A stretch of 31,621 bases of DNA from a virus. Under the pieces are notes generated by a model. That model did not search any database. It was not told the origin of the DNA and was given only the letters and a program-made list of their open reading frames with translations. Below are positions 1 to 31,621 of this stretch, one piece after another. The translations under genes and the position numbers were made by a program. The stretch lies in IMG/VR virus record IMGVR_UViG_3300031111_000031, positions 1-31,621 of that record. One strand, given 5' to 3'. Position 1 is the stretch's first letter; each line of letters starts with the position of its first letter.

Positions 1-132
1 GCCGCTCTTCTGCCGCTGGAGCTCGGCCGCGAGGATGTTAATCCCACCGCCGGGAAACTCCGGATCCGCGCAGAGCAGCGCGAGGCATTCGCAGTCGAGC
101 AGGTGGTTGTCGGTTCGGATCTGCACCATCAT
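1..132 (-). CDS. Partial ORF after terminase, repeats terminase C-terminal motif
   Basis: An open frame starts with ATG at 132-130, overlapping the terminase stop codon (ATGA), and stays open for 44 codons to the window edge, so its 3' end is not seen. Residues 4-23 match the C-terminal nuclease segment of the upstream large terminase: IRTDNHLLDCE here against IRRDNHLLDCE there, both followed by a C-x-DPE motif. No other domain is visible. In lambda-like phages the next gene is usually a gpW-like joining protein or the portal; this N-terminus resembles neither. It may be a recombination scar carrying the tail of a second terminase, or a coupled small protein that reuses the motif. Reading frame is clear; function unknown. 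Confidence 0.55.
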   Translation of the reverse strand, partial: MMVQIRTDNHLLDCECLALLCADPEFPGGGINILAAELQRQKSG

Positions 133-2009
133 TCTATACCCTTGGATATGATCCGGCGGCCTCTGGGACGAGATGGAGATTTCAGATGTTCCATTAGCAT
201 CGAAAAGCTGGGAACCCATTCCGGGTCCACACACGCCGAAGCGTATACCTCGCAGTCCAGAAGATGGTTATCACGACGGATTTGCTTCCATTCTGTCTTA
301 CCTTTATGGGTACGGCGCTTTTCTTCCGAAAGGATCTGTTTCGCGTAGTCCATACCGGCTTCAGAGTGTAGATAAAATCTCTGCGTCTCTGGTTCTTTTT
401 CGTTTTCAGCGTCTGCTTCCTGGCGACCCAGACGCCAGTGGAGAACGTCTTTGAACTGGCTTGTATCGAGCAGACGAAGTTCCAGGCCGCCGGGAATAGG
501 TTTGCTGCTGCGGGGCATTTTATCGATAACAGAGAGCTGAACTTTTTTGATCTGGAAGCGGGATCCACCCTTAATACCATACACGACTTTCCGATTGTTT
601 TTCCGGAGCCATTCATACGCCTCTTCCGTCCGTGACCATTCGTCGGCATCCACGATTCCACCTCCGGTATCCAGGGCAGCTCGCCAGATACCTTTTGTCT
701 TATCCGTTCCCTGTATCTGATATCGCGTGTCAAACACAAGGGCTTCGATGTCGGACCATGAGGCCAGATACCCATATTGTATGAGCCATGATGTTCTATC
801 GGCGGCCCACGCCCGCACGACAAACCAGAATCCATGTTTCTGCATGTCGATTCCGCATGTCAGGGCTATGGCTTCGGGCGGGACTATGCCGGGAGGGATA
901 TCCGTGCGGTGTTCGAGTATACCGCTTTCCTCTTTAGGGTCGATTATTTCTTTCCACTCTTCAGCTTTATGCTGGGTGACGAACATCATGAATTTGGCCA
1001 GGTCATCCTTGCCCTGAAGAAAGTCAGCGGCAACCGCCGACAGGGAGATGAACGGAGAGTACCAGGATGGCAGATGAAATCCGACCGTTTCAGGGCGATA
1101 AACTTCGGTCTCCGATTGCCAGAGACCGTTTCTGACCGCGTAATCACGCATATGGTCGTCCCATAATTCTCCGCATTCCACGCATTCGTAGTTCGCCAGT
1201 CTTCTTCTCTTAATGCGTCTGGGATCCCGTTCGGTCTCAGGCCAGACGATCTGACTGAATTCCATTTTCTGGAGGGCGCCGCAAAAAGGGCATTTCGCGT
1301 AATAATGACGTATCTCGTCCGCTTCGTCGGTCAGGGCTTTGGTTATTGTGCTCGGTTCGCTGGCTGGCGTCGAAAGGTACAAGATTTTTTTCGTATGAGG
1401 ATAGGCGTTCGTCCGGATTTTTCCCAAGGAAATGGGGTCGGCTTCACGCCCGGTGAATTCGGGATATTTATCGGTCTCATCAAAAAAAAGGTATCTGGCA
1501 GATTCCGATGCAAGCTCGGCCGCCGATGTGGCCCATACCGGCATTAGATCCATCCCATTTAAGAAATGAATTCCCTGTACGCTAGTGTCGTCAGACCTGG
1601 GACTCAACAGCCGTGTGATTCTGGGGGTTTCGCGGAACATTGGTATTAACCGCCGTTTTGTAATGCGTTTTGTGGTTTTTTCGTCCGGCATCACATACAT
1701 GCCCGGACCGGGATCCTGATCCACAGAGAAGCAGAGACAGTTGAACGCTATCTGCGTTTTCCCAATTTGAGGCGCGAAACACAAAATGATGGTTCTGATC
1801 CATGGAATGTTCCAACAATCCATCGGCTCTGTCAAATAGGGAGTGGTCTCATTCTGCCATTTCCCGGGTTTCGGGCCGTTCGTGACAACACGATATTTTT
1901 CTGCCCACTGTGAGACCGTCAGGTTTTCTTTTTCCTCAACGACATGACGTTCGGCGGCGGTGAATTGTATGGATCGAGGCGGTGTGATGTTCTGGTTCGA
2001 AATATTCAA
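129..2009 (-). CDS. terL: Phage terminase large subunit, GpA family
   Basis: This is the DNA-packaging motor: an ATPase that pumps DNA into the prohead through the portal, plus a nuclease that cuts genome units. The 626-aa length fits the lambda GpA family. Near residue 35 is the family's N-terminal signature (QWAEKYR, then PGKWQ). Walker A is APQIGKT at 79-85 and Walker B is YLFFDE at 173-178. A four-Cys zinc-binding pair lies at Cys240/243 and Cys276/279. Nuclease-like acidic motifs are TCGIDMQ near 384-390 and DNHLLDCE at 580-587. The start is TTG at 2009-2007; no in-frame ATG lies before the ATPase motifs. It begins 2 bases after the small-subunit gene stops, as expected for one operon. 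Confidence 0.95.
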   Translation of the reverse strand: MNISNQNITPPRSIQFTAAERHVVEEKENLTVSQWAEKYRVVTNGPKPGKWQNETTPYLTEPMDCWNIPWIRTIILCFAPQIGKTQIAFNCLCFSVDQDPGPGMYVMPDEKTTKRITKRRLIPMFRETPRITRLLSPRSDDTSVQGIHFLNGMDLMPVWATSAAELASESARYLFFDETDKYPEFTGREADPISLGKIRTNAYPHTKKILYLSTPASEPSTITKALTDEADEIRHYYAKCPFCGALQKMEFSQIVWPETERDPRRIKRRRLANYECVECGELWDDHMRDYAVRNGLWQSETEVYRPETVGFHLPSWYSPFISLSAVAADFLQGKDDLAKFMMFVTQHKAEEWKEIIDPKEESGILEHRTDIPPGIVPPEAIALTCGIDMQKHGFWFVVRAWAADRTSWLIQYGYLASWSDIEALVFDTRYQIQGTDKTKGIWRAALDTGGGIVDADEWSRTEEAYEWLRKNNRKVVYGIKGGSRFQIKKVQLSVIDKMPRSSKPIPGGLELRLLDTSQFKDVLHWRLGRQEADAENEKEPETQRFYLHSEAGMDYAKQILSEEKRRTHKGKTEWKQIRRDNHLLDCEVYASACVDPEWVPSFSMLMEHLKSPSRPRGRRIISKGIE

Positions 2010-2011
2010 CC

Positions 2012-2767
2012 CTATTCTTCTTCCTTTTCCATTTCGTTATTCCCGATTTTGGAATTCGGGATGATAAAATCTTTTTTTTCAGCGTACCGGGCCAGCCAGG
2101 AGCGAAACTTGACGAGTAGAAATTCTATCAGATCAACAGTCTTGGCGGAATTGCCCTCCACACATTGAATGATTTCGCCGGACGAGGAGCGGGCGAAGTT
2201 TTCCATATCAGACTTTAGAATGGTTATTCTGGCGGCCAAATCCTGTTCATATTGCACGTATTCCACATAGAGGCCGCGCGCTATTTTCGTTTTGAGAGTC
2301 CAATGCTCGGCCTGCGCCATAGCTCTCTGGGTTTCGGCGATTAGCCTGTCCCGCTGCAACTCTTCCAGATGATCATCTTCGGAAGAGGATAGTTTGGACA
2401 GCGGATGTTTTATGTAGCTCTCTACGGCCGATTCCAGGATAGTGCCATCGGATTCGATTTTCAAAAGCCCTTTTTTACAATCTTTATATAGTTTGCTTCG
2501 ATGTATTTTTAGACCCCTACCCTGAAGATGACGTAACACTTCCATGCGATTTTGGAACAAAGGCTCTTTTGCTATGGTGGCTGCTGCCAGCATTTTCGAT
2601 GCCCGGTCAAGGGCAAGCAGATTTGCCGGGGTGGGATCAGTAATTACTGCGCGCCTGGCGGCCTCTTTCGCGGCTAATAGGGTTCCAAGGTCTGCTCCCT
2701 CGGATTCTTTAATCAGTTTCTGGAGTTCTTTATCGCCCATACTTTTCCATCCACTCTTTCGGGACAT
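2012..2767 (-). CDS. Putative terminase small subunit
   Basis: A 251-aa protein encoded directly upstream of the large terminase with a 2-base gap, the usual place for the DNA-recognition subunit of the packaging enzyme. Residues about 75-120 look like a winged or simple helix-turn-helix that reads a target (ending in LKIESDGTILESAVESYI, like Nu1/excisionase-type folds). Residues 130-230 are charged and probably helical, suited to oligomerisation. The C-terminus ends in a short acidic tail (EMEKEEE). Start ATG is at 2767-2765. Function rests mainly on position and the HTH-like part; sequence alone does not name a family firmly. An alternative is a phage DNA-binding protein of another role, but the tight coupling favours terminase. 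Confidence 0.7.
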   Translation of the reverse strand: MSRKSGWKSMGDKELQKLIKESEGADLGTLLAAKEAARRAVITDPTPANLLALDRASKMLAAATIAKEPLFQNRMEVLRHLQGRGLKIHRSKLYKDCKKGLLKIESDGTILESAVESYIKHPLSKLSSSEDDHLEELQRDRLIAETQRAMAQAEHWTLKTKIARGLYVEYVQYEQDLAARITILKSDMENFARSSSGEIIQCVEGNSAKTVDLIEFLLVKFRSWLARYAEKKDFIIPNSKIGNNEMEKEEE

Positions 2768-2825
2768 TGGTCAATAGATAATCAGCAAAGAGATCATAAA
2801 AAAATTTTTCTATTTCTTTTTTCAT
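2730..2825 (-). CDS. Possible 31-aa coupled ORF
   Basis: A short frame begins with ATG at 2825-2823, overlapping the stop of the zinc-ribbon/HTH gene in an ATGA junction. It runs 31 codons (start MKKEIEKFFYDLFADYLL) to TAA at 2732-2730. It fills the only gap between that gene and the terminase small subunit, whose start it overlaps by 38 bases. Composition is plausible for a small amphipathic helix. It may be a genuine small protein or just a translational bridge that delivers ribosomes to the terminase genes. No family recognised. Confidence 0.3.
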   Translation of the reverse strand: MKKEIEKFFYDLFADYLLTNVPKEWMEKYGR

Positions 2826-3238
2826 GATCTGTCCTTCAAAATTTCAAACGCTTTGAATTTTCGCCGCCAGATACTGACCGTTGCCTCACTGCACTTGATT
2901 TTCTCGGCGATTTCCTTGGTCGGGCGATTCATCGATATAAAAAGACCGAGGATGATTATTACCTTGGCTTCCAGATGACATCCCGATAGAAACGTGCCGG
3001 TCATCGACGTAAATGTGCTACCACACGATGGGCATATTACACGTCGACCATTCAGCAGACGCTGAACATGTTTTTGCGGAGCTTCTATATTACAATATGG
3101 ACAGTGCAGCCCCGATGGATGCAGCTGTGATACTATCCATTCCCGACAAATGCTTTCATCTAAAAAATCAGGCCCAAACGTATGTAGGATATCAAGCGGG
3201 GAAAAATTGTTGATATTTATTTTAGTAAGTTTTTCCAT
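2822..3238 (-). CDS. Zinc-ribbon plus helix-turn-helix DNA-binding protein
   Basis: A 138-aa protein. A CPYC...CPSCG zinc ribbon lies at about residues 46-72, and a C-terminal helix-turn-helix at about 104-127 (PTKEIAEKIKCSEATVSIW). This pairing resembles the N-terminal half of IS1595-type transposases and related phage regulators, but the catalytic domain is absent, so transposase activity is not implied. It is probably a DNA-binding regulator, perhaps of the late genes, since it sits between primase and terminase. The start ATG at 3238-3236 has a good GAGGAG ribosome site, and its 5' end overlaps the primase 3' end by 22 bases. Its stop forms an ATGA overlap with a 31-codon ORF. Confidence 0.75.
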   Translation of the reverse strand: MEKLTKININNFSPLDILHTFGPDFLDESICREWIVSQLHPSGLHCPYCNIEAPQKHVQRLLNGRRVICPSCGSTFTSMTGTFLSGCHLEAKVIIILGLFISMNRPTKEIAEKIKCSEATVSIWRRKFKAFEILKDRS

Positions 3239-4545
3239 ATTATCTTCTCCTCGGGATGTGCCAGGATATAGTCGGTGACCGCCGGGACCTGGAACACCAG
3301 GTGCGCGATCCGCCCACCGACATATTTCCCGTTCCGAACCAGCGCCAACCGGTTCGGTGTGTTGATTATGGTAACGCCGGGATTGTTTTTCAGAAGCTCG
3401 GCCAGTTCGATAACCGCCGGATCGAGTGAGCCTGTAACTGCGTTTTCCGGAGCGGTTTGTTCGACGGAGATCTCCCGCGGCCGGGATTCGCTCTTTTTAT
3501 CCGGCGGACGCTCCACATCATATGTCAGTCCCGGCGGTAGCCCCGCTTTTATCCACTTGTCAAGGTCTATCCCCAACTCGTAGGCTTCTCCGGGATCCTT
3601 CCCGTCCGGGACCGGCCATCGATCATGGTTGTCGAAGTGTTTTTGCCACCATTCTTGAGCATCAACACCAGCCTTATCAAAGTCGAGCGCGTTGAGGATC
3701 TGCACTGATTGACTGAGTCGGGCATACGTCGCGGCATCCGGTTTCCCGTGCGATGTCCCGACAGCTACGGCGCCGGCGAGAGCGTTGCTGCCGGCCACCG
3801 CGATCGCATCAAGTTCAGACTCGACGATGACGACCGCCCGGCGGCCGGGCTCGATGTGCATGGTGTGCGCCGAGGAGCCGGGGATTACATAATATCGGGG
3901 CTCTCCCTCTGGCCGACGGATACGGATTCGACAGACAACGCCGTCAATAAAGGCCGGGATGATCAGGCCCTGGGGGATCCATAACGCGCGGGGACGGCCG
4001 TTTTCTTTTCTTATTTCCGGAAGGCCCCAGGCGCTACGGGCGCGGTAGAGATCCCTGCCTTTTTCTCCGGGGTTCCATCCGAGACGATATTTCTGAACAG
4101 CATTCAAGTCGATTCCCCGACCGGCGAGCCAGGCGAGGGCTTCAAGGTTTGATAAGAGGTGTTCATGAGCCCAGGCGACAAGTTTCTCGGCGTTTGCTTT
4201 CCAGGGATCTTCCGGGAGCTGGTGCTCGGCGGGTGTAAATGTCGGGGCGGCCGCCCTGGGTTGTTTTGGCCCCATGTGCGACGGACGATCGCCGGCGGGC
4301 AGGTGAAGATAATCACAGGCTGCCTGAAAGCTCATTCCTTCAAAGTCCCGCAGAAACTGGATCGCATCACCCTTTTTATCGCATCCACGGCACCAGTACG
4401 ATCCCTGCCCCTGGTTCTGGTCCGGCCAAACGTGAAAGCGGTCACTGCCGCCGCAGCCGGGGCAGGGCCCTTGCCATTCACCGCCCCGTGTATTCGAGAC
4501 CTTCCGGAGCTTCACTTTTTTCTGTGCCAGATCAAAAACGTTCAT
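3217..4545 (-). CDS. Phage primase with CHC2-like zinc finger and TOPRIM domain
   Basis: A 442-aa DNA primase that makes RNA primers for phage replication. The N-terminal zinc-binding domain has Cys28, Cys31, Cys52 and Cys55 (CPGC...CRGC), as in DnaG/P4-type primases. A TOPRIM fold follows: the glutamate motif VIVESELDA is at about 239-247 and the DxD motif ALDFDKAG at about 286-293. The last 80 residues are a separate small domain of unknown role. There is no helicase domain; helicase activity is in the separate SF3 protein across the 467-base non-coding block. Start ATG at 4545-4543 lies about 9 bases after GAGG. Together the two genes look like a split version of the P4 alpha primase-helicase. 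Confidence 0.9.
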   Translation of the reverse strand: MNVFDLAQKKVKLRKVSNTRGGEWQGPCPGCGGSDRFHVWPDQNQGQGSYWCRGCDKKGDAIQFLRDFEGMSFQAACDYLHLPAGDRPSHMGPKQPRAAAPTFTPAEHQLPEDPWKANAEKLVAWAHEHLLSNLEALAWLAGRGIDLNAVQKYRLGWNPGEKGRDLYRARSAWGLPEIRKENGRPRALWIPQGLIIPAFIDGVVCRIRIRRPEGEPRYYVIPGSSAHTMHIEPGRRAVVIVESELDAIAVAGSNALAGAVAVGTSHGKPDAATYARLSQSVQILNALDFDKAGVDAQEWWQKHFDNHDRWPVPDGKDPGEAYELGIDLDKWIKAGLPPGLTYDVERPPDKKSESRPREISVEQTAPENAVTGSLDPAVIELAELLKNNPGVTIINTPNRLALVRNGKYVGGRIAHLVFQVPAVTDYILAHPEEKIIWKNLLK

Positions 4546-4702
4546 TATTTATTAGCCTCTTTTTTATTCAAAGACCCTTGTAGACTCTTTTTTAAACCCT
4601 CCAGATATTGGGTTAATTTTCTTTTTCTTTTTTCTTTTTTTTATTTATTTAATATCATTACATTTATTTAATTTTATAGTATTAATAATACCTCTCCATA
4701 AT

Positions 4703-4947
4703 GACCCTTATAGATACTTGGATAGTTGCGTATATATTTATACGCATGGACTTTTTATAAACTCGCAATGGTAAAAAAGGTGCAAAAAGGGTCTAACCCT
4801 CCCTTGACCACAAAAATCAACCCAGGTATCGACAGCTATCCGCGAACAATTCTGGCGTGTTACAGTTACCACGCGCGCGAAGCTGCCAGCATAAAGGGTC
4901 ACCATTTTGCGACGCACTTGGGGCCCTTTGTCGATAGTTGGATACTT
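4703..4947. repeat. Pair of about 25-bp imperfect direct repeats
   Basis: Two copies lie at 4703-4727 and 4922-4947. Each starts with a GACCCTT-like word and ends with a GATANTTGGATANTT core: GATACTTGGATAGTT in the first and GATAGTTGGATACTT in the second, which differ at only two swapped bases. Each core is itself two tandem GATANTT units. A weaker related sequence in opposite orientation is at 4824-4839. They border the origin-like block and are good candidates for initiator or repressor binding. Confidence 0.7.
4728..4745. repeat. 18-bp palindrome in origin-like block
   Basis: GCGTATATATTTATACGC is an inverted repeat with 7-base arms (GCGTATA / TATACGC) around 4 bases. It starts one base after the first GATANTT repeat. 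Symmetry and AT content suit a protein-binding site or cruciform within the origin or the primase promoter. Confidence 0.6.
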
Positions 4948-5012
4948 TTTTATGGTTTTTCTCTTTAATGTATTTTTATTATGCATAGTCATACTTTCCC
5001 TTGATAAGTCTC

Positions 5013-6647
5013 TCAACCGGCCCCGTTATCCAGTTCAATTCCGATATAATACACACACCCGCCGGTGCGGGTCTTCTCATACTTCTGGCTGAGCTGCTTT
5101 CCGAACCAGGTTCCGGAGGGATGCTTCTCTCCTATGTTTTCGTGATACCAGGCAGTAAAGCGGTTATACAGCGTCGACGATTTACCCTTCGCGCCCGGCT
5201 CGCGGATGCAGCATGAATCGATAAAGTCTGCCAGGAGATCCTCGTTGCGGCGGTACTGCTCGGTCGCGTCGGTCACCTTGCGTGGCGGATTCAGCCCATG
5301 CCTCTGCCACCCCAGACACCCGCGGACCAGCCAGGCGAGGATCCCGGGCGCTTCTTTTAATACCTGCCGGTCGAGATCGATGATCGCCCGGCGCTCGGAT
5401 TCGTCCCGGGGATCCCGGTTCACAAACGACAGTGTAAACGGTATAAGGTGCAGCCGCTCCCAGAATGCCTTGTCATTCGGCGGGGCCTGCGGCTGGGAAT
5501 TCGTCATAAGGAATAATTTATGGGTCGGTGGAAAATGTGATGGATATTTATCGTGAGGGTTCCGCCCGACGAGCTCGTCCTTGCCGGTGAGCCATTTAAC
5601 CTTCGAGGCGGAAAACTTCTGTCCCTCGTCGGTCTCACTGGCGAAGGCAAAGCGAAGACCTTTGAGGCTCATAATGTCAGGAGAGGGGCCCGAGGAGGAC
5701 TTCGCGTATCTCGACGACAGGAGCATTTCCGACGGAATAGATCCTGCGAGGGAACCCATTACATAACTGACGGTTTCAACAATCAGGGATCTGCCGTTCC
5801 ACCCCCCCTTTCCGTAGAGGACCGGGAAGACCTTTTCGTGCACCAGGCCGGTAATGGCGTATCCGAACAATCGCTGGACATAGTCCACCACGTCCTGGTC
5901 TCCGCTGAATATCTCCAGGATCTTCTCCTGCCAGAGCGGAGCAGGGGCATTGATGCCACGGAAATCAACCGGACTGGCCAGAGATAGAAAATCGCTGGGG
6001 CGGCCGTCGAGTAGTTTGCCGCGCTCAAGATCCACAACGCCGTTCCCGCACGGGAAAAGCATGGGTTTTTGATCAAACTCGTCGCCCGTGATAGCCAGGG
6101 GATCCTCGATGGTATGTGAAAACGTCAGACAGGTGTTTCGTCGGCGGTCGTCGCGGAGTTTGCTGGCACGGTTCAGGAGATCCCGCTGTTTCTTCTGCAT
6201 CTTTTTGATCTTCGCCTGGTTCTCTTCGCCGTCATCACCCACAAGCCCGGCGATCCGGCCCGAGACTGCCTTATATTCATCGAGGTATTGTTGGACAACC
6301 ATCTCTACGGCTGCCAAGGCACGGCCCATGACATCACGCTTCCAGTGATGGCCGGTCCACTCGAACCATTCCTGGGTATTCTTACAATAAAGGAACCGGT
6401 CACGGAATAGAGTCGCGTACATCGTACCGTCGCCCAGGGCATTCGCGAACAGGCAGTCGTCGATAAACTGACTTGTTATCGCAGGAGCTTCTTCCGCCGG
6501 CGACTTCATCTCCGCCTCTTTATCAAGACGATCCTGCACCTTCCGCCTGATCTCGTCGTCTTCGCTCGAATCCGGCGCGATCTCATCAGCAACATGGGCA
6601 ACGCTGTCTTGAACATCTTTTCTGGTTTCTTCAATCTCATTCGTCAT
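5013..6647 (-). CDS. Superfamily 3 replicative helicase, P4/D5 type, with variant Walker A
   Basis: A 544-aa replication protein. The N-terminal 270 residues resemble the D5 N-terminal region (FLYCKNTQEWFEWTGHHW near 85-102) with a coiled stretch at 140-170. The C-terminal half is an SF3 AAA+ helicase: Walker A at 279-287, Walker B-like RFAFASETDE at 332-341, motif C LFLMTNSQP at 378-386 and arginine finger WERL at 396-399. Walker A reads GKGGWNGRS, so the usual catalytic Lys is Arg286. The codon AGA is clear in the sequence. It has no primase active site, which is supplied by the separate downstream primase. Start ATG 6647-6645 lacks a strong ribosome site close by. It should load at the adjacent origin-like block and unwind phage DNA. 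Confidence 0.9.
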   Translation of the reverse strand: MTNEIEETRKDVQDSVAHVADEIAPDSSEDDEIRRKVQDRLDKEAEMKSPAEEAPAITSQFIDDCLFANALGDGTMYATLFRDRFLYCKNTQEWFEWTGHHWKRDVMGRALAAVEMVVQQYLDEYKAVSGRIAGLVGDDGEENQAKIKKMQKKQRDLLNRASKLRDDRRRNTCLTFSHTIEDPLAITGDEFDQKPMLFPCGNGVVDLERGKLLDGRPSDFLSLASPVDFRGINAPAPLWQEKILEIFSGDQDVVDYVQRLFGYAITGLVHEKVFPVLYGKGGWNGRSLIVETVSYVMGSLAGSIPSEMLLSSRYAKSSSGPSPDIMSLKGLRFAFASETDEGQKFSASKVKWLTGKDELVGRNPHDKYPSHFPPTHKLFLMTNSQPQAPPNDKAFWERLHLIPFTLSFVNRDPRDESERRAIIDLDRQVLKEAPGILAWLVRGCLGWQRHGLNPPRKVTDATEQYRRNEDLLADFIDSCCIREPGAKGKSSTLYNRFTAWYHENIGEKHPSGTWFGKQLSQKYEKTRTGGCVYYIGIELDNGAG

Positions 6648-6678
6648 CTTTTAGTGTCATCCCAAAAAAACAATATTC

Positions 6679-6894
6679 TTAAGAGGTTCCGTTTTTCTCA
6701 ACTCCTTTTCTTTTAAAAAGTAGAGAGATCCCGAGCTGACCGTAACCGCATAAGAACCAAGGCTCCCAAAGGACCCATAACCGTCGGTGAGAGCTATTGA
6801 TACCTGTATTGAATTCTGTGTTGGGGTACGGGGTAGGAATAGAGAAAAACACCGATGTTGTTTTTCTTGTTGAATTCATTACAGGTAGCACCAT
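6679..6894 (-). CDS. Doubtful 71-aa ORF
   Basis: This frame opens with ATG at 6894-6892, one base after the stop of the upstream gene, and ends 31 bases before the helicase start. The predicted protein is rich in Ser, Pro and Trp and has no recognisable domain. It overlaps a nested inverted repeat (6801-6887) that could explain the sequence without coding. The 248 bases between the flanking genes otherwise hold nothing convincing, so either this is a small orphan protein or the stretch is regulatory. Confidence 0.25.
   Translation of the reverse strand: MVLPVMNSTRKTTSVFFSIPTPYPNTEFNTGINSSHRRLWVLWEPWFLCGYGQLGISLLFKRKGVEKNGTS
6801..6887. repeat. Nested inverted repeats
   Basis: Outer arms of 16 bp at 6801-6816 and 6872-6887 are inverted copies with one mismatch (TACCTGTATTGAATTC and GAATTCATTACAGGTA). 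Inside them 9-bp arms AGAAAAACA (6843-6851) and TGTTTTTCT (6859-6867) form a second perfect hairpin with a 7-base loop. The element lies just upstream of the helicase gene on the minus strand. It could be an RNA structure in the leader, an operator pair or a weak terminator. Confidence 0.7.
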
Positions 6895-6895
6895 G

Positions 6896-7336
6896 TCATA
6901 CTCCGGTTGAGTTAGATTGTTGTGAATTAGTTATCGGTTGATTTTCTTCCGCCTGCAGGCGATCAAGAGCGGCCGCGATCAATGCTCCAGCCCGGACGAG
7001 ATCCTGTTTTGGATCTTTGGGTTTCCACCAACCATCCCACCCGAGTGGCCAGAGGCGATGAATAATGTCGAAACCCATACCGACATCGGGACTTGTTGAG
7101 TGTATCATGCTCAGGGCATAGCAGACACCGGCGCAGGCCAACTCTTCTGCGGTACACTGTTCATCATGCTTGACATCAAAACCCTCCTCGTCAATCTGGC
7201 GGCGGCGTTCATGGGCGATCAGGCCAGCGCCACCGGCGAGCCGGCTAGCCAATAAAGCGTTCTCGGCTCTTAGCCTATCCAGTTCCGCATACAAAGGAGG
7301 CTGGGGTTGTTTGTTTATATCTGTATTAAGTGACAT
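6896..7336 (-). CDS. Conserved phage protein of the ERRRQIDEEG type
   Basis: A 146-aa cytoplasmic protein. The block HERRRQIDEEGFDVKHDEQ near residues 41-59, followed by a WPLGWDGWWKPKD segment and VRAGALIAAALDRL, is a pattern seen in many small early phage proteins of unknown biochemistry. Residues 16-30 form a short leucine-rich helix. I chose ATG at 7336-7334 because it has an AGAGGT ribosome site; a frame extension upstream would overlap the previous gene. It is part of the leftward early operon. Function unknown. Confidence 0.75.
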   Translation of the reverse strand: MSLNTDINKQPQPPLYAELDRLRAENALLASRLAGGAGLIAHERRRQIDEEGFDVKHDEQCTAEELACAGVCYALSMIHSTSPDVGMGFDIIHRLWPLGWDGWWKPKDPKQDLVRAGALIAAALDRLQAEENQPITNSQQSNSTGV

Positions 7337-7344
7337 AGTAACCT

Positions 7345-7578
7345 CTATTCCGGTATCCGTTTGAGTCTCTGTAGGTTTTTGATGACGGCTTCTTCGTGGT
7401 TCGGATCGCACGCCATACTGATTTCACTGACTGGCACGGCAAATCGCGGCGAGCGTTCTTCTTCGATAACAAAGCGCAGGGTGCTGAACATCCTTCCGCG
7501 GATCCTCACCGGCTTGCCGGGCAAAACCTTCATTCGATGTCTCGGTTTAGTCGCCGAGCCGTTGTCTTTTGCTTCCAT
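7345..7578 (-). CDS. Small phage protein of unknown function
   Basis: A 77-aa protein with a basic N-terminal part and a predicted beta-rich centre (MKVLPGKPVRIRGRMFSTLR). No domain is recognised. Upstream in-frame starts exist at 7590 (ATG) and 7596 (TTG), but ATG at 7578-7576 has a strong GGAGG five bases before it, so I prefer it. It ends 8 bases before the next gene's start, consistent with an operon. Confidence 0.6.
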   Translation of the reverse strand: MEAKDNGSATKPRHRMKVLPGKPVRIRGRMFSTLRFVIEEERSPRFAVPVSEISMACDPNHEEAVIKNLQRLKRIPE

Positions 7579-7617
7579 TTCTGCCTCCATATCCAAAAAA
7601 GCTGTTGCTCATTATCT

Positions 7618-7782
7618 TTATCCCAGTGGGACATTAAGGGCGGCGGCCATTTCCTCCAGCGTCAGGTCACTGTTGACCATTCTGGCGAATGCTTTGCGTT
7701 CGCGCCTTCGCTTGCATCGTTCCTCGTATGCTAATCGCCTGGCATTCTTTTTTGAGCCATTGCGCCCCTTGAGCTTACCCAT
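7618..7782 (-). CDS. Small basic HTH-like protein, 54 aa
   Basis: ATG at 7782-7780 opens a 54-codon frame to TAA at 7620-7618. The N-terminal half is very basic (KKNARRLAYEERCKRRRERK). The C-terminal part, TLEEMAAALNVPLG, looks like the first helices of a helix-turn-helix. It may bind DNA as a small regulator. An AGGT motif lies upstream. It fills an otherwise empty space in the early operon with the same orientation and similar composition. Confidence 0.6.
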   Translation of the reverse strand: MGKLKGRNGSKKNARRLAYEERCKRRRERKAFARMVNSDLTLEEMAAALNVPLG

Positions 7783-7871
7783 ATAGCATGTACCTGATAT
7801 CGCTAAATAAACCGACCTTCATATTTGCCCTGTATGCCACTTTCTCGTGTGGACTGGTATGATGGTATAGA

Positions 7872-8333
7872 TCAAACAGGCAAAGGAGACTGTTCAATTA
7901 TATACAAAACCTGCTGCGATAGATCCCGGCGGTGAATTCGTGCAGTTTCGACGATAGAGTTATATAGCTCCAGGTCCTCACCGGCAAACTCCAGTGTGAT
8001 CACCTTTCGCTCGTCGTCTCCGGATGTAGGTGTCGAGTCGATCTGCTGTTCCGTGAGTGTGAAAGCCGGCGGGTCGGCTTTGGCCACGGCGGTGTCATCG
8101 ATCTGTTCCGGCGGAGAATTTGCTCCCTGATCCTGCGCTCCGGAAGTTTTACTGGATTGAGCTTTCAACGCCTTGTCCCGGAGCCGTATCCGTGCTTTCG
8201 CCAGAGCGTCCTGTATCTTCCTCTCGTCCGTCATGCCTGATTGCGCGTTGTAGCACCCCGGACACAGCCCCTTGCCAACGATAGCCACGTTCTCGCGACC
8301 GCAGTTTTTGCACGTTCCTTTTTTGTTTGCCAT
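7872..8333 (-). CDS. Zinc-finger protein with C-terminal ribbon-helix-helix-like segment
   Basis: A 153-aa protein with three parts. Residues 8-27 hold a four-Cys zinc site (CKNC...CPGC). Residues 35-100 are a low-complexity, polar linker. The C-terminal 45 residues begin with a strand (KVITLEFAGEDLELYNSI) followed by two helices, the layout of Arc/CopG ribbon-helix-helix DNA-binding proteins. It could be a regulator or a DNA-bridging protein. The start ATG 8333-8331 has GAGGGTG upstream and follows the previous gene's stop by 4 bases. No named family assigned. Confidence 0.65.
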   Translation of the reverse strand: MANKKGTCKNCGRENVAIVGKGLCPGCYNAQSGMTDERKIQDALAKARIRLRDKALKAQSSKTSGAQDQGANSPPEQIDDTAVAKADPPAFTLTEQQIDSTPTSGDDERKVITLEFAGEDLELYNSIVETARIHRRDLSQQVLYIIEQSPLPV

Positions 8334-8337
8334 ATCG

Positions 8338-8523
8338 TCACCCTCTTCGTTTTATTTGCCGGACCGAATAATCATCCACCCTGATCACCCAGGGATCCGG
8401 GATATGCCCGGTGCGTTTCGCGACCTCGATCCGCGCCAGCATAAGGGCACCCGCCGGATCCTTCGCGTGGCGGTACATGTGATGGATCTCACCCGCCGCA
8501 TTGATAATGACCTCATACTTCAT
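8338..8523 (-). CDS. Small phage protein, 61 aa
   Basis: A 61-aa protein beginning MKYEVIINAAGEIHHMYRHA. It resembles a small alpha-beta fold with an N-terminal beta hairpin and one long helix; no function recognised. Three upstream in-frame ATGs exist, but ATG 8523-8521 has GGAGG eight bases away and nearly abuts the preceding stop at 8526, so it is preferred. Operon member. Confidence 0.6.
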   Translation of the reverse strand: MKYEVIINAAGEIHHMYRHAKDPAGALMLARIEVAKRTGHIPDPWVIRVDDYSVRQIKRRG

Positions 8524-8525
8524 GA

Positions 8526-8786
8526 TCATCCCCTCCATCGCCATCCGGACGGCAACTCATACAAACACCACTGGCCGTCCCTCCAGAAATACAATCGACC
8601 GTTAATCCACTCCTTCTGATATCCCGTCCCGTGATACGCCTGGAGAGCCTTTACCCGCCCGGCCTCAATCATAAACTCCTCACGAATCAGATCCGACAGC
8701 GAATACGGTATTCCCGGATGCTCACCCAGGGGATACAGAATCGCCGGAAAAGCCAGGACAATCAGTATCGCCAGCAGGGCTTTCAT
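8526..8786 (-). CDS. Small secreted or membrane-anchored protein
   Basis: An 86-aa protein with a hydrophobic N-terminus (MKALLAILIVLAFPAILYPL) that reads as a signal peptide or single membrane anchor. The remaining 60 residues are soluble and aromatic-rich (WINGRLYFWRDGQWCLYELP). There is no lipobox. The start ATG 8786-8784 overlaps the stop of the preceding 50-aa membrane protein in an ATGA junction, so the two are translationally coupled and may act together at the envelope. A GTG start three codons earlier is possible. Confidence 0.6.
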   Translation of the reverse strand: MKALLAILIVLAFPAILYPLGEHPGIPYSLSDLIREEFMIEAGRVKALQAYHGTGYQKEWINGRLYFWRDGQWCLYELPSGWRWRG

Positions 8787-8935
8787 CGAAGCCACGCGTA
8801 CAGATACCCGCCGCCAAAATAGAGGACAGCAAAGGCCATGACAACGTAACAGAAAACAGTCAGAATCCTGTCAGCCTTCCGCAACGACTCTTCCCATGGC
8901 TCGTTCTCGATGTATGCCTGAAATCGTCTGATCAT
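8783..8935 (-). CDS. Small membrane protein, 50 aa
   Basis: ATG at 8935-8933 opens a 50-codon frame. Residues 1-23 are charged (IENEPWEESLRKADR), and residues 25-48 form one transmembrane helix (ILTVFCYVVMAFAVLYFGGGY). A strong AGGAGGGGGG ribosome site precedes it. Its stop overlaps the start of the next membrane-anchored protein (ATGA). It overlaps the 3' end of the 69-aa zinc protein gene by 65 bases. A two-gene membrane unit inside an early phage operon suggests an envelope role such as superinfection exclusion, by inference only. Confidence 0.6.
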   Translation of the reverse strand: MIRRFQAYIENEPWEESLRKADRILTVFCYVVMAFAVLYFGGGYLYAWLR

Positions 8936-9080
8936 GACCCCCCTCCTTTTTTTTTCTTACTTCCCCGCAGATGCGGCACCGATATTCCTGGCCTTTTTGT
9001 ACGGTTTTCCACCTGTTGTGCCCCTTCTTACAAGGTGTTGTTTTGATGTCTCGTTCTCGCTTCTTTTTCCTTGCGGACAT
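8871..9080 (-). CDS. Small Cys-rich basic protein
   Basis: A 69-aa basic protein with CKKGH and CRICG motifs near residues 17-40, a likely four-ligand zinc knuckle. The first residues are Lys/Arg-rich, compatible with nucleic-acid binding. GGGAGG lies 11 bases upstream of ATG 9080-9078. The last 20 codons overlap the 50-aa membrane protein gene in a different frame, so the C-terminus may be incidental. Function unknown. Confidence 0.5.
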   Translation of the reverse strand: MSARKKKRERDIKTTPCKKGHNRWKTVQKGQEYRCRICGEVRKKKEGGHDQTISGIHRERAMGRVVAEG

Positions 9081-9081
9081 T

Positions 9082-9474
9082 TTATTTTTTGCCTCCCAAA
9101 TTCAGTGTTAGCTGCTTCCGCGCGAGCATAGACGACAAGATTCTCTTTGCCATCGACGCGACGTACGGATGCCAACCATCGCTCTCGTTAATGTGTTTCC
9201 GGACCAACTGCTCCAACGCATCCTCCGCCGTTGAGATACAGACATCCCGGGTTGGATATCCGGTCCTTTTGATGCTGGGAAGATAGCTGGAAACTTGCAT
9301 ACCGGTGGACAAACCGCCGCAATAATAATCGATCCCGTATCTCCACAAACCCTGATGTTCTGCTATGTAAATCTGGACCCGGAAGCCTATTCCGGCGTGC
9401 ACCTTTATTTTCTCAGGATTTTCGAAAATTCCATGTTCGTTCGGTTCAGTTTGTCGGGTTTCACATGCGTTCAC
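9082..9474 (-). CDS. Hypothetical phage protein, 130 aa
   Basis: A 130-aa soluble protein with no recognised domain. The central part (VQIYIAEHQGLWRYGIDYYC) looks beta-rich, and a helical C-terminal half contains AEDALEQLVRKHI and MAKRILSSMLARKQ. The layout (sheet then helices around a substrate-free core) gives no enzymatic clue. It ends one base before the next gene's start. It belongs to the leftward early operon. Confidence 0.65.
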   Translation of the reverse strand: MNACETRQTEPNEHGIFENPEKIKVHAGIGFRVQIYIAEHQGLWRYGIDYYCGGLSTGMQVSSYLPSIKRTGYPTRDVCISTAEDALEQLVRKHINESDGWHPYVASMAKRILSSMLARKQLTLNLGGKK

Positions 9475-9477
9475 GGT

Positions 9478-9702
9478 TTATCTCCCTGCGTTTTGATGGG
9501 CCTCGGCCTCTTTCAGTTCATCGCCGGTCAGCAAATAAGGATTCGGCTCATCGTCTGATTCATCCAATCGCTCTTCAAGGGCAATGATCCGGTCGCACAA
9601 AATAATACACACGGCTGCCAGATCATCCTGATCACACGGCCTCTCCAGCAATTCAGCTCGGATATCCCTTATCGAACGCTGATCGGTGTGAAAAATACTC
9701 AT
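9478..9702 (-). CDS. Small acidic helical protein
   Basis: A 74-aa acidic protein, mostly helical, with a leucine-patterned stretch (DLAAVCIILCDRIIALEERL) that could form a coiled-coil dimer. Start chosen at ATG 9702-9700 because AGGAAGG lies seven bases upstream; a longer frame from 9735 would overlap the Cys-rich gene before it. No family recognised. Confidence 0.55.
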   Translation of the reverse strand: MSIFHTDQRSIRDIRAELLERPCDQDDLAAVCIILCDRIIALEERLDESDDEPNPYLLTGDELKEAEAHQNAGR

Positions 9703-9715
9703 AGAAACACCTTCC

Positions 9716-9949
9716 TCATATCTCCGGCGGAACATACGTCGTTACCTGCGCGTCACACGTATAATCCGGCCGGATCGTATACTCGCCGCGGGCCTCCAGG
9801 CCCATAACCTCACACCGGGGCTCCATCTGATTCCGGTGCGAGATACACTCGGGATGATAATATTTGCACCACCGGCAATTCCGGGTCTCATTCGTCGAGC
9901 CCTTCCGGTAATGCAGATCATTCTTCTTCTGTAATTTATATTTCGGCAT
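9716..9949 (-). CDS. Small Cys-rich protein
   Basis: A 77-aa protein with a conserved-looking Cys/His pattern: CRWCKYYHPEC at about 25-35, then Cys46 and Cys65. This spacing is typical of small phage proteins thought to hold a metal ion or iron-sulfur centre, but no enzymatic motif is present. ATG 9949-9947 follows the 44-aa zinc-ribbon gene by 3 bases, and GGAG lies in that gene's last codons. Function unknown. Confidence 0.6.
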   Translation of the reverse strand: MPKYKLQKKNDLHYRKGSTNETRNCRWCKYYHPECISHRNQMEPRCEVMGLEARGEYTIRPDYTCDAQVTTYVPPEI

Positions 9950-9952
9950 ATC

Positions 9953-10087
9953 CTACATCTCCCTTACTTCCGCCCCGCAGACCGGGCAGCATAAACAGCC
10001 CGTCCCGTCATGCTCACAATCATCCTCAGGCAGCTCCTCACCGCAACCGAGGCATTCGTACATGATGTCTGCGAGCTCTATAAACAT
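9953..10087 (-). CDS. Miniature zinc-ribbon protein, 44 aa
   Basis: A 44-codon frame from ATG 10087-10085 to TAG 9955-9953. It is almost wholly a zinc-binding unit: CLGCGEELPEDDCEHDG followed by CLCCPVCG. A GGGATATAC motif sits upstream. Its end is tightly coupled to the next Cys-rich gene. It joins several other tiny metal-binding proteins in this operon. Possible roles include modulating host transcription or nucleases, but nothing in the sequence decides. Confidence 0.6.
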   Translation of the reverse strand: MFIELADIMYECLGCGEELPEDDCEHDGTGCLCCPVCGAEVREM

Positions 10088-10107
10088 GCTGTATATCCCT
10101 TTTTTTG

Positions 10108-10138
10108 ACCGCGATTCCGCTTTCGCCGAGGCTCGCGG
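10108..10138. repeat. Hairpin upstream of the mini zinc-ribbon gene
   Basis: CCGCGA at 10109-10114 pairs with TCGCGG at 10133-10138, with a further GC-rich loop. On the minus strand it lies just 5' of the ribosome site of the 44-aa gene and 3' of the excisionase-like gene. There is no downstream T run, so it looks more like an RNA processing or translational element than a terminator. Confidence 0.4.
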
Positions 10139-10159
10139 CGGGCCCCAGAAAGGAGGCTC

Positions 10160-10483
10160 CTATGAAAAACATAATACGTCCGACGTCGTGTAAACCTTGC
10201 CCGTGACATTGTCCACCAGCCCCTTTGCGGGCTGGCGATGCGATTGGCGCCGGGGCGCCCTTACCTCACCCTCCGGATCAAAAGGAATATCAAGATTTCC
10301 CGCCAGCCAGGCATCCAGCGTCTTCACGTTATACAGCCTGGTTCTCTCGTTGCCCGCGTGAGGCAATGCCCTGGCATGAGCAACGAAAGCGGACCGAGAC
10401 AAACCACAATACGCAGCCGCCTCCTCGATCCTCAACCACGGAGTCCTGACAACCTTCCCATTCTTAAGAGCAACCTCTTTCAT
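10160..10483 (-). CDS. Helix-turn-helix protein, excisionase/MerR-like fold
   Basis: A 107-aa DNA-binding protein. Residues 16-62 form a winged-helix of the excisionase type: WLRIEEAAAYCGLSRSAFVA, then RLYNVKTLDAWL. The basic C-terminal tail (RAPRRQSHRQPAKG) could add DNA contacts. In temperate phages such proteins direct excision with the integrase, or regulate early genes; both fit. Its ATG (10483-10481) overlaps the stop of the CII-like gene in an ATGA junction, so the two are coupled. A long tail past the wing sets it apart from minimal Xis proteins. Confidence 0.75.
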   Translation of the reverse strand: MKEVALKNGKVVRTPWLRIEEAAAYCGLSRSAFVAHARALPHAGNERTRLYNVKTLDAWLAGNLDIPFDPEGEVRAPRRQSHRQPAKGLVDNVTGKVYTTSDVLCFS

Positions 10484-10938
10484 TGACCCTTCTCCTTCAA
10501 GCTGATCCGTGTACGCAACAACGCCTCGATCGCCTCATCGATCTCCTTGATGATGCACCGCTTCTCAATGACGTTGACCTTCCCGTCCTCGAGCGACTTC
10601 GCGACAGCGCCGATCACATCCGCTGTCTCCTTCATGATTTCAGATGTCTGTTTTGATAGAGATGACAGGCCGGAAGGCCCGTTGTTTGATAGAGGGACAA
10701 AAACGCCGCCGCACTGCTGAGCGACCTTTTTTGCCACCTGGGGCGGCTTAACCGCCCGGAGCATGCCGAAAAATCCGGCAAGCGTTGGCATTGACTGATA
10801 CCTGTAATTCTCGAACGTCCGCGGGGACCCTCCAACCTGATCAGCCAGATCGGCCGGAGTAAAGCCGCCGCTTTCCGCCTCCCACATCAGGAGCCGGACC
10901 ATCTTTTCCGCGAATTGATCATGCGCCGGTTTCGTCAT
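10480..10938 (-). CDS. CII-like phage regulatory protein (Phage_CP76 family)
   Basis: A 152-aa protein. The N-terminal half has a helix-turn-helix, FTPADLADQVGGSPRTFENY at about 26-45. The C-terminal half is helical, with SEIMKETADVIGAVAKSLED and EIDEAIEALLRTR, the layout of the Phage_CP76 group. These proteins act as transcription activators or regulators in the lysis-lysogeny decision. Start chosen at ATG 10938-10936, where AAAGGAG is six bases upstream; a frame from 10953 is possible but overlaps the previous gene. The next gene (HTH/excisionase-like) is coupled to it. Confidence 0.75.
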   Translation of the reverse strand: MTKPAHDQFAEKMVRLLMWEAESGGFTPADLADQVGGSPRTFENYRYQSMPTLAGFFGMLRAVKPPQVAKKVAQQCGGVFVPLSNNGPSGLSSLSKQTSEIMKETADVIGAVAKSLEDGKVNVIEKRCIIKEIDEAIEALLRTRISLKEKGQ

Positions 10939-10949
10939 AATTTCTCCTT

Positions 10950-11273
10950 TCATCCGGGGAGATTATGCTCATGTTCCTCTGTACGAGGAGGAGCAACTGA
11001 TTCATGGTAGACGCACGGGAAAAGAGCATCGAGGAGATCAGCATCATGCAGTTGCCTCAGTTCAGACGCCAGCTCCGCCACAACAGGCCGGAGAACCTCC
11101 GTTACCTGATTCTGCAACCGTTCGTTGGCAGTGTCGTTCAGCATAATGTTACTGATCGACGGTCGGGCCACCGGCGGATCCATCCGATCCGCCAGATCCT
11201 GAAACCTCATCCCGGCATACCCGATCAGGGCATCAACCATTTTTTTATTGACAGTTCGTTTGATTTTCTTCAT
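10950..11273 (-). CDS. Small HTH regulator, possible Cro-like protein
   Basis: A 107-aa protein. Residues 1-55 resemble a lambda-repressor-type helix-turn-helix: FQDLADRMDPPVARPSISNI with a basic start (MKKIKRTVNKKMVDAL). The rest is helical and acidic. Its location just inside the regulatory hinge, at the head of the leftward early operon, is where a Cro-like antirepressor is expected. Start ATG 11273-11271 is preceded by AAAGGTCA. It lies within the footprint of a predicted rightward promoter. Confidence 0.6.
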   Translation of the reverse strand: MKKIKRTVNKKMVDALIGYAGMRFQDLADRMDPPVARPSISNIMLNDTANERLQNQVTEVLRPVVAELASELRQLHDADLLDALFPCVYHESVAPPRTEEHEHNLPG

Positions 11274-11276
11274 ATT
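11248..11276 (+). promoter_or_regulatory. Predicted sigma70-type promoter reading right
   Basis: TTGACA at 11248-11253 is a perfect -35 box, followed by a 17-base spacer and CATATT at 11271-11276 as -10. Transcription would begin near 11283 and cover the 73-aa gene at 11314. It overlaps the start codon of the opposite-strand HTH gene, so use of the promoter would interfere with that gene's expression. Confidence 0.55.
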
Positions 11277-11313
11277 GACCTTTGGTTAATTGCTCGAAAC
11301 TAAGGACAGAGCT

Positions 11314-11535
11314 ATGAAAACCAGCATCACAGCAATATATCCGCGTCAGGACGATGATGGGCTCGTAATGAATGTTAAGGTCACATTCTCCGTGCCGGAA
11401 GAAATGCACCGAAACAATACGGTTGAAATAACAACCTTTGTCGACAAAGGCATAAAATCATTAGACGAAATCAACCGACTGGCCCTTGATGGCGCAATTA
11501 ACGTTTTAAGAAAGATAATTGACCCCCGTCCATAA
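11314..11535 (+). CDS. Small phage protein opposite to the early operon
   Basis: A 73-aa protein starting MKTSITAIYPRQDDDGLVMN. The first half is probably a beta sheet and the second half one helix (SLDEINRLALDGAINVLRKI), a common small phage fold with no known activity. ATG 11314-11316 has AAGGA upstream; a TTG start at 11290 is less likely. It is on the opposite strand to both neighbouring leftward genes, with its own predicted promoter at 11248-11276. A small leftward ORF (11498-11614) overlaps its 3' end. Confidence 0.65.
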   Translation: MKTSITAIYPRQDDDGLVMNVKVTFSVPEEMHRNNTVEITTFVDKGIKSLDEINRLALDGAINVLRKIIDPRP

Positions 11536-11614
11536 TGTCCCTGTAGACGGCTCTGACGATTATTGTGTGGAGATACCGTCTGAGTGTTGTTGTTATTTTT
11601 TTTATCTGGTTCAT
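11498..11614 (-). CDS. Possible 38-aa leftward leader ORF
   Basis: ATG 11614-11612 has an excellent AAGGAGG four bases upstream. It opens a 38-codon frame beginning MNQIKKITTTLRRYLHTIIV and ends at 11500-11498, inside the opposite-strand gene. The peptide is basic and amphipathic. It sits directly left of the operator-like region, so it would be the first coding unit of a leftward transcript that faces the repressor gene. The ribosome site is the main evidence. Confidence 0.4.
   Translation of the reverse strand: MNQIKKITTTLRRYLHTIIVRAVYRDIMDGGQLSFLKR
11545..11604 (+). terminator. Weak terminator after the 73-aa gene
   Basis: AGACGG at 11545-11550 pairs with CCGTCT at 11576-11581, with an inner CTC/GAG pairing and a long loop. 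An eight-T run follows at about 11597-11604. The T run is far from the stem, so termination would be inefficient. Confidence 0.3.
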
Positions 11615-11705
11615 TTTGCCTCCTTGCTGGTGGTGTTACATATAGTCAACAAATCTACTCTACGGAGAGTCAATACTTGAATCAGTTAAGTCTGTCAAGA
11701 AAAAA
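11615..11705. promoter_or_regulatory. Lysogeny control region with operator-like palindrome
   Basis: This 91-base gap separates the rightward repressor gene from the leftward 38-codon ORF. ACTCTACGGAGAGT at 11657-11670 is a 14-bp near-perfect palindrome, and AGTCAA words flank it at 11644-11649 and 11668-11673. On the minus strand TTGACA (11690-11695) and TTGACT words resemble -35 boxes, though no strong -10 is clear. It is the natural place for the repressor to bind. The repressor's own start (11706) has no obvious ribosome site, suggesting weak or leaderless translation. Confidence 0.45.
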
Positions 11706-12233
11706 ATGAATGAATCAAGAAAAAAAATAAAACAAATATTCGATCAGCTAAAGATATCACAGGCCGAGTTTGCAAAAAAGCTGGGTATAACAGAGTCTTA
11801 TGTTTCCAAAATATTCAGATCAAAAAACGATATCAAAATCAGCAAAACCTTGATTAAGTCAATATGCTATGAATTCAATATCGAGCCTGAATACTTCAAT
11901 CCCTCCTCATCCAATCAGGAACCGGACATCGCCGAACCTCGACCCCAATATCAAACCAACAAATCCGCCACCCGACATGCTGATCTGCTCAATAAAACCC
12001 GCGAAATACTGGAATCTGGAACGTACTATGCCGCCGCGCTGACATCCAATATCATCGCCTTTCATGACGCCGTCGAAGGTTGCGAGACACGCAGCAGGCA
12101 GGCTGTTAAAATCGAGAAAGGGCTCCAACAGCTCAACAAAATAGAGGAGGGACTTAAACGGCTCGACAAAGTCGAGCGGGATATAGAACGCCTCAAAGTT
12201 CCACCGTCCAAAAAGCCGCGGCAGACAGGATAG
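11706..12233 (+). CDS. Phage repressor, HTH-XRE type without peptidase domain
   Basis: A 175-aa DNA-binding protein. Residues 5-65 form a cI/Cro-type helix-turn-helix (ISQAEFAKKLGITESYVSKI, then FRSKNDIKISKTL). The C-terminal half is a charged coiled coil with repeated KIEKGLQQLNKIEEGLKRL-like units, which should drive oligomerisation. There is no S24/LexA peptidase domain with Ser-Lys dyad, so RecA-stimulated self-cleavage is not expected and induction must work otherwise. It heads the rightward lysogeny operon and faces the leftward early genes across the operator-like gap. No clear ribosome site precedes ATG. Confidence 0.8.
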   Translation: MNESRKKIKQIFDQLKISQAEFAKKLGITESYVSKIFRSKNDIKISKTLIKSICYEFNIEPEYFNPSSSNQEPDIAEPRPQYQTNKSATRHADLLNKTREILESGTYYAAALTSNIIAFHDAVEGCETRSRQAVKIEKGLQQLNKIEEGLKRLDKVERDIERLKVPPSKKPRQTG

Positions 12234-12317
12234 CTGTACACAGACATCATCCCCTAAAATACTATGCGGGAGCATGCAAAATATTTGAACTGTTTCAGGT
12301 ACTTTAGACAGGAGAAC

Positions 12318-12752
12318 ATGCCGTTGAAACGACAGAGAATCCTATATTGTGTCATTATTTTCTTGATAGGCTGCTCTGCCTCAGACATGATAACAAGAGA
12401 CAATCCCTACCTCGAAAAGACTCCATATCCGGATCCTTCCGCGGCATATATAGGTGAATGGACCGCTGGCATGACCGGAGCTCTGACCTCTATTTGCATC
12501 ACTGCATCAGGACGAGTCAGAATATGCTCATCCAACTCTTATTTCGGCAGCAAAGATGGATTCATATACCAGGAACAGGGAAAGACCTTTATGATCTTCG
12601 AAAGCGGAGATACGTATGAACTTACACTCGTCACGGAAGACTATATTCTCGCCCGACATTACGATAAAGACTACAAATTCTATACGGGCCGGGTGCCCCA
12701 GAATTGTCGCTCGACATTCAACCAATTCAGATTAGGCAAGGAACAACAATGA
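12318..12752 (+). CDS. Putative lipoprotein encoded in the lysogeny operon
   Basis: A 144-aa precursor. Residues 1-19 form a lipoprotein signal (basic start, hydrophobic ILYCVIIFLIGC) with Cys19 as the lipidated residue. The mature part is small and probably beta-rich (IGEWTAGMTGALTSICITAS, later FMIFESGDTYELTLV). ATG 12318-12320 has ACAGGAG upstream; a longer frame begins at 12264 without a comparable site. The gene follows the repressor by 84 bases and overlaps the next gene (ATGA). Phage-encoded surface lipoproteins made by lysogens often block superinfection, so this is a candidate exclusion or conversion protein by context. No family recognised. Confidence 0.7.
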   Translation: MPLKRQRILYCVIIFLIGCSASDMITRDNPYLEKTPYPDPSAAYIGEWTAGMTGALTSICITASGRVRICSSNSYFGSKDGFIYQEQGKTFMIFESGDTYELTLVTEDYILARHYDKDYKFYTGRVPQNCRSTFNQFRLGKEQQ

Positions 12753-13084
12753 AAAAGGTTTCATTTGAAGTGCAAGGCTCAGCGCCAGAACCATATACCG
12801 TCACTTTCATCAAACGGACAGAGAATAATCTCTCCGCGTATTGCTCGTGTCCCGCAGGGGAAAACGGCCTGCACTGCAAACATCGCATTAATATCCTTAT
12901 GGGCGAAACAAAAGGAATCGTAAGTGATAACCTCGGTGATGTCAGCATCGTTCAAGCGTGGGTGCCTGGGACCGATATCGAGGAAAAACTTCTAAAGGCA
13001 CTCAGGCTGGAATCAGAATTTAACAGAATAAAAAAAGAGCTATCAACCGCAAAAAAGGAACTTGCTCAAGCGATGCTCGATTAA
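12749..13084 (+). CDS. SWIM-type zinc-finger protein
   Basis: A 111-aa protein. Residues 30-46 carry a SWIM-like motif, CSCPAGENGLHCKH (Cys32-x-Cys34 ... Cys43-x-His45), which binds zinc and contacts DNA or protein in other families. The tail (95-110) is a Lys/Glu coiled coil (IKKELSTAKKELAQAM). Start ATG 12749-12751 overlaps the lipoprotein stop, so it is translationally coupled and expressed with it during lysogeny. Function unknown. Confidence 0.7.
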   Translation: MKKVSFEVQGSAPEPYTVTFIKRTENNLSAYCSCPAGENGLHCKHRINILMGETKGIVSDNLGDVSIVQAWVPGTDIEEKLLKALRLESEFNRIKKELSTAKKELAQAMLD

Positions 13085-13105
13085 CACAAACCTACAGGAG
13101 AACCC

Positions 13106-13381
13106 ATGTACACAATCACCTCAATCGGGACCCTGATCGTCTCTATACTCGCCCTCATCCTCGCCGTGCTCGCGCTTTTGGTACCCGTCTTCATCGTGCA
13201 AATACGAAACAGGCTGATCAAGACAAACAAACAGCTCGACCAGATCATCAGCCTCATGGGCGGCACCGAACGAACCGTAACATGCCCCGGATGCGGGGGC
13301 ACATTCCGGATCCCGCTGTCGCCCGGGACCGTAAAATGCCCTCACTGCGGAAAACAATATAACTCGGATATTCTCAGATAA
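13106..13381 (+). CDS. Membrane-anchored zinc-ribbon protein
   Basis: A 91-aa protein with one strongly hydrophobic helix at residues 5-32 (LIVSILALILAVLALLVPVF), a charged linker, and a C-terminal zinc ribbon (Cys60, Cys63, Cys78, Cys81 in CPGC...CPHC). The zinc ribbon is like the MJ0042 type that often sits in the cytosol near a membrane. ACAGGAGAACCC precedes the ATG, almost the same ribosome site as the lipoprotein gene. It is the fourth gene of the lysogeny operon, before the integrase. Role unknown; an envelope-linked immunity function is possible. Confidence 0.7.
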   Translation: MYTITSIGTLIVSILALILAVLALLVPVFIVQIRNRLIKTNKQLDQIISLMGGTERTVTCPGCGGTFRIPLSPGTVKCPHCGKQYNSDILR

Positions 13382-13383
13382 TA

Positions 13384-14481
13384 ATGCCAGTCTACACAAA
13401 AAAAGGTCTTCACTACTGCGTCTACTATAACAACGCCAAACGGGTATGGGAACCCTTCGGCCGCGGACCAGTCGCGAAAAAAGCCGCCGAAGCCCGGGAC
13501 CTCGAAATTAAGCTGCAAAAAAAAAGAGGCCAGTGGAACAACCCCGGATCCATATCATCCGTCACCTACAGCGAGCTCGCACAGACATACATGGACCACC
13601 GCAAAATCGATCTCAGCGCGAAAACCAGGCATGAGATATTCCAGATGCTCACGAGATACGTGATCTCACCGATCGGCAATAAACCTGTAAACACCATCAC
13701 AATGCGTCACTGGAATAAAATCCAGGACTCCATGATTAAAAACGGTGCCGGCGCGAGAACCATCAATACATACTTCCGCTACCTGAACAAAATATTCAAA
13801 TGGGGCGTCGCAAACGGCTACCTCAAGGAAAACCCCTGGAAAGACCGGGAATCTCTCCGGCAGAAAAAATACACAGTCGACCTGTTTACCGTAGACGAAT
13901 TCCAGCAAGTCCTTGATGCGGCGGCGGAGCACCTCGCCTGGGCAATGGAAGTCGCATACTACACCGGCATGCGCCCTGGGCCCTCCGAACTGTTCGCTCT
14001 GACATGGGACTGTGTCGACTTCAAAAATAATCGAGTCCGGATCTACGCCACAAAAACCGACAGCTACAGATGGCAATATCTTGACCCTGGATTTGTGAGG
14101 CGGATGGAAACCCGATATCGTGAAAGTCGGCAGCGGGGCGAAACCTGCCCGCACGTATGCTCATACCGCAACCAGCCAGTAAAAAGCCTTAAAGTTGCCT
14201 GGAACGCCGCCAAAAAACGAGCCGGCGTAAAAAAACCTATGCGGCTATACGACATTCGTCACTTCTATATCACCCACGCCCTCGCCAACGGAGCCAGCAT
14301 CATGGATCTGGCCGAGAGGGTAGGGCACGTCGACGCCACAATGATCATCAAAGTCTACTCCCACATGGTCGAAGAACTCAAAACCAAACAGGCATTTCAA
14401 GTCCCGAGCCTGCAATTCCAGGATGAAACAGTAGATCAAACAGTAGATATTCAAATAAAAAGGGGTCACGATTTCTCGTAA
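13384..14481 (+). CDS. int: Tyrosine recombinase integrase
   Basis: A 365-aa phage integrase that recombines attP with a host tRNA gene. The N-terminal 50 residues look like an arm-binding domain (MPVYTKKGLHYCVYY). A SAM-like core-binding domain lies at about 60-150. The catalytic domain has Arg197 (TGMRPG), Lys224 in the beta hairpin, Tyr289/Arg292/His293 in YDIRH where the first position is usually His, His315 (RVGH) and nucleophile Tyr325 (KVYSHM). The C-terminal residues ETVDQTVD are encoded by two arm-type repeats. It starts 2 bases after the membrane zinc-ribbon gene and ends 13 bases before the tRNA-Lys half-site. A terminator for opposing transcripts overlaps its last codons. Confidence 0.95.
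   Translation: MPVYTKKGLHYCVYYNNAKRVWEPFGRGPVAKKAAEARDLEIKLQKKRGQWNNPGSISSVTYSELAQTYMDHRKIDLSAKTRHEIFQMLTRYVISPIGNKPVNTITMRHWNKIQDSMIKNGAGARTINTYFRYLNKIFKWGVANGYLKENPWKDRESLRQKKYTVDLFTVDEFQQVLDAAAEHLAWAMEVAYYTGMRPGPSELFALTWDCVDFKNNRVRIYATKTDSYRWQYLDPGFVRRMETRYRESRQRGETCPHVCSYRNQPVKSLKVAWNAAKKRAGVKKPMRLYDIRHFYITHALANGASIMDLAERVGHVDATMIIKVYSHMVEELKTKQAFQVPSLQFQDETVDQTVDIQIKRGHDFS
14426..14448 (+). repeat. Left arm-type repeat pair of attP
   Basis: AAACAGTAGAT occurs at 14426-14436 and 14438-14448, a 12-base period. The pair lies within the 3' end of the integrase gene. The same motif with final C instead of T lies on the other side of the tRNA half-site at identical spacing. Such repeats are typical integrase arm-binding sites. 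Confidence 0.8.
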
Positions 14482-14487
14482 CCCCTT
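14460..14487 (-). terminator. Strong hairpin terminator for leftward transcripts
   Basis: AAGGGGT (14460-14466) pairs with ACCCCTT (14481-14487); after one mismatch, ACGA (14468-14471) pairs with TCGT (14476-14479), loop TTTC. On the minus strand the stem is followed by TTTTT and more T-rich bases. It therefore stops the leftward structural transcript before it reads through the integrase gene. It overlaps the integrase stop codon, and could also slow rightward transcripts. Confidence 0.8.
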
Positions 14488-14494
14488 GATTTAC

Positions 14495-14543
14495 TGGTGG
14501 GCCGTAGGAGATTTGAACTCCTGACCAACTGATTAAAAGTCAG
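14495..14543 (-). other. attP core: 3' half of tRNA-Lys(UUU)
   Basis: On the minus strand 49 bases match the 3' half of a bacterial tRNA-Lys gene: anticodon stem-loop CTGACTTTTAATCAG with UUU anticodon, variable region, T arm (AGGAG stem, TTCAAAT loop), acceptor strand ACGGCCC and encoded ACCA (14505-14495). The 5' half is missing: upstream sequence has no GGGCCGT partner, so no tRNA can be made. A phage that integrates into a tRNA-Lys gene restores the tRNA with such a half. The matching attB should be the 3' half of a host tRNA-Lys. Confidence 0.9.
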
Positions 14544-14629
14544 GGAATATAAAATACGGTAGAGCTAACCAGTTAATATTACTCAGGTGATAATTTCATA
14601 AACGTTTATATTAGCCATGATCCACAATA

Positions 14630-14652
14630 AAACAGTAGACAAAACAGTAGAC
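14630..14652 (+). repeat. Right arm-type repeat pair of attP
   Basis: AAACAGTAGAC occurs at 14630-14640 and 14642-14652, again with a 12-base period and the same orientation as the left pair. It lies about 86 bases from the tRNA-Lys core on the opposite side from the integrase, just beyond the end of the fibre gene. The two pairs bracket the core as P and P' arms would. Confidence 0.8.
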
Positions 14653-14662
14653 GGCTGATGCC

Positions 14663-15896
14663 CCTACACCGCCAGCAGATTCTTTGATTTGAACAGTTTC
14701 TTCTCGCTATCGAACTCAAAGATATCTGACAAAACCCGGAACGGCAGGGTCTTGTCAATCGTTGCCTTCTCGCCCAGCTCCATGACAAAATCCCTTTCCT
14801 GATCGAAGAGGACGATTTCCTCGGCACCTTCCGGGATCCCGCCGCTATGCGCGATCGGCGGGATAAAATCGGCGGGCTTCTCGGTGAATCCCCAGTATCC
14901 CGGAGGCGGGTCGTCGCACGCCCAGAGGCATATAATCTCGCCCTCGGCATTCCGCACGGCGTACACGAATGGCCGGTCGGAGGCGGTTATATAGCGCCAG
15001 CGGATCGCGTAGTTACGGCCGCCGCTGGTAGACTCGTTCGAGAATCCAATCCGCGCGGTCGTGTCGGCCACATTACTGCTGTGTCCGGACAGGAAGAGAT
15101 TCTGAAAGCTGTCGGTTTGGGTATATATATTGGGCGCGAAGCAATGGTCCTGCATGGCCACGCTGACATGGCCCCCTACACCAACCGACCCGCTGGCCCC
15201 GGTGGTATTCGCGACCGTCTTGAGGGCCGTTGTAATCGTTGACGGAACCCGTTCGATCCGGTCGAAATAGACCGTGCCGGCGACATCGGTATCATCGAGC
15301 CCCCCGATCAGCCGTATCTTGCAGTAGCGGGCATTTGCCGGCGGGGTGAACGTGCCTCCTTTCAGCGTCGGGCTGGTCGGGTTGGATGTCGACGAGTACA
15401 GCGCGTAGTCCGAGATATAGACCTGCGCGGCCGTGTAATACCGGATCCGCACTTGGATCTTAATACCCGCCGCGGTCGCCCAGAGCATGAAATACAGCGC
15501 GTACGTCTGGACCTCCCCGATCTCCATATAATCGCTGTCGAGCAGCCCCCCGCCGTTGCCGGCGCCGCCCGGATGCGTAAAATAAACCGCCTGCGCGCCG
15601 CTGAGAGGGCTGGTCGTTTCTATCCCGCCGGATCCGCCGGAATACAGCTCACGGCTCCAGCTATCGGGCACACCGTCGCCGTCCGAGTCGATCTCGAATG
15701 AGCCGTTCGGCGGATCGTGCTGTTTGCCGACAAGCGCGCCGTAGAGGTACTCAAAATTATCCTTGAGCTTGTCCGCGACCGGGCGAGCAAATCTTCCGGC
15801 TTCCATCTCAGCGTCTGTTATATCTCTCCATCCCATATCCTACACCGCCAGCAGATTCTTTGATTTGAACAGTTTCTTCTCGCTATCGAACTCAAA
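14663..15896. repeat. 58-bp perfect direct repeat at fibre gene ends
   Basis: Positions 14663-14720 and 15839-15896 are identical over 58 bases. Both copies encode the last 18 or 19 residues (FEFDSEKKLFKSKNLLAV) and stop codons of the two paralogous fibre-like genes. The repeat is 1,176 bases apart, so recombination between copies could delete or merge one gene. Confidence 0.9.
14664..15836 (-). CDS. Fibre-like tail protein, paralogue 1
   Basis: A 390-aa structural protein, probably at the tail tip and involved in host recognition. Residues 1-40 are an adaptor-like segment, followed by a carbohydrate-binding-module-like region (PPNGSFEIDSDGDGVPDSW at about 42-60) whose DSDGDG looks like a calcium loop. 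The middle is a beta-sandwich, then repeats, then a C-terminal region strongly shared with the next gene (ACDDPPPGYWG and the last 60 residues). It is the last gene of the leftward structural operon, beside attP, a typical place for variable fibre genes. It starts four bases after the paralogue stops. Exact receptor unknown. Confidence 0.65.
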   Translation of the reverse strand: MGWRDITDAEMEAGRFARPVADKLKDNFEYLYGALVGKQHDPPNGSFEIDSDGDGVPDSWSRELYSGGSGGIETTSPLSGAQAVYFTHPGGAGNGGGLLDSDYMEIGEVQTYALYFMLWATAAGIKIQVRIRYYTAAQVYISDYALYSSTSNPTSPTLKGGTFTPPANARYCKIRLIGGLDDTDVAGTVYFDRIERVPSTITTALKTVANTTGASGSVGVGGHVSVAMQDHCFAPNIYTQTDSFQNLFLSGHSSNVADTTARIGFSNESTSGGRNYAIRWRYITASDRPFVYAVRNAEGEIICLWACDDPPPGYWGFTEKPADFIPPIAHSGGIPEGAEEIVLFDQERDFVMELGEKATIDKTLPFRVLSDIFEFDSEKKLFKSKNLLAV

Positions 15897-17000
15897 TGTA
15901 TCTGACAAGACACGGTACGGCAGGGTCTTGTCCTTGTGCGCCTTCTCACCCAGCTCCATGACAAAATCCCGGTTCTGATCAAACAGGACGATCTCCTCGG
16001 CGCCGGCCGGGATCCCGCTCCGGTACCCGATCGGCGGCACAAATCCGGCCGGTTTTTTGGTCAGCCCCCAGTATCCCGGAGGCGGGTCGTCGCATGCCCA
16101 GAGGCAGATGATCTCGCCCTCGCTGTTCCGGACCGCGTACACAAACGGCCGATCAGAGGCGGTCGTGTAGCGCCATCGGACGGCGTAATCGTAGCTGGTT
16201 ATCATCGCGGTGTTGTAAAACCCGATTCGGGCGGTCGTGTCGGCGATTGAGGATGAATGTCCGATCAGCCGCAGCTTCTCATCCTCCGCATAGATATTCG
16301 GCGCGTGGCAATAGTCCTGCATGGCTATGTGCACGTGATCATAGTTTCCGAGCGATCCGCTCGCGCCGGTCGTATCGGCGACCGTTTTGAGGGCATACGA
16401 GATCACTGCCGGCTGGAGCTGCAGGCCGTCGAAATAGGCCGTGCCGCCAGTAGCTTGAGCCGAATGCCCGCCCACCACGCGGATTACCATGTACCGGGCG
16501 TTTGTCGGCGGGGTGAACTGCGAGCAGTACAGCGTCGGGCTGGTCGGGTTTGAGGTGGAACCATACAGAGCCTCGTCGGAAATATAGGCTTTCGCCGCGG
16601 TATAGTACCGGATCACCACCCTGTTATACATACCCGCGGCAGTGGCCCAATGAATATAGTACAGGATCATCGTCATGATCGACGAGCATTCGATATACTC
16701 GCTGTCCGCCCACCCGCCGCCGTTGCCGGCGCCGCCCGGATGCACAAATTTGAGCGCCTGCGCTCCGTGTGCCGGGGACGATGTCTCGATCCCGTGGGAT
16801 CCGCCGTCAAATGTTTCGATCGTCCAGTTGTCCAGAACCCCTTCCGTATCGACCTCGAACGATCCGTTCGGCGGATTGCTCTGGGACCCGCCGATCAGGC
16901 CGTATAAATATTCGCAGTTCCCCTTCGCCTTTTCGAGTACCGGCTCGACCGGTTGTCCCGGCAGGATCTCCGCCGGTGTAATCGCGCTGTATTCGGGCAT
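15840..17000 (-). CDS. Fibre-like tail protein, paralogue 2
   Basis: A 386-aa protein with the same layout as the downstream gene. The N-terminal module PPNGSFEVDTEGVLDNW lacks the DSDGDG calcium-type loop. The middle region shares strand pattern (RYYTAAKAYISDEALYGST) but is more divergent, and the C-terminus is nearly the same (FDSEKKLFKSKNLLAV). The two look like products of a tandem duplication with later divergence in the binding part. SD-like AAGGAG lies upstream of ATG 17000-16998. Probably a tail-tip or fibre protein; substrate unknown. Confidence 0.65.
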   Translation of the reverse strand: MPEYSAITPAEILPGQPVEPVLEKAKGNCEYLYGLIGGSQSNPPNGSFEVDTEGVLDNWTIETFDGGSHGIETSSPAHGAQALKFVHPGGAGNGGGWADSEYIECSSIMTMILYYIHWATAAGMYNRVVIRYYTAAKAYISDEALYGSTSNPTSPTLYCSQFTPPTNARYMVIRVVGGHSAQATGGTAYFDGLQLQPAVISYALKTVADTTGASGSLGNYDHVHIAMQDYCHAPNIYAEDEKLRLIGHSSSIADTTARIGFYNTAMITSYDYAVRWRYTTASDRPFVYAVRNSEGEIICLWACDDPPPGYWGLTKKPAGFVPPIGYRSGIPAGAEEIVLFDQNRDFVMELGEKAHKDKTLPYRVLSDTFEFDSEKKLFKSKNLLAV

Positions 17001-17016
17001 AATAAAATCTCCTTAA

Positions 17017-20000
17017 TTACCAGTAGTATCCCGCCTGGCCGTCGATATCGCCATATTCGTCGCCGATATAGCCGTATTCCTTCTCGGCATCGGTGGCTTC
17101 GTCAAAAGCGGCGGCTCCCTCCGGGTTGATCAGGCAGATCCGCTTTTTCGGCATCTGCTCGACCTTGTATTCGTATTTCCCGTCATCCTTCTTGTCGCGT
17201 TTCGTCACCCGGAATTTGACATCCGAATAGTCATTGCCGGCGGCGTCGCACAGCTCGTCCGTCGACAGCTTGACATGCTCTCCCGTCTTGAGGGCTGAGT
17301 CTTTTCTCTCCAGCGCCAGCTTGATAATCGGCGCGGGATCCCGCCGGTTCATCAGGTACCGCCCGCCGAACTCCGTCAGCCAATAAGCCAGCTCCTCCTC
17401 CGAAGCGCACGTGGAGTTGATCCACCGACACCAGATCGTTTTCTTGATTGTCTCTCCGTATTCGTTTGCACTTTCGGCATCGGTATCGACAGAAACGCTC
17501 AGCCGGGCATAGCTCGATTGTTCCTCCAGGTCTCCGATCGCATCCTTGTCGTAATAGATCATAACCCTCGTGACACGCGAGTCCTCATTCAGATCGCCGG
17601 ATGTCGAGCCGTCGATTATGTTTTCGGCATCGTTCAGGGATGTGTACGAGCGGGCGCCACGGTTCGGAACATTCCGGGCAATGGTGATCTTGAGATCCTC
17701 GGCGACCCAGCTCTTACAGTCGAGCAGTTCGATCAGCTCCCAGTACAGGTCTTTGAGCGACGTCGGCTCCGATATGATCGCCTCGAAATCGATCTCACCG
17801 CCGGGCCACGCCTTGCAGTCGGCAAACGCTGACGAATCGATGTATGACGAGTCATATCCGGCGTCGTCCGTCAGCATCTCCAGCAGAATGTCAAAGGGAT
17901 TGTCCGCCGCGTAATACCGGCACGGCTGGACGCTGTCGCCGTCCGAATGACTGTCCGCCGTCGTGCTGAAACAACCCCGCGTACACCCGGTCAGCAATAG
18001 CCCGGAGATGGCGGCATACTGTATGATCTCATCGTCGATCCTGATATAGCCGGATTCATCGAGATCGTCCACAGCGCTGACGGTGACGGTCGTATCCGAA
18101 TCGGTAATCGCGGCGGTCAGCTCGCAGTCCACCTCCGCCGGCACATCGATATCCGACAGCGCGTCGAGCAGGTCCACGGCCTCGACGGTTACAGTCGCTT
18201 TCTCCAAAGTGATATTGTCCAGCAGGCCGACGAACCGCCGCTCGAACTGGCTCTCGATCAGGCCCAGGAATCCCTCGTACCACTCAAACAGCCTGCCGCC
18301 GTAGTTCGGGTTGCGGGCCAGCAACTTTTTCCAGAAGTTCCCCTGCACGGATGAACGGTCGGAGACATAGGGGTCGATCCCGATATCCGTGTCCGCCTCG
18401 TCGTAGAACTTTGCCTTGACGCGGGCGTTGACCGTCACGTCGTCGGTCTTGATCTCGGTCGCGAAGGGCGTGATTTTCGATATATACGGCCGTTCGCCGT
18501 CCTTGAAGGGCAGGGGCGTATCGGCGGACGTGAAGCGGTATTCCTTCGTCGTCCTGCTGAAATTGGCTTTGTCACGGCAGGTCGCCCAGGTATTGTAGCA
18601 GGGCTCGCCTGTCGCCGTGCAGTCGCCCTCGCCGAACGTATTGGCGCACAGATCGAGCGTCAGGACGATCATGTCGATCGGCGTCCGGGAGAGGGCCGCC
18701 TCCAGCGCGGCGTATGTCGTCACCGCCAGGTCGATATTGGACATCGAGCTGCCCGCCGCCAGCCCGGATGTAATGGCCATCAGGCGCATAAGATCGATAT
18801 CACTGGTCAGGCTGGTCGCCACGATATCGGATACAAAGTTCAGCCGGAGCAGGAGCTCCTCGTCGCCCGTTTCCGTATCCCCGGAGATAACAGAGGCCAG
18901 AAGCCGGGAAACAGCCAGGGCGACATCACTGGTGAGCGAATTGGCCGATATCGCCGACACCACGCCCATGAGCCGCAGCAGGCCGATGGTGCCGACTGAG
19001 CTCTGTCCGGTGATCCCGGAGGCCACCTTCCGGAGAATCGCGAGCGTGGAATCCGACACGGAAGACGTACCCGCTGGGGCGGACGCCAGTTTCCGCGAGA
19101 CGGCAAGGGCAATGTCCGCCATCTGTGAGTCGACGGTAACCGCCGAGTTCAGCATCCGAGATGCCAGCATGGGAACATCCGATACCTGGCTGTTCCCGGT
19201 CAGTGCGGACGCAAACGCCACCAGGTATGCCAGGTCAATATCCGACACGGAAGACGCCACCGCCGGCGCGGACGCCAGCGTGCGGGTGATATTCAAATCG
19301 GAATCGGCGACGGAACTTGCGGTTGAGATAGAACTGGAGAACGAACGGGTTACGGAGCCCGCTAGATCCAAATCCTGAACGACAAAAGAAGAATCCCTAT
19401 CTGCTTGGCTCCAATCAACTGAAACAACAGGGAACACATAACGATATGATACTTCATCATCAGTGGACACTGTTAAAAAATCAACTAAAGTTCCTGTAAG
19501 AGAACCAGTGCGGATATAAACATTTACCGTGTCACCTTCTCTGTCAATTATATGATAATATAACGTATCGACTGATATTGCGCAAAGATCGGAGCCATGC
19601 GTCATACAGTCATAAATTCTTATTTCATACCGACTCGCATAATAAAATTGAAGAACTAGTGCATCAGCTCCCCCGTTCCACCAGTCGCTCAAATCACCTA
19701 CGCTATTTGATACCGCCCAAAAAGTCCCTCTTGTTCCTGTTCCGGTATGTCCAGTTGCCTTTGCCGCCAGATTGTGGGTAAAGTCTCCGAAATAGTCTGC
19801 CGTGTAATCTTTACAGAGGTACGCCACTACATCTTGATTCATTGTGGTGACTGTAACTTTGGTGTCCGTACCAGAGCCATTGCCGATCGCTATATCCCCG
19901 TTCGGGTCAACCTCGGTATATCCTGAGAAATCCTCGTATGGATCGGGGAGATCCTTTGTCGGGGTCTCGCCGGCGAAGTAATCAGTAAAAGAGATTGATT

Positions 20001-20310
20001 TTTTGAGTGTATCAAAGCCTTCTTTCTCTTTTTCAGCATGACGGTCATATGTCGTTTCCCCGTCTGCATCGGTTGACAGAGAAGGACTATCCTTGTCGAG
20101 TTTCTGACGAAGCTGAGAAATCTCTTTCCCAACCGACTGAAATCGCGGTCGCCAGTACTTGTACCAGCGGTTACACTCGTATCCCTCCTTATTATGCTCC
20201 TCGATGAGTTTCGCCTGGAGCGCGACCAGCTCAGTAAGTTTCTCCTCGGTGGTGCCGGATACCGAGGAGAAGTCAGCGCTGAATTTTTCGGCGGAAAGAA
20301 TATCGGCCAT
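17017..20310 (-). CDS. Large tail hub-like protein with LamG-like and repeat regions
   Basis: A 1,097-aa protein. Residues 1-75 are helical (adhesion to tail or trimerisation). About 130-310 resembles a concanavalin/LamG beta-sandwich. About 322-540 holds some ten degenerate repeats of 21-25 residues around SSVSDxxLxxxRxL. From about 553 a tail-hub-type part begins: LCANTFGEGDC...CYNTWATC is a Cys motif seen in baseplate hub-like phage proteins, followed by a beta-rich part (IDDEIIQYAAISGLLLTGCT) and helical C-terminal region. It probably caps the tail tube and carries the receptor module. The DNA coding the first 310 residues is visibly AT-richer than the rest. It sits downstream of tape measure and upstream of fibres. 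Confidence 0.65.
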   Translation of the reverse strand: MADILSAEKFSADFSSVSGTTEEKLTELVALQAKLIEEHNKEGYECNRWYKYWRPRFQSVGKEISQLRQKLDKDSPSLSTDADGETTYDRHAEKEKEGFDTLKKSISFTDYFAGETPTKDLPDPYEDFSGYTEVDPNGDIAIGNGSGTDTKVTVTTMNQDVVAYLCKDYTADYFGDFTHNLAAKATGHTGTGTRGTFWAVSNSVGDLSDWWNGGADALVLQFYYASRYEIRIYDCMTHGSDLCAISVDTLYYHIIDREGDTVNVYIRTGSLTGTLVDFLTVSTDDEVSYRYVFPVVSVDWSQADRDSSFVVQDLDLAGSVTRSFSSSISTASSVADSDLNITRTLASAPAVASSVSDIDLAYLVAFASALTGNSQVSDVPMLASRMLNSAVTVDSQMADIALAVSRKLASAPAGTSSVSDSTLAILRKVASGITGQSSVGTIGLLRLMGVVSAISANSLTSDVALAVSRLLASVISGDTETGDEELLLRLNFVSDIVATSLTSDIDLMRLMAITSGLAAGSSMSNIDLAVTTYAALEAALSRTPIDMIVLTLDLCANTFGEGDCTATGEPCYNTWATCRDKANFSRTTKEYRFTSADTPLPFKDGERPYISKITPFATEIKTDDVTVNARVKAKFYDEADTDIGIDPYVSDRSSVQGNFWKKLLARNPNYGGRLFEWYEGFLGLIESQFERRFVGLLDNITLEKATVTVEAVDLLDALSDIDVPAEVDCELTAAITDSDTTVTVSAVDDLDESGYIRIDDEIIQYAAISGLLLTGCTRGCFSTTADSHSDGDSVQPCRYYAADNPFDILLEMLTDDAGYDSSYIDSSAFADCKAWPGGEIDFEAIISEPTSLKDLYWELIELLDCKSWVAEDLKITIARNVPNRGARSYTSLNDAENIIDGSTSGDLNEDSRVTRVMIYYDKDAIGDLEEQSSYARLSVSVDTDAESANEYGETIKKTIWCRWINSTCASEEELAYWLTEFGGRYLMNRRDPAPIIKLALERKDSALKTGEHVKLSTDELCDAAGNDYSDVKFRVTKRDKKDDGKYEYKVEQMPKKRICLINPEGAAAFDEATDAEKEYGYIGDEYGDIDGQAGYYW

Positions 20311-20324
20311 CCCTTACATCCTCA

Positions 20325-21107
20325 TTACGTCATCGATACGTCAAGATCCCCGGCGGCATACTGCACCGTATCGCCGTTGTCCGGGGTCTGATTCGGGGTT
20401 GCGGTCCCGTAGAAGAGCATGTTCCCGTTGGTCAGGGCGTCCATGATCGCGACGTGGGTAATCTCGCCCCAGGAGCCGGATGGCGTGTCGAAGGTAATCG
20501 CGGCAGTGTTCTCCGTCGCCCCGCTTGCCGCGGCATCCCAGCCGGAGCATGCCTCTCTCGCGTATCCGTTACCCGACGGCTCGGATTTGCCCGATGCGTC
20601 GTCGCCGGGGTTCGCCGTTGAGAGGGCGATGTAGATGGTCGGCGGAGAGTACGATCCGACCTTGAAGACGTGATCCAACAGCTCGTTCGCGAGATGTGTT
20701 GAGATCCCGCCGGAAGTGAAACTGATCTCGATCTCTTCATCGGCAATTGATGGCGTGTTCCCGCTGACGACCGTTTTCGAGGTGGACAGCGCTCCGTGAG
20801 CAAGCATATTGCCATCCGTGAGAGCGTCGAATATCGCGTAGTGGGTGATCTCACCCCATGAGCCGCTCGCCTGGTTGAAGGTGATCGCCCCGTCATTCGT
20901 GAGCGCCCGGCTGGCCGCGGTGTTCCATGTATCATGTGCTTTTCTCGCGTAATTGTTGCCCGACGGCTCGGCTAACCCGCTGGCATCATCCGTTGGATCG
21001 GCCGTTGAAAGGGCAATGTAAATATGTGTCGGGACCGAATACGCCCCGTTCCCGAAGACGTGATCCAGTAATTCATTCTCGAGATAATCTGATATGCTTC
21101 CGGACAT
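20325..21107 (-). CDS. Tail protein with two tandem domains
   Basis: A 260-aa protein built from two tandem copies of about 125 residues: YLENELLDHVFGNGAYSVPT... and HLANELLDHVFKVGSYSPPT... Each copy has the same later blocks, SGSWGEITHYAIFDALTDGN in the first and SGSWGEITHVAIMDALTNGN in the second. This unit occurs singly or in repeats in phage tail fibre or tail-tip proteins. It likely contributes a repeating beta structure to the tail end. A GGAGG lies upstream of ATG 21107-21105. It starts 22 bases downstream of the discoidin-like tail gene. Confidence 0.75.
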   Translation of the reverse strand: MSGSISDYLENELLDHVFGNGAYSVPTHIYIALSTADPTDDASGLAEPSGNNYARKAHDTWNTAASRALTNDGAITFNQASGSWGEITHYAIFDALTDGNMLAHGALSTSKTVVSGNTPSIADEEIEISFTSGGISTHLANELLDHVFKVGSYSPPTIYIALSTANPGDDASGKSEPSGNGYAREACSGWDAAASGATENTAAITFDTPSGSWGEITHVAIMDALTNGNMLFYGTATPNQTPDNGDTVQYAAGDLDVSMT

Positions 21108-21128
21108 GTGTTAGTACCTCCATTATTT

Positions 21129-21902
21129 TTATTCTTTTACCCCGACTAGCTTTAACGACAGGCTTCGCCGGACCGGGTCATACGGCATTGCGCGCGTTGC
21201 GTTGTCCGGTAGCCGGACAAAATATACCTCTGTCGCGTGGTTGGTGATGTCCCATGCCAGCAGGAACGGCTTGAGCAGTTCCAGGTGCGCGTCCCATGCC
21301 GGCACAAACGTATTCGATACCCACGATGGCGTGAGGTTCTGAAACTTCAGCGAGAATTCCCGTGACACATAGCCCAGAGTCGCGCCGAGCATGTTTCCCG
21401 TTTTGGATGTCTGGCTTGACGCCTTGATCTTTAGGGCGTCGGGATCCAGACCAGAGCGGGGCCAGCGCTCGAAGGTGAGCACCTCGCCCAGAAGCGCGAC
21501 GCCGATCTGTACGGTTACGGACGCGGTGACGATCTTGATCCGCCAGTACCGTGCCGAGGCGGATGTGAACTCTTTCATCAGGGCCGTGTCGTTCGCCGGC
21601 TGAAAACCCGCCAGCCGTTCCGTCCAATCGGAGTTATTCGCGGATGATTCCACCGACACCGTCGCTTCGGCGGTGCCGAGATTATGTCCGACGATCCCCA
21701 GGGCATCGGCCGAAACCGCCTCTCCATAGTCGGCAGTAATGTATTTCGTCCCAGCAGCGCCGAACCTGTGCAGTGTGTACGGACGGAGATCAACGATATT
21801 ATCTACGTCATACTGGGTTTCGCTGTCCGGGTCCGTCGCCGTCAGGCTTGCGCCCTCCAGGAGATTGTCATACAGGATCTTCGGTTTCGCGTTGTGCGCC
21901 AT
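21129..21902 (-). CDS. Distal tail-like protein
   Basis: A 257-aa protein that follows the tape measure gene, the position of distal-tail proteins in siphoviruses. Its beta-rich middle has a discoidin-like pattern (LGIVGHNLGTAEATVSVESS and YWRIKIVTASVTVQIGVALL) that could hold a carbohydrate-binding or tube-cap fold. The C-terminus (RRSLSLKLVGV) is also strand-like. GGAG lies upstream of ATG 21902-21900, four bases after the tape measure stop. Position supports a tail-tip role; the exact family is not certain. Confidence 0.65.
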   Translation of the reverse strand: MAHNAKPKILYDNLLEGASLTATDPDSETQYDVDNIVDLRPYTLHRFGAAGTKYITADYGEAVSADALGIVGHNLGTAEATVSVESSANNSDWTERLAGFQPANDTALMKEFTSASARYWRIKIVTASVTVQIGVALLGEVLTFERWPRSGLDPDALKIKASSQTSKTGNMLGATLGYVSREFSLKFQNLTPSWVSNTFVPAWDAHLELLKPFLLAWDITNHATEVYFVRLPDNATRAMPYDPVRRSLSLKLVGVKE

Positions 21903-21905
21903 AAG

Positions 21906-24218
21906 CTATACTCCGTCTGCTTCTGCCTTGCGGATCGATGCCACGAGATCCCGCGCCAGCGAGTCATAGTCGCCGACCATATTGCCGTACACATTCACGG
22001 CGACCGATATCGATCGCTCGGTGTTTTCCTCGGTATCGGTATCGGCGGCGGTCTCAATCTCGCCGGTCGACGACGAATAGTCGCTGGTGTAGTTCACCCC
22101 CTCCGATCCGCCGCCCGAGAGCGTCTGCCCGATACGCAACGCGCCGATCGCGCCGATAAGGGCGACATTTGCCATTCCCCATGTCTTGACCGCCGCGGCA
22201 GCAGCCGTCGCGCGAGCTACCGATGAAGGATCGCCCGGAATGAGCTGCGACGCGAACGCCAGTGTCGAGGCCGTCAGGGTTGCCTGGTACGCGCGGACCA
22301 TCTCGGCCCCGGTCGATATCGCGATCCCCAGAACAGCGGCCGCTTCGTTCTCCGCCCCCAGGGTCTGGAGCATGACAACAAGATTGTTCAGAACCGCCCG
22401 CTTGATCTCTGTCTCCGCCTTTGCGGCGGACTGTGCGGTCTTGAGCTTCTTTTTCTGATATTGATCGTAGGTCTCCTGGTCCATCGCATAGTATGCCGCG
22501 TTACGGGCCAGCTTCATGGCCTGCGTTTCCATCTCGCCATATGCCAGTTCTTCGTTGAACTGGTAATACAGGGCATTGCGGGCGAGGAGCCGTTCCTCAA
22601 GCTCCATCAGACTATCTTCCGTAGTCCCGGTGTCTCCTGTATCTGACATCTCTGTGTTCTGCTGGGCGAGGGCTTCGTTTGCCTGTCGGTATATTTCATT
22701 TCGAGTCTCAAGTTCTTCCCGCAGCGCCTGTGCTCGTTCTTCGGCGCCTGTTCCCTCAGACTGACTTCCCAAAAACGGAGTTTGCGACTTTTCAGCCAGT
22801 GCCGTGGCGGCAGCCATCGCCGCTTCGGCCTCGATTTTCATCTCCTCAAATATTGCCGCGTATTCCGCCCGGTGTTCTTCTCCTATCCCCACCTTTGATT
22901 TTAGCCACGCAAACCCCTGGCCGATTTTCAGCAATCCCGCGTATGCGGTCAGCGCACCGGCCGCCATCGCGTTGAAGGTAGCCGCCACACCTGAAACGCC
23001 ATCCCGAATAAATACGGCGGCATCGGCAACGCGATCTAAATATGTGTTAAGTTTCTGCCCAATCAGCTCGCGGTTGGCCTCGATCCACGCAATCGTTTTC
23101 TCTTGTATCTCCTTGAGCTTCGGTGCCAGCTTCTCACCGAGAAGGGCCGCCTCGCGCGTTATCCAGTTTTTGGTAGTCTCCCAGAGGGCGGAGAGAGTAT
23201 CCTTCTGTTTATTGAATGCCTCCTCCGTGGCTCCGGAGGTATCTTTCATCCGGTTCAAAATAGCGGTGAATTCATCACTCTGCTTTCCGGTGAGTGCCAG
23301 CATGACGGAGAGGGATTCCATCCCGCCGAACAGCTTGGCCATCTCTTCAACATTCCCGCCGGTCGCCTCCTTGACACTCTGCAGGAATCCGTGGAGCCCC
23401 TGTGCCTTGAGCGCCTGCGCGTCGAATTTCAGCCCCAGCTCTTCAGCAGTTTTGACAGCATCGGAGCTCGGTTTTATGATTGCCCCCAGGGCGGTAGCCA
23501 GTCGCGATGATGCCTCGGTCGTCTTGAATCCGCCCTTTGTCAGGGTTGCCAGGGCGGCGTGCTGTTCGTAGATGGAGACATTCGCCGCCGCCGCGATCGG
23601 GGAGATCTTCGCTTCCGCCGCGGCCAGCTCCTCGAAGGTTGTCTTTCCTTCCTTAACGGTCGTGAACATCAAGTCGTACACTTCGGACGCCCTGCCGATT
23701 TCCAGGCCGAAAGCGTTGAGGATCGTCGTGCCGGCATCGACCGCCGTAAAGGTATCAGACAGCCCGGCTTTAGCCGCCTGCGCCGCGAGGCCGACAAACT
23801 CGACCGCCTTCGCTGAATCCACCCCGGCGGAAAGGGCCTGATAGAGACCCTTTGTCAGTTCAGCCGCGCTGCCCAGGTTTGGATTGAGAGAGAGGATCTG
23901 CTTCTGGAGCTTCGCCATCGAGACGACATTCGTATCCACCAGCGTCGAGACGTTCGCCATCTCTTTTTCAAAGGCGGCATACTTGCTGACGCTGGTGGCA
24001 AGGGCGGCGATTACCGCGGCGGCCGCAGCGGTAATCGATGCCTTCATGGCAAACCAGTATTTCCGCATATTCGCCAGGTGCAGCTTCGTCTGTGCCGCCA
24101 TGCGTTCCGTGGCGGTGCCGACGCGCTTCGCCCCGGCGGTCGCGCTGTTGACCGCGGTTTTGGACTGGTCCTTCGCGCTGATTACATAACTAACGCCGCT
24201 GTTTGAGAGGGTGGCCAT
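21906..24218 (-). CDS. Tape measure protein, TP901 type
   Basis: A 770-aa protein that sets tail length and lines the tail tube. The N-terminal third is the TP901 core: helical blocks AQAAKAGLSDTFTAVDAGTT and KTTFEELAAAEAKISPIAAA, then LGAIIKPSSDAVKTAEELGL. A long coiled part follows, with hydrophobic helices near 640-720 that could cross the host membrane at DNA entry. Its place between the chaperone frameshift pair and the distal tail genes is standard. The length is on the short side for siphoviruses. If about 0.15 nm per residue holds, as known for tape measures, a tail of roughly 100-120 nm is expected. Confidence 0.9.
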   Translation of the reverse strand: MATLSNSGVSYVISAKDQSKTAVNSATAGAKRVGTATERMAAQTKLHLANMRKYWFAMKASITAAAAAVIAALATSVSKYAAFEKEMANVSTLVDTNVVSMAKLQKQILSLNPNLGSAAELTKGLYQALSAGVDSAKAVEFVGLAAQAAKAGLSDTFTAVDAGTTILNAFGLEIGRASEVYDLMFTTVKEGKTTFEELAAAEAKISPIAAAANVSIYEQHAALATLTKGGFKTTEASSRLATALGAIIKPSSDAVKTAEELGLKFDAQALKAQGLHGFLQSVKEATGGNVEEMAKLFGGMESLSVMLALTGKQSDEFTAILNRMKDTSGATEEAFNKQKDTLSALWETTKNWITREAALLGEKLAPKLKEIQEKTIAWIEANRELIGQKLNTYLDRVADAAVFIRDGVSGVAATFNAMAAGALTAYAGLLKIGQGFAWLKSKVGIGEEHRAEYAAIFEEMKIEAEAAMAAATALAEKSQTPFLGSQSEGTGAEERAQALREELETRNEIYRQANEALAQQNTEMSDTGDTGTTEDSLMELEERLLARNALYYQFNEELAYGEMETQAMKLARNAAYYAMDQETYDQYQKKKLKTAQSAAKAETEIKRAVLNNLVVMLQTLGAENEAAAVLGIAISTGAEMVRAYQATLTASTLAFASQLIPGDPSSVARATAAAAAVKTWGMANVALIGAIGALRIGQTLSGGGSEGVNYTSDYSSSTGEIETAADTDTEENTERSISVAVNVYGNMVGDYDSLARDLVASIRKAEADGV

Positions 24219-24222
24219 ACCG

Positions 24223-24899
24223 TCAATTCCTCAACTTGCTTTTCTTTTGAGCGTCTTTCAATGACATCTTCTCGGATTCCGCCCGGATAAGACCGAGCCA
24301 TATCCACTCCTGGTTCGTCAGTTCATGCCGTTCGACCGGGCATCCCGCGTCAATCATCGCCCGGTACCGGAGCAATTTCTGGAGTATCGGGTTTTCGATC
24401 TCCCGACTGTGCGGGCAGTTCGGGCACAGCTCCTGCTCCACAAAATCAGCCGGGTTCTCATTCCACGCCTCACATTCATCGCAATCGGGAACCTTCGCCT
24501 GCTCGCGGAGCAGACGGAGGTCCTCAATCAGTTTTTTTCAATGCTGCCCTCATCATCCTCCGCGGATTCGTCCTCGAAACAGAGGAAGATCGCCCGCTGT
24601 TTGTACCGGGCGGGGATCCGCTCCAGGTCGGAGACCGTGAGAGGGCCCATGTCGTCCTCGATGTCGTCAACCGATACCGCCAGCTTGTCGAACAGCGCGG
24701 ACCTCGCGGCGGACTGGTTGTCTTTTTTCAGCCGGCCCTTTTTTGAAAACTCGAACCGGGCGGCGTCGTAGTCGTTCCACTCCTTGTTCGTAGGCTCGCG
24801 GAGCGTAATTCTTCCGTCATCTTCGCCCTTCGGCTCGCCACGCTCCAGAATGCCGGCGGACGTCAGTGTCAATACATGCTCTCCCTGCAGTTTAGCCAT
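24223..24899 (-). CDS. Tail assembly chaperone GT, predicted -1 frameshift product
   Basis: A frameshift joins the 123-aa upstream frame to the downstream frame ending at 24223, giving about 225 aa. The ribosome would slip back one base at A_AAA_AAC (24537-24531) just before the TGA at 24530-24528. The -1 frame is open throughout the gap and continues as LIEDLRLLREQAKVPDCDEC, then LCPNCPHSREI. The T-like part has two Cys pairs (CDEC and CPNC) that probably bind zinc. In lambda the G and GT forms, made at a fixed ratio, chaperone tail tube and tape measure assembly; here gene order matches. A separate start for the downstream ORF (GTG at 24441) is less likely. Confidence 0.85.
24528..24899 (-). 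CDS. Tail assembly chaperone G
   Basis: The 123-aa unshifted product. Its N-terminus is strand-like (MAKLQGEHVLTLTSAGI) and the rest helical and acidic (ESAEDDEGSIEKN at the end). ATG 24899-24897 has AGGAGG upstream; an in-frame TTG at 24905 is not needed. It lies between the tail tube gene and the tape measure, as in lambda. Most ribosomes should stop at TGA 24530-24528 and give this product, with a minority shifting to the GT form. Confidence 0.85.
   Translation of the reverse strand: MAKLQGEHVLTLTSAGILERGEPKGEDDGRITLREPTNKEWNDYDAARFEFSKKGRLKKDNQSAARSALFDKLAVSVDDIEDDMGPLTVSDLERIPARYKQRAIFLCFEDESAEDDEGSIEKN
24531..24537 (-). promoter_or_regulatory. Slippery heptamer A_AAA_AAC
   Basis: The minus strand reads GAA AAA AAC TGA with seven A bases before the C. 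AAA AAC in frame zero preceded by A is the canonical -1 slip site. The stop follows at once, so the ribosome pauses on the heptamer. Downstream sequence is GC-rich and can form a stem: GAGGACCTCC and CTCCGCGAGCAGG lie within 40 bases. Confidence 0.85.
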
Positions 24900-24922
24900 A
24901 ATCAATATCCTCCTGTTTTTGG

Positions 24923-24967
24923 GGGACTGTTCCCGGAATTTTCCGTAGGAAAACCCGGGACTGTCCC
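24923..24967 (-). other. Imperfect long hairpin between tail tube and chaperone genes
   Basis: A 45-base element pairs in three nested stems: GGGAC/GTCCC outside, CCCGG/CCGGG, and TTTTCC/GGAAAA with loop TAC. It lies between the tail tube stop and the chaperone ribosome site. There is no T run, so it is more likely an attenuator or RNase barrier that lowers chaperone expression relative to the abundant tube protein. Confidence 0.6.
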
Positions 24968-24976
24968 TCCATGAAA

Positions 24977-26044
24977 TTAACCCATGTACGCGGCCTGGGC
25001 GTTGTACACGATCAGCTCGACGGCGTCATTCGTGCCGTCGTCGAAGATCTCGACGTCGAACTCCTGCGTCAGGTCGTCATCGACCCCGCCCTGGGGCAGG
25101 GGAGCGGCCTTGATCTTGCACCGCGGGATGATCAGGTCGACGCCGTAGTACATTGCCCCTTCGGCGGCGATCAAGGATCCCTTGAGATTCAGCTCAAGAG
25201 CGACCACGGCCTGGTCGGTGTAGTAGCCGAGCTCGGTGGATCCGCTTTGCAGGATCCCGAACTTCATCTCGGCGGCCCGCCTGCCGTAATCGATGTCCTG
25301 CAACACCCCGTCACCGCCGGCGCCGAGCTGGCCCTTGAGGTTGTTGTTCCAGGTGAACTCGAAGTTCTGGAACCGGGCGCCCAGATTATCCGGCGTCGCG
25401 GATGAGATATTTTCTGCGCCCTGCACGCGTGACGCGGCGGCGGCGATCGTGATATTGTCCCCGGTCTCCATAAATACTGACATCTTCGAGAGCAGGAGCC
25501 ATGATTCCGTGATCGAGGCGACGAAGTCTTCCGTAGAAGTTGCCCGCGTCCCGGATCCCAGGAGCGCCGTTTCTAATGACAGCGGTTTGCCGGCCTCTCC
25601 GGAGAGCTTGAGTGAGTTGCCCTTGACGCCGTAATATTTGTACTGCAGACCGCCTTTCTTGTGCTCCAGGTGCATCGATGGCAGGCCCGTTCCGATGGCA
25701 ACCGGGGTAATGACGTGCTTGTATGCCGTCAGCTCCGCGTCCTGCGTGCTGGCTATCGACCCGAAAACCAGCGCGGCCAGTCCGGCCAGCGAGTTCGGCT
25801 TCGCTTTGGACTCTTTATACGTCGCCTCGAACCCGTCCTGTATTTTCTCCTGGTCGTAGCCGTGCTCCTTGCCGGTCACGTCACCCTTGTCATTCTCGAT
25901 GACATCCGGCCAGGACGGCTCAAACTCGTACCCACTCAGAGAGCACGCCGTGCCGGTGCTGATCGTAACCCCGCCGTCGAACTCGTCTTCCTTGCTGAAC
26001 AAGGACATCATTAAATCCTGATTCCAGCCTTTATTCGCTTGCAT
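24977..26044 (-). CDS. Major tail tube protein
   Basis: A 355-aa protein, the main tail tube subunit by size, composition and position upstream of the chaperone pair. N-terminal residues (MQANKGWNQDLMMSLF and FDGGVTISTGTACSL) and the beta-rich core (LGARFQNFEFTWNNNLKGQL; YYTDQAVVALELNLKGSLIA) fit the tail tube family that includes Phage_tube-type proteins. It probably assembles as stacked hexamer rings on the tape measure. It overlaps the 68-aa upstream gene by 14 bases. The family name is inferred; the structural role is well supported. Confidence 0.8.
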   Translation of the reverse strand: MQANKGWNQDLMMSLFSKEDEFDGGVTISTGTACSLSGYEFEPSWPDVIENDKGDVTGKEHGYDQEKIQDGFEATYKESKAKPNSLAGLAALVFGSIASTQDAELTAYKHVITPVAIGTGLPSMHLEHKKGGLQYKYYGVKGNSLKLSGEAGKPLSLETALLGSGTRATSTEDFVASITESWLLLSKMSVFMETGDNITIAAAASRVQGAENISSATPDNLGARFQNFEFTWNNNLKGQLGAGGDGVLQDIDYGRRAAEMKFGILQSGSTELGYYTDQAVVALELNLKGSLIAAEGAMYYGVDLIIPRCKIKAAPLPQGGVDDDLTQEFDVEIFDDGTNDAVELIVYNAQAAYMG

Positions 26045-26237
26045 CGTCTAATACCTCCTCTTTTGGTTGTGCCGGCGTGAAAAAGGCCGGGTCGTAATCC
26101 GATAACGTATATTCCTTGCCTCGGTCATAAACCTTGAACCGGCCGGCGCCCAGCGGGACCTGATGGCCGACCGTGCAGATGACACGGATATCGCGGTTGA
26201 TAACCTCCGGCGGTGTCTTCGTTGTTCGTTTTTTCAT
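26031..26237 (-). CDS. Small tail-region protein
   Basis: A 68-aa protein beginning MKKRTTKTPPEVINRDIRVI with a strand-rich centre (RFKVYDRGKEYTLSDYDPAF) and an acidic tail. Start chosen at ATG 26237-26235 because GGGGAG lies seven bases upstream; a frame extension to 26297 would enter the tail terminator gene. It overlaps the tail tube gene by 14 bases. No function recognised; its place in the tail module suggests a structural or assembly role. Confidence 0.6.
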   Translation of the reverse strand: MKKRTTKTPPEVINRDIRVICTVGHQVPLGAGRFKVYDRGKEYTLSDYDPAFFTPAQPKEEVLDDASE

Positions 26238-26253
26238 GGTTTCTCCCCTCTCT

Positions 26254-26706
26254 TTATGCCTCGGTGTATGGATCGAACGGGGCAGTCGTGTACTCAATCT
26301 CGAATTTCAGGCTGATACCCGCGACCTTCCGGCCGCTGTGCTCGAACTCGATCTCCTCGTCGGAGACAGCTCCGGTATCCTGCGCGAGGCCGCCCCAGGT
26401 GACATCGGTGCCGACGCACTGGATCACATCCGCGATCATGTTCCGGACCGTTGCCGGAGAGGCGGCATGCGTCATAGCCAGCAGAATCTCCAGCATCATC
26501 GTATGCTCGTGACAGCCGATCGCCCGGACCACGACATTCCCCCGGTCGCGGTATATCAGCGTGACCGGATCGTCTTCATTCAGCGGAGCCTGCAGCCATT
26601 CATACACGCTGTTGCCCAGATTGGTCTGATAGCCCCCGGTCGTCTTGATCGTCGCGAGGCGGGTGCCGACCGCGCTCACGATCTGCTGTCTGATAGTCGT
26701 GCTCAT
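26254..26706 (-). CDS. Tail terminator-like protein
   Basis: A 150-aa protein starting MSTTIRQQIVSAVGTRLATI at ATG 26706-26704, which overlaps the preceding stop in an ATGA junction. An upstream extension to 26838 would run back into that gene. The N-terminal helix plus beta-rich middle (DDPVTLIYRDRGNVVVRAIG; LEILLAMTHAASPATVRNMI) matches the general pattern of lambda U-like tail completion proteins, and the gene lies just upstream of tail tube as in lambda. It should cap the tail tube and meet the head connector. Family fit is by pattern and order, not by close homology. Confidence 0.65.
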   Translation of the reverse strand: MSTTIRQQIVSAVGTRLATIKTTGGYQTNLGNSVYEWLQAPLNEDDPVTLIYRDRGNVVVRAIGCHEHTMMLEILLAMTHAASPATVRNMIADVIQCVGTDVTWGGLAQDTGAVSDEEIEFEHSGRKVAGISLKFEIEYTTAPFDPYTEA

Positions 26707-27026
26707 GGCGTATCCTTCGACAGGATCAAGGTCGTCATGCCTGTCCCGTCCGGCTGAATTGCTATGATGTAATATGTCGTTCCGCTCACCGTTACCGAAT
26801 CCCCCCGGGAAGCTCCGGAGACATCGGCCGAGGCGCATTCAAACTGCGGGGCCGTGGTCTCGATCATGCCATCCGCGGGGTTGACCTGCTCCGACTCCTC
26901 GTCGAAGATCCCGTTAATGGTATGCGATTCGTCTCCGCTATCCACCCAGACCGCCTCATCGGCGAACTCGTCCGTGTCCAGGAAAACATCGGCAATATCG
27001 GTCAGCATGTCGGCTTTCAGTGTCAT
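26703..27026 (-). CDS. Head-tail joining protein, FII-like
   Basis: A 107-aa protein. The pattern VFLDTDEFADEAVW and the repeating strand section (SGTTYYIIAIQPDGTGMTTL) match the lambda FII attachment type. In lambda FII binds the filled head and receives the tail. Coupling is tight: its start ATG 27026-27024 overlaps the Z-like gene stop, and its own stop overlaps the tail terminator start (both ATGA). The order FII, then U/terminator, tube and G/GT agrees. Confidence 0.7.
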   Translation of the reverse strand: MTLKADMLTDIADVFLDTDEFADEAVWVDSGDESHTINGIFDEESEQVNPADGMIETTAPQFECASADVSGASRGDSVTVSGTTYYIIAIQPDGTGMTTLILSKDTP

Positions 27027-27679
27027 TTTTTGCCCCTCGCCGGCAGCATACCGGCCTCTTTCAGCAGGTAATAATCGAGTTCGTGGCGGACGATGTCACG
27101 GCCCTTTGTCCGGATAATGTTCACGATCGCCGGAATCCCTTCCTTCTCGAACATCTTGCGGATACCCGTCGTATAGAGCTGCCGGAGCTTCGCAGAGCCC
27201 CGGGCGGTCCGTCCACCGGAAGGATCCCTCTTGAAGATCCCGACATGGCCGGACGGCATCCGGGCAAAGAACGCGTGGCTGACCTTCTTCCGGCCGCCCT
27301 GTTTCTTGACTTTGACATGCACCGCCTTGCGCTTCGCGACGGGGATCCCTCGCTGCGACGGAACGCTTCCCTGCTTTTGCGTGATAGATGACGATCGGGC
27401 GTCGAACCGCACCAGGGGAAACGGTTTTCCGGATCCGGAGATGACGGCAAAGAGACGGCTGCCGGCGGATCCCCGGCGGGCGCGTGTCAGCGTGACATAA
27501 TTCTTGATATCCTTCGCGCGGACCCGGTAGGTGGCGGTTACCTTCCGCTTCGCCTGGGTCGTTCCCTGGTTTCCGATCTTGTTCAGCGCGGACACGGTCG
27601 CTTTTTCTACCACCTTTGGAAGTCCGTTGAGTTTGCGGGTCAACTCGTCGAGCCCTTCTATCTTGGTTATCGTCATCAT
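27023..27679 (-). CDS. Minor tail protein Z-like
   Basis: A 218-aa basic protein. N-terminus MTITKIEGLDELTRKLNGLP, then VEKATVSALNKIGNQG and repeated Lys/Arg-rich segments (AKRKVTATYRVRAKDIK) match the lambda Z-like minor tail family. The Z protein helps complete tails in lambda and is often beside FII. Two adjacent ATGs, 27679 and 27676, are possible starts; the first overlaps the upstream TraR-like gene stop. A long opposite-frame ORF overlaps the same DNA, but the GC-rich bias explains it. Confidence 0.8.
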   Translation of the reverse strand: MMTITKIEGLDELTRKLNGLPKVVEKATVSALNKIGNQGTTQAKRKVTATYRVRAKDIKNYVTLTRARRGSAGSRLFAVISGSGKPFPLVRFDARSSSITQKQGSVPSQRGIPVAKRKAVHVKVKKQGGRKKVSHAFFARMPSGHVGIFKRDPSGGRTARGSAKLRQLYTTGIRKMFEKEGIPAIVNIIRTKGRDIVRHELDYYLLKEAGMLPARGKK

Positions 27680-27885
27680 CGTTCAATCTTCTCCTGGCAC
27701 GCGACACACCGGACGGCGGTCGGCCGGATCCGCAGGCGCCCCTCCGGGATCGGTTTTTCACAGTCCACACAGCAGCGGACCCCGTCGATATAGAGGGGAT
27801 CCTCGTCACATCGGGAGAGGGCCTTGTAGATGGCCTGTTCCCTCAACTTGCGTTCATGCTCCTGCGCGCGATCGATGATATCCAT
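27676..27885 (-). CDS. TraR/DksA-type zinc-finger protein
   Basis: A 69-aa protein whose C-terminal CVDCEKPIPEGRLRIRP and CVACQEKIE form the four-Cys zinc finger of the DksA/TraR family; the N-terminus MDIIDRAQEHERKLREQAIY is a helix. TraR-like proteins bind RNA polymerase through the secondary channel and alter host promoters. Here it sits among structural genes, so it is probably expressed late. Its start directly abuts the stop of the previous gene (27886), and its own stop overlaps the Z-like start. Confidence 0.85.
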   Translation of the reverse strand: MDIIDRAQEHERKLREQAIYKALSRCDEDPLYIDGVRCCVDCEKPIPEGRLRIRPTAVRCVACQEKIER

Positions 27886-28068
27886 TCAGCCCCCAAACAG
27901 TCTCCGCCACCACGGTTTCTTCTCAACATCCTCCGGATTGACATTCGCCCGTTTCCTGCCCAGGGCCAGCTCCAGCGGCGTGAACAAGTACATCTCACCC
28001 TCGACCTCAACCCGGTAATACCGCCGGGCGGACCCGAATCTTCTGTTTTTGTTTTCAATCAGTTCCAT
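27886..28068 (-). CDS. Small phage protein, 60 aa
   Basis: A 60-aa basic protein, MELIENKNRRFGSARRYYRV start, with WWRRLFGG at the end. AAAGGAG lies nine bases upstream of ATG 28068-28066, a strong ribosome site. Its stop directly precedes the TraR-like start. No family recognised; likely a late operon member. Confidence 0.6.
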   Translation of the reverse strand: MELIENKNRRFGSARRYYRVEVEGEMYLFTPLELALGRKRANVNPEDVEKKPWWRRLFGG

Positions 28069-28072
28069 GTGG

Positions 28073-28474
28073 TTACGCTCCTTTTTTCAGCGCCATGAAA
28101 TCGGCAATCTTGCGGTACCCGAACGATGATGCGACGGCAACCATGAACGCCCACTTGTACCATTCAGGACAGGCCGACAGCGCATTGAACCCGCGCGTCA
28201 CGTAATCCGCGAGGCCGGGAATAAAACACATGATGGCGGGGATGGATAAAATAACCGTGAACCACTCATCCTTCCAACCACTGTTTGTGATGGAAGTGTT
28301 TTCCCATGCGATATCTCCCGCCTGCTGCGTTTTGACCCGTTCGATCTTCGCGACGGTGACCGCCTGGGCAACTGCAATATCACCTTCCAGCTTGACTTTT
28401 TTTCGCTCCTGCCATCCCTTGACAATAGAGGTGACGGGCGAAATCAGGGAGCCGAATATGTTCAACCAGTTCAT
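28073..28474 (-). CDS. Holin of the three-TM gene-transfer-release type
   Basis: A 133-aa membrane protein. Residues 1-55 form an amphipathic N-terminal part; three hydrophobic stretches follow in the C-terminal half (VILSIPAIMCFIPGL and WAFMVAVASSFGYRKIADF). The GWKDEWFTVILSIPAI and PEWYKW signature fits the GTA holin 3TM family. It should open the inner membrane at lysis to let the endolysin out. The neighbouring 56-aa TM protein, the endolysin and the 72-aa membrane protein form a lysis cassette inside the late operon. Confidence 0.8.
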   Translation of the reverse strand: MNWLNIFGSLISPVTSIVKGWQERKKVKLEGDIAVAQAVTVAKIERVKTQQAGDIAWENTSITNSGWKDEWFTVILSIPAIMCFIPGLADYVTRGFNALSACPEWYKWAFMVAVASSFGYRKIADFMALKKGA

Positions 28475-28484
28475 ATCACCGCCC

Positions 28485-28655
28485 TCACGCCTGCCAGAAA
28501 CTGAACGGCCATAAAAGAATACATTGCAGGGCCGTTGCCCAGGACGCCCTGATATCCTCCCGCGCGCGAAGAGTCAGGTATCTCACCACGCCGATCAGCA
28601 GCCAGAGGCCGACGATGATCAATACTATCAGTCCGATCCACTCTAAAAAGTTCAT
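28485..28655 (-). CDS. Small membrane protein next to holin
   Basis: A 56-codon frame from ATG 28655-28653 to TGA 28487-28485. AAGGAGG lies eight bases upstream. Residues 5-25 are a strong transmembrane helix (WIGLIVLIIVGLWLLIGVV), and a second weaker hydrophobic stretch (CILLWPFSFWQA) ends the protein. It lies between endolysin and holin, so it may be an antiholin, second holin or lysis helper. Function inferred from context. Confidence 0.65.
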   Translation of the reverse strand: MNFLEWIGLIVLIIVGLWLLIGVVRYLTLRAREDIRASWATALQCILLWPFSFWQA

Positions 28656-28658
28656 GTC

Positions 28659-29126
28659 TTAATCCTCCTTATTCTGGAAATGACACCAGTCCGGCGTCTT
28701 AAAATCCGCGCCGGGCATTAGACCGCATTCACGCGCGATCTGCGCCGCCTCGAGATAGTCCGGGATCTCGTCATCGTTCACGTCCGCCTTGACATCCCAG
28801 TGCACCCGCCCAGAACTGGTCAGGGCAATGTCGAACGCGTCGGCAAGCGGCCGGTTTTCGTGCACGATATGGCGCGAGTTGAGCGTCCAGGTCACGGACC
28901 GCCGGTTTGCCTCGTCGGTTATCTGCGGCAGGCCCGCCAGGTGCCGGACCCTGTTGACCGTCAGGAGCGATACGCGGCCCTGGGCGTACAGCGCGAGCTG
29001 TTCGAGATCCGTCCGGGCCGTACAGGTCACAATAAACGGCAGATCCCGAGCCGTCATCTTCTCGCGAAACAGCAGAAACTTGTCGCGCGTGGTCTTATTC
29101 AGCAGGTTAATGTCTCGTGATGCCAT
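28659..29126 (-). CDS. Endolysin, M15 peptidase type
   Basis: A 155-aa enzyme predicted to cut peptide cross-links (L-Ala-D-Glu or D-Ala-D-Ala) of peptidoglycan at lysis. The zinc-binding pattern is visible: SRH at 84-86, ADAFDI at 95-100 and DWCHFQ at 146-151, equal to the H/D/H ligands of VanY/M15C endopeptidases. A longer insert separates the first His and the Asp than in minimal family members. There is no signal peptide, so it depends on the holin next door. Start ATG 29126-29124 has GGGGGATT upstream. Confidence 0.9.
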   Translation of the reverse strand: MASRDINLLNKTTRDKFLLFREKMTARDLPFIVTCTARTDLEQLALYAQGRVSLLTVNRVRHLAGLPQITDEANRRSVTWTLNSRHIVHENRPLADAFDIALTSSGRVHWDVKADVNDDEIPDYLEAAQIARECGLMPGADFKTPDWCHFQNKED

Positions 29127-29138
29127 GATTTAATCCCC

Positions 29139-29357
29139 CTACGTCAGCCAGTTCAGACCGCAGGCTGCCGCGAATCCTCCGATTACGCCGCCGGCAAAAA
29201 GGATCGCTTTGTCCCATGCTCTGCGGGCCTCGAGAATAACTAAACGGTTGTTCATGCTTTGAAGGGTATTGAACACCAGCCAGTCGCGCTGTTCGGGAGT
29301 GGATTTCTCCCAGTCTTTTTCGTGGATCACCATAAAGCCCGCTGCGTTTCCTCTCAT
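29139..29357 (-). CDS. Membrane protein with HEKDW motif
   Basis: A 72-aa protein. Residues about 10-30 carry the phage pattern VIHEKDWEKSTPEQRDWLVF, then a coiled part (NRLVILEARRAWDK) and one transmembrane helix near the C-terminus (AILFAGGVIGGFAAACGLNW). Such proteins are common next to lysis genes and in hemolysin XhlA-like roles. The first ATG (29357) has a weak ribosome site; an internal ATG at 29333 is a possible true start. Probably part of the lysis cassette. Confidence 0.65.
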   Translation of the reverse strand: MRGNAAGFMVIHEKDWEKSTPEQRDWLVFNTLQSMNNRLVILEARRAWDKAILFAGGVIGGFAAACGLNWLT

Positions 29358-29394
29358 ATTGACGGTGCCCCCGTTTCGTGATACGTCATTTTCC

Positions 29395-29466
29395 GCGGAC
29401 AGTGCTCATGGCCGGCCGTTGACCTCGGCCGTTACGGGGAGGTCGCTCTCCCCTGAAGCTGTCCGC
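29395..29466 (-). other. Three-way-junction-like inverted repeat element
   Basis: The 72-base element has an outer perfect 8-bp stem (CTGTCCGC at 29459-29466 with GCGGACAG at 29395-29402). Inside it are two hairpins: GGGGAG/CTCCCC with a 6-base loop, and CGGCCG/CGGCCG with a 7-base loop. It fills most of the 116-base gap between the coiled-coil gene and the HEKDW gene. The fold is symmetrical in either strand. Possible uses are an RNA processing or stability element, an inefficient terminator or a structured small RNA. Confidence 0.6.
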
Positions 29467-29473
29467 CACGCGC

Positions 29474-29800
29474 TTATTTCTTTTTCGGCTTTGCCGCCTT
29501 CTTCAAGTCGTCGATTATCTTTTTCTGTGCCGTGCCTTTTTTAACTTCAGCAGCCAGGGCCTTCTCTGCTTCGGCAAGTTCTTTCTGAAGTTTGTCGATA
29601 ACCTCATTCTTCTCGGCGATGACTTCCGCCGGATCCCTCTGCGCTTCGGCTTCTTCGACTGTCGGGTCCACCGCGACGCCGATCTCGATCAGGCCCAGAG
29701 CCTGCTCCTTTGGCAGGTCTGTTATCCTGGGATTGTCGGGAGAACCGGGGTTCAGCATCTTTCCCTTAACGATGACGCTCTGTATAATTTGGACTTTCAC
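29474..29800 (-). CDS. Head-region protein with Lys-rich coiled coil
   Basis: A 108-aa protein. The N-terminal 60 residues are probably strand-rich (MKVQIIQSVIVKGKMLNPG), and the C-terminal half is a Lys/Glu/Ala coiled coil (VIDKLQKELAEAEKALAAEV) ending in KKAAKPKKK. Start chosen at GTG 29800-29798 because AAAGGAG lies eight bases upstream; an ATG at 29833 is inside the terminator hairpin. It lies just after the capsid gene and its terminator, so it may be a connector or other head protein. Not recognised. Confidence 0.55.
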   Translation of the reverse strand: MKVQIIQSVIVKGKMLNPGSPDNPRITDLPKEQALGLIEIGVAVDPTVEEAEAQRDPAEVIAEKNEVIDKLQKELAEAEKALAAEVKKGTAQKKIIDDLKKAAKPKKK

Positions 29801-29821
29801 GTTAATTGCTCCTTTCAAAAG

Positions 29822-29859
29822 AATGCCCCGCACCGGCTCAGTGCGCTGTGCGGGGCATT
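29822..29859 (-). terminator. Terminator after capsid gene
   Basis: AATGCCCCGCAC (29822-29833) pairs perfectly with GTGCGGGGCATT (29848-29859), a 12-bp stem with 14-base loop. On the minus strand the stem is followed by CTTTTG, a short T run. It lies 31 bases beyond the capsid gene's stop. It probably allows partial termination, so capsid transcripts exceed those of the downstream tail and lysis genes. Confidence 0.8.
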
Positions 29860-29890
29860 ACGGCTCCTGTGCCCGCGTATGGCCGGGTGA

Positions 29891-30856
29891 TTAGCTGGTG
29901 ATGTTGCTCAGCAGATACCCCGCGCCGGTGAAGACGAATTCTTCATCGGTGTGCTGTCGCACCCGGTACACATTGCTTCGGCTCTGCTCTTCGCGATACT
30001 CCTCGGTAACGAGATTTTCAGGGCTGTCTTCTGTCCAGAGGAACGTCCTGCCGAGGACCGGATCCTTAAGGTCCGGCTCACCGGATGCCACTTTGGCAAG
30101 GCAGACATACTCATCATCCCAGATATCCGCGATGCTCATCGCGATATTCTTCTTGGATGAATCGTATATCGCCCCGCCGACCAGGAGCTTGTCCACTCCG
30201 AAGTACTGCGCGAGCAGTCTTTTCTGGACCTCTATCCCGCCCAGCTCGATGGGGTTGGTGTATTTGAGCGCGTCGGTGATCTCGTCAGCTACCAGCAGGT
30301 TGCCGAGCACCTTCAGGCTCATGATGAGGACGTTCGGCACAAGGCCGGAGGCGGCTCGCATCGCCTGCTTCCCTGTCTCGATATCGGATCGCGGCGTGCA
30401 GGACGCGGCGGTGTCCCATTCGGTTGATACGGCGGCATTGGACAGGTTGCTCGTGTTGAATATCATGCTCGCGATGCGGTATTCCTGGCCGCGGAGTATG
30501 ATATCAACAGCTCTCTTGACTGCCACTTCTTCCGCGTCGAAGAAACGCTGGTACAGCTTGGCCTCGACATCATCGACCCGCTCCTCCCAGCCGTTTTCGA
30601 CACAGGAGTAATTATCTGTCTCGAACTCGTAGCTGGAACGGGGATAGGTGCCGTCGGCGGCGCGTTTCGTTGACTGGAGCTTGAGAATGGCTTCGATGGG
30701 GATCACCGGATAATCGCCATTCTGCTCCAGGACTTCAAATATCGGCAGGGCTTCCAGGCCGATAAAACCCCTCTGCGACGCTTCCATAAGATACTCGTAA
30801 GCGATCGCGCCGAGGTCGGGTCTTTGTATGGTTGTTGAACTTGTTGGTCTAGGCAT
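29891..30856 (-). CDS. Major capsid protein
   Basis: A 321-aa protein that fits the shell-forming role by size, place and composition. It has the N-terminal IAYEYLMEASQRGFIGLEAL helical part, a mixed core (RFFDAEEVAVKRAVDIILRG) and strand-rich C-terminus (EFVFTGAGYLLS). It is encoded after the cement-like gene and before a strong terminator, and AAAGGAT precedes ATG 30856-30854. The HK97 fold is expected by family, since tailed phages share it. No protease cleavage site can be told from sequence alone. Confidence 0.85.
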   Translation of the reverse strand: MPRPTSSTTIQRPDLGAIAYEYLMEASQRGFIGLEALPIFEVLEQNGDYPVIPIEAILKLQSTKRAADGTYPRSSYEFETDNYSCVENGWEERVDDVEAKLYQRFFDAEEVAVKRAVDIILRGQEYRIASMIFNTSNLSNAAVSTEWDTAASCTPRSDIETGKQAMRAASGLVPNVLIMSLKVLGNLLVADEITDALKYTNPIELGGIEVQKRLLAQYFGVDKLLVGGAIYDSSKKNIAMSIADIWDDEYVCLAKVASGEPDLKDPVLGRTFLWTEDSPENLVTEEYREEQSRSNVYRVRQHTDEEFVFTGAGYLLSNITS

Positions 30857-30885
30857 CGTATTATATCCTTTCTCTCACATGAGGT

Positions 30886-31621
30886 TTATGCGGTTAATAT
30901 CTTGCGGGTGTACTCAAGCCACACGCCCATGACGATGACGTCATCCGTGCCGAGGGTGCCATCTTTCGGCTGGAGGGTCAGTGTCAGGACGCAGGGAGAG
31001 GCCGCCACATTCGCGGCCGCCAGTGTCAGGGTCTCTTCCTGGCAGGTCTTTGATGTAGCGTTTCCTGTCATCGCCGAAGAATCTCCGCCGAAATCGGCAT
31101 CCGCGTCATAGAGCGCACCGTCCGCGTTGTTAAATGCCTCGATCGTCCATTTAACCGCATCGCCCACCGTGGCGCCGACTTTGGCCGCCAGGACGTGCAC
31201 AATTACATCGGCGGTCTCATCCAGATCGGGCGGGATGGGAATGCTGGTGGATATGGGATCCGGGTTCGCGTGGTTGTTCCAGCGGATACCGAACCCTTCA
31301 TCGCCGGCGGACCAGCCGGGAGTCGTCGAATCGCCGTCTGCAAAATCGGCAAGGGCGGTCCCGTCCTGTTCTGTCCACGCGCCGAGAGGCAGGTTGAGAA
31401 ACGCCTGCGTACTGGCAATGTGCTGATATATCTCAGCGAGGGCGGCTTCGACGGTAGCTGTAGAGGTAAAACCGCCGGAGTCGGCTATTGATACCGTGCC
31501 CGCCGTGGTCGCTTTAACGTTCCACGCGGCGACCTCGATCACCGCGGTACTGGCGATCGTGCCGGGTTCGATGCAGATACCCTGCGCCGTTCCGCTGGAC
31601 GCGTCAGAGATCTTGCCGTCA
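30886..31621 (-). CDS. Partial capsid cement/decoration-like protein
   Basis: The frame is open through the right window edge, giving at least 244 codons; its start is outside. The visible N-terminal part (SDASSGTAQGICIEPGTIAS) and following strands resemble DUF2190-type capsid cement proteins. Further downstream are an unusual Asp-rich, beta-predicted region (DADADFGGDSSAMTGNATSK) and a C-terminal LQPKDGTLGTDDVIVMGVWL. A GTG near 31542 is an internal codon, not a needed start. It lies just upstream of the capsid gene, the normal place of a decoration protein. The long C-terminal part is larger than usual for the family. Confidence 0.65.
   Translation of the reverse strand, partial: DGKISDASSGTAQGICIEPGTIASTAVIEVAAWNVKATTAGTVSIADSGGFTSTATVEAALAEIYQHIASTQAFLNLPLGAWTEQDGTALADFADGDSTTPGWSAGDEGFGIRWNNHANPDPISTSIPIPPDLDETADVIVHVLAAKVGATVGDAVKWTIEAFNNADGALYDADADFGGDSSAMTGNATSKTCQEETLTLAAANVAASPCVLTLTLQPKDGTLGTDDVIVMGVWLEYTRKILTA

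Follow-up and report, generated by a model that had tools for sequence, protein, structure and literature searches.

In Tn916, a conjugative transposon with relaxed target choice and no tRNA core, the DR2 arm sites consist of two 11-bp direct repeats per arm, which are read by a three-stranded-sheet N-terminal domain; the site reported here resembles it by description. In the attPs of the mycobacteriophages L5, Giles, CrimD and Pixie, the last of which targets tRNA-Lys, arm-type pairs flank a tRNA or tmRNA core (PMC3203893). The pairs of L5 and Giles stand in direct orientation; the tmRNA core of CrimD lies between two pairs of 11-bp repeats, with a terminator between core and arm (PMC3203893). 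Close mycobacteriophages differ in their arm words together with N-terminal residues of the integrase (PMC3203893).

We analyzed a 31,621-nucleotide stretch of viral DNA (the window), whose genes encode an integrase (Int), a CI-like repressor, a CII-like protein, a terminase, a primase, and head and tail proteins. The phage is tailed and, because CI-like, CII-like and int genes are present, temperate; its attP is uninterrupted, so the sequence is that of the free (excised) form. Positions 14426–14652 very probably constitute this attP, with Int proposed to occupy the arms, IHF or HU to bend the DNA, and a tRNA-Lys gene to serve as the target. The 10-mer AAACAGTAGA occurs at 14426, 14438, 14630 and 14642, always on the plus strand and with a period of 12 in each pair, followed by T in both int-side copies and by C in both far-side copies. 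A repeat search thus delimits arm-type sites 1 and 2 (AAACAGTAGAT; 14426–14436 and 14438–14448) on the int side and sites 3 and 4 (AAACAGTAGAC; 14630–14640 and 14642–14652) on the far side, all on the plus strand and all with counterparts in the attPs of relatives. The initial annotation had described four 11-base copies, in two pairs of one orientation and 12-base period, differing between the sides only in the last base, and this description held in full. The two arms are copies of one 31-nt direct repeat at 84% identity, and the 10-mer occurs seven times in the window at one mismatch or fewer, against 0.82 expected. Scoring any two-pair arrangement (word 9, periods 10–14) in an 800-bp region, we obtained 36/36 for the window; the best of 1000 dinucleotide shuffles scored 32 and none reached 36. 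The four-copy arrangements of four relatives likewise exceeded all shuffles (0/1000 each). Among 2.9 million viral contigs, a lone pair turned up in 21 stretches, and two pairs flanking a core only in a phage with a related integrase.

Scans of viral and genome contigs yielded six relatives with integrases 40–52% identical to that of the window. Four of the six hold complete attPs with two pairs around a core: L003 (word AACAGTAGA, target tRNA-Ala), L002 (TGGTTGA, tRNA-Pro), L023 (TGTAGAT, tRNA-Ala) and L087 (TGTTAGCC, core without an RNA-family match). Every complete attP carries the same word on both arms, and the five phages show four words in all. The L002 core matches, at 48/48 nt, the tRNA-Pro of the deltaproteobacterial metagenome-assembled genome (MAG) that carries L004; the likely hosts are therefore deltaproteobacteria. 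L004 and the remaining relative, L090, are prophage junctions that read int, one arm pair, an IHF-like site, an intact tRNA (tRNA-Pro and tRNA-Ala, respectively) and host DNA; the presence of the int-side pair only is as predicted if integration occurs at such an attP. The far junctions (attR) of L004 and L090 were not found on their contigs, which are short or end early. The L004 prophage integrase is broken, its N-terminal and C-terminal parts lying in different frames (3001–3929). In L087, the complete attP layout (4110–4212) surrounds a core that matched no RNA family above threshold, and its target may not be a tRNA gene. Among distant integrases (24–30% identical), a four-copy search found no full set in host loci, each of which holds one junction only; L050, L051 and L052 have single pairs close to int, and four Firmicutes-like viral loci have full four-copy sets. 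Two of these, L014 and L017 (integrases ~25% identical; apparently Firmicutes phages), have two tandem pairs at and beyond the end of int, with GTGTAC-type and TGCAAAAT-type words and a period of 11–12.

The pairs of the window flank, as had been claimed, a 49-nt tRNA-Lys(TTT) 3′ half that runs from the CCA to the anticodon stem (14495–14543, minus strand). In alignments to host tRNA-Lys genes, the nearest ones, from one deltaproteobacterial class, match the half at 81–85% and have anticodon CTT where the window has TTT. The similarity stops at the anticodon stem (14529–14543), CTGA/TCAG around the 7-bp loop TTAAAAG (14533–14539), and it is within this stem/loop that crossover would fall. The initial annotation had suggested searching for host tRNA-Lys genes with an integrated copy; such a search did not recover the attB of the window, with 0/395 genomes of the phylum containing the tRNA-Lys half at up to three mismatches and 0/389 genomes of the order giving a significant match, and the exact half was not found in viral contigs either. 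From its relatives only, the host of the window phage is likely a deltaproteobacterium. We also considered tRNA-dependent lysogeny, in which a short common core does not rebuild the tRNA and the phage carries a complementing one (PMC10865867), and rejected it: the window has a 49-nt tRNA half, no whole tRNA gene was found in it, and the tRNA at the relatives' junctions is intact.

The int gene (13384–14481, plus strand) is an ORF of 365 aa that matches Pfam PF00589 (E 7e-19) and PF22022 (E 3e-10). An AlphaFold (AF2) model built from 16 homologs (mean pLDDT 81) predicts an N-terminal beta-beta-beta-alpha domain (~1–49) with a three-stranded sheet and a helix, a central domain (63–154) and a catalytic domain (169–328), and its best structural match as a whole by Foldseek is full-length lambda Int (1z1b, E 1.6e-11). 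Modeled in isolation, the N-domain matched no known fold significantly (best E about 0.7); AP2 domains and the arm domain of HPI integrase (3rmp, 3jtz), which were among its top five at E about 1, are not counted as evidence. By these predictions, the site adjoins a tyrosine integrase that combines a catalytic, a central and an N-terminal arm-binding domain, as lambda/L5-type sites do. The tail from residue 346 is predicted to be disordered (pLDDT <50), and residues 346–365 overlap the attP. The last codons of int contain the first pair in four loci (window, L003, L087 and L090); in L002 the int stop codon falls inside the first repeat, and in L023 and L004 the pair follows the stop by ~90 and ~200 bp. 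Because the conserved protein ends near P341-x-L343 and the repeats lie variously inside, across or beyond the int stop, the tail residues TVDQTVD are most simply a translation of the putative binding site, a by-product of the overlap. The proposal that a binding site shaped these residues accordingly stands as far as the overlap goes; the peptide itself is unconserved and predicted to be disordered, and nothing shows that it is important.

Overlapping the last int codons on the minus strand is an intrinsic terminator (14460–14487; 12-bp stem, U-run with a TTTATTT tail, −20.3 kcal/mol, z −6.2), and similar hairpins are present in L003 and L023. In the prophage it would terminate transcription of the rebuilt tRNA, and in the free phage it would stop leftward late transcription. 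Beyond the attP, at 14663–17000, two adjacent minus-strand genes (390 and 386 aa) without a PHROG match are tandem duplicates, with 85% identity between their 3′ ends across 300 bp.

To locate bend sites, we fixed the IHF consensus, WATCAANNNNTTR, in advance and read it on the minus strand. A proximal IHF-like site, TAACCCCTTGATT (14479–14491, minus strand), matches YAANNNNTTGATW exactly and, on the int side, follows the tRNA 3′ end at a distance of 16–17 nt; it has the same place in L003, L023, L004, L087 and L090, being exact in the window, L003, L023 and L090, one mismatch off in L004, and weak (two mismatches) in L002. A distal site, TAACCAGTTAATA (14566–14578, minus strand; one mismatch), stands exactly +71 from the tRNA 3′ end in the window, L002, L003 and L023, and L087 has both sites as well. 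All five complete attPs therefore carry two IHF-like sites in one orientation, in the core-to-arm intervals and at nearly fixed spacing. At their common offset the sites total three mismatches, against a mean of 16 and a minimum of 11 in 1000 shuffles, in a test that treats the five phages as independent; the opposite orientation gave nothing. The concern about kinship is limited because the flanks are otherwise poorly conserved (14–49% identity, versus 46–85% within the distal site). In the AACAGTAGA register, arm 2 lies 39–42 bp from the proximal site, the proximal lies 87–90 bp from the distal site (100 in L002, 12 bp longer there), and the distal site lies 64–66 bp from arm 3; the pair period is 12–13 on the int side and 11–12 on the far side. 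Among ten control host tRNA-Lys genes, an IHF-like site at −17 accompanies only two (L081 and L086), and the one in L081 adjoins an integrase gene. The L086 locus (1551–1640) combines its tRNA-Lys and an exact IHF-like site at −17 with a tandem TCCCCGCT repeat of period 11, possibly a remnant of an integrated element, and has no integrase match.

By consensus and position, then, IHF-like sites appear to separate the core from the arms as in lambda/L5-type attPs; IHF is our assumed identity for the bending protein, and two genes, placed in the HU/IHF family but not narrowed to IHF, are present in a MAG that harbors a relative. It is unlikely, though worth weighing, that these TAAnnnnTTGATW elements are instead sites of another protein, or further integrase or RDF sites, a question that concerns the bend sites and leaves the attP untouched. 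The support for IHF is its consensus, from which the distal copies mostly deviate by one mismatch, and a GAT-type end is common to the elements and some arm words; against this, the consensus was preset, the elements keep their orientation and position on either side of the core, and IHF bend sites separate core and arm sites in lambda (PMC4880445). The IHF reading also bears on a D-arm-like palindrome, GGTTAGCTCTACC, that the initial annotation had placed at 14560–14572 as possibly another contact site. The segment actually spans 14558–14570 as a minus-strand reading and is a poor palindrome, with three outer pairs and an off-center AGCT; it is better explained by the overlapping distal IHF-like site, which replaces it. 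A tRNA model matched 14504–14569 below threshold (21.2 bits, cutoff 29), and a decayed tRNA 5′ half may reach into this region.

To ask which protein reads the arms, we compared words with integrase domains. The window, L003 and L090 have a common word, and their N-domains are 72–78% identical, against 44–49% for the remainder of the integrase; L002 and L004 share another word and have N-domains 82% identical. L087, with an unrelated word, has an N-domain only 30–44% identical to the others and remaining domains that are equally close (42–46%). N-domain identity alone does not fix specificity, because those of the window and L004 are 78% identical and the words differ. Residues 4 and 20 of the integrase are not the same in the different word groups. 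In this small sample, the pattern favors the integrase N-domain as the arm reader, rather than an excisionase. That the repeats are excisionase (RDF) sites is very improbable: RDF sites are typically direct repeats at 10–11 bp, such as the five Apl sites at the 186 att (PMC7498355), and the window phage has a possible RDF, but a single word on both arms, exactly two copies per arm, recurs in five phages, the word tracks the N-terminal domain and not the rest of Int, the window has no other sequence repeated on both arms that could serve as arm sites, and the Xis sites of lambda are grouped in the P arm (PMC4880445). The candidate excisionase is a small HTH_17 protein (10160–10483, minus strand) encoded next to the CII-like gene. 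A chance or coding repeat at the end of int with an unrelated downstream copy, the tRNA half being a leftover, hardly merits belief and is already refuted by the comparative data: single tandem pairs do arise by chance or in coding sequence in ~20 unrelated viral contigs, but pairs on both flanks occur with this integrase family alone, the arms covary at preserved spacing, and the pairs of L023 and L004 lie outside int.

Comparison of these loci demonstrates the layout, the spacing, the covariation of both arms and the tRNA-adjacent prophage junctions. The site in the window is best read as an attP core between paired P and P′ arm sites of a tyrosine integrase, with Int as their proposed ligand, and this reading is supported because both arms covary, layout and spacing are kept while the target tRNA varies, and the prophage junctions hold the predicted half; the complete attP with P and P′ arm-type sites that the initial annotation had proposed thus passed a test across relatives with their own words and targets. 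Beyond this, we infer that Int and IHF bind, where exactly crossover falls, and that tRNA-Lys is the target in the real host. The N-terminal domain of Int would bind two direct 11-bp sites on each arm, and an IHF/HU-type host protein would bend the DNA at the two sites separating arms from core, allowing arm-bound integrase to reach the core. Strand exchange would take place within the anticodon-stem/loop part of the 49-bp tRNA-Lys 3′ half. Integration would then leave an intact tRNA on the int side, its 5′ half from the host and its 3′ half from the phage; this tRNA would be followed by the phage terminator and would adjoin arm sites 1 and 2 and the proximal bend site.

Taken singly, the attP of the window is ordinary phage biology. 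Together, these uncultured, probably deltaproteobacterial phages provide a set of five complete attPs and two prophage junctions in which arm word, N-domain and tRNA target vary at constant spacing, which suits tests of how integrase specificity evolves. We tentatively suggest, with slightly less than even confidence, that arm word and N-domain form one exchangeable module and the tRNA target another, within a rigid, near-symmetric chassis of pair, bend, core, bend and pair; if so, recognition varies freely within a fixed DNA geometry in these phages. To our knowledge, there are few integration vectors for sulfate-reducing and syntrophic bacteria, and an attP/int cassette for such vectors is now delimited.

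The window site is another member of an already known kind, the lambda/L5-type attP. Compared with L5, Giles, CrimD and Pixie, its integrase and host phylum are different, and it has two direct pairs, whereas the pairs of CrimD are mutually inverted and L5 and Pixie have additional sites (PMC3203893). It resembles lambda in its predicted bivalent integrase with an N-terminal arm-binding domain, in its putative IHF bend sites between core and arms, and in the 7-bp overlap to be expected, but lambda has five uneven arm sites and three IHF sites where the window has two near-equidistant pairs and two IHF-like sites (PMC4880445). In the attPs of Oenococcus phages, too, both arms have short direct repeats, located beside the int stop, with a proposed match to the integrase N-terminus, although their repeats are uneven (two and four) and their hosts belong to another group (PMC8074189). 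What the window and its relatives add to this known kind is a nearly fixed geometry of two IHF-like sites, kept despite differing arm words and targets.
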